From: Acholeplasmataceae bacterium
GTDB taxonomy: Bacteria > Bacillota_I > Bacilli_A > Acholeplasmatales > Acholeplasmataceae
Length of the DNA: 64,000 bases
Reading direction: 5' to 3'
Assembly: GCA_021108415.1 (NCBI GenBank)
Contig: JAIOQX010000006.1
Span: forward strand, 62,001 to 126,000
The notes below the pieces were generated by a model. That model made no database searches. It was not told where the DNA came from and was given only the letters and a program-made list of their open reading frames with translations. The position numbers and the translations under genes are program-made. Shown here piece after piece: positions 1-64,000 of the stretch. The stretch's first letter is position 1. Each line of letters begins with the position of its first letter.

Positions 1-100
1 ACCTGTATTTCTCTTCAAAAGCCGATAAATGCTTATATAAGACATTTCTAATACCTTTCACATACTTAATTATTGATGAAATTATTTTATTCCGAGGCAT
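1..100 (-). CDS. Partial hypothetical protein, cut by window start
   Basis: An ATG at 98-100 preceded by a GGAAAG ribosome-binding site opens a minus-strand frame that stays open to base 1 (33 codons visible). The visible part begins MPRNKIISS and is rich in basic residues. It starts just downstream of the GIY-YIG gene, so it may be the last part of the same small cluster. No domain can be recognised from so short a piece, and it could still be a chance frame. Confidence 0.35.
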   Translation of the reverse strand, partial: MPRNKIISSIIKYVKGIRNVLYKHLSAFEEKYR

Positions 101-124
101 TTTCTTTCCAACTTTTAAAAGTTA

Positions 125-862
125 CTAATGTAAATTTGATACTTTTTTAATTGCAATCTTATTTTTTTTAATGTTTCCTTCCATCGTATAAAGTCCATAA
201 TAGCCTTGATACACCCAAATAGCTGTATTATTTTCATTCCCATCAATATTTGTGTTCATTTTAAACCCATTTTCAAGCACATACATGTAGATTTCATGTA
301 ATTGGACAGGATTTAAATCAGTTCCATCTTCATATACAATATCTATAGATGGTTTTTCGATTTGAGCAATTTTTTCACGGAACTTACCTTTTATAATTGC
401 TTCTTTGAATCCACCATTCATCTTGCCGCCCCAAGTTCTATTGCACATGAATTTCTCAGGAATTGTATTAATATATTTGTCTTCATAAAAATATGTTGAT
501 TTAGTATTTAATATATAAATTCGTGTTGTATCTAATGGTCTAAAACTAGCAATTGACATTATAGAATTTTCAACATATCCAAATATCAATCTATCAAAAG
601 ATTTTCTCTTATGCCAGTGTTTATATATTCTTTTGAAAATATCATCAGACGTTCCTATATATGCTTGAGAATATTCATCTAGAACTAGCATATAATAGCC
701 CGGTACTTCTTTAAAATCATTCAATTTTTTCACTTCTTCAAATCTAGGATTTCTTACTAAAAAACTATCTATACACTCATTAAATTCTTTTTTATTAAGT
801 GATTCGAAATATTTCATGTTTATATCGTAGTTAATCAAGGCATAAACAGCTTGTTTCCTCAT
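125..862 (-). CDS. GIY-YIG nuclease-domain protein
   Basis: A 245-residue protein with a GIY-YIG-type catalytic core. GYY is at residues 55-57 and YIG at 68-70, followed by the expected arginine (R78) in FKRIYKHW. A candidate metal-binding glutamate (E127) lies in YEDKYIN. The family cuts DNA by hydrolysis with a single metal ion and occurs in repair enzymes, homing endonucleases and restriction enzymes. The flanking N-terminal (1-50) and C-terminal (about 165-245) parts are not recognised and would set the substrate. It is the fourth of five nuclease- or DUF-type genes in a minus-strand run at the window edge. It starts 5 bases after a 39-codon small gene, which suggests co-translation. Family assignment is fairly secure from the motif spacing; substrate and role are unknown. 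Confidence 0.8.
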   Translation of the reverse strand: MRKQAVYALINYDINMKYFESLNKKEFNECIDSFLVRNPRFEEVKKLNDFKEVPGYYMLVLDEYSQAYIGTSDDIFKRIYKHWHKRKSFDRLIFGYVENSIMSIASFRPLDTTRIYILNTKSTYFYEDKYINTIPEKFMCNRTWGGKMNGGFKEAIIKGKFREKIAQIEKPSIDIVYEDGTDLNPVQLHEIYMYVLENGFKMNTNIDGNENNTAIWVYQGYYGLYTMEGNIKKNKIAIKKVSNLH

Positions 863-867
863 CCAGT

Positions 868-987
868 CTAAATGGTATCTTCCCCGGTACGAAAACTGTT
901 TACACTATTCATAACAACATAATTTTCTCTGGTTAATTTTAACCCATTTTTTGTTTCTCGTATATTTAATCCAAAATGCTTAATCAT
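868..987 (-). CDS. Small hypothetical protein (39 aa)
   Basis: A short minus-strand frame (starts MIKHFGLN, ends GEDTI) begins at an ATG preceded by a good ribosome-binding site (GGTGAGG, 6 bases upstream) and stops 5 bases before the GIY-YIG gene. The strong Shine-Dalgarno and tight spacing are the reasons for calling it. The sequence is polar with no membrane segment or cysteine motif and I do not recognise it. It may be a leader peptide, a small partner of the GIY-YIG protein, or the remnant of a longer gene. Confidence 0.4.
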   Translation of the reverse strand: MIKHFGLNIRETKNGLKLTRENYVVMNSVNSFRTGEDTI

Positions 988-1029
988 ATTTTCCTCACCC
1001 TTTAACCTTTAGTTTGTTGCTTTTAATTA

Positions 1030-1557
1030 CTATTTAACTTCATTTTCTATCTCATATATTTTTAACATTGATTTATTAACTGAAATATATAAAGGATGTT
1101 TAGGATTGCCTGATAAATTAGTATCAAAACACAGCCAATCATTTCCGTATTCTTTAGACATATCAAATATTTCTCTTAAACACTCTATCAAATACGATCT
1201 AATTGTTATAATATTGCCCCATGCAGCAACAACGGGTTGATTTGGATACTTCTCTAAAACCTTCTTTATTTCAACTAGGTTCCTTTTATGAATCAAAAAA
1301 CTCAATTCTTTATCCAAACCTTTTGGGTTTGTTGCTCTTTGTGGATAAATATTTAGCATAATCCAACCATCAAAACTATGATGAATCATCATTTTCTTTA
1401 TTTTAGTTAAAGTTTTATCTAGGTTATTAGGTTCAGCTGTGCTGGGATTTACTCCAAAAACTATAAGTGGATTGCTTCCTTTTTCACCTAACACATACCT
1501 TGAACTATTGTTATCTTCATTTACATATATCCAATTAGTTTTTTCACTGACATTCAC
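1030..1557 (-). CDS. DUF1643 family protein
   Basis: A 175-residue soluble protein with the hallmark of DUF1643: a short N-terminal strand, then VFGVNPSTA at about 33-41 followed by a conserved Asp/Lys/Thr segment (LDKTLTKIK), a central WIMLNIYPQRAT and a later VVAAWGN. The family has no established biochemical function. It is common in mobile and phage-derived regions and near restriction genes. Here it sits between a small gene upstream of a GIY-YIG nuclease and a degenerate RNase III-domain gene, all in one direction but with gaps of about 40-100 bases, so they are neighbours rather than a tightly overlapping operon. The start ATG follows a GGTGAT site. Family call is confident; function is unknown. 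Confidence 0.82.
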   Translation of the reverse strand: MNVSEKTNWIYVNEDNNSSRYVLGEKGSNPLIVFGVNPSTAEPNNLDKTLTKIKKMMIHHSFDGWIMLNIYPQRATNPKGLDKELSFLIHKRNLVEIKKVLEKYPNQPVVAAWGNIITIRSYLIECLREIFDMSKEYGNDWLCFDTNLSGNPKHPLYISVNKSMLKIYEIENEVK

Positions 1558-1658
1558 ATAATCACCAAATCTTTCATATAGTTTTTTATTGTTTAGTTGA
1601 CATAAATTTCAAGATAACTTTATCTAGTGCTCTAATATTGTAATTAAGATAGTAAGAT

Positions 1659-2132
1659 TTAATTATCTGTTAAAAGAATTTCTGTTTTATCAACAAGATT
1701 TATTCTTTCTGCAAATAGTGTTGCTTTATCTATTCCTTCACTTAGATATATAGCACCTATAATAGCTTCAATTGATGTTGCTAGTTTTTTAGTTCCATCC
1801 AAATCTGTATTTTTGCTAAATAGAAAGTCTTTTATCTCAAATCTAGCACCTATCATTTCCAGGTGTTTATTTGTCTCTATTTTTTGAAATTCATTAGTTA
1901 TATCCATTTTTGATATGTGAGGATTATTCTTATATGCTTTGGAAGTAAGAATCAATTTAATGATATGGTCTCCAACAACAGCCAATGAATCTTGACTTAT
2001 TAGTTCGTTTTCATTTGCATATGCTGAACAAGTGATTGCTATTTCAGCATAATCACTTCTAATTTTATATCCTATAAATTTAAATAGTTTTTCTAATTTA
2101 TCTTCTTTATCTTTTATTTTATTATCAACCAT
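1659..2132 (-). CDS. Ribonuclease III-domain protein, variant active site
   Basis: A 157-residue protein consisting of one RNase III endonuclease domain and no double-stranded RNA-binding domain (the housekeeping enzyme is usually about 220-240 residues). The first signature aligns as DSLAVVGD (48-55), where the normal form is ERLEFLGD. The second is TSIEAIIGAIYL (119-130), normally DxFEAxIGAxYL. Of the four metal-binding carboxylates, D55 and E122 are kept, while the usual second Glu is A51 and the usual Asp is T119. The enzyme is therefore either impaired, dependent on a partner, or only a binding module. Its neighbours are DUF1643 and NERD genes, so it looks like an accessory copy. The ribosome-binding site is weak. 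Confidence 0.78.
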   Translation of the reverse strand: MVDNKIKDKEDKLEKLFKFIGYKIRSDYAEIAITCSAYANENELISQDSLAVVGDHIIKLILTSKAYKNNPHISKMDITNEFQKIETNKHLEMIGARFEIKDFLFSKNTDLDGTKKLATSIEAIIGAIYLSEGIDKATLFAERINLVDKTEILLTDN

Positions 2133-2219
2133 ATTTAGTCATCTACTTTCAAATGTGGAATTTCTATAATGATGATCTTATTTATTGATTTTATTGATTA
2201 ATGATTCTTTTCAACATTT

Positions 2220-3056
2220 CTACACACTGTTAATTTTATCGTTCTGGATTCTATTAATATGATTTTGTTCTCTTTCATCTGTTTTTTGAGTAAATTCTAT
2301 TAAATTTTTATAAATATTTTCTATTTCATATTTCTCTAATCTAGTACCAAATCTTTTTGCTAGTTTGTTCATTGAAAACATCAAGTTTCGTATTTGGCAA
2401 ACTTGAGTATAATAAGGTACATCTTTAAATGATTCTACGATACCTAAATCCCCAAAAACAACGATGCTTCGAAATATATCATTCTTTAATCCAAGTATGT
2501 TTTTTAAATGCATAAAATGCATTGTATTTTGATTTATTGGATTTATTATATCGAATGACTTACCACCTGGATGCTGTACTATCATTTTATCTTGTTTCCA
2601 TGTTCCAAATATTTTTCCTGTAATATTTTTAGCTTCAATAACAAAAATACCTTGTTCTGAGATAACTATTAAATCTATTTCAGAATCGTTACCATCTGAT
2701 TTTGGAATATATGCGTTTCTAATGATTCTTGCTGTAGGCATTTTATCTTTTATTTCAGCTTCTATTCTACTTTCAAGAAATACTTGCTTTGATTTATTAA
2801 AAATAGATTTAGTGACTTCTCCCATCATCTCTTCAGCTTCTAATTCCTTTTGTATTTTTTCATCCAAATTTTTATTGAAATCAATACGTAATTTTATTGT
2901 CAACAGTATAAATATAAAATTTAATGAACCTATTACAAAAAATGATATCCCTATAGGGGTTGAGTCTTTAATTGCTGGAAAACCTCCTAGAAAGAATACT
3001 AGCACATTAAAATAAATGATTATATCTATTAATTTGAAAATTCTTTGCTTTTTCAT
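2220..3056 (-). CDS. Membrane-anchored NERD (nuclease-related) domain protein
   Basis: A 278-residue protein with two hydrophobic segments at the N-terminus (about 9-27 and 33-54), a charged linker, and a NERD domain from about 98 to 215. The NERD core is visible as GNDSEIDLIVI followed by IFVIEAKNI, the Asp and Glu-x-Lys arrangement of the PD-(D/E)xK nuclease fold. NERD proteins are thought to bind or cut nucleic acids and occur in many bacteria, often on plasmids or in accessory regions; their physiological role is mostly unproved. The C-terminal tail (about 240-278) is polar and charged. The gene is the furthest upstream of the accessory cluster and has a good site (AAAGGATGG) before its ATG. 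Confidence 0.83.
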   Translation of the reverse strand: MKKQRIFKLIDIIIYFNVLVFFLGGFPAIKDSTPIGISFFVIGSLNFIFILLTIKLRIDFNKNLDEKIQKELEAEEMMGEVTKSIFNKSKQVFLESRIEAEIKDKMPTARIIRNAYIPKSDGNDSEIDLIVISEQGIFVIEAKNITGKIFGTWKQDKMIVQHPGGKSFDIINPINQNTMHFMHLKNILGLKNDIFRSIVVFGDLGIVESFKDVPYYTQVCQIRNLMFSMNKLAKRFGTRLEKYEIENIYKNLIEFTQKTDEREQNHINRIQNDKINSV

Positions 3057-3278
3057 AAATCCATCCTTTGATATTATGAATATACTTTATTTAGTACATT
3101 TTATCAAAAATATATTTCATTTCTACTTCATTGTCCATATTGCTCCATTTTCTACACTTAAATTGTTGATAAAAATCTAATTAAAAAACATTTTTTGATT
3201 AGATTCTATAAAAAGTGTGTCAAAACAGCTTAAAAACATGTTAACAACGCATTTTTCGAGTTTAAAAATCTCATATGC

Positions 3279-3352
3279 TATAATACTTTTGGAATGCATA
3301 AAAACACACCTATTTGCTCAACTAGGTATACTCCATTTTATGCATTCCTTTT
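3279..3352 (+). repeat. Perfect 13-bp inverted repeat behind a -10-like box; possible small RNA terminator or mini-element
   Basis: GGAATGCATAAAA at 3291-3303 is exactly repeated in inverse orientation at 3336-3348, with 32 bases between. A TATAAT box lies just upstream at 3279-3284, but no good -35 is at 17 bases. The downstream arm is followed on the plus strand by TTTT. It could therefore be a very short plus-strand RNA ending in its own terminator. Alternatively it is a miniature mobile element: TTTT occurs on both sides like a target duplication. On the minus strand no T-run follows, so it is a poor terminator for the gene ending at 3355. Confidence 0.4.
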
Positions 3353-3354
3353 AT

Positions 3355-4068
3355 TTAATTTATTTCAACTATTAATTCTTGTTCCAATCCATTACCTGAT
3401 ATCATACCCGTATTCTCATCAATCCAAGTCCATTCAAATTGATCCCCATTTCCAACAAAACAGGACTCACAACTCCAAGTATATATTCGTTTACTAGAAA
3501 ACAACGCATTTTCTTTAAGATATAAACTATGATTTGATCCAAATATCATATCTTGTTCTACCAACACAAACTCAACATCTGCATCATCAAATTTAACAAT
3601 AGAAACATTTTGCAATGAAAGACCTACAAAAATACCATGAACAAACATTATTGATACGACAATGAAGCTTGTTACTATAGTAACTAGTATTTGATCTTTA
3701 AACACATAATGTGCACTTACTTTTAAAAAGACTCTTAAAATCAATGGATAAATCAAAAATGCATAAATAATAAATCGATACGAAAAATATAAAATAAATT
3801 TCCTTCCAAAAATTATTTCTACTAAAAATATAAGAAATAATACACTAAATACGATAATCACATATATCTTTAACACTTTAATAATTATCTCTTTAATATG
3901 ATCTGATACATACAACAATGAAAATAAGAAAATAACTGCTTCAACTAAATATAGCAAAACAGCAGAGGTTATCACACTAACCTCTGCTTGGCCATCAAAT
4001 ACTTTAAAAGTAAAAACAGTCATTAAAGTCAAAAATATTATATTTAAAACAATCATAACTCTCTTCAT
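3355..4068 (-). CDS. Hypothetical multi-pass membrane protein
   Basis: A 237-residue protein with about six hydrophobic segments in residues 1-165, followed by an extracytoplasmic-looking C-terminal tail containing a CESC pair and several tryptophans. No family is recognised. A strong ribosome-binding site (AGGGGGATC) precedes the ATG. It is separated from the gene upstream by only about 36 bases, so it is probably co-transcribed with the membrane-anchored GNAT gene. The CESC motif could hold a disulfide or metal, which is inference only. Confidence 0.68.
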   Translation of the reverse strand: MKRVMIVLNIIFLTLMTVFTFKVFDGQAEVSVITSAVLLYLVEAVIFLFSLLYVSDHIKEIIIKVLKIYVIIVFSVLFLIFLVEIIFGRKFILYFSYRFIIYAFLIYPLILRVFLKVSAHYVFKDQILVTIVTSFIVVSIMFVHGIFVGLSLQNVSIVKFDDADVEFVLVEQDMIFGSNHSLYLKENALFSSKRIYTWSCESCFVGNGDQFEWTWIDENTGMISGNGLEQELIVEIN

Positions 4069-4104
4069 AAAAAGATCCCCCTTGATGTTTAAATACTTAA
4101 TGTC

Positions 4105-5325
4105 TTATATAAACTTAGCATATATAAGTCTAATAGCCCCTGCATATTTCTTAACAGTTCTCTTATATGTAAATCCAGTTTTAAAAGTATTTTTTACACT
4201 AGCCACATTATATGGAGAAACTGTAGTAAATAGGAGTTTTGCTCCTTTTTCTTTAGCAATTTTTTCTAAATACTTATTCATATGATACTGTAAATGATGT
4301 CCTTGATGATCTTCATCAATAACAACTAATTTGATATGCATGATATGTTGATCATCAATTTCAAAAATTGCTTTTTCTTTATTTGGATCTAATTCATTTT
4401 TAATACTTTCATTTACATCAACATTAGGATCATATAAAATACCAAAGCCAACAATCTTATCCTTACACTTAATCGCAATTGTCACATGAGGATCTGATAA
4501 ACAACTTTTTAACATATCTTTAGTGTTTGCTCTTAACATACCTGTTTTTATCTGATCAGATGCTATAACAGCTTTCTTTTGAATGTTATAAATATCATTA
4601 AAAGAAGATTCGTCTTCTAGTTTAACAAATTCATATCCTAAATTAGGATCTAAATCAGGAATGCTAACTTCATCTTTAATTTTCTTTTGTTCTTTTTCAT
4701 TAAATACTTCTAAATACTTTTTAAAATCAGAGCGATATATTAAATGATAACTTTCAGTAAAATAATTTTCATTGATATTATTTTTATGACGATAATCTAG
4801 CCACATCCGTTCAAGTCTAAAAATGTTTTTAAAATTTTTAGGACTAATCGCTAACTTTCTTCTTTGCATATAAGGATTATGTACTGCAAGAAAGAAACGA
4901 TAAGCAAAAAGGTCATCTAACAATTTCATATCAATAACTTTTCTGCGTAAAAGAATATAAAATGTTTCAAACAAAGTTAGATAATTAGATATATCACAAT
5001 TTGATATTTCTTTTTCATAGTCAGGTTCGTTTTCCATATCATAGACACTTAACAAGTTATAAACCACTTTATAGTCTGGATTGGTGATAAATAAACTATT
5101 TAGATGGATTAAAAACTCTGCTTCATTCAATTTTTTTGATTTATTGATTTCATAGATTAATGATACAGCAGCAATGATTGCTGCAATCATTGCATCATTT
5201 ATTCTGTAGTCAAAGAAATGATTAATAAGCCAAGCAGATAAGATAACAAATCCAGCAATCAAAATAATCGTTAAAAAAATACCAATTCTTCTTAATTTTT
5301 TTAATTGTAACAATGGTTTCAACAT
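4105..5325 (-). CDS. Membrane-anchored GNAT-family acetyltransferase
   Basis: A 406-residue protein. The N-terminus has two membrane segments (about 15-33 and 43-62). A middle region of about 150 residues is not recognised. The C-terminal 170 residues look like a GNAT domain: a strand with KIVGFGILYDP, the strand MHIKLVVIDEDHQGHHLQYHM that carries the acetyl-CoA pyrophosphate-binding loop, and a later SPYNVASVKNTFKTGF, the usual N-x-x-S-x-x-x-F-x-x-x-GF ending. GNAT enzymes transfer an acyl group from acyl-CoA to an amine; the acceptor here is unknown. A GTG six bases further upstream lies inside the AAGGGTG ribosome-binding site, so the ATG at 5325 is chosen. The reach of the enzyme is probably the inner face of the membrane. 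Confidence 0.72.
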   Translation of the reverse strand: MLKPLLQLKKLRRIGIFLTIILIAGFVILSAWLINHFFDYRINDAMIAAIIAAVSLIYEINKSKKLNEAEFLIHLNSLFITNPDYKVVYNLLSVYDMENEPDYEKEISNCDISNYLTLFETFYILLRRKVIDMKLLDDLFAYRFFLAVHNPYMQRRKLAISPKNFKNIFRLERMWLDYRHKNNINENYFTESYHLIYRSDFKKYLEVFNEKEQKKIKDEVSIPDLDPNLGYEFVKLEDESSFNDIYNIQKKAVIASDQIKTGMLRANTKDMLKSCLSDPHVTIAIKCKDKIVGFGILYDPNVDVNESIKNELDPNKEKAIFEIDDQHIMHIKLVVIDEDHQGHHLQYHMNKYLEKIAKEKGAKLLFTTVSPYNVASVKNTFKTGFTYKRTVKKYAGAIRLIYAKFI

Positions 5326-5448
5326 ACACACACCCTTTTTAATTTTTATTGTTTCATGAATGATTCCATGATTATACCCAAATTGAAAAATTAAATCTAT
5401 TTATGTTCCTACAATATACTTATAACTTAAAAAGTATATTTTATCCAC

Positions 5449-5507
5449 AAAAAAAGCCCCCTTGGTGTTTACATGATTATATTTTATCATGTAACGAATA
5501 AGAGGGC
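5449..5507 (-). terminator. Rho-independent terminator of the efflux operon
   Basis: GCCCCCTT (5456-5463) pairs with AAGAGGGC (5500-5507) with one mismatch, and an inner ACATGAT/ATCATGT stem extends the hairpin. Reading the minus strand, the stem is followed by a run of seven T, as expected for the end of the transcript coming from 5536. Confidence 0.82.
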
Positions 5508-5535
5508 AATCTTTTATAAAAATTTTAAAATACGA

Positions 5536-6144
5536 TTACTTACTAGTGTTCTTCTTAATTAAAAACTTCTTAACCTCATAATGTGCTTTTAAAACAAAGT
5601 ATCCAATAAATAAAACTAGATATAAGACTAGATTAATCATTAATGTATAATTTAATATTAAGTGAATAAACAATAAGATATAAATGATATATGCAATTGA
5701 TTGTAATGTCTTCCATGCTTTTTGTGTCATCTTTCTTCTAACGATAACGAAAGATGTAACAAACAATGGAATCATTAATACAAATACAATTAATCCATAC
5801 CAATCTAGAAATCTTAATCCATCAAGCCATTGAACAATTCTTAACAATGCATGTGGAGATATAAAGATAAACCCTAGAATAGAATATTCTCTTCTAACTC
5901 CTACAAACTTTAATCTTAACTTATTCTTTTTAGGTAATGCTCCAGTTATCATAACGATATAAAAGAAACTTAACCCCAAAAACCCTTTAATAAATGGAAC
6001 CGCAATTGATTTATCTTTCATGATATACGCTAAAATAGAAATAACGATTGCACCTATATATATTTTTACATTGTGCTTTCTTATAAATGAACCTTGAAAA
6101 TATGCAAGTATAGTCAATACTACCAAAAATGCTGCTACGATCAT
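5536..6144 (-). CDS. Ferric reductase-like heme-binding membrane protein
   Basis: A 202-residue protein with about six membrane segments. It resembles the ferric reductase-like transmembrane domain (the MsrQ/YedZ side of the family): histidines occur in SPHALLRIVQW (about residue 98) and in LLFIHLILNY (about 160) on predicted helices, the pattern used to bind b-type heme. The usual MsrP reductase partner is not next to it. It is the last gene of the efflux operon: MMPL-N, MMPL-C, TetR, then this gene, 11 bases after the TetR gene, and it ends at the terminator at 5449-5507. Co-regulation by the TetR protein is therefore likely. A redox role is inferred from the family, not shown. Confidence 0.65.
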   Translation of the reverse strand: MIVAAFLVVLTILAYFQGSFIRKHNVKIYIGAIVISILAYIMKDKSIAVPFIKGFLGLSFFYIVMITGALPKKNKLRLKFVGVRREYSILGFIFISPHALLRIVQWLDGLRFLDWYGLIVFVLMIPLFVTSFVIVRRKMTQKAWKTLQSIAYIIYILLFIHLILNYTLMINLVLYLVLFIGYFVLKAHYEVKKFLIKKNTSK

Positions 6145-6155
6145 AAATTTTCTCC

Positions 6156-6710
6156 TTAAATGTTTAGTATGTTAATATAATTTTCTAAATATAATTCTTG
6201 TTGCTTTTGATCCAGCTTATGATATATGATATTTTCTTCTATAATCGCATATCTAAGCAATAATCCAACAACCAGTTGTGCAAAAGATTCTCTATGCATA
6301 TCAAGTTTATGCACTTTTGCATATCTAGAAATCTTTTGAATCACTTGATTTGATATGATCTTGGTAAACGCAAGATCATCTGGAAGTGTATGAGCCAATG
6401 TTTCACGAATCAGCATCTTAATTAAATCAATTTGAGTTGATATAACCAATAGTTTTTCATGCAACAATCTCTTAACAAATTCCTTAAAACTTAAAGACAT
6501 ATCAATCTCTAAATTTTCAATAATTGATTGTCCCATTGCTTGTTTAATCGTTTGAATAAACAAGTTATTCTTTGTCCCAAAATGACGAAATAAAGTCATC
6601 TCAGATACACCAGCTTGTTTTGATATGTCAAGGGTAGTTGCTGATATATACCCTTTATTAGAAAACACATCAAGACTTGCTTTCATGATTAACGCTTTTG
6701 TATCTTTCAA
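6156..6710 (-). CDS. TetR/AcrR-family transcriptional repressor
   Basis: A 184-residue protein with a TetR-type DNA-binding domain at residues 5-50: SNKGYISATTLDISKQAGVSEMTLFRHFGTKNN has the typical helix-turn-helix with MTLFRHF in the recognition helix. The C-terminal part would bind a ligand. The start is a TTG at 6710, because the helix before the HTH needs these residues and no ATG is available before it. The gene sits 17 bases downstream of the MMPL pump genes, so it very probably represses its own operon through the palindrome at 9523-9534 in front of the pump. The ligand is unknown; lipids or cationic drugs are common ligands for pump-linked members. Confidence 0.9.
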   Translation of the reverse strand: MKDTKALIMKASLDVFSNKGYISATTLDISKQAGVSEMTLFRHFGTKNNLFIQTIKQAMGQSIIENLEIDMSLSFKEFVKRLLHEKLLVISTQIDLIKMLIRETLAHTLPDDLAFTKIISNQVIQKISRYAKVHKLDMHRESFAQLVVGLLLRYAIIEENIIYHKLDQKQQELYLENYINILNI

Positions 6711-6727
6711 ATCCTCACCACTTTCTC

Positions 6728-8086
6728 TTATGAAGCTAGTGGCTCTACATCACTAATCTTCTTTTTATAATTAATTGCTAATACAGCGGGTAAAACAAAA
6801 ATCGTAGAGAGTAATGCTAATGATAAATTGACTAATGTCATTATACCAAAATTAGATAAAATGATGAAGTCAGAAAAGATTAATGCACTAAATCCACCCA
6901 TCGTCGTTAATGCTGAAACTAAGATTGGATTACTCATTTTTGATAAAGCAATTTTAATTGCCTCTGATCTGTCATTTGTTTTTAGTTTTTCTTCTTCAAA
7001 TCTTTCAGTAATCAAAATGGTAAACTCTGTACCTATTCCCATAATTAATGCTCCAAGTGTAGCTGTAAGTGGTGTATAGCTCATATTAAAGATTGCCATC
7101 ACTCCACCAGACCATCCAACTATTAGGATAATAGGGAGTAATGGGAGTAAAGCTCTATAAAATGATCTATAGATCACAAGTAAACTGATAAAGATTAAAA
7201 CTAGTCCGATGATTGTTATTTCATATCTACCAGAAGTTAATGCAATCATCATCTCACTATCAATGACTGATTGTCCTGTAATCACGACATCCATATCTTG
7301 AATACCAATCACATCATAAACCTCATCTATAAATATACTAAATCCTTCATCAGTCATTTCATTTATAGATATATTAATGATTGTTTTTGTATAATCATCA
7401 TTAATAAATAGTTTTCTTTGATCATTTGGTATATTAGCTAAAGTTGTTTGATTCATCAAAGCTGTATTTGTGATACCCATCTGATTGTATAATTTAATAA
7501 GTGAAGTCATTTCGATGATTTCATCATCAAATGACGCATTTAAACTACTCTCTATAGCTATGATAGCATCTAGATTATCAATAGTTAAAATAGAATCATC
7601 TGATAAAACAATTGCGATTTGTTCAGTTGAACCAATGATATCTCTTAATTCTCTAATATCTGCTAATCCTTGGCTATCTTGAGGCATAAAGTTTTCTAAG
7701 TTAGTTTCTGCTTCTGCTGATTGGTCTACATAAATACCTATGACTGCTAGAATAACAGCAACACCTAAGATGACATACTTCATCTTAATCACAAATCCAA
7801 CCATTTTATAAATGACCTTATTTGATTTAACTGCTTGCTTTTTTACTTTTTCTTCTTTAGGAAAATGTTGATTTCTAATATATAAAAATGGCAAGAAAAT
7901 CAAGACAGCAATAACAAATGCTGATACGATACCAATGGTTAACATCGATCCAAAATCATTAATCATCGGTACTTTTGATCGATATAGGCTCAATAGTCCT
8001 AAAGCAGTTGCAATCATTGCGATTAATACTGCAGGAACCATTTTCTTAACAGTTATTAAAAGAGCATTTTTATTTTTTTCATTCAT
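6728..8086 (-). CDS. RND/MMPL transporter, C-terminal part of a split gene
   Basis: A 452-residue product. It begins with what are the fifth and sixth helices of the first RND half (from about residue 12, KKMVPAVLIAM), then a second complete RND half: a membrane helix near 105-120, an extracytoplasmic loop (about 125-280), then a cluster of five helices carrying GIGTEFTILITERFEEE near 365-380, the family's helix-10 motif. The whole is what follows the upstream protein in a normal 900-plus-residue MMPL pump. The start ATG overlaps the stop of the upstream gene by one base (TAATG). Such pumps move lipids or hydrophobic compounds with proton coupling. Either the pump works as two coupled polypeptides, or a one-base frameshift divides one gene. 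Confidence 0.85.
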   Translation of the reverse strand: MNEKNKNALLITVKKMVPAVLIAMIATALGLLSLYRSKVPMINDFGSMLTIGIVSAFVIAVLIFLPFLYIRNQHFPKEEKVKKQAVKSNKVIYKMVGFVIKMKYVILGVAVILAVIGIYVDQSAEAETNLENFMPQDSQGLADIRELRDIIGSTEQIAIVLSDDSILTIDNLDAIIAIESSLNASFDDEIIEMTSLIKLYNQMGITNTALMNQTTLANIPNDQRKLFINDDYTKTIINISINEMTDEGFSIFIDEVYDVIGIQDMDVVITGQSVIDSEMMIALTSGRYEITIIGLVLIFISLLVIYRSFYRALLPLLPIILIVGWSGGVMAIFNMSYTPLTATLGALIMGIGTEFTILITERFEEEKLKTNDRSEAIKIALSKMSNPILVSALTTMGGFSALIFSDFIILSNFGIMTLVNLSLALLSTIFVLPAVLAINYKKKISDVEPLAS

Positions 8087-9504
8087 TATTTTACCCTCTC
8101 TTCTTCATATCTTGTTTGAAACTGTATAAAATAATCTATACCCAGTCCAATTAACACTGGAAAGACTGCCATAGAGACCATGGTTAATCCAATGGATAAC
8201 CATCCCATCATCCCAATGGTAGCAATCACTGCAAGTAAGATCATAAAGATAGGAAGTAATCTCATCTTAACTTTATAGATTAAAGATAAAACGATAATCA
8301 TAATCACAACAGCTGATGCCATCATAAATTGCATACTTTCCATCATTGATGATTTAATTGATCTGTCTAAGATAGGCTTTCCAGATATTAAAACATTATC
8401 TTCCATACCTTCACTGATCACTAAAGTTTCTAGTTTACTAGCAATCATATCTATCTGTTCATCAGTTACTGTTCCATCTAAGACAATTACCATTCTAAGT
8501 TTAGCTTCATCTACTATAAATCCTTTAAAACTATCTTTGACTTCTATTCCATCATAGATCATCATATTTAGAGTTGCCTCTGATGTAGGAAATGATGGAC
8601 TAAACGCATTAAAGTTAGCTTGGATCATACCAAGATTAGTTCCCATATCTCCTAAGTTAATACTTAGGGTATCTAAGACTACTGCTAATTGAGCAAGTGC
8701 CGCCACTTGTTCATTTAGCGTTACAGATAATCCAGATAGGGTTGTTAGTAGTTGTCCAAGTGCTAGAGAGGTTTGAGGTGGTATAGATTGTATTTGATTA
8801 CCTAAAAGTAATTGCTTTATACTATTTGATACTTGATTTGTGTCAGTCTCTATACTTACAACAGCTGCCAATTCATCAACAAGTAGTGGATCAGCTTCTA
8901 TTTCTACCTTTAATGCGCTTATATCAATTTTTAAGGCCTCTAAAGTTGTATCAAGCATTGTTAATACATTAAACATAGAATCAAGTCCTGTGCCTAATTG
9001 ATCTTGTGCATTGACTAGTTGTCCTATATTCGTTTGTAATAAAACTAAATCAGGTAAATCAGATCCATCATTAGAAGAAAGACTTAAAGACAATTGATTT
9101 AATTGTCCAGAGACTTCTGTTAATCCTGTTGCCATAGCATCTAGACCAGTACTCGTTTGAGTATATAACATCTGAGATACTTGATTAATAACCGTTACCG
9201 GACTATTCATAGAAAATATACCATCTAAAGTTTTCACCTCTTCTTGTAATAAATTCATAAAGGTAAGTGTCTCTATATCAAATAGACTATCTGAATCAAA
9301 AACCAAAATAATTGGGTCACTACCAAATTCCATTTGGTAGGCCTCATTCTCTAAATAAATATCAGTTGAATCTGATATCAATGTATCATTTCCGGTGTTT
9401 AATGTGATTTGGGTTGCGCCTATCGCAACAGCTATCACAACAGCAAACATAATTAATAATATTTTAACTGGTCTTTTTATTAAGAAATTTGCAATTTTGT
9501 TCAT
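8086..9504 (-). CDS. RND/MMPL transporter, N-terminal part of a split gene
   Basis: A 472-residue product with helix 1 at about 12-30, a long extracytoplasmic loop (about 35-370) that contains coiled-coil-like Leu/Gln-rich stretches, and then three helices ending in GLGIDYFIQFQTRYEEERVK at the very C-terminus. This last segment is the helix-4 motif with its conserved Asp; the following helices 5 and 6 are encoded by the next gene. A one-base backward shift at GTAAAATAATG would join both frames into one protein of about 925 residues, the normal family length. The gene has a strong AAGGAGG site, and its own promoter and TetR-type operator lie directly upstream at 9523-9567. Confidence 0.85.
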   Translation of the reverse strand: MNKIANFLIKRPVKILLIMFAVVIAVAIGATQITLNTGNDTLISDSTDIYLENEAYQMEFGSDPIILVFDSDSLFDIETLTFMNLLQEEVKTLDGIFSMNSPVTVINQVSQMLYTQTSTGLDAMATGLTEVSGQLNQLSLSLSSNDGSDLPDLVLLQTNIGQLVNAQDQLGTGLDSMFNVLTMLDTTLEALKIDISALKVEIEADPLLVDELAAVVSIETDTNQVSNSIKQLLLGNQIQSIPPQTSLALGQLLTTLSGLSVTLNEQVAALAQLAVVLDTLSINLGDMGTNLGMIQANFNAFSPSFPTSEATLNMMIYDGIEVKDSFKGFIVDEAKLRMVIVLDGTVTDEQIDMIASKLETLVISEGMEDNVLISGKPILDRSIKSSMMESMQFMMASAVVIMIIVLSLIYKVKMRLLPIFMILLAVIATIGMMGWLSIGLTMVSMAVFPVLIGLGIDYFIQFQTRYEEERVK

Positions 9505-9522
9505 GTTTTCCTCCTTGTTTGT

Positions 9523-9567
9523 TAGTGCTCACTATCATATAATACACTAGAACCTTTTAAATGTAAA
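9523..9567 (-). promoter_or_regulatory. Efflux-operon promoter with TetR-type operator
   Basis: Minus-strand -35 TTTACA (9562-9567), 17-base spacer, -10 TATTAT (9539-9544). Directly downstream of the -10 is the palindrome TAGTG-CT-CACTA (9523-9534), and a further TAGTG half-site overlaps the upstream side of the -10. This is a suitable place for the TetR protein encoded at 6156-6710 to block initiation. The operator assignment is inference from position and symmetry. Confidence 0.65.
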
Positions 9568-9626
9568 GTGAAAAACCAAAAAAAATATACAAGCGATTAA
9601 ACTTATATATTTTCCTTTATTTGCTT

Positions 9627-10070
9627 TTATTTAATTTCAATACGTTTCTTATGCTCAACGACTTTAGCTTTAGGTGCTATGATATGTAGAATGCCATCTT
9701 TAAGAGATGCATCTACGTTTTCAAAATCAAGATCACCTAAATTAAGGTTTCTACTCATTGAGCAACGTCTTCTCTCGCGATGGACATAAGTTTTTTCTTT
9801 TTCCTCTTTTGTCTCTTCGTGATTGATTGAAATACTCATCAAGCCTTCATGATAATCTATTTGGATTTCTTCTTTTTTTACACCCGGCATGTCAGCTTCA
9901 ATGATGAACTTATCTTCATCATCTCGTACATCTACCTTAAAGGTATCACGTCTTAGGTTTCTCACTGGGAAGAAGTCATCTCCAAAGAAATCATCTACGA
10001 AATCTGATAGTGATTGTTCTTTGTTTCTACTACGAATCACACTATCATTAAATGGTGTTAATCCAAACAT
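9627..10070 (-). CDS. Hsp20-family small heat shock protein
   Basis: A 147-residue ATP-independent chaperone that holds unfolding proteins in large oligomers. The alpha-crystallin domain spans about residues 36-130, with the typical IIEADMPGVKKEEI and, near the end, LKDGILHIIAPK; the I-x-I tail motif appears as KKRIEIK. A longer frame could start at 10097, but it would translate through the AAAGGAGGT ribosome-binding site, so the ATG at 10070 is the real start. A CIRCE element (10091-10117) and a near-consensus sigma-A promoter (10128-10156) show that HrcA-type repression controls it. It appears monocistronic. Confidence 0.95.
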   Translation of the reverse strand: MFGLTPFNDSVIRSRNKEQSLSDFVDDFFGDDFFPVRNLRRDTFKVDVRDDEDKFIIEADMPGVKKEEIQIDYHEGLMSISINHEETKEEKEKTYVHRERRRCSMSRNLNLGDLDFENVDASLKDGILHIIAPKAKVVEHKKRIEIK

Positions 10071-10090
10071 AACTCTACCTCCTTTATATT

Positions 10091-10117
10091 TTAGCACTCT
10101 TATACTTTAAGTGCCAA
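10091..10117 (-). promoter_or_regulatory. CIRCE element (HrcA operator)
   Basis: TTAGCACTC (10091-10099), nine bases, then AAGTGCCAA (10109-10117). The left arm is the exact consensus and the right arm matches GAGTGCTAA at 7 of 9 positions. It lies just downstream of the predicted start of transcription of hsp20, where HrcA normally binds. Confidence 0.82.
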
Positions 10118-10127
10118 TTACAGTTAT

Positions 10128-10156
10128 ATTTTAGCACCAGATTTATATCTTGTCAA
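10128..10156 (-). promoter_or_regulatory. Sigma-A promoter of hsp20
   Basis: Minus strand: -35 TTGACA (10151-10156, perfect consensus), 17-base spacer, -10 TAAAAT (10128-10133) preceded by TGC (extended -10). The predicted start falls just before the CIRCE element. Confidence 0.8.
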
Positions 10157-10184
10157 GTGAGATGTTTATTTTTTTTATCAAAAA

Positions 10185-10209
10185 AACCACTTTAGTTTTT
10201 AAAGTGGTT
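10185..10209 (-). terminator. Terminator downstream of the 10230-11567 gene
   Basis: AACCACTTT (10185-10193) and AAAGTGGTT (10201-10209) form a perfect 9-bp stem with a 7-base loop; on the minus strand it is followed by a T-run. It also isolates hsp20 from the gene upstream. Confidence 0.85.
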
Positions 10210-10229
10210 TGTTGACATAATTATATTAT

Positions 10230-11567
10230 TTAATCCAATACTTGATGGTGACTTACATCTAAGTCTACTTGTTTATGACTGTATAACATATATAGCGATA
10301 ACAACATAAATCCTTTAACAACAACTCCTATAAATGTCGCAATCAAATTCCCTTGTGCACCATCTTTAAATAGAATTAGGATCACAAATGGGTTAAACAT
10401 AATTAAAAGACCTGCGTATATCATGGTAAGCTTGTAATGAGCGATGTGATGGCGATATAAATTATATACGATTAAAGAAATATATCCCAAAAAGACTACA
10501 GAAAATCCTAATTCAACATAAGTAAACAATTCACCTAATCCAATCGCATCTCCAGGACTAGTAAGCCCGATCGCAAGTATAGGTCCCCAAATAGAAATTA
10601 AAAAATTAGTCATCGTTACCACAAATGATAATACTGCATTTGCAAACACCATTTTAATAATTAATCTCATCCCTACGATTTGTTTAACATAAATATATAC
10701 GATTAACATCATCACTAATCTCATTAACGCAAAATCAACACTTAGAAATAAAAATAGCTTCTCATATATCTCCCAAGGATTTGACACACTAGATCCCTGG
10801 ATTTCAAACAATCCATATCCTAATGTAACAAAACCGGATGCGATTTGAAATCCTAGGATTGCAGAATAGATTAATACTGAATTTCTTGTGATTAATCTAG
10901 GATGACCGCTTTGACTTAATTTTAATTCATCATAATGATGTTTCTCAAAGATTGCAAAAATGATATATTCTATCGTAATCATCACACTTGATAAAACAAT
11001 CATAGATATAAAGAAATCAAATCCCACTTCCATAATCTTAAAAATCGCTTCAATGATTAAAATAGATCCTATAATGACCATGAACATTATAATGAGTCTT
11101 GCGACATTTCTATAAACGCGTTTATAGTATGCTCTTATGGGTTTATCGATATGTTCATAATTTGCATATAATTGTCTTTTTCTTAAAATTAAAGAATATG
11201 AAATAAAACCTATAAGAATTAAAGAATTCACAATATATCCAAATATAAGTGTATCAAGCGGTAGGATTAAACTTGAGAAAAAATGAACCCATAATCCTCC
11301 AATAATCAATGCTGCATATCCTGCTTTATACATTTTTCTGATTCTAGATTCTATATGTTCATCTGTATGATATTTTTTTACATAAAAAACGGATACAAAG
11401 ATCACACTTGTAACCACAAAGAGATATACATCGACTAAAAAGATTTGATATATAAATCCATACATTAATATTTTAAATATGCTAAATAAGATAGTCACAA
11501 CAAATGCATAGATTAATCCATATCCTTTAATCTGATTTATTTGTTCATTGATGTGTTTAATATTCAT
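10230..11567 (-). CDS. Hypothetical polytopic membrane protein
   Basis: A 445-residue protein with about eleven or twelve hydrophobic helices spread over its length and short charged loops (for example KHHYDELKLSQSG near 215 and YRHHIAHYK near 380). No transporter or enzyme motif is recognised. The start at 11567 is preferred because an ATG six bases further upstream touches the AAGGCGGT ribosome-binding site. It is monocistronic between a terminator (10185-10209) and the divergent gene at 11704. Topology is clear; function is unknown. Confidence 0.7.
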   Translation of the reverse strand: MNIKHINEQINQIKGYGLIYAFVVTILFSIFKILMYGFIYQIFLVDVYLFVVTSVIFVSVFYVKKYHTDEHIESRIRKMYKAGYAALIIGGLWVHFFSSLILPLDTLIFGYIVNSLILIGFISYSLILRKRQLYANYEHIDKPIRAYYKRVYRNVARLIIMFMVIIGSILIIEAIFKIMEVGFDFFISMIVLSSVMITIEYIIFAIFEKHHYDELKLSQSGHPRLITRNSVLIYSAILGFQIASGFVTLGYGLFEIQGSSVSNPWEIYEKLFLFLSVDFALMRLVMMLIVYIYVKQIVGMRLIIKMVFANAVLSFVVTMTNFLISIWGPILAIGLTSPGDAIGLGELFTYVELGFSVVFLGYISLIVYNLYRHHIAHYKLTMIYAGLLIMFNPFVILILFKDGAQGNLIATFIGVVVKGFMLLSLYMLYSHKQVDLDVSHHQVLD

Positions 11568-11703
11568 GCACATACCGCCTTTAGCAAATATTATATAGTA
11601 TATATGATTAATTGTAAAATATATTTAAAATGAATAATAGAATCATTTTAAAACAAGAATGATATAATATAAGAACACACATGAAAGTTCAGGTGATTTA
11701 GAG

Positions 11704-12552
11704 TTGAAAAAAGAACGCAATTTAATTTTATTAGTCATTGGTATATCAGGAACCATCGTCTTTCTGATTACACTTCTTATGCTATTTTTTGGCGATCAAT
11801 TAGAAGTTTTATTTAATGTCATCGGCATTAGAGTTGCTGCTGTCTTTGTTGCATTTGCAGCTTTCCTATCCTCTATGCTATTTAGTCTACTTATTTTACT
11901 ACATAACAAAACGACTGTTAAGATAAATGATGATACAAACAAACGTGCTGAACTCTTTAGAGAGTTGCAGTTTGCATCATCAAATTATTCTATTATTGAT
12001 TTTATGGATCGGATGTTAATCTATGAAGAATCAAGTCGTTATGTTGATCGCCTAGTCAATAAGAAAAACTTTATCTTTCATATGCTTGAATCAAATCTTA
12101 AAGCAGAGGATGTCTATGAAAACTCAAAAGACTTTATGTTTTTATCTGTTAAGATTCCTTTTAGAATCATTGAAGGTAAACTTATTTCATCCATCACTTT
12201 TGATAAACTCAGATTTGAAAGAGAAGGCATAGACTTTGAATTTTATCCTCCTAAAAATGAAACAGAAAGTAGAGCCTATATCTTATATAACGAACAAACA
12301 AAAAGAAATAATGTCATCATTAATTTAGTCATGAGAAAAGACAGTCAATTCTATCACAAAGATATGATTAATAAATTTTCTAAGATTAAACTATATATGA
12401 ATATCACAAGCTTACTAGGCGTTAAAGTAGAAGGAAACAGTGAATTATATTTTACTAACCCTGAACAAATAGAGGGTGATGGATCTAATACATATCACAT
12501 TAACTCATCTAACTTTATACTAACCGATATGCCAATGATTGTAAAAAGATAA
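11704..12552 (+). CDS. Hypothetical protein with two N-terminal membrane helices
   Basis: A 282-residue protein. Two membrane segments (about 6-29 and 38-66) are followed by a soluble domain of about 215 residues that is rich in Phe, Lys and Glu. Several beta-strand-like stretches (FLSVKIPFRII, NNVIINLVM, IKLYMNITSLLGVKVEG) suggest a folded cytoplasmic domain, but no family is recognised. The start codon is TTG at 11704, supported by an AGGTG site 10 bases upstream. It stands alone between a divergent membrane protein and a strong terminator (12558-12584). Confidence 0.7.
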   Translation: MKKERNLILLVIGISGTIVFLITLLMLFFGDQLEVLFNVIGIRVAAVFVAFAAFLSSMLFSLLILLHNKTTVKINDDTNKRAELFRELQFASSNYSIIDFMDRMLIYEESSRYVDRLVNKKNFIFHMLESNLKAEDVYENSKDFMFLSVKIPFRIIEGKLISSITFDKLRFEREGIDFEFYPPKNETESRAYILYNEQTKRNNVIINLVMRKDSQFYHKDMINKFSKIKLYMNITSLLGVKVEGNSELYFTNPEQIEGDGSNTYHINSSNFILTDMPMIVKR

Positions 12553-12557
12553 AACAG

Positions 12558-12584
12558 AGAGTCACCTTGAGTGACTCTTTTTTT
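12558..12584 (+). terminator. Rho-independent terminator
   Basis: AGAGTCAC (12558-12565) pairs perfectly with GTGACTCT (12571-12578) over a 5-base loop, followed by a run of T. It ends the plus-strand gene at 11704-12552. Confidence 0.9.
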
Positions 12585-12652
12585 ATAGCACTTTTAACTA
12601 TATCTATTTTATTGTGTATTATCGCTTTGTAAAGATATTATCTACAATATAA

Positions 12653-12679
12653 AAGCTTACCATCTATAATGGTAAGCTT
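12653..12679 (-). terminator. Hairpin terminator of the Smr-like gene
   Basis: AAGCTTACCAT (12653-12663) and ATGGTAAGCTT (12669-12679) form an 11-bp perfect stem with a 5-base loop just after the stop codon of the minus-strand gene; the tail on that strand is TTTATATT. Confidence 0.7.
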
Positions 12680-12689
12680 ATTTTAAATG

Positions 12690-13022
12690 CTATTTAATAA
12701 ATACAAAGATGATGCCATCATTACCAAAATCAGGATCTGATTTTAAGATAGATTCATAAAGATTTTTTGTCTCTAAATATGGTGATGTTTGATCTAAAAG
12801 CTGATGTTTAACTTCACCTGGACAATATCCGTTAATCAGTTTTTCTTTCTTCATATTTCTTAAAGATTTTAAAGCTGCATGTTTAGAGTTTGATGTGCCA
12901 CTGGTTGATCCATATCCAGTTAAAATCTTAAATGCTGTTTTTTCTGATTTCACGATTTGTCTTAATTCCTTGCCTATCTCAGAGATTAAAACATCTCCAT
13001 GAAATTGCTTATATGTCTTCAT
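12690..13022 (-). CDS. Smr-like domain protein
   Basis: A 110-residue protein that resembles a stand-alone Smr (small MutS-related) domain. The central ILTGYGSTSGTSNSKHAA matches the usual hxxGxGSGxLRxA loop in position, and a hydrophobic strand closes the C-terminus (GIIFVFIK). Smr domains bind or nick branched or ribosome-associated nucleic acid. The first motif residue pattern (FHGD) is less typical, so the call is tentative. The gene lies 15 bases after the large binding lipoprotein gene and shares its direction, but no functional tie is evident. Confidence 0.5.
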   Translation of the reverse strand: MKTYKQFHGDVLISEIGKELRQIVKSEKTAFKILTGYGSTSGTSNSKHAALKSLRNMKKEKLINGYCPGEVKHQLLDQTSPYLETKNLYESILKSDPDFGNDGIIFVFIK

Positions 13023-13037
13023 TAATGTTCCTCACTA

Positions 13038-15899
13038 TTAAAACCACTCAATGCCTATATAATAGTCTCCAATATGAAGCATAACTATTACATCTGCCCA
13101 CTCACTATTATTATTATATCTCCATGTTGTAGAATATACTTCTACATACTCTAATGTTGCGTCTAGTTCATCTGCTATATCTTCAATTGAATTTAGCTGA
13201 CTATAATTTTGATTTAAATATGCATTTAAATCTATTTGTTCATCATTTAATGGTCCAAGAACCTCTAACAATTCAAAAATACCATAGTTTTCATTAACAT
13301 ATCCTAAAATTGCTTCATTAACATCTGCATATAATCTAACTCTATCATATAGTTTATACAAACCATCTTTAACAGAGAGAACATAAAATATAGCATCTTC
13401 ATTTTCATCTATTGCTATATATCCATTCAAATCATCAAAGTTTTCATCAGATTTAATTTGTTCAACTGTATCTGATAATACATGTTCTAATAAATCATTT
13501 GCTTCATCTATAGATACAGACACACGATCATCCATATAAAGATATGCTTCAATTAAACTATTTGCATTATCCCAATCAAATTGTTCTTTTCCATCTTTAA
13601 CATATGTTCTTCCAATCAAGGCTTCAACTAAAGCATTATAACTCCATTTTTCATAGACCATATCACCATCTATATTATGATAAGCTACTTCAATTAATGC
13701 ACTTGTTGTATCAATACCCCAATTAAGTGTAAATTCACTTCGATTATCATCACAATACACATTTAAGAAATTAGGCATATCTAGTATAGCTCCACTAATG
13801 GCTCCAATAGATAAATCTGTTTGAGCAATCAACGAATAATCATAATATGAACTTGGAAAAGCAACATCTATGACATCAAATACAATTTTTACAAAGTTTG
13901 TATCATCAACAAACAATGTCTCATATTGTTCAACTAAATTTTCAACCAATGTTTGCATATTTCTATTTCCGCCTGATGTATAGGCTAACAACAACTCTAC
14001 TTCAGTGTAGTTATCATAAGTTCCTGCTTCATAATATCCATCTGAAATCCCTTTAGAAACAGCTTCTAAAAAGTAATCAAATGCTTCTTCTATTAACGGT
14101 TCATAGTTTTCTGTCTTAAACTCTTTTAAAACTGCTTGTCCGGCAATTCCAGTTCTAACTGAATAACCAGATTGCCCATCTAAAAAGTAAGTCTGTGGAA
14201 GTAAGGTATATGCAGGCATATAAATATTTCCAGAACTTATAGTAAGAAGCTCTCGATCAAGACCAAACATTAATGCATTTCTCATCTCCAAATACATTAA
14301 GATTGGTTCAGGTTCATATGAATTTGAAATGATACTATCAGGATACATTTGGATATATTCATCTCTTTTTTCTACTGTTCCAAATGCATTCATATTAAGT
14401 TTATATACTGAAATATCTGGAGCAAGTACAACTCTTCTGTCATTTGCATAAGTTGATTTCATGTTAGAGGGTACAATAGTGCTATCTAGAAGACCCTCAA
14501 TAAACGCATCAAATATGCTATCTAAATCTTCTAAATAACTATATTGAATACCTGTGAACTGATACAGATCACTTTGTGGATGAAGTTCGTTTTTCTTAAA
14601 TGAGATCACATCATCCTCTTGATATTCATCTAAATAATAAACACCACTTGATGCAAGTTCAATTGGACTTAATCCATATGTACCACCTTCATCAGGATCA
14701 CCTAGTCTTTCAAATAATTGTTGATTAATGGGTGATAATATGCCGCCAGTAAAACCATATAAAACTTCAAATGCTGATGTATCATTATCATACTCTATTT
14801 CAATTGTATAATCATCTATTAATTTTAATCCGACTTCATCCCATGAAACGCTACCTTCTAAATATTGAGTGACATTTTTTATGCCTTTAGATACAAAATC
14901 AAATCCACCTGCCTCAGATCTAAACCAATCGTGATCAAGTGCATACTTAAATGTCCACATGTAATCATGTGCATCTAATATGTCATAATCAGATCCTAAA
15001 TTTGATACATCTGTATCTGGATGAAACTTCCATATTAAATCATCTTTTAAACCAATGGTCCATTTTTTTGCAAATGTCTCACCTTCAACGTTTGTAGGAT
15101 CAACAGCCTCAGGAAGACTTGCTGCAAGCTCAGGTAGTATTTCATAACCACTTTTTGTTTCATCAAAGTAGATATTATATAATCCACCGCTAAATAAATC
15201 GGTAAACTCTGAGGTAGTTGAATCCCCAGAAAACCAAGGATTAAACGATGATGGTCTATATTTATAAGCATCTCTCCAAGTATATGCTCCAACTTCTCCA
15301 TAAACACCTTCACTCATCAACACATTTGAATCATCTAATGTTAATTGTGAAAATTTATCTCCAAAACCTAAGACTCCATTATAATTTTCAATATACAGTT
15401 CAACTCTTGGATCATACATACTCATATTTGTATTTGTATATAAAGGCACTCCCCCATAAACATTATCCAGTAAGTATTTTTCTAAAGCAGCAACCAATAT
15501 ATCCTTATCTTCTCCACCTAAATTAGATAAATCGACTCCTTGTGGATATTGAGCAGGATAATAATCATCTGGATCAGGTGCAACAACATGAACAACTCTT
15601 GTAGCTGTAACTCTTTGTCCAGCACTATCCATAACTGCATAAACAACTTCATACTGGCCAACTAAAAAGACATTAACATTATTTGAAACCAAATAAATCA
15701 ATGATGTGATATCACCATCCTCATCATCAAAGGCATAAATACCTTCAAAAGGATCATATGTATAAGCGCCAGCTATAACAAATTGATTAGCCATATCATC
15801 AGAAAATTCTGGTTTCATATCTTCTGCTTCTTGTTTACAAGCAGATAATATAAATATTAAATTAAATAGTACAAAAAATGTTAATATTATCTTCTTCAT
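13038..15899 (-). CDS. Family 5 (peptide-type) substrate-binding lipoprotein with N-terminal Ig-like domain
   Basis: A 953-residue secreted lipoprotein. A signal peptide ends in the lipobox LSAC (Cys21). Residues about 32-108 form a DUF5011-type Ig-like domain (DDEDGDITSLIYLVSNNVNV... and VGQYEVVYAVMDSAG). The rest is a family 5 extracellular solute-binding domain, with the typical WTIGLKDDLIWKFHPD and DAHDYMWTFKYALD segments at about 275-315. The family binds oligopeptides or related ligands. At 953 residues it is much longer than OppA (about 540), with inserts in the C-terminal half. No permease or ATPase gene lies next to it, so it must share a transporter encoded elsewhere or act as a receptor. 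Confidence 0.85.
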   Translation of the reverse strand: MKKIILTFFVLFNLIFILSACKQEAEDMKPEFSDDMANQFVIAGAYTYDPFEGIYAFDDEDGDITSLIYLVSNNVNVFLVGQYEVVYAVMDSAGQRVTATRVVHVVAPDPDDYYPAQYPQGVDLSNLGGEDKDILVAALEKYLLDNVYGGVPLYTNTNMSMYDPRVELYIENYNGVLGFGDKFSQLTLDDSNVLMSEGVYGEVGAYTWRDAYKYRPSSFNPWFSGDSTTSEFTDLFSGGLYNIYFDETKSGYEILPELAASLPEAVDPTNVEGETFAKKWTIGLKDDLIWKFHPDTDVSNLGSDYDILDAHDYMWTFKYALDHDWFRSEAGGFDFVSKGIKNVTQYLEGSVSWDEVGLKLIDDYTIEIEYDNDTSAFEVLYGFTGGILSPINQQLFERLGDPDEGGTYGLSPIELASSGVYYLDEYQEDDVISFKKNELHPQSDLYQFTGIQYSYLEDLDSIFDAFIEGLLDSTIVPSNMKSTYANDRRVVLAPDISVYKLNMNAFGTVEKRDEYIQMYPDSIISNSYEPEPILMYLEMRNALMFGLDRELLTISSGNIYMPAYTLLPQTYFLDGQSGYSVRTGIAGQAVLKEFKTENYEPLIEEAFDYFLEAVSKGISDGYYEAGTYDNYTEVELLLAYTSGGNRNMQTLVENLVEQYETLFVDDTNFVKIVFDVIDVAFPSSYYDYSLIAQTDLSIGAISGAILDMPNFLNVYCDDNRSEFTLNWGIDTTSALIEVAYHNIDGDMVYEKWSYNALVEALIGRTYVKDGKEQFDWDNANSLIEAYLYMDDRVSVSIDEANDLLEHVLSDTVEQIKSDENFDDLNGYIAIDENEDAIFYVLSVKDGLYKLYDRVRLYADVNEAILGYVNENYGIFELLEVLGPLNDEQIDLNAYLNQNYSQLNSIEDIADELDATLEYVEVYSTTWRYNNNSEWADVIVMLHIGDYYIGIEWF

Positions 15900-15970
15900 G
15901 AAATTTACCTCTCTTAATTGTCGTTATTATACCATATTATAAAAATTATTATAAGAACCCTTTATATAAA

Positions 15971-15998
15971 AAAAGCAATCCCAAAGAGGATTGCTTTT
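15971..15998 (-). terminator. Terminator of the mgl operon
   Basis: AAAAGCAATCC (15971-15981) and GGATTGCTTTT (15988-15998) form an 11-bp stem with a 6-base loop just after the mglC stop; T-runs exist on both strands, so it can act in both directions. Confidence 0.88.
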
Positions 15999-16026
15999 GA
16001 ATTTCATATTTAATAATTTGTATCTA

Positions 16027-17151
16027 TTAAGTCTTTTTAATATATTTTCTAGTGTCAAGTGCAACAGCTGCAACAATGATTACACCTTTAATAATATATT
16101 GATAATATGCAGGAATTCCAAGATAAACCATTCCGTATGTAATAACTGTAAACATTATTACCCCCGCTACAGCACCACTAATTTTACCAATACCACCACT
16201 AAATGAAATACCACCAACAACACAGGCTGCAATTGCATCTAACTCATAGTTAAGTCCGAATGCTGTATTTGCACTACCTACACGTGCCGCTTCTAAATAC
16301 CCACCAACACCATATAATACACCAGCCAGTAAATATACTAAGACAGTTGTTTTCATTACACTAACACCTGATATTTTAGCAGCTTCTGGATTTCCACCAA
16401 CAGCAAACATATTTTTACCAAATGTAGTCTTATTCCAAACAAACCACATAAGTACCGCAACTAATATTGCATAAATAATTAATTTAGGAATTTCCATACC
16501 TAAGAAATTTAGATTCCCAACAAATGATGAATATGTTGGATCTAATGAACCAATTGGTTGAGGCCCTGCAGCAGATGTATTAAAGTATAATAACATAATA
16601 CCGTATATTGCAACAGACCCACCTAGTGTAGCTAGAAATGGATGCACTTTAAATTTAGCAACCACATAACCATTAATAGCACTAAAGAATGAACTCACTA
16701 CGATCGCAATCAATAATACTAATAGATAGAAAAACCATTGAAACCCTTCAACTTCACCCATTGAATTTGTATTCCAAACCCATGAAGGAAGTGTTTCGTA
16801 AAATCTTGCACCATAACTAAATGATTGTAAGAATGATGCGGTTATAATCGCAGAAAATCCAACATTCTTACCAAGTGATAAGTCAGTACCTTGAAGGATA
16901 ATAATACCACCAACACCTAATGCAAGAATCAATCTTACACTCGATTGTGTTAAGATGTTTTTAAATACATCAATACTTAAGAATGATGGCTCACTGATAA
17001 TGATAAACACTATCATTGCCCCAATGAAAATATAAATAGCATTATTGATTAATACTTCTTTAATATTTTTTGTTTCCCCTTTAGAATTCCTAAAGAATCT
17101 GTCGTGAAAATTAGAAAAGAAATTAGAAAAGAAATCTTTTATTTTGTTCAT
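16027..17151 (-). CDS. mglC: Galactose/methyl-galactoside-type ABC transporter permease
   Basis: A 374-residue inner-membrane permease of the ribose/galactose type with about ten helices. The family marks are visible: GVGGIIILQGTDLSLG near 78-94, FKVHPFLATLGG near 170, the helix-3 to cytoplasm loop GGNPEAAKISGV (about 255), and GGISFSGGIGKI at about 313, which contacts the ATPase. It has an extra N-terminal extension of about 35 charged residues. It is 10 bases downstream of mglA with an AGGAGG site, and is the last gene of mglB-mglA-mglC. Galactose versus another hexose cannot be settled from sequence alone. Confidence 0.92.
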   Translation of the reverse strand: MNKIKDFFSNFFSNFHDRFFRNSKGETKNIKEVLINNAIYIFIGAMIVFIIISEPSFLSIDVFKNILTQSSVRLILALGVGGIIILQGTDLSLGKNVGFSAIITASFLQSFSYGARFYETLPSWVWNTNSMGEVEGFQWFFYLLVLLIAIVVSSFFSAINGYVVAKFKVHPFLATLGGSVAIYGIMLLYFNTSAAGPQPIGSLDPTYSSFVGNLNFLGMEIPKLIIYAILVAVLMWFVWNKTTFGKNMFAVGGNPEAAKISGVSVMKTTVLVYLLAGVLYGVGGYLEAARVGSANTAFGLNYELDAIAACVVGGISFSGGIGKISGAVAGVIMFTVITYGMVYLGIPAYYQYIIKGVIIVAAVALDTRKYIKKT

Positions 17152-17161
17152 GTTTATCCTC

Positions 17162-18658
17162 CTATAAATACTTCGTTGTCAATTTAAACAGTTCTGCTTG
17201 AGAAGCTGTCTTCGTATCTAATATGCCTGCTAGTCTACCATTACTCATTACACCGATACGATCGGTAATCCCAAGTAATTCTGGCATCTCACTAGATACC
17301 ATAATAATTGACTTGCCTTGTGAAACTAAATCTAACATTAATTGATAAATTTCATATTTTGCACCAACGTCAATACCTCTAGTTGGTTCATCCATCAATA
17401 AGATATCAGGATTTGTTAACAACCATCTACCAATAATTACTTTTTGTTGATTCCCACCACTTAAAGCACGAATTCTTAATTTCTTAGATGCTGCTTTAAT
17501 TCTCATTGCATTAAATTGTCTATCTGTATCTAAATCAATTTGTCTATCATCTAACAAACCGATTTTATTAACATAATTATGAATGTTCGCGATTGTCATA
17601 TTAAAGGTAATATCCCCTAAAGGATAAATCCCAGTTTCACGTCGTTCTTCTGTAATTAATGCAAATTTATTTTTGATTGCTTCAACTGTATTTGCATTTT
17701 TGATTGGCTCACCATTTAAAATGATTTCGCCACTTTCTTTTGTTCTTGCTCCAAATATACTTTCTAACAACTCAGTACGCATAGAACCTACTAAACCACT
17801 AATACCTAAGATTTCACCACGTCTTAAATCAAATGAAACATCTTGAACTTTTGGTTCATAAAGTGTTGTTAAATTCTTAACTTGTAAGACAACATCGCCT
17901 ACGGTGTGTTTTTTATGAGGGAACCGATGTTCTAAATCTCGTCCAACCATCATATTAATAATTTTATCCATAGTCAAATCTTTTGTTGCTTTAGTCCCCA
18001 TATAATCACCATCTCTTAAGACAGTAACATAATCTGATATTTCAAATATTTCTTCCATTTTATGGGAAATATATATAAGACCTATACCTTTTTTCTTTAA
18101 TGTTCTCATAATTTCAAATAGTTTATTAACTTCGTTTTCTGTTAAAGACGATGTTGGTTCATCTAAAACGATGATTTTTGCATCGTATGAAACAGCTTTA
18201 ACAATTTCAACCATTTGTCTTTGAGAAACACTTAATTCGGCTAATGTTTTTGTTGGATCAATTTTTACACCAATACTATTAAATAGTTCGATTGTATCTT
18301 CTAACATTTTTCGTTCATCAACAAATAAACCTTTTTTAGGATATCTACCTAACCAGACATTATCTGTTACCGTTCTAGCTAAAACTTGATTTAACTCTTG
18401 ATGAACCATCGAAACTCCATTTTCTAGAGCATGCTTTGGATCTGTAAAATTAAATTTTTCTCCATTCAAAAAAAACTCGCCTTGATCTTGAGTGTAAATG
18501 CCAAATAAACATTTCATTAATGTTGATTTACCTGCCCCATTTTCACCCATCAACGCATGTATCGTTCCCGGTTTAACACTTATTTCAACATTCTTCAACA
18601 CTTGTACACCACTAAACGATTTACAAACGTCTTTTATTTCTAATAAATATTCGCTCAT
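17162..18658 (-). CDS. mglA: Sugar ABC transporter ATPase, two nucleotide-binding domains
   Basis: A 498-residue fused double ATPase. The first half has Walker [10 protein letters not shown] (about 38-46), a signature LSVSQRQM (about 139-146) and Walker [12 protein letters not shown]. The second half has a divergent Walker A ([11 protein letters not shown], about 288), a good signature LSGGNQQK (about 400) and Walker [13 protein letters not shown]. This asymmetry is normal for the MglA/RbsA family. It powers sugar uptake with the product of mglC and the lipoprotein encoded by mglB. It lies between a hairpin (18726-18757) that follows mglB and the mglC gene. Confidence 0.95.
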
Positions 18659-18725
18659 ATTTTATACCTCATTTGCTTGATTACTTTGTCTTGTTGATTC
18701 TTTTTAAGCTTTTTAAATAAACAAA

Positions 18726-18757
18726 ATTATGGAAGTACACTGATGTACTTCCATAAT
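18726..18757 (-). terminator. Intra-operon hairpin between mglB and mglA
   Basis: ATTATGGAAGTACA (18726-18739) and TGTACTTCCATAAT (18744-18757) form a perfect 14-bp stem with a 4-base loop, followed on the minus strand by TTTTGTTT. It lies directly after mglB, so it probably terminates most transcripts or protects the mglB message, giving more binding protein than ATPase and permease. Confidence 0.75.
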
Positions 18758-18778
18758 CAGTTATTTATTTGTTAAAGA

Positions 18779-19789
18779 TTATTGGAAATCTGCAACGTTT
18801 GTAGCATCAACTGCAACGTAAGGAACACGTACTGCTTTAGTTCCAGTAGCGCTGTCTAATACCCAGTCAGTGCCTTCTAATACATCATTACCTAATGCAG
18901 CATTGATAGCTAAGTCTAAAGTAGCTTGAGCTTGTTTAACGCCATCATTAAGAACTGTACCATTCATATCGCCAGAAACGATCTTAGCTAATGCTTCTGC
19001 TAATGCATCAACACCAAATACTGGAATTGAAACACTTGCGTTTGCCATAGCTTGGATTGCACCAAATGCCATACCATCGTTATTAGAGATAACTAATTCG
19101 ATGTCATCACCAAAGTCAGTTGATAACCAAGCAGCCATTGTTTCAGATGCTTCAGTAGTTGACCAAGTTGTAGAAGGTTGAAGACCTAATTCATTAACAG
19201 TAATACCAGCATCAGTAAATGCTTTAACAGCTTCTAAAGTACGAGCTTCAGCATCTGGATGGCCTGGTTCACCTTTTAATAGTACATAGTCTAATACGCC
19301 ATCAGAATTTAAATCCCAAGAAGCGTTAGCTTGCCATGCAGCTACCATCATTTCACCTTGGATAATTCCAGCTTCAGCTGAATCTGTTCCAACGTACCAT
19401 ACTTTATCGTAAGTATCCATTGCGCCATCTACTGTAGATTCTTTGTTGAAAAGGATTAGAGGGATATCAGCATCTTTTGCTTTTGCAATAATAGTCGCTG
19501 CAGCTGCAGGGTCTACTAAGTTGATTGCTAATACGTCAACACCTTTAGTGATGAATGTATCTACTTGATTGTTTAATGTAGCTTGAGATCCTTCTGAATC
19601 TACTACTTCTAAGTCTACGCCTTTTTCAGTTGCGTATCTTTCTAATTCTGGACGAACAACGCCATTCATGAAGTTATCATTGAATGTATAGATGTTAGCA
19701 CCGATTGTTACTGTATCATCATCGCCTTGACAAGCCACTAAAGTGACAGCAAATAATAAAACAGCTACTAATGTTAAAACTTTTTTCAT
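18779..19789 (-). CDS. mglB: Galactose-type sugar-binding lipoprotein
   Basis: A 336-residue extracellular sugar-binding protein of the galactose/glucose-binding family (periplasmic-binding fold, PF13407-like). The signal peptide ends with LVAC (lipobox Cys20). Typical segments are VDVLAINLVDPAAA (about 84-97), LLKGEPGHPDAEARTLEA (about 169-186), ELVISNNDGMAFGAIQAM (about 227-244) and FGVDALAEAL. It hands sugar to the MglA/MglC transporter. Its promoter carries two cre boxes (19813-19854), so catabolite control is likely. It is a paralogue of the binding protein encoded at 19936-20955, which is paired with a two-component system. Confidence 0.93.
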   Translation of the reverse strand: MKKVLTLVAVLLFAVTLVACQGDDDTVTIGANIYTFNDNFMNGVVRPELERYATEKGVDLEVVDSEGSQATLNNQVDTFITKGVDVLAINLVDPAAAATIIAKAKDADIPLILFNKESTVDGAMDTYDKVWYVGTDSAEAGIIQGEMMVAAWQANASWDLNSDGVLDYVLLKGEPGHPDAEARTLEAVKAFTDAGITVNELGLQPSTTWSTTEASETMAAWLSTDFGDDIELVISNNDGMAFGAIQAMANASVSIPVFGVDALAEALAKIVSGDMNGTVLNDGVKQAQATLDLAINAALGNDVLEGTDWVLDSATGTKAVRVPYVAVDATNVADFQ

Positions 19790-19812
19790 TTTTTGTTTCC
19801 TCCTATTTTTGT

Positions 19813-19854
19813 TTTAAGCGCTTTCATCTTATCAATAATTGAAAGCACTTACAA
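19813..19854 (-). promoter_or_regulatory. mgl promoter with two cre boxes
   Basis: Minus-strand promoter with -35 TTGTAA (19849-19854), 17-base spacer and -10 TAAGAT (19826-19831). TGAAAGCGCTTAAA (19813-19826, minus) matches the cre consensus TGWAANCGNTNWCA at 13 of 14 positions; TGAAAGCACTTACA (19840-19853, plus) also at 13 of 14. One box overlaps the -35, the other lies at the -10/start region. Together they are an 11-bp inverted repeat, so some of the symmetry may be for one regulator binding twice. Confidence 0.7.
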
Positions 19855-19935
19855 TGTAAAATATTACTTATATGTTGTGAATTTTTACTTTTTACATTAA
19901 AATTGTCGAAAACTAAACTATTTATGGTGTTACTC

Positions 19936-20955
19936 TTAAGATTCTGGTTCGTATCGCTTATAATCTACCCAAATATACTTATCATTTACCAATTCAAATG
20001 ATAGATCATCTAAATTTGTGCCATCTAAGATGGCTTGAACTAATTCGATTAAAACTAAGCTCATTGTTTGTGAGTCATTTATAACAGTACCATATAAATA
20101 TCCATTATCTATATAAGGAATAGCATCTGCAATACCATCAATACCAACTACTGGTATCCATGTATCAATTTCAGGATCAATGATGCCGTTTTCGTCTATA
20201 TCTACAAATAATTCATTTTCAATCATCGAGTCAATGGCACCAAGTGCCATTGCATCATTGTTTGAAATCACTAATTCGATTTCACCTTCAAGATCAAATA
20301 ACAGTTTATTCATGCCTTCATATGCTTTATCTCTTTGCCAGTCACAAATCTCAATAGATATGATTTCAAGTTCATAACCATATTTTTCTAACTCATCAAC
20401 TACAACTTCTGTTCTAATTTCTGCATCTTGATGTCCTTGCTCACCCTTGAAAATAACCAATTGGATGATTTGATCTGAGTTTTTATCTAAATCACTTAAA
20501 TTATTCGGGTTACCAAACAATTCTATAATCATTTCAGATTGAATAATCGCACTATTTTCTGCTGGAGCTCCGATATAATACAATTGATCCCAACTATTCA
20601 TATCTTTTTTTAAAGGTTCACGATTTATAAAAATTAAAGGAATCTCTTGTTTTTTTGCTTCATTAATGATTGTATAAGCTCCAAGTCTATCGACTGGATT
20701 AATGATCATCAAACGCGGATTATCATCTAATAGTTCTTCAATAATTTCATTTTGAATTAATTGTGAGTTTTGAGAATCATATGATTTAATATCAACATTT
20801 CCAGCCGCATCATCTAATATATAATTTTTAAACTCTAAGATGTATGGATCTGATTCATCATATAAAATTAAGGGGATGCGATCATTTTCTGATTTGCATC
20901 CTAAAAGAACAAACAATAAAACAAAAGCTATACACATAGTTATAATTTTTTTCAT
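19936..20955 (-). CDS. Sugar-binding lipoprotein of a three-component sensor
   Basis: A 339-residue lipoprotein (lipobox LLGC, Cys20) of the same family as MglB: it shares INPVDRLGA, FKGEQGHQDAEIRTE, ELVISNNDAMALGAID and WIPVVGIDGIADA. It is encoded at the end of an operon with a sensor kinase and an AraC-type regulator, overlapping the kinase stop by one base (TAATG). It lies just upstream of mglB, in the same direction. Its likely job is to bind sugar outside the cell and present it to the kinase rather than to feed the transporter, as in the XylF-type three-gene sensors of clostridia. Partner choice is inference from gene order. Confidence 0.85.
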   Translation of the reverse strand: MKKIITMCIAFVLLFVLLGCKSENDRIPLILYDESDPYILEFKNYILDDAAGNVDIKSYDSQNSQLIQNEIIEELLDDNPRLMIINPVDRLGAYTIINEAKKQEIPLIFINREPLKKDMNSWDQLYYIGAPAENSAIIQSEMIIELFGNPNNLSDLDKNSDQIIQLVIFKGEQGHQDAEIRTEVVVDELEKYGYELEIISIEICDWQRDKAYEGMNKLLFDLEGEIELVISNNDAMALGAIDSMIENELFVDIDENGIIDPEIDTWIPVVGIDGIADAIPYIDNGYLYGTVINDSQTMSLVLIELVQAILDGTNLDDLSFELVNDKYIWVDYKRYEPES

Positions 20956-22679
20956 TATTTTGCCCTCTCTTTTGGAATGATTAATCTAAAAACAGTCTTT
21001 TCATCTAATTCACTGTCTATAATAAAATCAAAAGATTCACCATAATATATCTTTAATCGCATATATACATTTCTTAATCCAATACTCTTGCTCATAATAC
21101 CGTATTTAATACTCTTATATAATGTTTCTATCTTTTCATCAGGGATTCCATATCCATCGTCTTCAACTTCAAGAATTAATTGATCATCTTTAATAAATGC
21201 TCTGATCGTAATCTTTCCTGAATTGTACTCAGTATTAATACCATGATAAATTGCATTTTCAATTAATGGTTGTAAGCTTAATTTAACGACTTTATAATCT
21301 AGAACTTCATCATCAACTTCAAATGCAAAATCAAATTTATCGTTATATCTAATCTTTTGAATTAATAAGTAATTTCTTGCATGTTCTAATTCTTCTTTTA
21401 ATAAAATGATGTTTTCGCCTCTAGAAATAGATATTCTAAAGAATTTAGATAATGCAACAACCATCTCTACCACTTTATCATTTAGTTTATTTTCAGATAG
21501 ATAAACAATAGAATCTAATGTGTTATATAAGAAATGAGGGTTGATCTGGTTTTGAAGTGCTTGAAACTCTGTTTTTCTTTTTTCTTTTTGTTCTGTCAAT
21601 ACTTTTTCCATTAAAGATCTGATTTCATCAATCATCGCGTTAAAGCTATGCGCCAATACAATAACTTCTTTTTGTCCTTTAATTTCAATAGATTGATAGA
21701 AATCTCCACTTTCAATCAATTGCATATGATCTTTAAGTTTATTGATTGGTTTAGAAATACCATTTGCGATCATTGATGTGACGACTAAAGTGATTGCTAA
21801 TGTAGAAATTGTAATGATCACTAAAATAAGTAAATTTTGTCTACCTGCTTCTTCAATAATCTCTGTATTGATAAAAGTAGCTAAGATCCATCTCGTATCT
21901 TTTAATGTATTTGCGTTTACATACATACTTAATCCATTGATGGTAACACTTTGTCCACGAAATATATCTTGAGCAATAACTAAACTCTCACATTGATTGG
22001 TTTGACAATCTTCTAGATCAGAATATATAAGTGAATCATCATCATTTAAAATAACGATATGTCCACCTTCACCTAAATTTGTTGTCTCTGTCAGTTGAAT
22101 GATACTAGAGGTATTAATATCGACGACTAAAATAGCACTAGATTTAATGCCACCCACATAATAATCAACAATCTTCGTCACGGTAATCACTTCTGCATTA
22201 GATGATTGATAGATATCTTGTAGATGTGGTGAACTAAAATGATAAATTAAATCTACACTTATGACATCTAAATACCACTCCTTTTGAGTGATATCATCAT
22301 CTGTGATTTCTTTAAACGAACTATTAACAATTTCACGCCCAGCAAAATCGATTAAAACAATAGATTCAATATCAGTTTGAACATCAGCAGCTTGAGCATA
22401 AATATCTTCTAGTAAATGATTTTCATTTTTCAATCCATGTTCAATCGTCTTTTGTTGAATATAGTTGGCTGTATCAATAACTGATGCGATATAATTTTCA
22501 AAGTTTAAAATGATTTGTTTGTTAATTTCTTTAGATGATGTTTCTCCTAATTCTTGAGTTGTTCTTTCGTAATTAACAAATGATAAAAAAGATGAAACAA
22601 TTAAAGAAATAATCACAATTAAGACTGTTGGAATTAAAATAGAGTCGCGTATGGATGCGTTTTTAAATATATTACGCAT
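20955..22679 (-). CDS. YesM-type sensor histidine kinase
   Basis: A 574-residue membrane kinase. Helix 1 is at about 14-36, an extracellular Cache-like domain at about 40-280, helix 2 at about 282-308, then HAMP (about 310-360), a His-kinase domain with the phosphorylated His in INPHFLYNTLDSI (about 384-396), and a HATPase domain with LIENAIYHGI (N box), DDGYGIPDE (G1) and later GIGLRN-like SIGLRNVYMRL. This is the LytS/YesM class that pairs with AraC-type regulators. The gene overlaps the regulator by 8 bases and the lipoprotein by 1, so the three are translated together. The extracellular domain may read the lipoprotein. Confidence 0.93.
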   Translation of the reverse strand: MRNIFKNASIRDSILIPTVLIVIISLIVSSFLSFVNYERTTQELGETSSKEINKQIILNFENYIASVIDTANYIQQKTIEHGLKNENHLLEDIYAQAADVQTDIESIVLIDFAGREIVNSSFKEITDDDITQKEWYLDVISVDLIYHFSSPHLQDIYQSSNAEVITVTKIVDYYVGGIKSSAILVVDINTSSIIQLTETTNLGEGGHIVILNDDDSLIYSDLEDCQTNQCESLVIAQDIFRGQSVTINGLSMYVNANTLKDTRWILATFINTEIIEEAGRQNLLILVIITISTLAITLVVTSMIANGISKPINKLKDHMQLIESGDFYQSIEIKGQKEVIVLAHSFNAMIDEIRSLMEKVLTEQKEKRKTEFQALQNQINPHFLYNTLDSIVYLSENKLNDKVVEMVVALSKFFRISISRGENIILLKEELEHARNYLLIQKIRYNDKFDFAFEVDDEVLDYKVVKLSLQPLIENAIYHGINTEYNSGKITIRAFIKDDQLILEVEDDGYGIPDEKIETLYKSIKYGIMSKSIGLRNVYMRLKIYYGESFDFIIDSELDEKTVFRLIIPKERAK

Positions 22680-24258
22680 TGTTTCTAAACTCTTTAGGGC
22701 TTAAGCCTTCATATTTTTTAAAGCTATGAGAAAAATAATAAACCTCATTGTATCCAACCATTTTAGCGATGTTAACGATTTTCTCATTAGAAAATCTTAA
22801 CATCTCTTTCGCTTTTTCCATACGATATTTAATTAATTCTTTATTGAATGTTACACCTTTTCTCTTTTTTAAGAGCATACTTAAATATGAGACACTAATA
22901 TTTAACTCTGAAGTGATTGTCTCAAGTGAAATATTTGAATCTGCAAAGTTTTTTTCTATATATGTATAAACTTCTTCAACTATTTTTTCTGTTTTATCAA
23001 CTTGTGATTTAACATTCTTTTTTCTCATATTTAAAATCGCATCATAAATATAAGTTTTCAATTCTTGAACATCATTTAATTTAAGCATCTCTTCAATCAT
23101 ATTACCTTTGATAACATCTGAGACATCAACGTTAATTGACGCCGCAAAGTTTATTAAACTATTGGCTAGCTTAATGATTAGCAATTGTGGATCTAAGATA
23201 TATCTTTTTTCACCTTGTGAAGAAAGATTTAAAATATTTGTTATATTATCTTGGATGTCTTTTTTATCTCCATATTTTAAGACATACTCAAATTCAGTTA
23301 AAGCAGATTCATCAATTAAGATATGTTTGTATTCTTTTTCTTCGATATCGTTATAATAAATAATTTGCCCCATATTAAAATACTTAGAATGTCTAAGTGC
23401 TTTTTCACTTTCTCTACATGCATTAGGATATTCACTAAACTGATGCAAGATTTTAGATATACCAATATCTAGTGTTGTTTGTCTATATTCTTCAGCATAC
23501 TTAATGATTTCATATAATTCAGCATCAATATCAGACCCATTTTTAATTTTTTTATCTTCAATCACAAAAACTAATCCTTCAGGAATTAAAAAATGGTGAT
23601 GATATGAAAAACTATTAAAGACTTTTTCAAACAAACTTCCAATAAAAACTTTAGTTTCTTCTGAATTATTAATATCAGCTTCTATATCAAAACCAATCAT
23701 ACCAATGAGATAATTTCCATCATCTAAATTGATGCCATATTGCTCAAGATGAGATATATCATTTTTGCTCAAACTACCTTTAAACCGATAACTACTCAAA
23801 TAGGAATTAATTAGCATAGGAATAGATTCATTATATTTTTGATGAATCAATTGAGATTTAGATAAGAAATCAAACTCTTGATCTAAAACAACTTTTAATT
23901 TTTCTAAAAATGCATCAATATCTTCGCTTGTCACAGGTTTCATCAAATAACTAACAACTTTTAATTCAATTGCTTTATAAGCAAAATCAAATTCATCATA
24001 ACCTGAAATAAACGCAACCTTAGTCGTTGGATAATCACGTCTAATAATGCGCGCTAATTCGATGCCATTGATAAATGGCATTTTAATATCTGTTAAAACC
24101 ACATGTGGTTTATATTTTTCTATTAATTCAAGTGCATCATACCCATTGCCAGCTTTACCAACAACTTCAAATCCACTCTCAGGATTGATTTTAGATAAAA
24201 TTCTACCACGAACATCATCTTCATCATCAACTAGAATCATGCGATAGTTTTCACTCAT
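22672..24258 (-). CDS. YesN-type response regulator, AraC DNA-binding domain
   Basis: A 528-residue regulator. A receiver domain occupies residues 5-120: acidic residues DDEDD (11-15), phospho-acceptor Asp in VLTDIKMPF (about 57) and Lys in SYLMKPV (about 107). The middle (about 130-410) is the usual poorly conserved YesN linker. The C-terminal 100 residues have two helix-turn-helices of the AraC family, ending in VGYNEVYYFSHSFKKYEGLSPKEFR. It is the first gene of the sensor operon and has its own promoter (24329-24357). The expected target is mglB upstream DNA; the palindrome there is occupied by cre-like boxes, so the operator is not identified. Confidence 0.93.
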   Translation of the reverse strand: MSENYRMILVDDEDDVRGRILSKINPESGFEVVGKAGNGYDALELIEKYKPHVVLTDIKMPFINGIELARIIRRDYPTTKVAFISGYDEFDFAYKAIELKVVSYLMKPVTSEDIDAFLEKLKVVLDQEFDFLSKSQLIHQKYNESIPMLINSYLSSYRFKGSLSKNDISHLEQYGINLDDGNYLIGMIGFDIEADINNSEETKVFIGSLFEKVFNSFSYHHHFLIPEGLVFVIEDKKIKNGSDIDAELYEIIKYAEEYRQTTLDIGISKILHQFSEYPNACRESEKALRHSKYFNMGQIIYYNDIEEKEYKHILIDESALTEFEYVLKYGDKKDIQDNITNILNLSSQGEKRYILDPQLLIIKLANSLINFAASINVDVSDVIKGNMIEEMLKLNDVQELKTYIYDAILNMRKKNVKSQVDKTEKIVEEVYTYIEKNFADSNISLETITSELNISVSYLSMLLKKRKGVTFNKELIKYRMEKAKEMLRFSNEKIVNIAKMVGYNEVYYFSHSFKKYEGLSPKEFRNNA

Positions 24259-24328
24259 TGATTCACCTACTCACTTTTTATTTATATGAATCTATCTACC
24301 AAATAGTTTTTAAAATATCTTTGTAGTA

Positions 24329-24357
24329 ATTATAACATGTTTAATCCGTTATATAAA
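24329..24357 (-). promoter_or_regulatory. Promoter of the sugar-sensor operon
   Basis: Minus strand: -35 TTTATA (24352-24357), 17-base spacer, -10 TATAAT (24329-24334) preceded by TGT (extended -10). It lies in the gap between the YwbE gene and the regulator and is followed by a leader of about 65 bases and a GTAGGTG ribosome-binding site. Confidence 0.65.
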
Positions 24358-24546
24358 TTAAGTATTTTTAACTCTACCCACTATACCCTGATCTGTCATC
24401 ACTTTAATTCCATGAGGATGAAATGATGACTTAGTTAATATTTTATCAACAATTCCTTTAGTTAATATACCACTTCTTTGGTTTTGTTTCTCAACAATGG
24501 ATACTTCTTGTCCAATTTTTATGTTTTCTCTATATCTACCATCCAT
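24358..24546 (-). CDS. ywbE: YwbE-family small protein
   Basis: A 62-residue basic protein of the conserved YwbE family: KIGQEVSIVEKQNQRSG near the N-terminus, LTKGIVDKILTKSSFHPHGIKV in the middle and GIVGRVK at the end, an OB- or SH3-like small beta fold. The function of the family is unknown. A GGAG site precedes the ATG. The gene stands alone, with a bidirectional terminator downstream of its neighbour (24617-24644). Confidence 0.88.
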   Translation of the reverse strand: MDGRYRENIKIGQEVSIVEKQNQRSGILTKGIVDKILTKSSFHPHGIKVMTDQGIVGRVKNT

Positions 24547-24616
24547 AATAACTCTCCTATTTGTTTAATGCTTTATCGTATACTTATCATAGCATATGAT
24601 AAACTGTTTTACATAT

Positions 24617-24644
24617 AAAAAAAGTCTAATAAATAGACTTTTTT
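24617..24644. terminator. Bidirectional terminator
   Basis: AAAAAAGTCTA (24618-24628) and TAGACTTTTTT (24634-24644) form an 11-bp stem with a 5-base loop and A/T runs on both sides. It ends the HD-GYP gene at 24662 and separates it from ywbE. Confidence 0.88.
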
Positions 24645-24661
24645 CTAAATGTATACATATC

Positions 24662-25921
24662 TTAAAATGATTCATCTTTAAAGCTTTGCATCAAATCAAT
24701 AAACTCACTTGCAACAATTGGATCAAAGTGATTGCCAATACCTTCTTTAATAATACTTAAACTCTTTTCTCTTGAAAAAGCTTTTTTATACGATCTTTCA
24801 CTAACTAATGCATCAAATACATCGACCACCGCAACTATTCTTGCTGCTAGAGGTGTCTCTTTACCCTTTAAACCATCTGGATATCCTTTCCCATCCCAAC
24901 GTTCATGATGAGATCTAGATATCTGTAAGCCCAAATCTATAAACAAGTTATCCTTATATTTATGTTGCATTTCTTTTAACATTTCATATCCTATCGTCGT
25001 ATGTGTTTTAATGATTTCAAACTCTTCTGATGTTAATTTGCCTGGTTTGTTTAAAATCGTATCAGATATCGCAATTTTTCCGATATCGTGAAGTGAGCTT
25101 GCTAGTTTAATGACTTCAATAAAATCTTTTTTCTTTGCTTTGTTCTCTTTATAAAATGAAGCTGGAAGTTTATTTGCTAATAAAAAAGCTAAATTGCTAA
25201 CTTTATTGATATGGTTACCAGTCATTAAATCTCTAGATTCAGCAAGTTTTGCTAAAGTCAAAATGGTTGCTGTATGATAATTTTTTGTTTCTTCATATTG
25301 TTTATATATTTGTTTCTCTAAAACAATCTTTTCACCAGTAATAATTGTTTCTTGATAATATTGATTTAATCTATACTGTTCAAAATATCTTGATCCCATG
25401 ACGCCAATGAAACAAAAACTTAAATAAAATATTAGAGTTATTAAAATAACAGATATATCAATTCCGCTAAAAAATATAGAAATAAATACAAATGACAAAA
25501 GTATAAATCCTGCACACATGGAAGAATATATAGTTTTTAATCGAACCATAAAGAAATTCAGTGCAAAAACTAAAAATAATCCGCTGAAATAATAGTTTTC
25601 TCCTTCGATTTCTATAATCATCATAATGATTCCAATGCCAGCAACATAGGTTGCTGCCATTAAAACATATTGATAAATATATTTAAAGCTTTTGTGATAT
25701 GAATAGATATAACTAAGCAAGACGATAGGAATAACAAAATGAAACCTAATTTGTAAAAAATATGTTACATAACTTGGATAATACAAATAATCAATCACGC
25801 CAAATAAGGCATACAATAGTGCACCCAATAGTAAAACAGATCTAATATATTTAAGATCTTTTTTAAATGAATACTCTCTATATTTTTCTAATTCTATACC
25901 TTTCATGTGATGTATATTCAT
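24662..25921 (-). CDS. Membrane HD-GYP phosphodiesterase-like protein
   Basis: A 419-residue protein. Residues 25-185 have about six membrane helices, forming an unrecognised sensory domain. A short coiled coil (about 195-215) leads to a C-terminal HD-GYP domain with SSLHDIGKIAI (catalytic HD, about 280), HTTIGYEML and HHERWDGKGYPDGL, the GYP motif. HD-GYP proteins hydrolyse cyclic di-GMP or related cyclic dinucleotides. With the diguanylate cyclase at 56234-57367 this indicates cyclic-di-GMP signalling in this organism. The signal sensed is unknown. Confidence 0.9.
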   Translation of the reverse strand: MNIHHMKGIELEKYREYSFKKDLKYIRSVLLLGALLYALFGVIDYLYYPSYVTYFLQIRFHFVIPIVLLSYIYSYHKSFKYIYQYVLMAATYVAGIGIIMMIIEIEGENYYFSGLFLVFALNFFMVRLKTIYSSMCAGFILLSFVFISIFFSGIDISVILITLIFYLSFCFIGVMGSRYFEQYRLNQYYQETIITGEKIVLEKQIYKQYEETKNYHTATILTLAKLAESRDLMTGNHINKVSNLAFLLANKLPASFYKENKAKKKDFIEVIKLASSLHDIGKIAISDTILNKPGKLTSEEFEIIKTHTTIGYEMLKEMQHKYKDNLFIDLGLQISRSHHERWDGKGYPDGLKGKETPLAARIVAVVDVFDALVSERSYKKAFSREKSLSIIKEGIGNHFDPIVASEFIDLMQSFKDESF

Positions 25922-26084
25922 TAAACGACTCCTGAAATTCTACATAGTCCTTTGCATTATATTTGTATAAGCTGACTATAATGGATATATTCATCATACA
26001 TGAAAAAAAATCAAATTATCTTTCTTTTTTCTTAACTATTATTAATATTATCTTAAAAACAAGTATACATTCGAATTTAGATGT

Positions 26085-26657
26085 CTACTGAGTCAAAAGT
26101 TCTCCAATAATATCAAGATTATCTAATATACTTTGAGAATGTGGTGATCTTTCAAATTGTGAAGTTAAATCATTTCCAGCAAAACATCCTTCATGCTCTC
26201 CATTGTTCCATTCGTTTGTGACATCATATATAATTGAATTAACTGCAATATATGCCATATTACCGTTTTTCCCATCAAATGCACCGAGTTCACTAAGTGT
26301 ATAATAAACAGTTAAATCTTCTGCTAAAACGTCATTCCCAACAATTGTTAAATCATCTAAAACTGATTCTCCATGTGGTGCATTCATAATTTGATCAGTT
26401 GCATCGGTCCCTGCTAAAACACCCATATGTTCTCCATTGGTCCATTTATTAGTTACATCATAAATGACACCTTGAACAACAATATATCCCAAGTTTCCAT
26501 CTCTTCCGTTATATAAAGCCACTTCTTCCATGGTTAAATTCAATAATTCTGTTTGTTCATCTCGATTTCCACCATCTAAATAATTATCATCATCGTCACA
26601 AGCAAACAAGCCAATTGATAATGCAATAAATAAAAATAAAAAGCTAATTTTTTTCAT
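26085..26657 (-). CDS. Lipoprotein with two cytochrome b5-like heme-binding domains
   Basis: A 190-residue secreted lipoprotein (lipobox LFAC, Cys20; an acidic linker with DDDD follows). It carries two tandem cytochrome b5-like domains of about 70 residues. Each has the marks of the clostridial group: IYDVTNxWxNGEH, then AGxDxTxxxxxxPHxxSxL, then LxIxG. Both copies keep both histidines (GEHMG/APHGE and GEHEG/SPHSQ), so each can bind one b-type heme with two axial His. It would sit on the outside of the membrane. The GTG nine bases upstream lies in the GGAAG ribosome-binding site, so the ATG at 26657 is used. Monocistronic; electron partner unknown. Confidence 0.85.
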   Translation of the reverse strand: MKKISFLFLFIALSIGLFACDDDDNYLDGGNRDEQTELLNLTMEEVALYNGRDGNLGYIVVQGVIYDVTNKWTNGEHMGVLAGTDATDQIMNAPHGESVLDDLTIVGNDVLAEDLTVYYTLSELGAFDGKNGNMAYIAVNSIIYDVTNEWNNGEHEGCFAGNDLTSQFERSPHSQSILDNLDIIGELLTQ

Positions 26658-26755
26658 TTTTTTCACTTCCTTTTTTATATTTTATCTCAATATCAAAAAG
26701 TAAACAAAACATAAGCATTTTTTAACAAATATGATATCTATAAATCAAATTTAAC

Positions 26756-26779
26756 TTTATCATAGACCTTTATGATAAA
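26756..26779. promoter_or_regulatory. Inverted repeat near the M6 protease promoter
   Basis: TTTATCATA (26756-26764) and TATGATAAA (26771-26779) form a perfect 9-bp inverted repeat. The right arm is also a plausible -10 (TATGAT) for the plus-strand protease gene at 26815, so the repeat could be an operator. No regulator is identified. Confidence 0.35.
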
Positions 26780-26814
26780 ATGTGATTATAAAAGTGGTGA
26801 AAGAGGGTTTTCTT

Positions 26815-29800
26815 ATGCATAAAAAACAATTTAAAAAACTAGTGTTTGCACTCATATTTATTCTTCTTTTGAGTAGTTGTGAGTTTTTGCCTATAGATAC
26901 TCCTGATGATATTGATGATGAACTACCCATTGATGAAATAGATTCCACCTCACCTGTCATCACATTAATCGGTGATACTTCTTTAACACTAGAAGTTCAT
27001 ACGACTTATACTGACTTAGGTGCAACCTGCATAGATGATATAGACGCATCATGTCAAGTGATCATTGATGACTCTAATCTTGATATGTCAACACTTGGTA
27101 CATATGAAATATATTATGATGCAACCGATACAAGCCAAAACAGTGCAGATCGTGTAATTAGAACAATTACAGTTCAAGATTCTACAAATCCTGTAATCAC
27201 ATTACTTGGTCAAGATAGTATATATATCAATCTTAGTGATGCATATATTGACCTAGGTGCAACTTGTATAGATAATTATGATGAAACTTGTGATATTGTT
27301 GTTAATTCTTCAACAGTTGACACTACACAAGAAGGAATCTATCAAGTGACATACACTGCAACAGATGATAGTTTCAATAGTACCATCTTAACCAGAACGA
27401 TTCATATAGAAGATCACAACAATCGTATTCTACCAATTCCCTCTGATGATATCATTTATCACATAGTGAATGAGCCTTTTGATTATCCTTTGTTTTATGT
27501 GCCAAATGAGGGTACATATTCTGCAATTAGATATGACTCTGTTGATCCGACTACCTTAGGCACTTATGAAATGGTCTATGAAATAACAGATGAATTAGAT
27601 CATACATATTTACTTGTATACCATGTTCATGTTGTTAATGAACTACCAAGTTTAAAAGATGTCGTTGTGTTAGAAAATTTATATACGACATATCCAACAA
27701 TTTTTTCTCAACTTATCATCTATGATATAAACCATGATTTAATCTTAGATTCTAATGAAATCACTCAAGTTAGATCTCTTGATTTAAGTAACCTTAATCT
27801 AAATGATGTTGATTTTATTAAAAACTATACATCTTTAACTTCTCTTGATTTAAGTCATAATGATTTATATGATATAGATTTCATGTCATCTTTAGTTAAT
27901 CTTCAACATTTAAACCTTGACACAAATAATCTTGATTTTAATGATATGAGTATCCTATCAAATAATACTGTCTTAATATCTCTAAATCTTGCAAATAATT
28001 TCATTCAAGATCTTTCTTCTTTAGATGGTTTAACTCATCTTGAAGATTTAAATTTAAATCATAATATCATCTATGATTTAACAACACTTGGAACTCTTGA
28101 TTCATTATTACATCTTGATGTTTCAAATAATCCAACAGATGATTTTAATACGATATTAACTTTTGAAAATTTAGAATCATTAAATATTGATCAAACTGAA
28201 ATGTATGATATAAGTGGTATCGAAGCTATAGAGTTCTTGCAAGTATTAACACTTAATGAGAACATTGAAGATTATTACTATACAGATTACCTATTATATC
28301 TTAGCGAACTAAACATACCTGCTTTAGATGCTGATCTTGAACTTTCGTTTTTCTTTAGCTATCTAGAATCATTTGATATCCAAGTCAATATAAATTCAAG
28401 TACATCATTTGATATGATCAATCCAAATATTATCTTATATGATACCTCTGCTACAACTAGTTTAGGTCAATCATTTGACTTTACAAGTCTTGATTATTAT
28501 ATATATGATGCAGATGATCAATATGTAGAAAACGGCTTAACATCAAGTATTCCCGATACCTCTACTTTAACGGTAGGAGATCACTTAATTACGCTAAGTT
28601 ATACTGATAGTGATAATCATACATCATCAGTAGACTTCACCTTAAGCGTCATTGATTCCTATGACTTAGGAAATTTAGTTGTCTTTATTAGGTTTGCAGA
28701 TGAAACAGATTTTGTAGCACCTCATAATTTCAGTTATTATGACGATCTATTTAATGGTCATACGAGTTCTCTACGTGATTATTACTTAGAAGTCTCAAAC
28801 AATACATTTGAAATAGATACTATATTCCCTTCAACTGACCTCATCTATTATACAGATGAACATGTTAGAGCATATTATCAACCATATCATATGTTAACAA
28901 ATCCGATTGGATATACCGATGAAAATGAAAGTTCACTTCGTGAATATGCACTTTTATCAAACGCAATTTATTGGTTAGATGATGCTGAGTTAATTGATGA
29001 TTCTGTAATTCTTGATTATAATTTTGACGGTCAAGTTGATGTTGTTACTTTTCTAATTTCTGGTCAAGTTGATGAATGGAGCAATCTCATTTGGCCACAT
29101 CAATATGCATTTTATGATAGTTTATCTAGCTATGATGAGTTTTATACAACAGCACCATCTATTAATGGAGACTATGTATTTGACTATACATTCCAATTAA
29201 TAGGAGATGAAATAGAAGAAAGTACATATTTCAATTTAGGTGTTTTTGCACATGAAATGTTTCATGTCATTAGCGCAACCGATTTATATCATTATTATTC
29301 TGATGATGGTTTTTCATCAGTAGGAAACTGGGACATTATGGACCACACTTCTTCTATTCCTTCACATATGCTACTTTACATGAAATCATATTATGGTGGA
29401 TGGGCTCAAGATGAGTTTGAAGTATCCGTAGATGGAACTTATAATTTAAATGTATCAACTTCATTAGAGAATAACTTAATTATTATAGATTTAGGTTATT
29501 CAAATGAATATCTATATATCGAATATCGGAAACAAACTGGTACATACGAAGTCAATATCCCAGATGATGGTGTCATTATTTATCGAGTGGATAAAGATTA
29601 TGAAGGTGAAGGTAATGTTGACGGCTACTATAGTTTATCAGATGCTGGTTTAGATGAAGTATTTGTCTTTAGACCATTAAGTTATGATGTTGGTTTGCAT
29701 AACTCTCAAGATATTTATTATATCGTTGATGATGGTGATGCAGATTTAGGTATGTTACAACTTGGATCTAATGAAGCAGCAGGACCACACACAAACATTC

Positions 29801-29898
29801 CATTATTTTATAGTGATGGAACAGAAATCAATATATCGATTACAATACTATCAGAGTCTTTAGATGAAGTTCAGATCTTAATAGATTTTCTTGATTAA
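26815..29898 (+). CDS. Secreted M6-family metalloprotease with Ig-like and leucine-rich repeats
   Basis: A 1027-residue lipoprotein (lipobox LSSC, about Cys21). Order of domains: two DUF5011-type Ig-like repeats (about 45-200), a linker domain, an EF-hand-like DINHDLILDSNE (about 305), six or seven internalin-type leucine-rich repeats of about 22 residues (about 315-470), a further beta domain, then an M6-type metalloprotease domain (about 625-1020) with the zinc motif in FAHEMFHVISATDLY: HExxH followed by Asp. The catalytic Glu and three ligands are present. The ATG at 26815 is used, as the earlier ATG at 26782 has no signal-peptide sense and lacks a ribosome site. The protein would digest proteins at the cell surface. 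It converges with the S41 peptidase gene across a shared terminator. Confidence 0.88.
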   Translation: MHKKQFKKLVFALIFILLLSSCEFLPIDTPDDIDDELPIDEIDSTSPVITLIGDTSLTLEVHTTYTDLGATCIDDIDASCQVIIDDSNLDMSTLGTYEIYYDATDTSQNSADRVIRTITVQDSTNPVITLLGQDSIYINLSDAYIDLGATCIDNYDETCDIVVNSSTVDTTQEGIYQVTYTATDDSFNSTILTRTIHIEDHNNRILPIPSDDIIYHIVNEPFDYPLFYVPNEGTYSAIRYDSVDPTTLGTYEMVYEITDELDHTYLLVYHVHVVNELPSLKDVVVLENLYTTYPTIFSQLIIYDINHDLILDSNEITQVRSLDLSNLNLNDVDFIKNYTSLTSLDLSHNDLYDIDFMSSLVNLQHLNLDTNNLDFNDMSILSNNTVLISLNLANNFIQDLSSLDGLTHLEDLNLNHNIIYDLTTLGTLDSLLHLDVSNNPTDDFNTILTFENLESLNIDQTEMYDISGIEAIEFLQVLTLNENIEDYYYTDYLLYLSELNIPALDADLELSFFFSYLESFDIQVNINSSTSFDMINPNIILYDTSATTSLGQSFDFTSLDYYIYDADDQYVENGLTSSIPDTSTLTVGDHLITLSYTDSDNHTSSVDFTLSVIDSYDLGNLVVFIRFADETDFVAPHNFSYYDDLFNGHTSSLRDYYLEVSNNTFEIDTIFPSTDLIYYTDEHVRAYYQPYHMLTNPIGYTDENESSLREYALLSNAIYWLDDAELIDDSVILDYNFDGQVDVVTFLISGQVDEWSNLIWPHQYAFYDSLSSYDEFYTTAPSINGDYVFDYTFQLIGDEIEESTYFNLGVFAHEMFHVISATDLYHYYSDDGFSSVGNWDIMDHTSSIPSHMLLYMKSYYGGWAQDEFEVSVDGTYNLNVSTSLENNLIIIDLGYSNEYLYIEYRKQTGTYEVNIPDDGVIIYRVDKDYEGEGNVDGYYSLSDAGLDEVFVFRPLSYDVGLHNSQDIYYIVDDGDADLGMLQLGSNEAAGPHTNIPLFYSDGTEINISITILSESLDEVQILIDFLD

Positions 29899-29922
29899 AG
29901 TCTAAAAAATATATAAATCAAA

Positions 29923-29958
29923 AAAACAACCAAGACGATTTTAAGTTTTGGTTGTTTT
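29923..29958. terminator. Bidirectional terminator between two protease genes
   Basis: AAAACAACCAA (29923-29933) and TTGGTTGTTTT (29948-29958), with A/T runs on both sides, serve the converging M6 (plus) and S41 (minus) genes. Confidence 0.85.
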
Positions 29959-29983
29959 GTTATATCAACATTTTTTTTAAAAA

Positions 29984-32900
29984 TTAAGGTGTAATTTCTA
30001 CTGTCAATTCATAGTCATGACTATAATAATCCTCATTCTTAATTGCTAGAAAATATTTGCCTTGTTCTAAATACAAAATTTGATCGGACCAATCAGTTAT
30101 GTATTGACCTTCTAAACTATAGAGTGCAACTGACATATATGTTAAATCACCAACAAGTTGATAATCACTTAAGGTATTAATGTTTAGAATATAGACATCG
30201 ATATCATCAGTGTACTCATGAATACCAGTAATTGCTTGATTTTGATCTGCATCATAAGTTTGATATTGATCAAGCGGTAGTCCGATAAGATTGTAATTTG
30301 TATCACCTCTATCATTATATAAAAGCTTTAAACTATACTCTTTAATTCTATAGAACAAAAATCTTTCTTCAAGTTTAATCTCTATTTTATAGGTTCCTGG
30401 TAATAATTGAATATTTAGAACCATCGTTCCAGCTTCTGCTTTATGTAATAGCGTATCGTTAGAATCAAAAAGACAAATTACCCCTTCATTTCCTCCAGAC
30501 AAAACTAAAACAACAGTCTCTAACTCATTTAGTGTAAAATGTGCGTAATCGATATCATTTGTAAACAATTCATAGTGAACTTCAGTTTCCAAAACTAATA
30601 AAGTAGAATTATCAATAGTACTATCATCATACAAAATGTTTATTGTGAAACTCTTTGTTGCTATATTTGAGTAAATGAATCTAAAATAATGAGTCCCTTG
30701 ATTTAAAACTAGAATGTCATTATTTTTCTTTAGAATATATTCATCGTTTTGGTAAACATAAACCATTATATGATCAAAATTTAATTCAATGGTTAATTCC
30801 TGATCTATTTCTAAAACATATATGTCCGCATCTAAAACATATTCAAATTGTATTTCATTAATACCAATATTCAGTTGACCAAAATACTGATCGTTATGAT
30901 GAACGTCACCGTTATACTCATTAGTTTCTTCATCAATGGTAAAATCAAAATTATAGATACCCTCTATTTTTGTATTTATACCCATCTTATAAATTCCTGG
31001 AACCAAGATGCATGGAAATTTTGAACTATCCATGACATTTGTGTCACTATGATAATAGGATCCATCTAAATTTTTTATATATATTAGGTATTTATAATCA
31101 TTGAGCGTAAAAAGCACTTCGTTTACAACTTCTATTTCTAACCATTCTTCATCCCCTTTATAGTCATATATAAGTGGTATGATATATTCTCCAGTAGTCA
31201 AAGTAACGGGTGTTCCTGATTTGTTATCATCATATACTGGCTCATATAATATCGTGTAATCTTTATTTGCAAGCTGGGGATTAACCCTTAAATAATATGT
31301 TCCAGTATTTAACATCACGAAATCTTCAAATGTGATTTCATAGCCGTGCTCATTAAATAGCATTAATTTATAAGATGACAAAATACCATTGCAACTTATT
31401 TGAAAAGTATCTGTTTGTTCAATATCTAACTTGAAATAGTCAATATCACCTAAATATGAGGCATGTGCTATAAATTCAACTCCAACTTCTAATTCTGTGT
31501 TTTCTGTATCAAAAAAATCTAAATGATCATCGATGAGTCCAGTGTATATGGTTTCTTCAATAACAAATCCATTAATTTTATATACTACAGTAATTTGCAT
31601 ACGTGCATCAGCAAAATTTAAACCAATAGATCCTTTTATATGTAGATTATCTTGGTAATAACTGTTTTGTGTAAGAATTTCTTCAGTCTCAGTATTGTAT
31701 AATTCAACTTTATATTTTACAAACTCAAATATATCAGATGTTTTGGATGTGATTTCAATATCAAATCCTTCAACAGTAGATCTATTGTTAACTTTAATTT
31801 CCTTGTTGATGTTATATACACTAGAAAAACTATTGATTACTCTTCTATAGTAACTATCTATACCAACTTCAATATCAGGCTCTATACCATCTTCAATAAT
31901 ATCACCGTTTTTATTTTTAAGTAGTGTTGACGATGAATATGTTAACATGGTGTAGTCTGGTAAAAGAGTAAATGCAACTGCTGCAGCTCCTCCTCCAGTT
32001 TTATGTCCAATGACCAAGGCTAAACCCTTATCTTTAACAATAGATACAAACAAATTAGCTGCGCTATATGTTACTTTTGAAGTAATCACAACAACTTGAT
32101 TCTCCAAAATTGTATCGTTTATAGTTGAATAATTTCTAGTAGTTGTTGTTTTAATTAAGCTGTCTTCCATATAGATTGTCATATCATCAGTTAAATAGGA
32201 TAAAAGTTCTAATACACCATCTAAATTACCCCCTGTATTACAAGTTAAGTCTATAAATAGCATTTTTTCAGGGTCCAAATCAACTAAAACTTCCTTTAAT
32301 AGTTTTGCAGTATCATAACTAAAATTATTAATTGATAACACGTAAGCTTCCATGTACTCTTCTAATGAAACAGATTCGGTTCTATATTCGCATAATGAAT
32401 TAATGTACTCACTATAAAATTCGTATATCTTTGAATCTTTTGGTATAGAAGATAGTGTTGTCTGATCTGCAAAATACCCAAAACTTTCAATACCTGTATG
32501 CATATCATCTAGATCAAAAACAAAATCTTGCATTCTAAGGTGCTGATATGGCAAACTTTGTGCTCTATCAATCTTGTATTTACTGAGCTTTTCACTAAAT
32601 GAATCTATTTCTTTATAATCCTTCAATCCATAAAAATAATCAAACAATAATGCCAAATAGGAAGCATTATGTTTAACATATACGTCTTGATCTATTTCAT
32701 CATCATTTAACTCTATTTCTATAGAATCGAATGCATATGGGTCATCAAAAACATAGATTTTATCATCTTCTACTAATACATTTAATAAATCTCCAGTAAA
32801 AAATAAATTTGCTAAATAAAGAGGTACATAATAAACATCTTTTTCTTGAATAATCTCTAAATCGTAAATATCTAAGTCAATCGTAACTACAGGATTTCCT

Positions 32901-33523
32901 TCTATATAAAATCCACCAAGAGATTGTACATTACTATCTTGACTCGCATCATTAATCACTTCATTTGTTTCATAATCGTTGATAAAATGAATCATAGAAA
33001 AATCTGAAAAGGAAATTGTGTTCTCTACTGCGTCAATAGTTACATTACTGATATATGTATCAGGATTATTACCCCATTGATAAGATAGTGTCATCTGTTG
33101 ATCTACTACAAAATCAAACTCAACTAAAGCGACTTGTAAAAAATTATTGAAGTCTTCAATTGAAACATATGGAATTCCAATATCATTTGGATTTGTGTAT
33201 ATTGTTAATTCTTCATCATCAAACACATACATATCTGTTAAATCATAAACTGTTACTTGTTTTAGTATTTCCATTTGATTAACATCAATGATCGTACATA
33301 CATTATCTACAAGTTCTTCTAAATCACTGCATGTCGGTGTAATTGGAACACATGTTGTACCATTAGATACTTCTCCATTTTCACATTGTATGTCAATTTC
33401 ACTAGTCGCTTTACAACTTGATAATACAAAAAGAAAAAAGAAAAAACTAATGGATATTGCAAACACCATGTATATGTTTATTCTTTTCTTTTTCTTATAT
33501 TTTGAAAAATTAAACGTATTCAT
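29984..33523 (-). CDS. Secreted S41-family peptidase with large repeat C-terminus
   Basis: A 1179-residue lipoprotein with a basic N-terminus, one hydrophobic stretch and lipobox LSSC (about Cys37). An S41 peptidase domain follows (about 310-560): DDMHTGI with the catalytic-type His, LTCNTGGNLDGV, the nucleophile Ser in VTYSAANLF and, after 21 residues, GHKTGGGAAAV, then EDGIEPDIEV. The pattern is that of the tricorn/IRBP branch (Ser-His-Glu), not the Ctp Ser-Lys branch. The last 550 residues hold about five beta-rich repeats of PPC type, each with D-x-Y/D-x-L-x-I strands. The ATG at 33523 is preferred, following a GGGGGAT site. Converges with the M6 protease gene. Confidence 0.82.
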   Translation of the reverse strand: MNTFNFSKYKKKKRINIYMVFAISISFFFFLFVLSSCKATSEIDIQCENGEVSNGTTCVPITPTCSDLEELVDNVCTIIDVNQMEILKQVTVYDLTDMYVFDDEELTIYTNPNDIGIPYVSIEDFNNFLQVALVEFDFVVDQQMTLSYQWGNNPDTYISNVTIDAVENTISFSDFSMIHFINDYETNEVINDASQDSNVQSLGGFYIEGNPVVTIDLDIYDLEIIQEKDVYYVPLYLANLFFTGDLLNVLVEDDKIYVFDDPYAFDSIEIELNDDEIDQDVYVKHNASYLALLFDYFYGLKDYKEIDSFSEKLSKYKIDRAQSLPYQHLRMQDFVFDLDDMHTGIESFGYFADQTTLSSIPKDSKIYEFYSEYINSLCEYRTESVSLEEYMEAYVLSINNFSYDTAKLLKEVLVDLDPEKMLFIDLTCNTGGNLDGVLELLSYLTDDMTIYMEDSLIKTTTTRNYSTINDTILENQVVVITSKVTYSAANLFVSIVKDKGLALVIGHKTGGGAAAVAFTLLPDYTMLTYSSSTLLKNKNGDIIEDGIEPDIEVGIDSYYRRVINSFSSVYNINKEIKVNNRSTVEGFDIEITSKTSDIFEFVKYKVELYNTETEEILTQNSYYQDNLHIKGSIGLNFADARMQITVVYKINGFVIEETIYTGLIDDHLDFFDTENTELEVGVEFIAHASYLGDIDYFKLDIEQTDTFQISCNGILSSYKLMLFNEHGYEITFEDFVMLNTGTYYLRVNPQLANKDYTILYEPVYDDNKSGTPVTLTTGEYIIPLIYDYKGDEEWLEIEVVNEVLFTLNDYKYLIYIKNLDGSYYHSDTNVMDSSKFPCILVPGIYKMGINTKIEGIYNFDFTIDEETNEYNGDVHHNDQYFGQLNIGINEIQFEYVLDADIYVLEIDQELTIELNFDHIMVYVYQNDEYILKKNNDILVLNQGTHYFRFIYSNIATKSFTINILYDDSTIDNSTLLVLETEVHYELFTNDIDYAHFTLNELETVVLVLSGGNEGVICLFDSNDTLLHKAEAGTMVLNIQLLPGTYKIEIKLEERFLFYRIKEYSLKLLYNDRGDTNYNLIGLPLDQYQTYDADQNQAITGIHEYTDDIDVYILNINTLSDYQLVGDLTYMSVALYSLEGQYITDWSDQILYLEQGKYFLAIKNEDYYSHDYELTVEITP

Positions 33524-33631
33524 TTTAGTATCCCCCAATAGCATTGCTTGTTTTTTATATTTTATCATTATATTACAAATATGTTTCCATTTTTTTATTT
33601 ATCCCCTAATTATTTATCATTTAAATAACTA

Positions 33632-33674
33632 AAAACGCATATTTTTAATATGAAATCATATAAATATGCGTTTT
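33632..33674 (-). terminator. Terminator of the lysine-fermentation operon
   Basis: AAAACGCATATTT (33632-33644) and AAATATGCGTTTT (33662-33674) form a perfect 13-bp stem just after kamE; flanking A/T runs allow termination on either strand. Confidence 0.85.
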
Positions 33675-33684
33675 ATTTATGTTT

Positions 33685-34425
33685 TTATTTTTTCTCTTTT
33701 AAAGCTAAAACTGCAAAGCTAGCCACATCAAATGCATATTTTTTTGGACCAAAACCTGCATCATATCCTAACTCTTTTGCTAATCCATGATTTATTCTAG
33801 CTCCACCTATAATCACTATAAACTGATCTCTAACATTTTCTGCTTCAAGCAATTCAATAAAACTCGTTAGATTTTGAATATGTATGTCTTTTTGTGTCAC
33901 AGTTTGACTAATCAATATAACATCTGCTTTATATTCTAAAGCTTTTTCTAATAAAGTTTCATTATCTACTGAACCACCTAGATTAATCGCTTTAATGCCT
34001 TTATATCTCTCTAAGCCGTAATTGCCATTATAACCTTTCATATTCATAATTGCATCAATGCCTACCGTATGTGCATCAGTTCCTGTAGATGCGCCAACAA
34101 ATACTAAGGGTCTATCAAAGTTTTCTTTAATAAATGTTTCAACTTCATCTTTATCCATTGCTTGAGATTCGACTTCAACCACATGTAGATCACTTGTGTC
34201 TACTTGATGCTCTACTGTTCCATAGACAATATAGAAACTAAAGTTCTCACCTAGTGCTGTGCTATGTACAACCGCTGCGTTATGAATCCCCATTTTAGTC
34301 GCAAACGCTTTTGCTGCTTCTTCACCTAATGCGTTGCACGCAATAGGCAGTGAAAAGCTTAATTGAATTTTTCCATCATTAAGTGTATCTCCATAGGGAC
34401 GTATCATTTCAACTTTATGATTCAT
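33685..34425 (-). CDS. kamE: Lysine 5,6-aminomutase, beta (cobalamin) subunit
   Basis: A 246-residue subunit that, with KamD, moves the terminal amino group of beta-lysine or D-lysine to the neighbouring carbon using adenosylcobalamin and PLP. The cobalamin-binding motif DxHxxG is visible as DAHTVG at residues 117-122, with the following GG (about 152-153, LGGSVDN) and a late IIGGARI strand of the Rossmann-like B12 domain. Length fits the family (about 250-260). The start overlaps the kamD stop by 11 bases; it is the last gene of the eight-gene operon before the terminator at 33632-33674. Confidence 0.95.
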   Translation of the reverse strand: MNHKVEMIRPYGDTLNDGKIQLSFSLPIACNALGEEAAKAFATKMGIHNAAVVHSTALGENFSFYIVYGTVEHQVDTSDLHVVEVESQAMDKDEVETFIKENFDRPLVFVGASTGTDAHTVGIDAIMNMKGYNGNYGLERYKGIKAINLGGSVDNETLLEKALEYKADVILISQTVTQKDIHIQNLTSFIELLEAENVRDQFIVIIGGARINHGLAKELGYDAGFGPKKYAFDVASFAVLALKEKK

Positions 34426-35986
34426 GATTTGCCTCCTTTAAAGAGTCGATGAAATACGCTAGTATAGGGTTTTGATAGTTTTGATGTTTTTCAAATACTC
34501 CATCTAATCCTTTCCCACCTAATTTGTGGCGAGAAATACCAGCAAACACACCTTTTTCTAATGTTTTAAACATACCATCTTTTTCTATTTGATTCAATAA
34601 AGCTTGAGTGCTGTTTAAAACATCATTTGCTCTTTTAACAATTTTACCATTTGGATTATATGTGATTTCATCTCCAAAATCTTTAAATGCTTTTTCAATG
34701 TATGTTGCATTATCTAGTGCAATTGCTCTATCTGAAATAAATGGTGTATGGATTGCTTCTGTCATCATACCAAGCAAATGGATATCTTGCTTTGATGTTA
34801 CTGTTGCAATATTAAACAATGCATTTTGAACTGTACCCATAAAAATATCGCCAGTCATATGTTTTGTTGGTGGCATATATTTTAGTGGAGCATTTGGAAA
34901 TATTTCTCTTGCCATCTCTGCTTGAGCAAGTTCATATAAAAAACTGTTTTCAATATCAGGACTAATTTCAAATGCATGTCCTAGTCCCATGAGGGATTCA
35001 TCCATTAGTGCTTTTTTTGCAAATTGCTCATTAATAAATTGTGAAGCTAATACAGTATGCGCATGTTCATAAGCATCAGATGTAGTTAAGTAATTATCTT
35101 CACCTGTATTAATGATAATGTTTGCATATGCACTTAATACTCTTGAAAAATATTGATCAACAAATGTTCTTTGCATATTGATATCTCTAAATATGATGCC
35201 GTAAAGTGAATCATTAAGCATCATATCAAGTCTTTCAATCGCACCTAAAGCTGCAATTTCTGGCATACATAATCCTGAAGCATAATTAACTAATTTGATA
35301 TATCTATTTTCTTCTTTTGATACTTCATCTAATGCTTTTCTCATTAATCTAAAATTTTCTTGAGTAGCGTAAGTTCCACCAAAACCTTCAGTGGTTGCGC
35401 CATGAGGAACGTAATCCAATAAAGATTGTCCAGTACTTCTAATAACGGCAATGATTTGTGCACCTTTTTTTGCTGCAGATACCGCTTGTTTAATATCTTC
35501 ATAAATATTACCAGTCGCAACAATCACATATTTTTGTGGTGTGGTTGTGTTTTTCGTCATATCTATCTGTGATTTTCTAAAAGATTTCATTTGATCGATT
35601 TGTTTTACTATATCTTTAAAATAGGGTGTGATTTCGTTTAAGTGAGCGCTTTTTGGCTTATTTAAATAAACAGATAAATCTAGTTTATGTTGTGCAACTC
35701 TTTTTGATATTTCTAAAGGAGATAGCTTTAAGTCATGAATTGCATATGATAAATAATGACACACCCCCAATGATAAATCTGCTTTTTGCTGGATGTGATC
35801 AATGACAATATTTACGAGTGGAATTCCAAAATTGTTAATATCATCTACGCCAAGTAACCGCAAAATTGCTCTTTCAACAGAAACTGTTGAATGCATATCA
35901 ATAAAGGATTGAACTTGATTTGCTATTTGATTTGCATGTGTTCTACATGCATGTATTGTGTTTAAGTTAAGATTTAATTTTGACAT
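34415..35986 (-). CDS. kamD: Lysine 5,6-aminomutase, alpha subunit
   Basis: A 523-residue catalytic (TIM-barrel) subunit of the B12-dependent aminomutase that makes 3,5-diaminohexanoate from beta-lysine. The family signature is recognised across the length (for example RAILRLLGVDDI near 45, IVATGNIYEDIKQAV near 160, YVPHGATTEGFGGTYATQEN near 195 and MPPTKHMTGDIF near 380). The frame extends seven codons further upstream, but the GGAGG site lies between, so ATG 35986 is the start. Overlaps kamB by 20 bases and kamE by 11. The subunits are normally encoded in this order (D before E). Confidence 0.95.
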   Translation of the reverse strand: MSKLNLNLNTIHACRTHANQIANQVQSFIDMHSTVSVERAILRLLGVDDINNFGIPLVNIVIDHIQQKADLSLGVCHYLSYAIHDLKLSPLEISKRVAQHKLDLSVYLNKPKSAHLNEITPYFKDIVKQIDQMKSFRKSQIDMTKNTTTPQKYVIVATGNIYEDIKQAVSAAKKGAQIIAVIRSTGQSLLDYVPHGATTEGFGGTYATQENFRLMRKALDEVSKEENRYIKLVNYASGLCMPEIAALGAIERLDMMLNDSLYGIIFRDINMQRTFVDQYFSRVLSAYANIIINTGEDNYLTTSDAYEHAHTVLASQFINEQFAKKALMDESLMGLGHAFEISPDIENSFLYELAQAEMAREIFPNAPLKYMPPTKHMTGDIFMGTVQNALFNIATVTSKQDIHLLGMMTEAIHTPFISDRAIALDNATYIEKAFKDFGDEITYNPNGKIVKRANDVLNSTQALLNQIEKDGMFKTLEKGVFAGISRHKLGGKGLDGVFEKHQNYQNPILAYFIDSLKEANHES

Positions 35987-36968
35987 GTTCTTCCTCCATT
36001 TTCTCAACGTTATAAACAGGTATATTTAAAGCTTTTCTCATTTCATCTAAAAACTCTTTTTCATCGTAATGGTTTCCACTTGGACTATACGGGTTTATAG
36101 TTACACATAAAAGTGGACATTCATTGATTGTATACATATCTATCTTAAGTTTTTTAATATTTAAATACTCTTTTTGTGAAATCAATAATTTTGTCGGATC
36201 ATCACAAATTAAAGAAAATCCACCAATCATCTTTCTGGTAAAAAGGTTACTGTATTTTTCTGTAACAGCACCTTTAATATAAATCCAATCGAGCTCATCA
36301 TCAATATGAGATAATTCCTGTTTTAAGGTTTCTATCTTTTTATCGCTATATTTATATTGCTTATTCATCGTTTGAATGATTAACACTGCTTCTGGTATCT
36401 CTTTTAAATCATGCGATTTTTTTAAATTGAAAAAATCAACAATCATCTTTGTCTTATCAATAGTTTGACTCATAATTGGACTTTCTACCGCACCTACTGC
36501 TAATATAATACCCTCAAGTAAATCAATGCTTGCAAAAGTCATTCTATTAAATGCACCATCAATATAAATTTTATCAACATAATTTTTCATCAAATCAACA
36601 ACATCATTAAGTTCTTTATTAGTTGTTGGTCCAGCAATAATCATGTGTCCATCAGTCAATACTTCAACAATGTAAACATTGCCTAGTGCTGTTTGCATAT
36701 TTGTTTTTTCTAATACTTTATAATCTACTTTTGAGGCTTCTAAACAGGTAGTTGCAGTAGCAACTACCATCTTTGGTCTCACACATATTTTTGGCTTAGG
36801 TAAAAAATTTACTTGATCAATATCTTCTCCATCAAGACCAATAGATGTGAGTCCTATTTTTTTATCTTTATGTAGTTTTAAAATTGCATTAAGTGTTGTT
36901 GTTTTACCACTATTTTTTGATAATCCAATAATCCCTAATGTTTGTACTTGATTAATAATTTTTATCAT
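35967..36968 (-). CDS. kamB: Lysine 5,6-aminomutase reactivase, KamB-type subunit
   Basis: A 333-residue protein with a P-loop near the N-terminus: GLSKNSGKTTTLNAI (about 15-29). It matches the KamB family seen in lysine-fermentation operons, and its place between kamA and kamD supports this. Together with a MutS-like KamC protein it is thought to restore inactivated B12-bound aminomutase by exchanging cobalamin with ATP. No KamC gene lies in this operon, so the partner is absent, encoded elsewhere, or not needed. The start has only a weak ribosome-binding site and overlaps the kamA stop by 17 bases, so coupling is likely. Confidence 0.88.
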   Translation of the reverse strand: MIKIINQVQTLGIIGLSKNSGKTTTLNAILKLHKDKKIGLTSIGLDGEDIDQVNFLPKPKICVRPKMVVATATTCLEASKVDYKVLEKTNMQTALGNVYIVEVLTDGHMIIAGPTTNKELNDVVDLMKNYVDKIYIDGAFNRMTFASIDLLEGIILAVGAVESPIMSQTIDKTKMIVDFFNLKKSHDLKEIPEAVLIIQTMNKQYKYSDKKIETLKQELSHIDDELDWIYIKGAVTEKYSNLFTRKMIGGFSLICDDPTKLLISQKEYLNIKKLKIDMYTINECPLLCVTINPYSPSGNHYDEKEFLDEMRKALNIPVYNVEKMEEEHVKIKS

Positions 36969-38226
36969 GTTCTATACGTTCTTTTCTCTTTAAGTGCTCA
37001 GGTTCAAGTGAAATTCTATTCCCTTGTAATAAACCACTAATCCCATCTAATTTAGCATCTTTGCATGCTTTACATGTGCATTCTGATTTATAATCTTCAG
37101 GTTCACTATAGGTAGTGATTACACCTTCAAAGTTACGAAGCACAACTTTTCCAGGTGCATGTGAGATCACATAATTAGGCATGACAGGTATTTTCCCACC
37201 ACCACCTGGCGCATCTATCACAAAAGTAGGAACTGCTAGTCCACTAATATGGCCACGAAGACCTTCAATGATTTCGATGCCTTTAGAAACCGATGTTCTA
37301 AAATGCTCAATACCAACTGATAGGTCACATTGATATAAGTAATATGGTCTCACTCTAATAGATATTAAAGTCTTCACCAATTTTCTCATCGTATGCACAC
37401 AATCATTAACTCCTCTTAATAAAACAGATTGATTTCCTACAGGAATACCTGCATCCGCAAGTAAATCAATAGCTTTTTTACTTTCAGGAGTAATTTCATC
37501 TGCATGATTAAAATGGGTGTTTACCCAAATTGGATGATATTTTTTAAGCATATTCACTAATTTTTCAGTAACTCGTTGTGGCATCACAACTGGTGTTCTT
37601 GTTCCAAAACGAATCACTTGTACATGATCGATTGCTCTTAATTTTTTTAAGATGTATTCAATTCTCTCATCACTAACCATAAAAGCATCTCCACCACTTA
37701 GTAAGACATCACTGACTTCTTCATGATTTTTGATGTATTCAATGGCTTGATCGATTTGACTGATCTTAAGTTCTGCATCCTTGCTACCAGCAAATCTTCT
37801 TCGCGTACAATGTCTACAATATGTTGAACACATATCTGTAATTAAAAACAGTACACGATCTGGATATCTATGCGTCAATCCTTTTACTGGTGAATCATGA
37901 TCTTCTGCCAAAGGATCATATAAATCATTTTTCCCAGTAATTAATTCAGAACCAAAAGGAATAGCTTGAGCTCTAATTGGACAATTAATATCATCAGGAT
38001 CAATGAGCGTCAAATAATAAGGTGTAATCGCCATTCTTAAATGACCTAAAATATTTAGAATAGTTTTTTCTTCACTTTCAGTTAAATTAATATATTTTCT
38101 TAAATCTTTTGCAGATTGAATACGATTTGAAGTCTGCCATTTCCAACTATTCCAATCTTCTTCAGATACATGTGAAAAGAATTTCTTTCTTCTTTCTAAA
38201 TGGCTAACATTTAAATTAATTTTCAT
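36952..38226 (-). CDS. kamA: Lysine 2,3-aminomutase
   Basis: A 424-residue radical SAM enzyme that converts L-lysine into L-beta-lysine, the first step of lysine fermentation. The iron-sulfur cluster motif CxxxCxxC is CSTYCRHC at 133-140, and the glycine-rich segment PGGGGK (about 338-343) carries the PLP-binding lysine. C-terminal cysteines (CTCKAC, about 397-402) are the family's zinc site. Length matches the usual 415-440 residues. It is 9 bases downstream of kdd and overlaps kamB. Needs a [4Fe-4S] cluster, SAM and PLP. Confidence 0.97.
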   Translation of the reverse strand: MKINLNVSHLERRKKFFSHVSEEDWNSWKWQTSNRIQSAKDLRKYINLTESEEKTILNILGHLRMAITPYYLTLIDPDDINCPIRAQAIPFGSELITGKNDLYDPLAEDHDSPVKGLTHRYPDRVLFLITDMCSTYCRHCTRRRFAGSKDAELKISQIDQAIEYIKNHEEVSDVLLSGGDAFMVSDERIEYILKKLRAIDHVQVIRFGTRTPVVMPQRVTEKLVNMLKKYHPIWVNTHFNHADEITPESKKAIDLLADAGIPVGNQSVLLRGVNDCVHTMRKLVKTLISIRVRPYYLYQCDLSVGIEHFRTSVSKGIEIIEGLRGHISGLAVPTFVIDAPGGGGKIPVMPNYVISHAPGKVVLRNFEGVITTYSEPEDYKSECTCKACKDAKLDGISGLLQGNRISLEPEHLKRKERIEHDKNY

Positions 38227-38235
38227 ATATGCCTC

Positions 38236-39270
38236 CTAGGCGTAGCGTGTCATGAATAATTCAAATAATTGTTTGTTTTGTTTTAATATATCTAATGTAA
38301 TTTGTGCATGATTTTTGGTATATCCATTACCAATAATCATTGTAATATCTTTTCCTATACCCTCTGCACCAAGTGCAGCTTTGGTAAATGATGTTGCCAT
38401 ACTGAAGAAATAAACAGTTCCCAATTCTTTTGTACATAAGATAGAAGTCATTTCTGTGTTTTCTGTATTCACAACATTAATAGTCAAATCAGCAAGATTA
38501 CCATCAGTTAATTCAGATAGTTTTTCATAGACTTCAATACTGTTTGTAGCATTTTCTACAATAACATCATCAAATATATGAAGAGATTCTAATTGCTCCA
38601 TTTGATCTTGTTTTCTAACTAGTCCAATTACTTTTCCATTTGGTCCAACTTGATTTTTAGCTTCTAGACCACAAAGCAATCCGCTCTTGCCATTCGCACC
38701 AATTATAAATACTGTATCATCCTTTTTAGCTAGTTTTCTAACTTGTGCAGGTGCACCTGCAACATCTAATGCTGCTAGAACAAATTTTTCATCTAAGTCT
38801 TCTGGGATCACTGCATATATGCCTGAATCAAATAAGATAGCTTGACCTTTTATTTTTACTTGCTCATTAGTAATATTAATCGATATGATTTCTTCTATAT
38901 ATAGTGGTGTAAGTGATAGTGAAACAAGCGTTGCTAGTTTCACACCTGCTTTTAAATCTTTTCCATTAAAATCTTTTCCTACTTCTTTTACGGTACCAAT
39001 TAACATGCCTCCACTTTTTGTAACTGGATTTTGCATTTTACCTTGTTTCTTGACAATTCCTAAAATCATTTCTTTCATTAAATCGACATCTTGACCACAT
39101 GCTTCTTTGATTTGATGAAATGATGCTGAATCAATATTTAATGTATTGACTTCAATTAAACATTCATTATCATAACAAACTGGTGTTGAATCAATTTTGA
39201 ATGCTGCTTGCGGTAAAATACCAATTGGTTCTATAACACGGTGTGTTCCATACTTACATAGTTTTTTCAT
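38236..39270 (-). CDS. kdd: L-erythro-3,5-diaminohexanoate dehydrogenase
   Basis: A 344-residue NAD(P)-dependent dehydrogenase of the zinc-alcohol-dehydrogenase-like fold that deaminates 3,5-diaminohexanoate to 5-amino-3-oxohexanoate. Family features: KYGTHRVIEPIGILPQAA at the start, VFIIGANGKSGLLCGLEA (about 187-204) for nucleotide binding, and FFSMATSFTKAALGAEGIG near 290-308. Overlaps the kce stop by 4 bases (ATGA-type coupling) and lies 9 bases before kamA. The tight overlap and the neighbours make the assignment secure. Confidence 0.95.
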   Translation of the reverse strand: MKKLCKYGTHRVIEPIGILPQAAFKIDSTPVCYDNECLIEVNTLNIDSASFHQIKEACGQDVDLMKEMILGIVKKQGKMQNPVTKSGGMLIGTVKEVGKDFNGKDLKAGVKLATLVSLSLTPLYIEEIISINITNEQVKIKGQAILFDSGIYAVIPEDLDEKFVLAALDVAGAPAQVRKLAKKDDTVFIIGANGKSGLLCGLEAKNQVGPNGKVIGLVRKQDQMEQLESLHIFDDVIVENATNSIEVYEKLSELTDGNLADLTINVVNTENTEMTSILCTKELGTVYFFSMATSFTKAALGAEGIGKDITMIIGNGYTKNHAQITLDILKQNKQLFELFMTRYA

Positions 39271-40097
39271 CTTTTTTTCTCCTTGATATTTAAAATTTTT
39301 CTTGCTTCATCTGGTGTAGCTATTTCTCTATTATATTTTTTTGCAATATCAACAACTTTTTGTACAAGTTCTTGATTTCCTTTTGCAAGTACACCTTTTG
39401 ATAGATAGATGTTATCTTCTAATCCAACTCTTACGTGTCCACCATCTGCAATCGATAGTTCAGCCAATGAAAACTCATATCTTCCAATACCTGCAACACT
39501 ATAAGTTGCATCTTTTGGAATACTTTCTCTCAAAAAACGAAAGTCTCGCTCTTCTCCTGTCATTCCACCATTTACACCTAAAACAAAACTAAAATGAAGT
39601 GGGCTATGAATAAAACCTTTTTTATGTAATCTAAGTACTGAATCAATATGTCCTTTTTCAAAACATTCTAGTTCAGGTAAAATTTCTTTTTCCTTCATCA
39701 CTTTAGCAAAATATTTGATATCATTTTCTGTGTTTACGAATATATCATCTCCACCAAAGTTAAGAGTTCCACAATCAAGTGTTGCCATTTCAATATCTAA
39801 TTGTGTGGGTTGTAATCTTTCATCTCTTTTCATGCCTACTGCACCACCCGTTGAGGGCTGAATGATAACATCAGGGCATTTCTCTAAAATAGCTAAAATT
39901 GCTTCTTGATATCGGTCTTTATCTTGAGTAGGACTACCATCATCATTTCTAACATGTAAATGAATGATTGAGGCCCCTGCTAAATAAGCCTGATAGGCTT
40001 GTTCAGCAGTTTCTTGGATTGTATAAGGAATATATGGGTTATGCGCTTTAGTAACTTCAGCACCTGATATCGCACATGTGATAATAAGCTTATTCAT
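39267..40097 (-). CDS. kce: 3-keto-5-aminohexanoate cleavage enzyme
   Basis: A 276-residue BKACE-family (DUF849) enzyme that splits 5-amino-3-oxohexanoate with acetyl-CoA to give acetoacetate and L-3-aminobutyryl-CoA. Zinc-binding residues lie in [16 protein letters not shown] (about 44-59, His-x-His) and in the later [11 protein letters not shown] segment, and the family's TGGAVGM (about 82-88) is present. The acetyl-CoA used could come from the PDH complex encoded about 5 kb away. Overlaps kal by 8 bases and kdd by 4. Confidence 0.95.
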
Positions 40098-40488
40098 GAT
40101 TGACTCTCATTTTTTCTTTTAAAACAATACAAGTCCCAATAGCTTTTGTAGTTAACTCTTTAGTTGTCAAAACATCTGCAGCACTTGGATTAATATCCGG
40201 TCTAGCAGAAATAACTTTATGACATGTAAAAGACATTTTTCTTGAAGTTGTTCCAACTTTTATAATCTCACCCGTTACTTCAATAAAATCCCCTGCATAT
40301 AAAGGAGCAAGAAAATCAATAGATTCATATGCTCTAAATAAACCTTCATCCCCATCATTGATAATTAGTAATTCAGTCGCTACATCTCCAAATAAAGCTA
40401 CAATTTTAGCTCCATCAACAAGATTCCCACCATAGTGTGCATCATGTTGTCCCAATCTTAATTTATGTGTCACTTTTTTCATCATCAT
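40090..40488 (-). CDS. kal: 3-aminobutyryl-CoA ammonia-lyase
   Basis: A 132-residue hotdog-fold lyase that removes ammonia from L-3-aminobutyryl-CoA to give crotonyl-CoA. It begins with the family start [20 protein letters not shown] (about 9-28), continues with DIATELLI-like [20 protein letters not shown] and ends with a polar tail. Overlaps the upstream hydratase gene by 4 bases and kce by 8. Gene order places it after kce in the pathway, so the function is well supported by both sequence and context. Confidence 0.93.
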
Positions 40489-40931
40489 ACCTCCATATTT
40501 TTCGCATTATCTTTTACGCGTATATTTTCTTTTCTTGGCATAAGCATTGCTTCACCTGTTAACAAGCATTGATCTTTTTGATCAAAAACTTCTGTTCTAA
40601 AGATCACTCTATTTTTTTCAAGATCTATATTTGTAACTGTAACTAAAACTTTTAATGGCGTATCTGGATAAACAGGTTTTAAAAACTTAAGTGTTTGAGA
40701 ACAATAAATAGTTCCTAATCCTGGATAATCCATACCAAAAATCTTAGAAAACAATGATCCTATAAACATACCATGTACAATTGGTTTTTTAAATATAGTT
40801 GATTTTGCATAATCCTCATTAAAATGTGCATCATTTAAATCTTGAGTCAATTCACCAAATTTTCTAATTTCTTCACTTGTGATCATTCTTTCATAAGATC
40901 TTTGATCACCAACATGCATACTTCTAATCAT
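40485..40931 (-). CDS. MaoC-like (R)-enoyl-CoA hydratase family protein, first gene of the lysine operon
   Basis: A 148-residue single hotdog domain of the MaoC hydratase type, with the catalytic-type segment [20 protein letters not shown] (about 31-50, Asp and His) and the later [13 protein letters not shown]. It would hydrate a trans-2-enoyl-CoA such as crotonyl-CoA to 3-hydroxybutyryl-CoA. It is not one of the textbook kam-pathway steps. Its place as first gene, overlapping kal by 4 bases, suggests a side branch from crotonyl-CoA to acetoacetyl-CoA, or simply a hydratase borrowed into the operon. The ribosome-binding site AAAGGTGG lies downstream of the riboswitch terminator. Confidence 0.75.
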
Positions 40932-40954
40932 TCGTATTCCACCTTTCTGTACAT

Positions 40955-40986
40955 AAAGAAAAAGACCTGTTTATAACAACAGCTCT
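40955..40986 (-). terminator. Riboswitch expression-platform terminator
   Basis: On the minus strand AGAGCTGTT (40986-40978) pairs with AACAGGTCT (40971-40963), eight pairs with one G-G mismatch, over a 6-base loop, followed by TTTTTCTTT and then the ribosome-binding site of the first gene. Its 5' arm includes the four bases (40982-40979) that form the 3' strand of aptamer stem P1, so the two structures exclude each other. Confidence 0.72.
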
Positions 40987-41141
40987 CCATTATATATAAT
41001 GGCAATAATTGAAGCGTCCCTTCAATTATCAAGATTAAAGATTGGACATCAATAATCTTTCGGCAATTTATGCCTTCTACTTTCCGTTCGAATGTCCACA
41101 TTCTCATCACAAAAAGTATACCCAATAAATTGCACCTCTGT
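40979..41141 (-). promoter_or_regulatory. Lysine riboswitch (L box) upstream of the lysine-degradation operon
   Basis: Read on the minus strand the leader shows the conserved L-box core: ACAG then AGAGGTGC at the 5' side, a GGGTATAC region, GGACATTCGAACGGAAAG, GCCGAAAG, a stem AAAGATT/AATCTTT (P4), a stem GATAATTGAAG/CTTCAATTATT, a CCATTA/TAATGG hairpin, and at the 3' side GGAGAGCTGTTG. This order of conserved blocks is that of the lysine riboswitch class RF00168. P1 is ACAG/CTGT (41141-41138 with 40982-40979), which is short. Predicted to respond to lysine; whether it activates is discussed in the findings. A spurious 76-codon frame across it is rejected. Confidence 0.88.
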
Positions 41142-41156
41142 ATAGATTCCAAGTTC

Positions 41157-41186
41157 ATTATAAACTATTTATGAAAGCGCTGTCAA
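41157..41186 (-). promoter_or_regulatory. Promoter of the lysine operon with perfect cre box
   Basis: Minus strand: -35 TTGACA (41181-41186, consensus), 18-base spacer, -10 TATAAT (41157-41162, consensus). TGAAAGCGCTGTCA (41172-41185, plus strand) matches the cre consensus TGWAANCGNTNWCA at all 14 positions and overlaps the -35 and spacer, where CcpA binding should block initiation. Combined with the riboswitch, the operon would need lysine and lack of preferred carbon. Confidence 0.8.
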
Positions 41187-41230
41187 TACTTTTTTTAAGG
41201 ATTCTAAAAAATCGGATATAAAGCCTTATT

Positions 41231-41265
41231 AAAAATAAAAAAGCCGCTTCCTATAAGAAAACAGC
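41231..41265 (-). terminator. Terminator of the lipid kinase gene
   Basis: GCCGCTTCC (41243-41251) and GAAAACAGC (41257-41265) form a 9-bp stem including G-U pairs, with a 5-base loop; on the minus strand a T-run (41231-41242) follows. Confidence 0.7.
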
Positions 41266-41276
41266 TCATCATATAT

Positions 41277-42176
41277 TTAAAATTGTTTTTTCTTTCTTTT
41301 CTTACTTACATAGACACTCAATGCTTCTTTGATCGTCTTAATTTCAATATCACCTTTATATGCAGATTCTCCATCAGCATTCCAAACAACTTGATCATCT
41401 GTTTTTATTTTAAAGTGGTTTCCTACTAGATGAAAATCTTCTCTTAATTTCTTTCCACCTCTGATAAAAGAAGATAGTAATCTAAATCTTCTAAATCTTC
41501 TTCTGCTGGTAAATACTCTAATTTCAAATAATCCGTCATTTAATTTACTTTTTGAAAAATTAATTAACCTCATGCCACCTACTCGATTTGAGCTTAATCC
41601 TAAAACCATCATACAATCAGTTTCTAATGTTTTACCATCATACTCGATATGAATTGGATAATTATAATCTTGAACAAAATCTTTCATAGCCGCAAATACA
41701 TAAGCTAGATATCCATATTTTTTTATTCTTCTTCTTGAGACATCATAACTTATTTTAGATAAAACACCGCTTGCTGCTGTATAAACAAAATATCGATCAT
41801 TCATCATATTGATATCAATATTTACTGGTTCATTATCGATATACATTCTTAATGCTAACCATAATAGTTTGGGAACACCAAAAATAGCTGCAATATCATT
41901 AGCAGTTCCACTTGGAAGTATCCCTAATGAAGGTCTGATATCAGATTTCATCATCCCATTAACAACTTCGTTAACTGTTCCATCGCCACCTGCAACTAAA
42001 AAAACATCATAGTCTTTGGCTTGATGGTATGCTTTTTTGCCTAAATCCCCCGCACATTTAGATTCATATATATCAAGTTCTAAATTTCTTTTGCTAAAAT
42101 ATCTTTTTATGTATGGAATTTTATGTTTAAATGTCGACCTTCCACTTACTGGATTATACAATAATAAGTATTTCAT
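41277..42176 (-). CDS. Diacylglycerol kinase-family lipid kinase
   Basis: A 299-residue cytoplasmic lipid kinase of the DagK/YegS family. The ATP-binding segment VAGGDGTVNEVVNGM is at about 62-76, LGILPSGTANDIAAIFG (about 84-100) follows, and the typical later AASGVLSKI and GDIEIK are present. The family phosphorylates diacylglycerol or related lipids to recycle phosphatidic acid in membrane lipid turnover. The gene has a AAAGGGG ribosome site and its own terminator; pheA lies about 95 bases upstream behind another terminator (42222-42241). Which lipid is used cannot be read from sequence. Confidence 0.9.
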   Translation of the reverse strand: MKYLLLYNPVSGRSTFKHKIPYIKRYFSKRNLELDIYESKCAGDLGKKAYHQAKDYDVFLVAGGDGTVNEVVNGMMKSDIRPSLGILPSGTANDIAAIFGVPKLLWLALRMYIDNEPVNIDINMMNDRYFVYTAASGVLSKISYDVSRRRIKKYGYLAYVFAAMKDFVQDYNYPIHIEYDGKTLETDCMMVLGLSSNRVGGMRLINFSKSKLNDGLFEIRVFTSRRRFRRFRLLSSFIRGGKKLREDFHLVGNHFKIKTDDQVVWNADGESAYKGDIEIKTIKEALSVYVSKKRKKKQF

Positions 42177-42221
42177 AATATGGCCCCTTTGTGCTATTTT
42201 ATCACACTATTATAAATTAAA

Positions 42222-42241
42222 AAAGAGTCCAAAGACTCTTT
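42222..42241. terminator. Terminator downstream of pheA
   Basis: AAAGAGTC (42222-42229), loop CAAA, GACTCTTT (42234-42241), with A/T runs on both sides. Confidence 0.82.
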
Positions 42242-42270
42242 ATCTGTTAATCATGTATAATCTTCTTTCA

Positions 42271-43098
42271 TTAGTCTTTCAAAATAGATTGATAAAGACC
42301 TATGACTTCTAAATTATAAGTATTTTTAAGTTGATCAAATACTTTTTGAATATAGGTTTGTTGTTCTAGCTTTGCTTCTAGTTCAATTAAAAAATGATAT
42401 GTACCTATCTCTTTTTTAGTAGGTCTAGACATAATAGATATTAAATTGATATTCTTATTAGAAAAAACTTTTAAAATATCATATAACAAACCAGGTCTAT
42501 CATCAAGAGGTGTGATTACTAAAGTTGCTTTAATATCTTTATCTTTTCTGTATAAATTAAATTTCTTATCAATTTTTTTTAAAATCAAAAATCTAGTATG
42601 ATTAATCATTAAATCTGCAACATCATTAATTACAACTTTTTCATCTTTAACTAAATGATTTGGAACAATTGCAGCTGAATTTGAATCATTTAAATACATT
42701 TGATATGATACTACATTACTATCCGTGATAATAATATCAATATCTTTATATTGATTTAAAAATTTTAGACATTGATTTTTGGTTGCATACTGAACATAAA
42801 TCACTTTAACATCCTTAAGATCTACTCGACTAATTAAACTAAAAGAAATATCTAGAATAACTTCACTATCAATTGAAAAACCAAACTCTAATAAAAGATC
42901 AATATGTTGTCCGATATATCCTTCTAAAGTGTTTTCGATAGGTAATATACCCATGCCTATTTGATCAATTAATTTCATGACTTCTCTTATATTGCTTGCA
43001 TATACATGTTCATAAATTTGATTCGTATTTTTCTCATATAAATGACAAGCTTCATCTGAATATGTATGTTCTGGACCTAAGACTGCTATTTTATTCAT
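42271..43098 (-). CDS. pheA: Prephenate dehydratase with ACT domain
   Basis: A 275-residue enzyme converting prephenate to phenylpyruvate. The catalytic region starts with VLGPEHTYSDEA (about 5-16; the usual GPxGTFS is changed to GPEHTYS) and contains GMGILPIENTLEGYIGQHIDLL (about 48-70) and the conserved HTRFLIL (about 174-180). An ACT domain (about 195-270) has PGLLYDILKVFSNKNINLISIMSRP, the phenylalanine-binding pattern with SRP in place of ESRP. Stands alone; no chorismate mutase, DAHP synthase or aminotransferase gene lies near. Confidence 0.92.
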   Translation of the reverse strand: MNKIAVLGPEHTYSDEACHLYEKNTNQIYEHVYASNIREVMKLIDQIGMGILPIENTLEGYIGQHIDLLLEFGFSIDSEVILDISFSLISRVDLKDVKVIYVQYATKNQCLKFLNQYKDIDIIITDSNVVSYQMYLNDSNSAAIVPNHLVKDEKVVINDVADLMINHTRFLILKKIDKKFNLYRKDKDIKATLVITPLDDRPGLLYDILKVFSNKNINLISIMSRPTKKEIGTYHFLIELEAKLEQQTYIQKVFDQLKNTYNLEVIGLYQSILKD

Positions 43099-43223
43099 AA
43101 TTTTTCCTCACTAAACAAAACCATTTAAACAACTATCTTTTATTGTACATGAAATAGCTGTGATGTTCAATTAAAAAATAATCTGTTAAATATGATAAAA
43201 TATAGAAAATGGATGTGATTTTA

Positions 43224-45044
43224 TTGAAAAAATTGTTTAGACCTATCACAAATTTAATCTTATATGATTTCAAAAAATTATTCTTTTTAGAAGTTATCAT
43301 TAAACTGATGGGACTATTTATCATTTTTCCACTTTTAAAACTAGGCTTTTATACAGCTTTAGAGTTATCTGGTTTAAAATATGTATCAAATACTGATTTG
43401 TTTATCTTTATCTTTAAACCAACAACTATTTTTATTGGTATTCTATTAATTATTATTTTTTCATTATATTTACTTTTAGAATATGTTTTTCTTGTCGTAC
43501 TTTATGATTATGCTCATCTAAATATATCTATGAGTTATAAAACTTTTATTAATGTTGGTTTCAGAAAGTTTGTAAAAGTACTTCAAAAATACAACTTATT
43601 AATCTTACTCCCTATTCTTTTATTCTTTATGACAATTGAATTTACACAAATAACTCTATTTTCATCTACATTAAGAATCTCACAGGAACTCATCGTTGAA
43701 ATACAAACATTAAGATATTTTAATTTAGTCTTCTATTTAACTTTTGTTTTATTGATTATATTTTTCCTTGAGTTTATCTTTGCATCTCATCATTTAATAC
43801 TTCAACATTCATCTATTAAAGATGGTTTAAATAGCTCAAAAAAAATTCTTAAACATAATAGATTGAAAATTCTTGCGCGATTCATCAGTTCAAATCTGAT
43901 CATCAATATTGCGATGTTATTCTTTTATGGTCTGATTATTTTGATTATTGGTTTATTTGTTCTTCTATATCGTGGAGAAAATGTTGTTTTTGGAATTATA
44001 ATTACTTCTATGTATACTTCATATTGGATTATTGGTGCTATCTTTTCTTCTATTTTAATACCTTTTAACATAGCTCTTGCTGCACATACATACTATGATA
44101 AGTTAGAAATCAAACCCAATCCTATCTTATTGCGAAAACAAGAGAAATATAAAAATGGTTTAACTTGGTTTATTAAACCTTTAATCATAGGATTTTTGAT
44201 CATATTCGTCTTAAATATTTTTACAATCACAACGGATATTAAAACAGTAAATGAACAATTTCAAATATTTAAACAAGAAGAAATTATTGCTCATCGAGGA
44301 GCATCTAGAGATGCTCCAGAAAACACATTAGCCTCTATTGAAATTGCGATACAACAAGACATAGATGCGGTAGAAATTGATATTCAAGGAACAAAAGACC
44401 ATATACCAATTTTATTGCATGATAAAACACTCACTAGAACAACCAACGCGCCAACAAGCCTACCGGTATCTAGACTAGATTATAATTATATAGAAAATTT
44501 TGATGCTGGTTCTTGGTTTTCTGATGAATTCATTGGACAAAAAGTACCGAAGTTAGAACAAGTCTTTGATACATTTTTAGATAATACGTCATACTTTCTA
44601 GATATTAAAACCTATGATGAACAAACCGAGTTAGAAATATTTAGACTTATTGAATATTATGAACTAGAAAATCATGTTAAAGTCATGTCATTTGATGTTG
44701 ATCAGTTAGAGCGTTTTAAAACAATGAACCCAGATATAGAAACTATTTTATTAATTGCAACATACTATGGGAATATCAATTCAGTCATTCAAAATGAAGC
44801 AATAAATCATTTTGCGGTTAGATCTACACTCATTGAAAATCATTCTGATTTAATCACAAACATACATACCTATGGTAAAAAAGTTTATGCATGGAGCGTT
44901 GATAATGAAGCTTCTATAAATATAGGCGTCCAAGCTGATGTGGATGGATTCATTACTAAACGACCTTTAATTTCAAGAGAAATTGCACATTCAAAAAATA
45001 GCAACCCAACATTTAAAGAGTTTCTAGAGAGTCTCTTTGACTAA
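43224..45044 (+). CDS. Membrane glycerophosphodiester phosphodiesterase
   Basis: A protein of 606 residues (611 if the upstream ATG at 43209 is used). Residues 1-335 form a membrane domain with about seven helices (the GPDPase_memb type). A GDPD catalytic domain follows (about 355-595): the catalytic histidine in IIAHRGASRDAPENT, DAVEIDIQGTKDHIPILLHDKTLTRTT with the second His, and later AWSVD and GFITKRP. The enzyme releases sn-glycerol-3-phosphate or glycerol phosphates from lipids. A TATGAT box at 43191-43196 would start transcription only a few bases before 43209, so the TTG at 43224 with a GGATGTGAT site looks better; this choice is uncertain. Confidence 0.88.
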   Translation: MKKLFRPITNLILYDFKKLFFLEVIIKLMGLFIIFPLLKLGFYTALELSGLKYVSNTDLFIFIFKPTTIFIGILLIIIFSLYLLLEYVFLVVLYDYAHLNISMSYKTFINVGFRKFVKVLQKYNLLILLPILLFFMTIEFTQITLFSSTLRISQELIVEIQTLRYFNLVFYLTFVLLIIFFLEFIFASHHLILQHSSIKDGLNSSKKILKHNRLKILARFISSNLIINIAMLFFYGLIILIIGLFVLLYRGENVVFGIIITSMYTSYWIIGAIFSSILIPFNIALAAHTYYDKLEIKPNPILLRKQEKYKNGLTWFIKPLIIGFLIIFVLNIFTITTDIKTVNEQFQIFKQEEIIAHRGASRDAPENTLASIEIAIQQDIDAVEIDIQGTKDHIPILLHDKTLTRTTNAPTSLPVSRLDYNYIENFDAGSWFSDEFIGQKVPKLEQVFDTFLDNTSYFLDIKTYDEQTELEIFRLIEYYELENHVKVMSFDVDQLERFKTMNPDIETILLIATYYGNINSVIQNEAINHFAVRSTLIENHSDLITNIHTYGKKVYAWSVDNEASINIGVQADVDGFITKRPLISREIAHSKNSNPTFKEFLESLFD

Positions 45045-45052
45045 AGAAAATA

Positions 45053-45108
45053 AAAAAAGACCTTATTACTTGAATCACATAAATTGTGAGAAAGCACAGG
45101 TCTTTTTT
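45053..45108. terminator. Bidirectional terminator between glpQ-type gene and pdh operon
   Basis: AAAAAAGACCT (45053-45063) and AGGTCTTTTTT (45098-45108) form a perfect 11-bp stem; an inner TCACA/TGTGA stem sits in the loop. It ends both the plus-strand gene at 45044 and the minus-strand pdhD at 45111. Confidence 0.82.
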
Positions 45109-45110
45109 AT

Positions 45111-46481
45111 TTACATATGAATAGGCTTATCTATAGCACCATGTGCAGCTTCCATAACAATTTCAGATAATGTAGGATGTGGATGGACAGTATTAGCAAC
45201 TTCATGTGCTGTACCTTCTAATTCCATCGTAACTCCTAATTCTGCAATTAAGTCTGATGCATTATATGCTAGAATGTGTGCCCCTAATATTTCTTTGTAT
45301 TTCTCACTAACTAATAATTTAACAAATCCATCTTTTTCATTATCTGCTAATGCTTTACCACTAGCCAATAATGGGAAAGTAGATGATTTATATTTAATAT
45401 CTTTTTCTTTTAATTCTTTTTCAGTCATCCCAACAGATGCAATTTCTGGAGAACCATAAACTGCATTTGGCATTCTTGAATAATTCATTTTCTTATCATG
45501 TCCTAATAAATTTTCAATCACAACTAATCCTTCATGTGATGCCACATGAGCTAACATGTATTTACCATTCACGTCACCAATCGCATAAACACCTTTAATA
45601 TTAGTCTTTAATTGATCATCAGTAACAATAGCAGATCTTTCCATCTTTAAATCTAGCGCTTCAAGACCTTTAGTGTTTGCTCTCATGCCTACACTAACCA
45701 AGATAGAGTCTGCATCGACTTCTACATCTTTGCCTTCTAATTGATAGATAACTTTTGATCCTTTAACAGCTTTAACTTCTGCATTTGCAAATATTTCAAT
45801 ACCTTCACGTTTTAAGATCTTCGTATATGAACTTCTTATATCTTCATCCATCATTGGTAGAATACCATCTAATTTTTCAATAATGGTAACTTTTGATCCA
45901 AGTGAATTAAAGATGGTTGCAAATTCAACACCAATCACACCACCACCAATAATGACTAGATTTTTAGGAGCTTGTTCTATTTGCAACATTTCTCTTGAAG
46001 TTCTTGCAAATCCTTTTTCATAAGCTTCTTTTAATCCATCGATAGGTGGAACTATTGGAGAGGCACCTGTAGCTAAAATCAAATTTTTACAAGTTAAGGT
46101 TTCACCATTAACTTCTACTTTATCTTTTGCAACTACACTACCTAATCCATTATAAACATCAACGCCACTCTTCTTTAAAAGTCCAGCAACGCCAGTTGTT
46201 AATTTTTTAACAACAAGATTTTTTCTTTTCATCATTTTAGACCAATCATAACCGATAGCACCATCAATGGTAACACCATAATCAGCTGCATGAGTTAAGG
46301 TCTTATAGACTTTAGCATTTTTTAATAATGTCTTAGTTGGTATACACCCATGGTTTAGGCAAACCCCACCTACGACTTCTTTTTCAATCAATGCGACTTT
46401 TAGATTGTTTTGCCCTGCTTTAATCGCAGCAACGTAACCCCCTGGTCCACCGCCTAATATAATTACATCATAATTTTTCAT
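45111..46481 (-). CDS. pdhD: Dihydrolipoyl dehydrogenase (E3)
   Basis: A 456-residue flavoprotein that reoxidises the lipoyl group of E2 with NAD. FAD-binding GGGPGGYVAAI is at about 10-20, the redox-active disulfide in GGVCLNHGCIPTKTLL (about 38-53), the NAD-binding GGGVIGVEFA (about 178-187) and the C-terminal active-site HPHPTLSE with the His-Glu pair (about 437-444). No extra lipoyl domain is fused. Last gene of pdhA-B-C-D, 14 bases after pdhC, ahead of the bidirectional terminator. Confidence 0.97.
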   Translation of the reverse strand: MKNYDVIILGGGPGGYVAAIKAGQNNLKVALIEKEVVGGVCLNHGCIPTKTLLKNAKVYKTLTHAADYGVTIDGAIGYDWSKMMKRKNLVVKKLTTGVAGLLKKSGVDVYNGLGSVVAKDKVEVNGETLTCKNLILATGASPIVPPIDGLKEAYEKGFARTSREMLQIEQAPKNLVIIGGGVIGVEFATIFNSLGSKVTIIEKLDGILPMMDEDIRSSYTKILKREGIEIFANAEVKAVKGSKVIYQLEGKDVEVDADSILVSVGMRANTKGLEALDLKMERSAIVTDDQLKTNIKGVYAIGDVNGKYMLAHVASHEGLVVIENLLGHDKKMNYSRMPNAVYGSPEIASVGMTEKELKEKDIKYKSSTFPLLASGKALADNEKDGFVKLLVSEKYKEILGAHILAYNASDLIAELGVTMELEGTAHEVANTVHPHPTLSEIVMEAAHGAIDKPIHM

Positions 46482-46495
46482 TTGATCACCTTCTA

Positions 46496-47806
46496 CTAAC
46501 TTAATAATAACATCATTGGGTCAGATAATAAAGACTTAATTTCATTTAAAAATCTTCCTGCATCTGCACCATCAATAACTCTATGATCAACTGCTAGTGA
46601 TAAAGGTAGAACATATCCTACTTTTAACTCATCATTTACAACTACTGGTTTCTTTTCAATTTTACCAATTCCTAAAATACCTACTTCTGGATGATTGATA
46701 ATTGGTGTCCCATAAGCAACATCAGCGGCACCAAAATTTGTGATACTAAATGTCGTATTTTGTAGTTGTTCTAACTTGATCTTGCGATCCACAGTATCTT
46801 TAGCTACTGTACTGATCTCTTTTGCTAATTCTAAAATACTCATTAAATCAGCATCTTTGATATTTGGTACAATAAGGCCATCTTTCGTATCTACAGCCAT
46901 TCCAATATTATAGAATTTTTTAACAACCATTTGTTCGTTTTCTTGATCAAAACTTGCATTAAACATAGGAAATTTCTTTAACGCTAAGATGGTTGCTTTC
47001 ATAATAAATGCCATATAAGTTAATTTGATATCTTGAGCTGCTGCTTGTGTTTTTACTTTTTGTCTTAACTCTACTAATTTATCTACAACAATCTCATCCA
47101 TTAATACAGTATGTGGAATAATTTGCTTAGATAGTGTCATACCTTTAACGATTGCTTTTCTTAAATTAGAAATCTTAACAAGCTCAACGTTTCCTTGTGT
47201 CGAGACCTTAACTTTTGGCATTTGATAAGAAGACTGATTTTGTTGCATATTTTGTCCAGAAGCATTTTTAATATCTTCTTTTAAAACACGACCGTTTTCA
47301 CCAGTTCCATTCACCAATGTGATATCAACACCTAAATCTTTAGCCATTTGTCTTGCAACAGGAGTTGCGAGCACTTTTTTATTTTTAGAAACTTGTTTTT
47401 GATTTCCACTATGTTCAGTAGATGATGCCATAACACTTGATGATACTTCAATCTCACCAATAACACCTTGTGGTTCATCTTCATCTTCTTCAGAAATTGG
47501 AGCATTTTTAGGTTCTTCTTTTTTATCTTTTGGTTCTTCTTTTTCTTTGCTCTTTTCCTCTGCTATTCCACTACCATCATCAATGATAACTACAGTTTGA
47601 CCAACATGAATTGTCTCGCCTTCTTCTGCACCTAACTTTTTAATGATCCCATCAACAGGAGATGGTAATTCAGCGTTAACTTTATCTGTTTCAACAACAA
47701 CTAAAGTTTCACCTTCTTTAACCTTATCGCCTTCTTTAAAATTCCATTTTAATATAACACCTTCATGAATGCCTTCTCCGACATCCGCGAATTTAAAATC
47801 ATACAT
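46496..47806 (-). CDS. pdhC: Dihydrolipoyl acetyltransferase (E2)
   Basis: A 436-residue core subunit that moves the acetyl group to CoA. One N-terminal lipoyl domain (about 1-80) carries the lipoylated Lys in VETDKVNAE (about 42). A charged, Glu/Lys-rich linker (about 82-135), an E3-binding domain (about 142-178; [13 protein letters not shown]) and the catalytic domain (about 205-436) with [15 protein letters not shown] follow, in which His and Asp are catalytic. In the pdh operon it is 11 bases downstream of pdhB. It could in principle serve a branched-chain complex, but the E1 genes and operon are of the PDH type. Confidence 0.96.
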
Positions 47807-47817
47807 AATAAACCTCC

Positions 47818-48795
47818 TTAAAATCTAACTACTTTTTTAATCTGTGCAGCAATTCTTTCTGGTTGTATAAAGTGATGCATTTCACCTTTAGCAAGTGGAA
47901 CTGTAATATCAAATCCAGTTACTCTAGTTGGTGCAGCTTCTAAATACAAGAATGCTTTTTCATTAACTAATGAGATTAACTCAGCTCCTGGACCATAAGT
48001 CTTAACTGCTTCTTGAACGACAAGAAATCTTCCTGTTTTCTTAACAGATTCTATAATAGTTTCTTCATCAATTGGATTGATGGTTCTAAGATCGATTAAT
48101 TCTACACTGATATTTTCATCTTCTAATAATTTGATTGCTTTTTCAGTTTCTCTCATCATTGCACCCCAAGCAACCACAGTAATGTCTGTGCCCTCTTGAG
48201 TTACTTTTGCTTTACCAATTGGTATTCTATACATTTCTTCAGGTACTTCTTGTTTACCTGAACGATAAATTCTTTTTGGTTCCATAAAAATGACAGGATC
48301 TGGATCTTCAATTGCTGAAATCATAAGACCTTTAGCATCATATGGTGTTGAAGGAAATACAACTTTTAAACCTGGAATATGTCCAAGTAATGTTTCAAGT
48401 GATTCACTATGATGCTCTAGCGCTCTAATGCCTCCACCAACTGGAAATCTTACAACGATAGGTAGACCATGTTTACCACGACTTCTATTTCTATATCTTG
48501 CCATATGTGTCACGATTTCAGTATATCCAGGAAAAACAAATCCATCAAATTGAAGTTCAGCAACTGGACGTAGTCCATTAATAGCCATGCCTACAGCATT
48601 ACCTGTAATTGCAGCTTCTGCAATAGGGGTATCAAAAACTCTATCAACGCCATATTTCTTTTGAAGTCCTGCAGTTACTCTAAAAACGCCACCTTCATAA
48701 CCAGTATCTTCACCATAAACAACTACTGAATCGTCATCAGCTAATTTTTGGTCTAATGCTTGATTAATTGCGGTTAATAAATTTATGACTGCCAT
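47818..48795 (-). CDS. pdhB: Pyruvate dehydrogenase E1 beta subunit
   Basis: A 325-residue transketolase-like subunit that with PdhA decarboxylates pyruvate using thiamine diphosphate. The N-terminal [19 protein letters not shown] (about 27-45) and [30 protein letters not shown] (two parts, 57-86) hold the catalytic Glu that activates TPP; the C-terminal transketolase domain ends with [12 protein letters not shown]. Only two bases separate it from pdhA, so the two subunits are coupled. Confidence 0.95.
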
Positions 48796-48797
48796 GA

Positions 48798-49883
48798 TTA
48801 TTTGCCTCCTTCTTCTAAAAATTTCTTGTGTGTTTCATATTGTTCTGTTAATTGTGGTGTCATTTCTTCATATGTATATTTAAATACATCTAACAATTCA
48901 GCTGTTCCTGATTGTTCAACTTTCTTAAATGTTTCACCTACAAATATTGTTTGTTCTTCTTCTAATGCTTTATCTTCTTTTTCACTCCAATAACCTTTAT
49001 CAATTAAATACTTTTTAAATCTAATCATTGGATCTCTTTTTTCCCACATAGCAACTTCACTATCTTCACGATATAAAGTTGGATCATCAGATGTCGTATG
49101 TGGTCCTAGACGATAAGTATAAGCCTCAATTAAAACTGGACCTTTACCACTTCTAGCATATTCAATAGATTCTTGCATTGCAACATACATAGCAAGCACA
49201 TCATTTCCATCAACTTGCATACCAGGAATACCAAAAGCTACAGCTTTTTGAGCTAGAGTTTCAGCTTTAGTCGCTTTTTTTCTTGGTGTAGAAATTGCGT
49301 ATTGATTATTTTGAATCATCACAACTAAAGGTAGATCAAATGAAGATGCAAAATTTAGTCCTTCATAAAACTCACCATGAGAAGTCCCACCATCACCAAT
49401 AGATGCAACAGCAACTTCATTTTTCTTTAAAATCTTAGAAGCATAAGCTACACCAGATGCGTGGTTAATTTGAGATCCAATAATGATATTAATAGGAAGT
49501 ACTTTGACGCCTTCATCAAAATGACTTCCCCATTCATTTCCATACCAGTAAAGATACATTTGTTCTAATGTAACTCCACGATATAACATTGCATTTAATT
49601 CTCTAAACGCAGGTACAAACCAATCTTGTTCTTGCATTGCAGCTGCTGCACCGACCTGTGCAGCCTCTTGCCCCTTATTTGGAGCGTATGTAAGCATTCT
49701 ACCTTGTCTTTGGTATTGTAGTGCTTTTGTATCAGCAATACGCCCTAAAGCCATTGTTTTATACATTTTTAATAGTGTGTCTTTATCAATGTCAGGTTCT
49801 AAATCTTTATTAACAATTTTGCCTTTTTCATCTAAAATTGATAATCGTTTTTTCTTAAGCGGATCATAGTCTTTAAATAACAT
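48798..49883 (-). CDS. pdhA: Pyruvate dehydrogenase E1 alpha subunit
   Basis: A 361-residue subunit that binds thiamine diphosphate: the TPP motif starts at IGDGGTSHGEFYEGL (about 158-172) and ends with IQNNQYAIS (about 190-198). The phosphorylation-loop histidines are in RLGPHTTSDDPT (about 268-279). It is the first gene of pdhABCD and has a consensus promoter (49912-49940) and a AAAGGAGGG ribosome site. The resulting acetyl-CoA can be used by Kce in lysine fermentation. Branched-chain keto acids are a possible alternative substrate, less likely by context. Confidence 0.95.
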   Translation of the reverse strand: MLFKDYDPLKKKRLSILDEKGKIVNKDLEPDIDKDTLLKMYKTMALGRIADTKALQYQRQGRMLTYAPNKGQEAAQVGAAAAMQEQDWFVPAFRELNAMLYRGVTLEQMYLYWYGNEWGSHFDEGVKVLPINIIIGSQINHASGVAYASKILKKNEVAVASIGDGGTSHGEFYEGLNFASSFDLPLVVMIQNNQYAISTPRKKATKAETLAQKAVAFGIPGMQVDGNDVLAMYVAMQESIEYARSGKGPVLIEAYTYRLGPHTTSDDPTLYREDSEVAMWEKRDPMIRFKKYLIDKGYWSEKEDKALEEEQTIFVGETFKKVEQSGTAELLDVFKYTYEEMTPQLTEQYETHKKFLEEGGK

Positions 49884-49911
49884 GTCTTCGCCCTCCTTTA
49901 TTTACAGCTAT

Positions 49912-49940
49912 ATTATACTTGAGGCAAGTTTTTAATACAA
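49912..49940 (-). promoter_or_regulatory. Promoter of the pdh operon
   Basis: Minus strand: -35 TTGTAT (49935-49940), 17-base spacer, -10 TATAAT (49912-49917). No cre box is seen, in contrast to the mgl and lysine operons. Confidence 0.72.
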
Positions 49941-50042
49941 AAGTTATGCTTAAGATAGAAAGCCAATTTATAATATATATATTTATCCCCTTTATATAGC
50001 TAATTATACATTTTATTAAACTTATGCCTCTATAACAAAAAA

Positions 50043-50065
50043 AAGAAGATGCTTAGCATCTTCTT
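50043..50065 (-). terminator. Terminator of the speA-speB operon
   Basis: AAGAAGATGC (50043-50052) and GCATCTTCTT (50056-50065) form a perfect 10-bp stem over a 3-base loop; on the minus strand a T-run follows. Confidence 0.88.
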
Positions 50066-50081
50066 CATGAAATAACTTATT

Positions 50082-50966
50082 TTATTTTCTTTTATCTAAG
50101 TTTTTTTGTAGGATTAAAACCATTTCTCTTAATGTTTTTGCAGCAACCGCTGTTGATGCGCCACTTGGGTCTAACATCGGTGATAGTTCTACAAAATCAG
50201 CTGCAACCAAATTGTTTAATCTTTCAAATTGATCAAATGCCCATAATAGATCTTTATATTGCATTCCACCTGGTTCTGGTGTACCAGTACCTGGAAATAC
50301 TGATGGATCTAGAACATCTAGATCAATAGTGATATAAACAGGTACATCTTTTAATTTTTCAACAATTAGATTTAGTCCTTCAAAATCAAATTTTCGTTGA
50401 TATACATGTCCATTTTCTTCTTTAGCCCAATCAAACTCTGGTTTTTCACCACTTCTAATTCCAAATTGGAATATTTTACCATCTCCAACAAATTTATGAA
50501 CATGTCTCATAAAAGTTGCATGAGATAAATCTCTGCCAAAAAAGTTTTCTCTTAAATCAGTATGTGCATCTAAATGTATAATATGCAAATTAGGATATGA
50601 TTCAAAAACTGCTTTAATCACAGGATAGCTTACTAAATGTTCGCCACCAACCATCATTGGTACTTTACCATCTTTTAAAATTGTCTTTGTTGTTTTATAA
50701 ACAATATCAAGTGCATCTTCAACTGCACCAATAGGTAAGTCAAGATCACCAACATCTGCAGTCTTATAATCATTTAAGTCTGCCTCTCTATAAGGGGAAT
50801 ACCATTCAACTCCAAATGAGTCTACTCTAATAGCATTTCCAGCAAAACGTGTTCCAGGTCTAAAAGATGTTGTCGCATCCATAGGTACACTAAATATAAC
50901 TACATCTGCTTCTTCATATGTGCTTTTACAACTCTGGAATGATAAATCTACTTTATTCATCTTCAT
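50082..50966 (-). CDS. speB: Agmatinase (ureohydrolase family)
   Basis: A 294-residue binuclear manganese hydrolase that turns agmatine into putrescine and urea. Metal ligands appear in GGEHLVSYPV (His, about 107), HLDAHTDLR (about 128-136, Asp-x-His-x-Asp) and ITIDLDVLDPS (about 210-220, Asp-x-Asp). The family also includes arginase and formiminoglutamase, but it follows the decarboxylase gene with a 14-base overlap, which supports agmatinase. Together they make putrescine from arginine. Confidence 0.9.
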   Translation of the reverse strand: MKMNKVDLSFQSCKSTYEEADVVIFSVPMDATTSFRPGTRFAGNAIRVDSFGVEWYSPYREADLNDYKTADVGDLDLPIGAVEDALDIVYKTTKTILKDGKVPMMVGGEHLVSYPVIKAVFESYPNLHIIHLDAHTDLRENFFGRDLSHATFMRHVHKFVGDGKIFQFGIRSGEKPEFDWAKEENGHVYQRKFDFEGLNLIVEKLKDVPVYITIDLDVLDPSVFPGTGTPEPGGMQYKDLLWAFDQFERLNNLVAADFVELSPMLDPSGASTAVAAKTLREMVLILQKNLDKRK

Positions 50967-52440
50967 CTTCGCTCCATTTCATCCAATACTCTTTATCAAT
51001 AACTTTTATATATCCACTTTCTGTATCACTTAAAATAACCGATCCACTTCTTTGATAGAACTCAAGATCATCTAAAATATCTTGGCTTATGACCTCACCT
51101 GGTATCACAATTGGGATGCCCGGTGGATATATCATAATAGATTCTGCAGCAATCTCATCAACAACTTGAGCGATTGGCATAATCTTTTTAGGTGCATGAT
51201 ATGCCTCTCTAGGTCTTGTATATGCTTCAGGATAGCTATATTTAATCTTAGGTGCAATCGGTTCAAGTTCCATATCGATATATGTCTTACTTAATTGTTT
51301 TAATGCATCAACTAAAATATCTAAATCTTTTTGTTGAGTCCCGATAGATAATACCGCTAGAATTAAATGTGTTTCAGCTAACTCAACTTGTATCTTATAT
51401 GTATCAAATAATTCTTTATAAACGTCAAAACCAGTAACTCCTAATTCAGAGACTTTAATGATAATTTTTGTTTCATCATAATCATATGCATTTCTAGATA
51501 CAAAATATGATTTATCTAATGCTCTGATACCTGGAATCTTATTAATTTGTGCTCTTGTTTTTTTTGCCATTTCTATCAAATTAGGAATTAATTTAGGACC
51601 TTTTTGATAGATTTCTTTTCTTGCGACATCCAAACTTGCTAGTAACAAACTTGAAGGCGATGTTGATTGGATCATATTTATCGTTGATCTTAGTCTAACA
51701 TGATCAACTCTTGGCCCTTGTGTAATTAAAACTGAACTTTGTGTTAAAGAACCTACTGTTTTATGCAAAGAACATGATGCAAGATCAGCTCCTGCTTCCA
51801 TAGATCCTATTGGAAGTTTTTCAGAAAAAGGGAAATGAGAACCGTGTGCTTCATCAACTAAGACTTTCATATCATATTCATGAGCAAGTGTTACAATTTT
51901 TTCTAAATCACTAGTGACACCAAAATATGTAGGGTTAATAACCAAGACTCCCATTGCATCAGGGTTTTCAATAATCGCTTTTTTGACCTCTTCATAATCC
52001 ATATGATTTGCTATACCTAACTCTTGATCAATATATGGTTTTACAAATATCGGGACAGCCCCACTTAAAATAAGTGCGTTAATTGCAGATTTATGTACAT
52101 TTCTAGGTAGAATGATTTTCTCTTTTGCTCTACAGGTACTCATAATCATAGACAAAATACCCATGGTCGTCCCACCGGTTAAAAAGTATGATTTTTCAGC
52201 ACCAAAAGCGTCTGCCATTAATTCAGTTGCTTCTAAAATAACACCTTGAGGTCTATTTAAATTATCCATACCTCTTGGTGCATTCGCATCAAGCTTAAAA
52301 ACTTGTTTTCCTGTATAATCCATCATATCATTATCTATTTGTCCAAGTTTATGACCTGGAACATCATGACAAATCACTCCACTATCGGCATATGCTTTTA
52401 GTTTTGTATAAAATGGTGTAAGGTTATGATCTTTTAACAT
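50953..52440 (-). CDS. speA: PLP-dependent arginine (Orn/Lys/Arg-type) decarboxylase
   Basis: A 495-residue decarboxylase of the aspartate-aminotransferase-fold group. The N-terminal HDVPGHKLGQ (about 25-34), the GG(T)T site YFLTGGTTMGILS (about 104-116), the PLP-Asp and lysine region DEAHGSHFPF and SLHKTVGSLTQS (Lys about 228) are all clear. The length fits the short Bacillus SpeA form (about 490). Arginine is the likely substrate because the agmatinase gene overlaps it; lysine or ornithine is not excluded by sequence. Produces agmatine and CO2. Confidence 0.9.
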   Translation of the reverse strand: MLKDHNLTPFYTKLKAYADSGVICHDVPGHKLGQIDNDMMDYTGKQVFKLDANAPRGMDNLNRPQGVILEATELMADAFGAEKSYFLTGGTTMGILSMIMSTCRAKEKIILPRNVHKSAINALILSGAVPIFVKPYIDQELGIANHMDYEEVKKAIIENPDAMGVLVINPTYFGVTSDLEKIVTLAHEYDMKVLVDEAHGSHFPFSEKLPIGSMEAGADLASCSLHKTVGSLTQSSVLITQGPRVDHVRLRSTINMIQSTSPSSLLLASLDVARKEIYQKGPKLIPNLIEMAKKTRAQINKIPGIRALDKSYFVSRNAYDYDETKIIIKVSELGVTGFDVYKELFDTYKIQVELAETHLILAVLSIGTQQKDLDILVDALKQLSKTYIDMELEPIAPKIKYSYPEAYTRPREAYHAPKKIMPIAQVVDEIAAESIMIYPPGIPIVIPGEVISQDILDDLEFYQRSGSVILSDTESGYIKVIDKEYWMKWSEDEDE

Positions 52441-52553
52441 TTATGTCCCACCTTTCATAGCATTTTTATTTTATCATTTTTTTAATCATAATTATATAAA
52501 GAAACTTTATTTTCTTTAAATACATATATCTTTTTAAATAATAAGATAAATGT

Positions 52554-52559
52554 TATAAT
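52554..52559 (+). promoter_or_regulatory. -10 box of mscS
   Basis: TATAAT at 52554-52559 preceded by TGT (extended -10), about 28 bases upstream of the mscS start, with a weak -35-like TTTTTA (52531-52536) at 17 bases. Confidence 0.55.
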
Positions 52560-52586
52560 ATTTATAAATGAAAGGAGATTACACAT

Positions 52587-53630
52587 ATGAATTTTAACAT
52601 ATTCTTAGCACAAGCATTAACAAACTCACTTCTTACCGCTGCAATAGTAGCAGGTATTATTTTAGTTTTGTTTATAGAGAAAAAATTATTAAAAAATGAG
52701 GATCATATCAATAGATGGTTTGTCGCAATCGTGTATTTTTTCACATTTGTTGCGTTAATCGCATCTATATTAGGTATATTTTCTATTTGGGGTTATGACC
52801 TTGCTGGATACATAGAAACAACCTTAGATAACTTAGCACTAGGTTTATCAGAAAATCTAGGAAGAATCATCTCAAGTACAGTAATTATTGTTATCGCATT
52901 CTTTGTGATGAAATTTAGTAAAATCGCATTTAAAAGAATTGGTTTAAAAGAAGGTCGTGCACAACGCAGAAGAAAAACGGTTGGTAAATTATTATCAAGT
53001 GTTACAAGATATACAGTTGGCATCATTGCAATCATCTCCGTATTATCTGTTTGGGGATTTAACGTAGGACCAGCACTAGCCGGACTTGGTATCATGGGTC
53101 TTGTTATTGGTCTTGGTGCACAAAAGTTTATCAATGACTTAATTGCTGGATTCTTCATCATCTTTGAACAACATTATGATGTTGAAGACGTCGTCGAAGC
53201 ACAAGGCTTTAAAGGTGTAGTTACAGATATTGGATTAAAAACTACTAAGATTAGAAATTGGAAAGGTGATGTAAAGATTCTTGCAAATGGTGATATGACA
53301 AATATTACAAACTATTCAAGAAATCTATCAGTTGCAATCGTTGAATTTGGTGTAGCTTATAAAGAAAACATCGGTAAAGTTCTAGAATTATTAACTGAAA
53401 ACCTACCAAAATTTAAAGCATTAAATCCTGTTATTATTGAAGAACCTGTTGTCTCTGGTGTTATTGCATTAAACTCATCAAGTGTTGATATTAGAGTGAT
53501 TGCTAAAACGCTTAATGAACAACATTATGCTGTTGAAAGATCGTTAAGAAAGTTTATTAAAGATTTATTAGATGAAAATGGTATTGAAATTCCATTCCCA
53601 CAAGTTGTAGTGCATCAACCAAAAGCATAA
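52587..53630 (+). CDS. mscS: MscS-family mechanosensitive ion channel
   Basis: A 347-residue channel that opens under membrane tension to release osmolytes. It has more membrane helices than the 286-residue E. coli form: about 12-30, 42-65, 90-108, 135-156 and the pore helix. The pore-lining helix 3 shows the glycine/alanine pattern ALAGLGIMGLVIGLGAQKF (about 163-181), followed by the beta domain with EQHYDVEDVVEAQGFKGVV. The ribosome site is AAAGGAGA. Monocistronic with a strong terminator. Confidence 0.95.
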   Translation: MNFNIFLAQALTNSLLTAAIVAGIILVLFIEKKLLKNEDHINRWFVAIVYFFTFVALIASILGIFSIWGYDLAGYIETTLDNLALGLSENLGRIISSTVIIVIAFFVMKFSKIAFKRIGLKEGRAQRRRKTVGKLLSSVTRYTVGIIAIISVLSVWGFNVGPALAGLGIMGLVIGLGAQKFINDLIAGFFIIFEQHYDVEDVVEAQGFKGVVTDIGLKTTKIRNWKGDVKILANGDMTNITNYSRNLSVAIVEFGVAYKENIGKVLELLTENLPKFKALNPVIIEEPVVSGVIALNSSSVDIRVIAKTLNEQHYAVERSLRKFIKDLLDENGIEIPFPQVVVHQPKA

Positions 53631-53644
53631 ACTATAAAAAATAT

Positions 53645-53679
53645 AGCCAGTGACTATCATTTATGATGAGTCACTGGCT
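53645..53679 (+). terminator. Terminator of mscS
   Basis: AGCCAGTGACT (53645-53655) and AGTCACTGGCT (53669-53679) form a perfect 11-bp stem, followed by TTTTTT. Confidence 0.92.
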
Positions 53680-53708
53680 TTTTTATTTATATTTATATTA
53701 GTACTTAA

Positions 53709-53849
53709 CTACTTAACTGAGCATTTAGGTGCATGTGCACATCTCTCACAAACACTTTCATCTTTATGTTTAATCATTTGAAAAATAACTCTTCCAGCAA
53801 AAAAGCCAACTACTACTACTATTAATAAATCTGTTAATGTGAATGTCAT
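53709..53849 (-). CDS. FeoB-associated Cys-rich membrane protein
   Basis: A 46-residue protein too short for routine gene callers. It begins MTFTLTDLLIVVVVGFFAG with one membrane helix (about 7-25), followed by a basic segment and the motif CERCAHAPKC near the C-terminus. The ATG overlaps the feoB stop (ATGA), and the GAGGTGG ribosome site lies inside the end of feoB. Small Cys-rich proteins of this kind are known next to feoB in Firmicutes and may help ferrous iron transport; the mechanism is not known. Confidence 0.85.
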   Translation of the reverse strand: MTFTLTDLLIVVVVGFFAGRVIFQMIKHKDESVCERCAHAPKCSVK

Positions 53850-55828
53850 AATACCACCTCAAATATATGTAAAAACTGATAAACCAACGTTGCAAGTAAC
53901 CAAGCAATACCTGTCTGGAAAAATACGGCTTTCCACATTCTTTTCGTTGTTCCTAATTCTCTTCTCATTGCTCCGATTGCTCCAAAACATGGTGCACTAA
54001 ATAAATTAAAGACCATAAAAGCATATGCAGATGCTGGTGTGAAGAAACTAAATGCTTGACTGTTAAATATGAATATACCATCATTAACCGGCTCTGAGTT
54101 ACCTGCAATAATAGCCATTGAGGCAACAATTTGTTCTTTAGCGACTAACCCTTGTATTGCAGATACTGTTGCTTCCCAACTAAATGTTCCTAAAAACGGA
54201 TAGAATACCCAAGAAAACAATTTACCCACTCCAGCAAGCATTGAATCTGATGCATCTATGCCATATTCTAATCTAAATGAAAAATTAAGTAAGAACCATA
54301 CTGCAATAGATGCTATAAGTATAATCGATCCTGCTTGTTTAATAAAGGCAAATACTTTATCAAAGACGTCTTTAAAGATAAATTTGAAATTTGGTAGTTT
54401 ATAATTAGGCAATTCAAGAATAAAACTTGAAGTTTTTCCTCTAAATAGTATAGTCTTCATAATGAATGCTGACAAAATAATAACGATAACCGCAAAGAAA
54501 TATAGTGAAGCACTAACAAGTCCAGAATAATCTCCAAAGAAATATCCAGCAAATAACACAATAATTGGTAATTTTGCACTACATGGTACAAAAGGTGTCA
54601 ACATGATGGTCATCTTCTTTTCGGTTTCATCATGAATAGTTCTTGCGGACATAATCGCAGGAACACTACATCCACTACCTATGATAAATGGAATTAATGA
54701 TTTACCTGACAAACCTACTTTTTGGAATACTTTATCTAAGAAAAATGCAATTCTACTCATATAACCAGTTGTTTCTAAAAATGAAATCAGTAAAAACAAT
54801 ATCGCTAATTGAGGTAAAAATGTTAAGATTGCCCCAACTCCAGCTAAAATCCCATCAACAACTAGACTTTTTGACCAAACCGAAGCGCCCCAAAGATCTA
54901 ATGTTTTTGCTAGCCAATCACCAAAGATCGTTACATATTTATCTACAAAATCAACGGTTAGTGATCCAAATGGACCTGCAGCAAGATAATAAACCGAAAA
55001 CATGATCAAGATAAAGATTGGAATTGCTAAATATCGATTCAAGAATATTCGATCAAGCTTATCGGTTGCGCTCATGTTTTGTTTGGTTGATTTAATCGAT
55101 TCATCTCTTATTTGTTCAATATATCGATATCTTTCATCTGCGATAACTTGTTCCATATCTCTGTTATAATTAGCAGTTATTTTTTCAACAAGCTTTCTTG
55201 ATCCATTTTGATGATATTCATCAAAATCTATATCATTTTCTATAAGTCTTATCGCAATATATCTTTCATGGCTATGTTTGATTTCTGCCTCCATTTTGAC
55301 AAGGCATTCTTCTAATTCATGATCATATATATGTATATAATTATTTTTTCTGTATGTTTTGGCTTTAATCACTTGGATTAAATCAAAAACACCTGTTTTC
55401 TTTAATGCTGATATAGGGATCATTGTCGTATCTAGTTTATCTTCTAAGTACTTATAATCAATATGGATACCTCTTTGTTGAGCAATATCACTCATATTAA
55501 GCGCTACGATAACCGGAATTTCCAATTCTAACAACTGTGTTGTCAAATATAGAGATCTCTCAAGATTTGTAGAATCTATAATATTTAAAATTAGATCGAC
55601 ATTTTCTTCAAACAAATAGTTTCTAGAGATTTTCTCTTCGATTGTATATGGACTTAGTGAGTAAATACCAGGAAGATCTATAATCTCAAAGTCTGTAGAT
55701 CGAATCCGTCCTTCTTTACGTTCAATGGTTACACCAGGCCAATTACCAATCTTTTGATTGTGTCCTGTTAGAAGATTAAATAAAGTTGTTTTTCCGGCAT
55801 TTTGGTTTCCTATTAAGGCAACTCTCAT
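53846..55828 (-). CDS. feoB: Ferrous iron transporter B
   Basis: A 660-residue iron transporter. An N-terminal G-domain (about 1-160) has GNQNAGKTTLFN (G1), a switch region with T at WPGVTIERK, DLPGIYSL (G3) and NMSD (G4). The membrane part (about 265-655) contains the two gate motifs: an early FLPQLAILF and the later CSVPAIMSAR, and a C-terminal GFGAIG-like CFGAIGAMRRELG. It moves Fe(II) into the cell. Its ATG overlaps the feoA stop by 4 bases, and a GAGGTGATTTC site precedes it. Under the same promoter as feoA. Confidence 0.97.
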   Translation of the reverse strand: MRVALIGNQNAGKTTLFNLLTGHNQKIGNWPGVTIERKEGRIRSTDFEIIDLPGIYSLSPYTIEEKISRNYLFEENVDLILNIIDSTNLERSLYLTTQLLELEIPVIVALNMSDIAQQRGIHIDYKYLEDKLDTTMIPISALKKTGVFDLIQVIKAKTYRKNNYIHIYDHELEECLVKMEAEIKHSHERYIAIRLIENDIDFDEYHQNGSRKLVEKITANYNRDMEQVIADERYRYIEQIRDESIKSTKQNMSATDKLDRIFLNRYLAIPIFILIMFSVYYLAAGPFGSLTVDFVDKYVTIFGDWLAKTLDLWGASVWSKSLVVDGILAGVGAILTFLPQLAILFLLISFLETTGYMSRIAFFLDKVFQKVGLSGKSLIPFIIGSGCSVPAIMSARTIHDETEKKMTIMLTPFVPCSAKLPIIVLFAGYFFGDYSGLVSASLYFFAVIVIILSAFIMKTILFRGKTSSFILELPNYKLPNFKFIFKDVFDKVFAFIKQAGSIILIASIAVWFLLNFSFRLEYGIDASDSMLAGVGKLFSWVFYPFLGTFSWEATVSAIQGLVAKEQIVASMAIIAGNSEPVNDGIFIFNSQAFSFFTPASAYAFMVFNLFSAPCFGAIGAMRRELGTTKRMWKAVFFQTGIAWLLATLVYQFLHIFEVVL

Positions 55829-56091
55829 GAAATCACCTCAACATCTATTAGACTTAAATCTTTCTTTCTTAGACATAATTCATATCCTCTAAGTTCTATA
55901 TCATAAGGATCTCCAAGAGGTGCTATCCTTTTAATTTTAATTTGAACCCCTTCAGTAATCCCCATATCTAGAAGTCTTCTTCTTAAAGGTTTATCTATTG
56001 TATTAAGTTTTGTAACTTTAGCTTTTTGTCCGTGGACTAAATCAGCTAATGTTGCAAATTCATGTTTTTTATATATTTTTTTTCTTGCCAT
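55825..56091 (-). CDS. feoA: Ferrous iron transport protein A
   Basis: An 88-residue SH3-like cytoplasmic partner of FeoB. Typical are LADLVHGQKAKVTKLN (about 15-30), RRRLLDMGITEGVQIKI (about 38-54) and the end with YELCLRKKDLSLIDV. First gene of feoA-feoB-Cys-rich protein. The promoter 56124-56151 has a symmetric site between -35 and -10, so metal repression is likely. Confidence 0.94.
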   Translation of the reverse strand: MARKKIYKKHEFATLADLVHGQKAKVTKLNTIDKPLRRRLLDMGITEGVQIKIKRIAPLGDPYDIELRGYELCLRKKDLSLIDVEVIS

Positions 56092-56123
56092 TTTTATTGC
56101 TCCTATTGTAGTGTTTCAACTTC

Positions 56124-56151
56124 ATTATAGTTAAATAACTACAATAGTCAA
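56124..56151 (-). promoter_or_regulatory. feo promoter with palindromic operator
   Basis: Minus strand: -35 TTGACT (56146-56151), 16-base spacer, -10 TATAAT (56124-56129). Between them lies the 20-base near-perfect inverted repeat TTGTAGTTA-TT-TAACTATAA (56125-56144, 8 of 9 pairs), overlapping the -10. The position fits a metal-dependent repressor of the Fur or DtxR/MntR type; which one is not decided. Confidence 0.6.
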
Positions 56152-56189
56152 ATGATATCATAAACATTATAAATATGATTATAAAAAGA

Positions 56190-56214
56190 AAAAGGTGTGA
56201 TAAACACACCTTTT
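56190..56214 (-). terminator. Terminator of the diguanylate cyclase gene
   Basis: AAAAGGTGTG (56190-56199) and CACACCTTTT (56205-56214) form a 10-bp stem with a 5-base loop and A/T tails. Confidence 0.85.
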
Positions 56215-56233
56215 CAAATTTGATTTTTTATAG

Positions 56234-57367
56234 TTAATTTTGTTTTTCTTTATATAGTTTTTTTTGATCATACATCATAAAGTCTAAGTGCTCAAAAAAC
56301 TTATCAATATCTTTTTCGTTTTCCCCATCATAAATACCTTTACCTAAACTAAAGCTCAAGTTAAATGGAAAAGTTTTCTTCTGATTGAATTTATCTAATT
56401 GTTCTTTAATTCTTTCACTAATACCATCAATAATATCATGCTCTTCACTCAGAATAACAACCATAAATTCATCTCCACCAATTCTATAGACACCATCTTG
56501 TTTTCTAACAGATGCTTTTATGATTTTAGAGATAGTTATTAATGCTTCGTCACCTAATTTATGGCCAAACTCATCATTAATTTTTTTAAAGTCATTAATG
56601 TCAATCATCATCCCTGATAATTCAAGCCCTTTTTGTTTATTAGTTTTTAATTGTTTAATAACAAACTCATATTCTCTTCTGTTATAAAGACCTGTTAAAA
56701 AATCTGTGCTTGTGATTTTAGATTGAATATAAATGTATATAATTAAATTGGAAATGATTAAACTATTGAATACAAAATTCATATCTTTGAAAGCAATTAA
56801 AATGATTCCCGAGATTAAAGGTGGAACACTATACAACATTAATGGAATGTACTCTTGTTTTCTTATATATTTTCTATGAAGATAAATATGAATCAATGAA
56901 TAGATAAGTATAACTGAAGCTAGACCTCCTGTGATAAAAAAGAAATCACTTCTAGCAAATACATTTTGATCATTGATACTAAAGATTAAATCATTATTGT
57001 AACTTAAAATAACCAAAATAAAATTAAAAATTATCAATACACCTGGAATGATTGACATCTTTATATATCTTTTACTGTCAGGATTGACCGTAAATTCAAC
57101 ATAATATAACCAAAATAATGCAGCTATCGGTAAAAGTGTATAATATAGCCCAACACTAATATAAAGTGTAATATTTGCAAATAAAGAATCCTGTCCACTT
57201 GTTATGATAATCATTGAGTCTAAAAAAATACATGCAATATTAATCAAAATCAAATGTAAAAAGACCTTATTTAGATATTCTTTCCAATTAAGGTGTCGAA
57301 TTAAGCTGATAAATAAGATTGCTAATATGATGATTGATAATACGTTTTTTTGAATATCAATAAACAT
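56234..57367 (-). CDS. Membrane diguanylate cyclase (GGDEF)
   Basis: A 377-residue protein. The first 215 residues have about seven membrane helices without a recognised sensor name. The C-terminal GGDEF domain (about 220-375) has the catalytic YRIGGDEFMVVI (about 298-309). An intact inhibitory I-site RxxD is present as RKQD, five residues before GGDEF, so feedback control by its product cyclic di-GMP is expected. It makes cyclic di-GMP from GTP. An HD-GYP candidate hydrolase is encoded at 24662-25921. Monocistronic. Confidence 0.92.
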   Translation of the reverse strand: MFIDIQKNVLSIIILAILFISLIRHLNWKEYLNKVFLHLILINIACIFLDSMIIITSGQDSLFANITLYISVGLYYTLLPIAALFWLYYVEFTVNPDSKRYIKMSIIPGVLIIFNFILVILSYNNDLIFSINDQNVFARSDFFFITGGLASVILIYSLIHIYLHRKYIRKQEYIPLMLYSVPPLISGIILIAFKDMNFVFNSLIISNLIIYIYIQSKITSTDFLTGLYNRREYEFVIKQLKTNKQKGLELSGMMIDINDFKKINDEFGHKLGDEALITISKIIKASVRKQDGVYRIGGDEFMVVILSEEHDIIDGISERIKEQLDKFNQKKTFPFNLSFSLGKGIYDGENEKDIDKFFEHLDFMMYDQKKLYKEKQN

Positions 57368-57462
57368 CTTATATCACCTCGCTGTTAACATTATATCATA
57401 AACTCTATAAAGAAAAAATTTCAATTTAATGTCGAAAATATTTTTTTACGGTTTTTTATCAA

Positions 57463-58839
57463 TTAAAGGTCATTCATTGCTTTAACATAGGCATTGATAT
57501 CAAATTTTCTCTCTAGACCTTTTGCATTCATATATCTCAGTTTACCAAAGATTTCTCTTTCAGTCCAAGCTCTATCATGTTTACCAAAGCACCATGCAAC
57601 ACCAGCATAACTATTTGGATCTCTACCATCAATAAAATATTTATTATTTAAATAAATAATAGTTTCATATGCTTTCTTAAATGAAGGTGACCATTCAATG
57701 ATTTTTTTCGCCCAATACATCCGCATATAATTATGCATATATCCAGTTAAAACCATTTGTTTCATTGCAGCATTAAAATATATATCATGTGTATCAAATG
57801 TCTCATATGTGTTTAAATCATAAAGATATGCTTTATGATCAAATTCATGTGCGTTCATCGTCTGATATGCCCAGTTTTCACTCATTGTTTCAAACTCATC
57901 ATATCCATTAGTATAAAAGACATAATTGAATGCTAACTCTCTTCTTATTAAGAGTTGTTCTATATATTGATCAAATGATTCTCCTTTGATCTGACCTTGT
58001 TCTAATGCAAGATACAATCTTTCTAATAATTCTAAACTAGATATTTGTCCAAAATGTAGATACATACTCATTAAAGATGTAAAATTTGTAGATGGATCGC
58101 TACTCATCGGATAATAATCTGATTTATCACTTATAAAAGTAGAAAACAATTGAGATGCAGCTTTATATCCACCTTGATAATATGAACTTTTAGGAACTGC
58201 GTGATCAATATCTAGTTTATTCAACAATGCATCAATATCATTTAAGTCATTATCTGAATCTATATTTATTTTTGTCTTATTTTTTATGATATTTAATTTA
58301 TGAAAATCTCTAAATGAATGATAAAGCTTTTTAATTTTGGGTCTAATTGTATAAGCTCCATATTCTGCTTTAGTAGATGCAACACAAACAGGAACAACTA
58401 AATCAGTATCTATCATATCAATTTCTAGATCTTCGTTATCTTTAATTTGGTGAAAAAGATCTTTTCGCCAAGCTCTTTGATGTTTTAAGTAACCTCTATC
58501 CATGACAAGGGCTTGTGCATCTTTAATGTATTTTTTAATCACTTCATATGGTTTACCAAACTTTAAAACAAACGTAATCCCCAACGATTCAAGCGTTTGT
58601 TTAACTTCTTTTAATCCTTCAAGCATAAATGCATAACTTCTCTCATTAGCATCTTTATAGGTATCATCAAGACCAAAAAAACACACAAGCGGTAATTGAT
58701 AAGTATTCGCTGTATGTATTGCATGATTTAATGCGTGATTATAGTGAACTCTTTGGGATTGTTGCATCCAATAAAGCACATATTTTTTATCTGTGTTTAC
58801 TTTTCCATCTTTAATATGAAATAATCTGTTTTTATTCAT
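57463..58839 (-). CDS. phrB: Class II CPD photolyase
   Basis: A 458-residue flavoprotein that splits UV-made cyclobutane pyrimidine dimers with blue light. It begins with YVLYWMQQSQRVHYNHALNHA (two parts, about 21-41), typical of class II enzymes rather than class I (which starts with a W/F...DLR motif), and ends with FIDGRDPNSYAGVAWCFGKHDRAW (two parts, about 407-430), the class II FAD pocket. Residues for electron transfer by tryptophans are plausible but not assigned. It is divergent from a heliorhodopsin gene over 182 bases, a striking partner. Confidence 0.92.
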   Translation of the reverse strand: MNKNRLFHIKDGKVNTDKKYVLYWMQQSQRVHYNHALNHAIHTANTYQLPLVCFFGLDDTYKDANERSYAFMLEGLKEVKQTLESLGITFVLKFGKPYEVIKKYIKDAQALVMDRGYLKHQRAWRKDLFHQIKDNEDLEIDMIDTDLVVPVCVASTKAEYGAYTIRPKIKKLYHSFRDFHKLNIIKNKTKINIDSDNDLNDIDALLNKLDIDHAVPKSSYYQGGYKAASQLFSTFISDKSDYYPMSSDPSTNFTSLMSMYLHFGQISSLELLERLYLALEQGQIKGESFDQYIEQLLIRRELAFNYVFYTNGYDEFETMSENWAYQTMNAHEFDHKAYLYDLNTYETFDTHDIYFNAAMKQMVLTGYMHNYMRMYWAKKIIEWSPSFKKAYETIIYLNNKYFIDGRDPNSYAGVAWCFGKHDRAWTEREIFGKLRYMNAKGLERKFDINAYVKAMNDL

Positions 58840-59021
58840 TTTTCTCCTTTAAATGTTTAAATAACTATGTCTAATTATATTTTAACATATGATATAAAAA
58901 AAATTAAATTTGCTAACCCTGATTTTCTTTATAATTTCTTATTTATAGAGAATGTATATAATTTCCTTTTTAAAAAATGCCATGCTATAATTAAACTATA
59001 AAAAATTGGAGGTTATTTTTA
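58840..59021. promoter_or_regulatory. Divergent promoter region of photolyase and heliorhodopsin
   Basis: For heliorhodopsin: TATAAT at 58986-58991 preceded by TGC (extended -10), then a TTGGAGG ribosome site. For the photolyase on the minus strand: a TATAAT (58890s) and an AAAGGAG site. The -35 boxes are weak in both directions, which suggests that an activator or alternative control is needed. No clear shared palindrome was seen. Confidence 0.5.
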
Positions 59022-59816
59022 ATGGAAAAAACTGCTTTTCAAAAACTGAGAAAATTTAATTTAATTATGGGGGGCATACACTTTGTTCAAGGTGTCTTAA
59101 TGCTTATATTGGCTTCAACAGTGATTCAAACAATTGGTGAATTTAAACCAGTAATCACGCAGAACTTTCTACAATACAATCCAGTAACTGAAACATTGGA
59201 TTTAGTAAGTTCAAATATATTTGAATTACCATTTGGTGTATTTGTTGCAATATTCTTATTATTATCTGCTGGTGCTCATGCACTTATCGCAATTCCTAAT
59301 AAGCTTAATAACAAATACAATGAAGATCTAAAAAAAGGTATTAATCAATTTAGATGGTTTGAATATGCATTAAGTTCATCAGTAATGATCGTCTTAATCT
59401 CAACATTATTTGGTATTTATGATATTGCTTCATTAATTTTAATATTTGTTGTAAACGCAAGTATGAATCTATTTGGTCTCGTTATGGAACAATTAAATTC
59501 AAGACGTGCTGAAGGTGAAAAACTTATCTGGGGACCATTCATCTGGGGTTCTATCGCAGGTTTAGCACCATGGGTAGCAATTCTTCTTTACATGTTTGGT
59601 ACAGGTAATTATGACCAAGTACCTTGGTTTGTATGGGCAATCGTTGGTACATATTTTGTAGCATTTAACACATTCCCAGTTAACATGGTATTACAATATT
59701 TAAAAGTTGGAAAATGGAAAGATTATCTTTACGGCGAAAGAACTTATATTGTTTTAAGTTTAGTTGCCAAAACAATCTTAGCATGGTTAGTTTTATTTGG
59801 AGCTATGCAACCTTAA
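59022..59816 (+). CDS. Heliorhodopsin
   Basis: A 264-residue seven-helix retinal protein of the heliorhodopsin family. The Schiff-base lysine is K250 in helix 7 (LSLVAKTILAW) and the single counter-ion Glu E114 in helix 3 (RWFEYALSSSVMI). Family-specific features are the short N-terminal helix 1 (NLIMGGIHFVQGVLM), a long loop with residues 40-70 between the first two helices, and GEKLIWGPFIWGS near 170. Heliorhodopsins orient with the N-terminus inside, opposite to type 1 rhodopsins, and are light sensors without clear ion pumping. It is divergent from a class II photolyase gene and followed by a tocopherol-cyclase-like gene. Confidence 0.95.
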   Translation: MEKTAFQKLRKFNLIMGGIHFVQGVLMLILASTVIQTIGEFKPVITQNFLQYNPVTETLDLVSSNIFELPFGVFVAIFLLLSAGAHALIAIPNKLNNKYNEDLKKGINQFRWFEYALSSSVMIVLISTLFGIYDIASLILIFVVNASMNLFGLVMEQLNSRRAEGEKLIWGPFIWGSIAGLAPWVAILLYMFGTGNYDQVPWFVWAIVGTYFVAFNTFPVNMVLQYLKVGKWKDYLYGERTYIVLSLVAKTILAWLVLFGAMQP

Positions 59817-59833
59817 TAACATTCATAAAAAGC

Positions 59834-59858
59834 GCTAGGAGATTTCCTAGCCTTTTTT
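59834..59858 (+). terminator. Terminator after heliorhodopsin, abutting the next ribosome site
   Basis: GCTAGGA (59834-59840) and TCCTAGC (59845-59851), loop GATT, then CTTTTTT. The ribosome-binding site of the next gene (AGGAGG, 59861-59866) begins three bases later, so the next gene depends on readthrough. Confidence 0.85.
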
Positions 59859-59871
59859 ATAGGAGGAACTG

Positions 59872-60822
59872 ATGTATTTTAAAAAAATAAAACATCCAGA
59901 ATACTTTCAAGGAAATAAAAAAAAGAATAATTATTTTGAAGGTTGGTATTATAAACTTGTTACTAAAGATAAAAAAACGAGTGTTGCTTTTATACCAGGG
60001 ATTAGTATCAACAAAAAAGATCCACATGCATTCATACAAGTTTTTATATCATCAAATCAAAAACTGATGACACATTATTTAAGATATGCTAGTGATACTT
60101 TCAGTTATAGTCATGATCAATTTATGGTTCAAATAGATACACAGCTTTTTACGAAATCTCAACTAGACCTTAACATTCAAAATGACCAAATAAGCATTTC
60201 AGGTAAGATTCATATAATTGATCATATAGGTTTAAAAACTAGTTTATACGCACCAAATATTATGGGCCCATTTGCATATATACCTTTTATGGAGTGTAAT
60301 CATGGCGTCATTTCGATGCAAGCTCATCTGTCTGGCATTCTTAGAATCAATGGAGAAAAGATTAGTTTTGAAAATGGAAAATCTTATATGGAAAAAGATT
60401 GGGGAAAATCATTTCCAAAAAACTATATTTGGCTACAAACCAATCATTTCAAAGATGAATCAACATCACTCATGTTTTCTTATGCAACGATTCCATTTAT
60501 AGGTCTATCTTTTAAAGGACTTATCGTCAATTTAGTTTATCAACAAAAAGAGTTTCGCTTTTCTACTTATAATATGACTAGAATACTTAAAAAAGAAATA
60601 TTAGATAAGTCCATATATTTCATATTAAAAAAAGGATCGTATAGTCTCCATATTAAAGCTCATAAAGATCAAGAAATCGAACTTAAGTCTCCTTCTTTTG
60701 GTATCATGAATAAAACAATCAAAGAAGGACTATCTGGAGTAGTTGAAATTAAACTCTATAAAAAAAATCAACTCATCTACGAAGATACTGGTTATCAAGC
60801 TGGTATAGAGATTATGATGTAA
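59872..60822 (+). CDS. Tocopherol cyclase-like protein
   Basis: A 316-residue protein of the tocopherol cyclase-like family (PF14249 pattern). YFEGWYYK is at about 22-29, MGPFAYIPFMECNHGVIS at about 130-147 and KDWGKSFPKNYIWLQTNHF at about 176-194, all of which are family marks. Family members in plants cyclise a phytyl quinol; bacterial ones are largely untested and may act on other isoprenoids or lipids. The gene starts 21 bases after the terminator of heliorhodopsin, with no room for an own promoter, so it is read through from the heliorhodopsin promoter. The link to light or retinal is inference. Confidence 0.85.
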   Translation: MYFKKIKHPEYFQGNKKKNNYFEGWYYKLVTKDKKTSVAFIPGISINKKDPHAFIQVFISSNQKLMTHYLRYASDTFSYSHDQFMVQIDTQLFTKSQLDLNIQNDQISISGKIHIIDHIGLKTSLYAPNIMGPFAYIPFMECNHGVISMQAHLSGILRINGEKISFENGKSYMEKDWGKSFPKNYIWLQTNHFKDESTSLMFSYATIPFIGLSFKGLIVNLVYQQKEFRFSTYNMTRILKKEILDKSIYFILKKGSYSLHIKAHKDQEIELKSPSFGIMNKTIKEGLSGVVEIKLYKKNQLIYEDTGYQAGIEIMM

Positions 60823-60837
60823 ATTATTAAATAAAGT

Positions 60838-60871
60838 GGCCACATTCAGCATTGAATGTGGCCTTTTTTTT
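60838..60871 (+). terminator. Terminator of the heliorhodopsin unit
   Basis: GGCCACATTCA (60838-60848) and TGAATGTGGCC (60853-60863) form a perfect 11-bp stem, loop GCAT, then eight T. It may also serve the converging ptb gene. Confidence 0.92.
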
Positions 60872-60881
60872 ATGATTATGT

Positions 60882-61778
60882 TTATGCAATCAGTGAAGCC
60901 AAAGCAATAGAATAAAACTTAGATTCTGTTGTATCTGCTCTAGAAGTTAAAACAATCGGTTTTTTACCACCTACGACAACTGAAGCGCTTTTCGCATCAG
61001 CTAAAAACATCATTGCCTTATAAAATACATTACCTGATTCTATTTGAGGCATTAAAATCATATCTACATCTCCACAAACGTCTCCTTTGACACCTTTGTG
61101 ATCTGCAGCTTCTTTACTAATTGCGTTATCTAATCCAAAAGGTCCATCTACCCTACATCCATTTAATATACCTTCTTGATTTCTCTTAATAAGTTCAATA
61201 GCATCGACAGTAGGTTGCATTTTATCGTTTAGTTTTTCGATTGCAGCTATAATACCTATTTTTGGATTTAATATGCCTAGTTTATGAAATACACTCACAC
61301 CATTTTCAATGATCTCTTGTTTTTCATCTACATCTGGATACATATTCATTGCGCCATCTGTCATCATCAAAAGTTTATGATAATTTTTTAACTCAAATAA
61401 AGATACATGAGATAGTCTTTTATCCCCCTTAAACTCATATTCAGGTTTTAATACAGATTTTAGAATTACTTTTGTATCTACATAGCCTTTCATTAAAACA
61501 TAACCCTCATTTTCACTGGTTAGTTTTACTGCATAATCACAAGCTTTATCATGTTCCATCTCATCAATAATTTCATAATAATCTGAACTAATTGATAAAT
61601 CCTCTAATAACATGATAATGATTTCTTTATTACCAATTAATATGGGTCTGATGATATTTTCTGCTCTTGCTTTTTCTACAGCCTCTAAAACATGTTTATC
61701 ATCAGCACATGCAACAACTAAGGTTTTTAAATCACCTTCTTTTGCTTTAGATACTAATTCTTTCATATTTTTAAACAT
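60882..61778 (-). CDS. ptb: Phosphate butyryltransferase
   Basis: A 298-residue enzyme that swaps CoA on butyryl-CoA for phosphate, giving butyryl phosphate. Family features are the VVACADDKHVLEAVEKA (about 22-38) start, LMMTDGAMNMYPD (about 136-148) and the end with VVVGGKKPIVLTSRADT. Of two tandem ATGs the second (61778) has better spacing to AGGAGG. It lies 10 bases after buk in one operon. With Buk it forms the ATP-yielding end of butyrate fermentation and so completes lysine use in this organism. Confidence 0.93.
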   Translation of the reverse strand: MFKNMKELVSKAKEGDLKTLVVACADDKHVLEAVEKARAENIIRPILIGNKEIIIMLLEDLSISSDYYEIIDEMEHDKACDYAVKLTSENEGYVLMKGYVDTKVILKSVLKPEYEFKGDKRLSHVSLFELKNYHKLLMMTDGAMNMYPDVDEKQEIIENGVSVFHKLGILNPKIGIIAAIEKLNDKMQPTVDAIELIKRNQEGILNGCRVDGPFGLDNAISKEAADHKGVKGDVCGDVDMILMPQIESGNVFYKAMMFLADAKSASVVVGGKKPIVLTSRADTTESKFYSIALASLIA

Positions 61779-61791
61779 CATATGCCTCCTT

Positions 61792-62865
61792 TTAAATATA
61801 TACCTTTGGTTTTTCTTCTTTTCTTAAAACTCTTAATGCACCAAGTGCAAGTGATTCCATTTCATTTTCACCTGCATAAACAACTACAGGAGCGATAAAT
61901 TCAACTCTAGATTTAATGATTTCAACTAACATTTTATTATAAGCTAGTCCACCAGTTAAAATAATCTCATCTACTTTACCTTCTAAGACAGTTGCTTCAG
62001 ATCCAATCTCTTTTGCGATTTGATAACACATCACTTCGAATATAAACTTCGCTTCAATATCTCCATTTTCAATACGAGTAGCAATTTCTTGTCCATCGTT
62101 TGTTTGAAGATATGCGACAAGTCCACCTTGTCCATAATTTTTTCGTTTAATCTCATCTAAAGTATAATCTCCGCTAAATACCATTTTATATAATGGACCA
62201 ATAGGAACAGATCCACTTCGCTCAGGTGACATTGGACCATCACCATCTAGTGCATTATTAACATCAATTACTTTTCCATGTTCATGAGCCGCAACACTAA
62301 TGCCTCCACCTAAATGAGCAATAATTAAATTTAAGTCTTCATATTTTTTACCTAAATCACTTGCTCTCTTTCGAGCTACAGCTTTTTGATTTAGCGCATG
62401 AAATAAACTAGATCTTTTTAATTCAGGAAAACCGGTAAAACGATAATGATCATCCATTTCATCAACAGCTACTGGGTCAACAACAAACGCAGGAATATCA
62501 TAAGGTTTTCCCAGATTTCTAGCTAGTAAGCATCCTAAATTAGATGCATGCTCACCCCTCTTAAATTCCTCCATATCTTTAACCATTAAATCATTAACGC
62601 TATAGGTGCCACTTTCTATAGGTTTTAACATACCACCTCTACCAACAATTGCTGAAAACCTGCTTAAATCAATATGTTCTTTTTCTAAAAAATCAATAAT
62701 AATTTTTTCTCTAAACTGATATTGATCAATAATATGTTTATAAGAAAGTATTTCTTTTGTATCATGGCTAATCTTAAATTCTGATTTTAATACTTCATTT
62801 TCGTATATAGCAAGTTTAGTGGATGTAGATCCAGGATTGATTGCTAAAATTAAATGTTTTTCCAT
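61792..62865 (-). CDS. buk: Butyrate kinase
   Basis: A 357-residue acetokinase-family enzyme that makes ATP and butyrate from butyryl phosphate. It starts with AINPGSTSTKLAIYENE (about 7-23), has IIAHLGGGISVAAHEHGK (about 182-199) and NALDGDGPMSPERSGSVP (about 205-222), all butyrate-kinase marks. Length is as usual (about 355). It lies 8 bases after the M48 protease gene and 10 before ptb. Confidence 0.95.
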   Translation of the reverse strand: MEKHLILAINPGSTSTKLAIYENEVLKSEFKISHDTKEILSYKHIIDQYQFREKIIIDFLEKEHIDLSRFSAIVGRGGMLKPIESGTYSVNDLMVKDMEEFKRGEHASNLGCLLARNLGKPYDIPAFVVDPVAVDEMDDHYRFTGFPELKRSSLFHALNQKAVARKRASDLGKKYEDLNLIIAHLGGGISVAAHEHGKVIDVNNALDGDGPMSPERSGSVPIGPLYKMVFSGDYTLDEIKRKNYGQGGLVAYLQTNDGQEIATRIENGDIEAKFIFEVMCYQIAKEIGSEATVLEGKVDEIILTGGLAYNKMLVEIIKSRVEFIAPVVVYAGENEMESLALGALRVLRKEEKPKVYI

Positions 62866-62873
62866 TTGATCAC

Positions 62874-64000
62874 CTATTTTTCTAAAGCGCTAATTCGCTC
62901 TGATATTGTGGGATGATTATAATATAGCTTAACGTATAAAGGATGTGGATTTAAATTCGAAAAGTTTTCTTTTGCAAGAACTTCAAGTGCACCAATCATA
63001 TATTCTTTTCCAACATACTTTTTAGCAAATCCATCCGCTCTATATTCTATTTTTCTTGCATGACCATTGGTCAACATATCAATAAAAATAGAGATTGGGT
63101 CGATTAAAATCATAAATAGAATAATCGCAAATCCAAAGAATACACCACTTAATCCGAAATCAATATAAACAGCTGAATATTGCATAATAAGACCAATTAA
63201 TCCAGCATATAAACCAAATGATAAAATGTTTTGCAACAGCATTTTTGTAGTATCTTTATATGTTGCATGTCCTAACTCATGAGCAAGTACAGCAAGTACC
63301 TGTTCTTCACTCATCTTATCAAGAAGAGTATCGTATAAGACAACATCTCTTGATTTACCTAGACCACTAAAAAATGCATTTAGTTTTGATGATCTTTTCG
63401 ATGCATCCATAACTGAAATGTTATCCACTTCAAATCCTAGTTCTAAAGCAAGTTTATCAATTTTCTCTTTTAATGTGCCATCTTCTAATGGTGTTAATTT
63501 GTTAAATAGTTTTACAAATACTTTTGTGCTTAATACAAACATTAAAATCATAATAATACTTAAGAAAACCCAAGCAAGCGCTACAAATAACCATACGCTA
63601 TCAAATGCTAGATATAGACCTTGCAATCCTGCTAATAACCCTGAAAATAGTGCACCCATTAAAAAGAAGTTTTTGATATGATCAATAACAAATATTTTTT
63701 TAGTCGTTTTATTGAATCCATATTTTTCTTCTATCTTAAATGTATGTAAATAATCAAAAGGAATACTTATTATCGAATGTATTATATAGTATATGCCCAT
63801 GAAAATCCATGTTTGAAAAATTTCAGAACTTGATATATCTATCGCAATACTTTCAAAAATGCCAAACACTTTAAATACTAACAATCCTAAAATAAGCACT
63901 GTAAATACTGACTTTTGGACAATACCAAATCTTAAGTGTTCACTATGATAACTCGACCATTTTTTATATGCTTCTTCGTCATAGATATGCTTAACATTGT
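62874..64000 (-). CDS. M48-family (STE24-like) membrane metallopeptidase, cut by window end
   Basis: The frame continues beyond base 64000; about 375 residues are visible. An N-terminal part with IYDEEAYKKWSSYHSEHLRF (about 5-24) matches the M48 N-terminal domain, followed by about six membrane helices and the zinc motif LAHELGHATYKD (HExxH). A later EYRADGFA contains the third ligand Glu. These are CAAX-protease-like enzymes of the cytoplasmic membrane. The GTG at 63899 is not taken as the start, because the homologous sequence continues upstream. It is co-directional with buk and ptb, probably only by chance. Confidence 0.88.
   Translation of the reverse strand, partial: NVKHIYDEEAYKKWSSYHSEHLRFGIVQKSVFTVLILGLLVFKVFGIFESIAIDISSSEIFQTWIFMGIYYIIHSIISIPFDYLHTFKIEEKYGFNKTTKKIFVIDHIKNFFLMGALFSGLLAGLQGLYLAFDSVWLFVALAWVFLSIIMILMFVLSTKVFVKLFNKLTPLEDGTLKEKIDKLALELGFEVDNISVMDASKRSSKLNAFFSGLGKSRDVVLYDTLLDKMSEEQVLAVLAHELGHATYKDTTKMLLQNILSFGLYAGLIGLIMQYSAVYIDFGLSGVFFGFAIILFMILIDPISIFIDMLTNGHARKIEYRADGFAKKYVGKEYMIGALEVLAKENFSNLNPHPLYVKLYYNHPTISERISALEK

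Follow-up and report, generated by a model that had tools for sequence, protein, structure and literature searches.

Genes at the locus

The window, the 64,000-nucleotide stretch of DNA analysed here, comes from an Acholeplasmatales mollicute. It contains a photolyase gene (phr; 57463..58839, minus strand, 458 aa), separated by a divergent 182 bp spacer (58840..59021) from a heliorhodopsin gene (HeR; 59022..59816, plus strand, 264 aa), which is followed on the same strand by a gene for a tocopherol-cyclase-family protein (TOC; 59872..60822, 316 aa). The 55 bp between HeR and TOC hold an intrinsic-terminator hairpin (GCTAGGA-GATT-TCCTAGC and a T run; 59834..59851, plus strand), and a strong hairpin terminator that works on either strand lies 3' of TOC (60838..60863). 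A TATAAT-like element stands immediately upstream of HeR in the divergent spacer, and inspection by eye found no obvious operator common to the corresponding spacers of relatives. The preliminary description of this DNA had placed the same three genes at these coordinates, with phr and HeR diverging over 182 bp, in a mollicute-like host, and all of these points were reproduced on the sequence.

The heliorhodopsin had been recognised by its E114 and K250, and both residues are present: E114, the counter-ion glutamate of the third transmembrane helix, lies within RWFEY, and K250, the Schiff-base lysine of the seventh, lies within LVAKT, each aligning with its equivalent in solved heliorhodopsins. 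The protein also matches PF18761 (319.9 bits) and the NCBIfam heliorhodopsin model NF038020 (296.8 bits, cut-off 100).

The photolyase matches PF00875 (90.9 bits), and its best family, far ahead of other models, is the class II phr2 model TIGR00591 (460.8 bits, residues 2-453), a score that falls below the curated cut-off of 550. No genome of the order exceeds this threshold, which may be ill-suited to Acholeplasmatales photolyases. The class II assignment of the preliminary description is therefore retained because of similarity to solved class II CPD enzymes, the alignment with the Methanosarcina mazei class II photolyase spanning both ends (E 3e-89). Residue differences from the M. mazei enzyme were considered as a clue to function and set aside as uninformative, being family-wide.

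The third gene had been called tocopherol-cyclase-like, in agreement with its match to PF14249 (79.9 bits, cut-off 26.6), the similarity lying mainly in the C-terminal half (residues 130-314). The AlphaFold2 model of TOC is all-beta (pLDDT 81), and a Foldseek search with it returned AttH (2ich, E 1e-9) as the top match, followed by Diels-Alderases and kievitone hydratase, consistent with an AttH/CrtC-like fold. A search for viral homologues at the level of the fold recovered a single giant-virus protein of unknown function.

A larger island in relatives

Neighbourhood maps of 78 regions reveal full, partial and minimal versions of one island in genera g1, g10, g12 and g14. In its full form, phr is accompanied on its HeR side by four genes, encoding in this order DUF92 (VTE6-like), a VTE5/CTP-transferase-like 221-aa membrane protein, a CrtB-like phytoene synthase (PF00494) and the desaturase CrtI (TIGR02734, 441 bits, cut-off 238), with phr and these four transcribed away from HeR and TOC, such that four genes separate photolyase from heliorhodopsin. 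The island of genus g14 additionally carries a DASH cryptochrome (396-435 bits) and the photolyase-related protein DPRP. The preliminary description had made conservation of the heliorhodopsin neighbourhood in relatives decisive for its proposal, and the island is conserved.

Phytoene synthase (PF00494) and DUF92 are missing from the window genome, and nothing in it matches CrtI above the cut-off, ruling out an intact carotenoid pathway. Its three genes are most likely, judging from these gene orders, the remnant of a larger Acholeplasmatales island, in which phr and HeR became direct neighbours because the four intervening carotenoid/prenol genes were lost. Loss is the most likely route because the TOC tree implies five or more switches in the state of carotenoid synthesis, and is preferred on parsimony to repeated gain by transfer. 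The earlier proposal of a cluster devoted to light and photodamage is consequently upheld in one part and revised in another: the carotenoid genes CrtB and CrtI, the prenol-kinase-like genes, the DASH cryptochrome and the photolyase-related protein found in relatives all strengthen the theme, but the adjacency of photolyase and heliorhodopsin is probably secondary.

A possible extra member of the cluster is a membrane GGDEF protein (56234..57367, minus strand; PF00990, 115 bits), a diguanylate cyclase by its intact GGDEF motif. Its gene follows phr in the same orientation after 95 bp, and seven relatives likewise have such a gene beside phr on one strand (G022, G023, G025, G026, G040, G078 and G079), and GGDEF and EAL domains have been noted near heliorhodopsins before (PMC8612252). 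A heliorhodopsin light signal might thus be passed to cyclic di-GMP through this protein. However, the gene is absent beside the full islands, and in G023 the photolyase-GGDEF pair occurs without an adjacent HeR, making this the least probable of the explanations considered.

The heliorhodopsin-TOC pair

The tightest unit of the island is not heliorhodopsin with photolyase, but HeR followed by TOC. The two are adjacent on the same strand in 22 genomes from four genera of the order, the window included, with gaps of 37-71 bp; a fifth genus (G005) has them the other way round, and the pair is also found in one genome of another family (G388). TOC is present in 33 of the 39 genomes with HeR, including cases in which the two are unlinked, and 17 genomes without phytoene synthase have kept both. 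Across 160 genomes, and with kinship ignored, co-occurrence with HeR is strong both for TOC (Fisher p about 4e-22) and for photolyase (p about 2e-22). This conservation and co-occurrence across relatives exclude the genes being chance neighbours.

The gap between the pair is itself conserved in structure. A hairpin terminator is present in 21 of the 22 gaps, against 1.8 expected, and the remaining gap has a 9-nt loop. The stems show compensatory changes, and in the window the hairpin lies immediately 5' of the ribosome-binding site of TOC. No such hairpin precedes TOC where HeR is missing, and an Rfam search of the region up to E = 1 gave neither a riboswitch nor another known RNA. The conserved terminator suggests that cells probably produce more HeR than TOC.

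The persistence of the pair has to be weighed against a purely genealogical explanation, in which a horizontally moving cassette or inherited neighbourhood has no common function and TOC is an unrelated lipid enzyme. Heliorhodopsin trees intermix phyla, and frequent transfer of HeR therefore follows; the occurrence of the pair in another family and the terminator standing between its two genes are in keeping with the same explanation. Yet the pair persists although the TOC proteins paired with HeR are only 53-67% identical to that of the window and the outer flanks differ among carriers, and TOC accompanies HeR even when unlinked. Furthermore, the island heliorhodopsins fall into two separate clades (AU p 2e-6), a second lineage occupying the same slot in one genus, such that the slot was either filled twice or its HeR replaced in place. 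A cassette without shared function is consequently unlikely.

Is heliorhodopsin a partner of the photolyase?

The link between heliorhodopsin and photolyase that the preliminary description mentioned for Trichococcus is already published (PMC9769723). In Trichococcus flocculiformis, TfHeR binds the class II photolyase TfPHR with a KD of about 22 uM, raising repair about threefold, and R162 and K227 of TfHeR were reported as necessary for the binding (PMC9769723). The mollicute heliorhodopsin could similarly be a regulatory helper that binds the photolyase and extends repair to green light, with TOC incidental. The strong co-occurrence of HeR with class II photolyase in the order, the class II type of the window enzyme, and the listing of photolyase among ten frequent heliorhodopsin operon neighbours (PMC11109279) argue for such a role. 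Both hosts are also monoderm (Gram-positive-type) bacteria in which a class II CPD photolyase gene lies close to HeR. However, the Trichococcus genes are reported to form one operon with DUF2238 and others (PMC9769723), whereas in the window the two genes diverge from the 182 bp spacer, leaving the photolyase outside the HeR operon, and TOC follows HeR behind a terminator; in full islands the photolyase is four genes away.

Neither do the binding residues favour this role. The window protein has basic DE and FG loops by reference to TfHeR R162 and K227, the TfHeR sequence itself lying outside the comparison, but the FG-loop lysines, in a G-K-W-K motif, are found in nearly all heliorhodopsins whether or not a photolyase is nearby, and whether the DE loop is of the longer, basic kind depends on the heliorhodopsin clade rather than on photolyase linkage. 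These residues were therefore rejected as a predictor of photolyase binding, being non-discriminating. Finally, four genomes have HeR without a class II photolyase (G033, G034, G035 and G120), all of them incomplete assemblies. A helper function is possible, but on balance doubtful.

The retinal source and the chemistry of TOC

Neither of the retinal-forming enzymes BCD and RPE65 was found across the 160 genomes of the order, and lycopene cyclases were represented by no CrtYcd and no convincing CrtY; the matches listed for PF05834 span almost only the 36-residue Rossmann start. Endogenous retinal from known enzymes was rejected for the order as a whole, as the sole BCD match falls below the cut-off and contains stops. 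The gene content suggests instead that retinal is probably scavenged from the environment.

These absences raise the alternative that TOC makes or tailors the heliorhodopsin chromophore, by closing the retinal ring, by hydrating or isomerising a retinoid, or by providing an antenna carotenoid, thereby replacing the missing retinal enzymes. The retention of TOC with HeR in genomes lacking phytoene synthase fits this idea, as does a fold common to hydratases and pericyclases, some of which act on polyenes. Against it, the TOC family occurs in 89 of 395 sampled genomes of the class (23%), in most cases with neither HeR nor carotenoid genes nearby. Its core reaction therefore need not concern light, and strict specificity of TOC for heliorhodopsin is ruled out. 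In addition, HeR lacks an adjacent TOC in two genomes of the window's own family (G078 and G079), as do most heliorhodopsins elsewhere, and the step from C40 carotenoid to C20 retinal is left unexplained. A chromophore-forming role is accordingly improbable. The same low likelihood attaches to the broader proposal that TOC is the dedicated partner enzyme of HeR, making, tailoring or loading its chromophore or carotenoid antenna in wall-less hosts devoid of every known retinal-forming or lycopene-cyclising enzyme, while the terminator between the two genes would determine how much receptor is made relative to enzyme.

The gene context of TOC points to isoprenoids. In families f1 and f4, TOC always occurs with HeR or CrtB, with three exceptions, two of which are cut by contig ends (G032 and G036) and the third of which is a 141-aa fragment (G149). 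In f4, TOC diverges from CrtI-CrtB-VTE5-VTE6 with no HeR in the arrangement, and G272 has a single operon of TOC, VTE5-like and VTE6-like genes. TOC is linked to isoprenoid chemistry because of these two contexts; its fold and gene neighbours suggest that it acts on an isoprenoid or polyene.

Discussion

The preferred interpretation, to which we assign a probability of about one half, is that the window carries a reduced form of an ancestral Acholeplasmatales sunlight-protection island, in which HeR is a sensor, the photolyase performs repair, TOC is an isoprenoid or polyene enzyme, and a hairpin sets the ratio of HeR to TOC. Its computed part consists of the gene identities, the conservation of the island, the lack of known genes for retinal formation and lycopene cyclisation, and the terminator retained in the HeR-TOC gap. 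The window lineage would have dropped the four carotenoid/prenol genes, with the divergent photolyase and the HeR-TOC pair staying. HeR would bind environmental retinal and serve as a light sensor, while UV dimers would be repaired by the photolyase. TOC, with its AttH/CrtC/tocopherol-cyclase fold, would act as a soluble enzyme that protonates an isoprenoid or polyene double bond, with water addition or ring closure to follow; its substrate may be a pathway carotenoid or prenyl chain in relatives, and an imported carotenoid or retinoid in the window organism. The gap hairpin would pass only part of the transcripts, yielding a membrane chromoprotein in excess over the catalytic TOC.

Several known systems share elements of this arrangement. 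Carotenoid genes and a DNA photolyase also flank the Znf-HeR heliorhodopsins of Thermoplasmatales archaea (PMC8612252), but these proteins bear an N-terminal zinc ribbon and their loci include a lycopene cyclase, whereas the mollicute islands lack the cyclase and add TOC, DUF92 and the VTE5-like protein. The 2024 survey of heliorhodopsin operons likewise contains a photolyase group among its ten, and its DUF2177 is also found beside HeR in one locus of this study (L033); the word "tocopherol" is absent from its main text (PMC11109279). TOC belongs to the family of plant VTE1, DUF92 resembles VTE6 and the 221-aa membrane protein VTE5, and both the full island and G272 have these three genes side by side or nearly so. 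Unlike the plant vitamin E genes, the island adds phytoene synthase and desaturase, and tocopherol production is not claimed. The carotenoid 1,2-hydratase CrtC, with its catalytic His-Trp-Tyr-Asp set (PMC4717167), and AttH (PDB 2ich) share with TOC a two-barrel fold and, in relatives, a carotenoid context, but the family match of TOC is of the tocopherol-cyclase type and its likeness to CrtC is at the level of the fold only. No earlier description of the HeR-TOC module, its terminator or the mollicute VTE/carotenoid island was found in the literature searched.

The role of most heliorhodopsins is unsettled, and the source of retinal in anaerobic or carotenoid-less hosts is an open question. 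In mollicutes, the island brings a light receptor together with UV repair, the desaturation of carotenoids and kinases like those of prenol salvage, and it offers a defined, recurring gene partner of heliorhodopsin in the form of TOC. Its full, carotenoid-less, HeR-less and TOC-less forms constitute a natural loss series, and since Peloplasma aerotolerans both bears the trio and is cultured, the partnership is directly testable.

The photolyase island and its relatives

The photolyase, heliorhodopsin (HeR) and tocopherol-cyclase-family (TOC) genes lie at the coordinates assigned to them in the preliminary description. The photolyase (57463-58839, minus strand) is assigned to class II by end-to-end alignment with the class II enzyme of Methanosarcina mazei, and by its best family being TIGR00591, albeit at 460.8 bits, short of the strict model cut-off of 550. 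HeR (59022-59816, plus strand) exceeded both curated cut-offs, and the residues by which it had been recognised, E114 and K250, align with those of solved heliorhodopsins. TOC (59872-60822, plus strand) scored 79.9 bits against a cut-off of 26.6 for the Pfam tocopherol cyclase family. The source genome is 1.78 Mb, with an estimated completeness of 99.85%. Acholeplasmataceae proteins of 87% and 79% identity were among the closest to the window HeR, one being from the cultured anaerobe Peloplasma aerotolerans, the description of which does not contain the word rhodopsin. Behind the photolyase, on its strand and after a 95-bp gap, comes a gene for a membrane-bound GGDEF protein (56234-57367, minus strand), a pairing shared by seven relatives; for a mollicute, cyclic di-GMP signalling is of interest in its own right. 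Downstream of the island are phosphate butyryltransferase and butyrate kinase (60882-62865, minus strand), an ordinary fermentation pair.

Neighbourhoods were mapped for 78 regions of relatives, many of them from incomplete assemblies. Four relatives (G027, G028, G030 and G077) carry a complete island, in which photolyase, DUF92, a 221-aa membrane protein, CrtB and CrtI run divergently from HeR and TOC; G042 shares this order, with a broken HeR. The island CrtI scored 441 bits against a 238-bit cut-off, and CrtB is a PF00494 protein with phytoene synthase as its top NCBIfam model, scoring under that model's cut-off. CrtI and CrtB are lost from the island in four genomes (G029, G031, G038 and G041), and only photolyase divergent from HeR and TOC is found in the window and eight relatives (G022, G025, G026, G037, G039, G040, G044 and G075). 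Photolyase faces TOC in G023 and G024, with HeR located elsewhere, and faces HeR in G078 and G079, which have no TOC there. In four genomes of family f4 (G150, G152, G153 and G154), TOC is divergent from CrtI, CrtB and the VTE5- and VTE6-like genes, with no HeR between. The island of genus g14 additionally carries genes for DASH cryptochrome and for DPRP, a protein related to photolyase; three such loci (L194, L197 and L198), in small genomes of 0.6-1.0 Mb with incomplete assemblies, combine these with class II photolyase, CrtI, CrtB, TOC and a HeR of another lineage. A related island in Erysipelotrichia (L043-L044) has CrtB, VTE5-like and DUF92 genes upstream, several other genes, then HeR, directly followed by an ABC1/UbiB-type kinase and CrtI; L042, L045 and L047 show this order cut short by contig ends.

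Probable gene loss, and gain or replacement of HeR

Across the TOC tree, genomes switch between having and lacking phytoene synthase at least five times, and adjacency to HeR changes at least six times. As carotenoid-bearing forms are scattered across this tree and family f4, the simplest reading is that minimal islands arose through loss of carotenoid genes, although these may possibly have been distributed by transfer. If the loss reading holds, the direct adjacency of photolyase and HeR in the window is secondary, a by-product of carotenoid gene loss. HeR loss is also under way: stop codons or frame changes interrupt the gene in G003, G006, G042, G120 and G148, genomes that, G120 apart, retain photolyase and carotenoid genes.

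The g14 island HeR tested, from G084, is 72-78% identical to the out-of-island type of G023, G045 and G150, and 54% identical to that of the window. A single clade of island HeRs was rejected (AU p 2e-6), supporting two lineages. Hence HeR was either gained twice beside TOC and the photolyase or carotenoid genes, or swapped in place. Second-lineage HeRs outside the island occur at five loci (L149, L151, L172, L186 and L205), and adjoin a MATE efflux transporter in G023 and G024, and an uncharacterised protein of similar size (448 aa) in G034 and G045. A third, shorter lineage was found at L153, L173, L178, L184 and L195.

A terminator between HeR and TOC

A terminator hairpin and T run (59834-59851) separates HeR from TOC. 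By a single rule, 21 of the order's 22 HeR-TOC gaps contain such a hairpin, against 1.8 expected from shuffled gaps, and the remaining gap has a 9-nt loop; among other same-strand gaps of similar size in these regions, 17 of 71 contain a hairpin of this kind. Stems vary in sequence while retaining pairing (GCTAGG/CCTAGC, GCCAGG/CCTGGC, ACTAAG/CTTAGT, GGCCGG/CCGGCC), and the hairpin is likewise present in the HeR-TOC pair of another family (L061). As terminators also follow HeRs with no TOC behind them (11/17 and 32/71 cases), and none precedes TOC lacking an upstream HeR, except in G038, where the contig ends within HeR, the hairpin is HeR's own terminator. The TOC ribosome-binding site stands immediately behind it, leaving scant space for a separate promoter, and therefore TOC transcripts most likely pass through the hairpin. 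Read-through is probably partial, which would keep TOC levels below those of HeR.

Functional implications

The TOC model (pLDDT 81, built with nine sequences) matched AttH (2ich, E 1e-9). It also matched kievitone hydratase, 25-phosphosteroid lyase and three pericyclases of the Diels-Alderase type, Fsa2, Phm7 and CghA. For CrtC, likewise modelled on AttH, double-bond protonation has been proposed (PMC4717167). Polar residues kept even in distant members (E23, K28, H52, Q56, E141, E174, K175, Q189, N191 and E285) would suit an enzyme rather than a passive carrier. In families f1 and f4, TOC is confined to genomes with HeR or phytoene synthase, except where TOC lies at a contig edge (two cases) or is incomplete (one case), the co-occurrence statistics ignoring kinship among genomes. 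TOC-like proteins in 89 of the class's 395 genomes, mostly with other neighbours, count against a purely light-related role. In G272 (L274), TOC forms one operon with VTE5-like and DUF92 genes, with no carotenoid or light genes nearby.

DUF92 is the family of plant VTE6. The 221-aa protein has only a weak PF01148 signal, and the structure predicted for it is similar to that of CDP-DAG synthetase (Foldseek probability 0.99, E 0.03), a member of the CTP-dependent transferase superfamily that includes VTE5 and dolichol kinase. Hence VTE5-like is a modest claim. The functions of VTE5 and VTE6 have been described (PMC8054155).

Each functional step proposed for the island is one that we infer. In 160 genomes of the order, no enzyme of the BCD or RPE65 families scored above cut-off, CrtYcd was not found, and no CrtY match was convincing; as a side opening in HeR is postulated to let retinal enter from outside (PMC9385722), retinal would be scavenged from the environment. 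No paper in the searchable literature, which takes in few subscription papers, combines heliorhodopsin with tocopherol cyclase or with Acholeplasma. Photolyases are a recognised neighbour group of HeR (PMC11109279), and archaeal Znf-HeRs have carotenoid genes and photolyase as flanking neighbours (PMC8612252). The Trichococcus link mentioned in the preliminary description is published, with both binding and functional enhancement (PMC9769723). By analogy, a functional link between HeR and photolyase is plausible in this organism.
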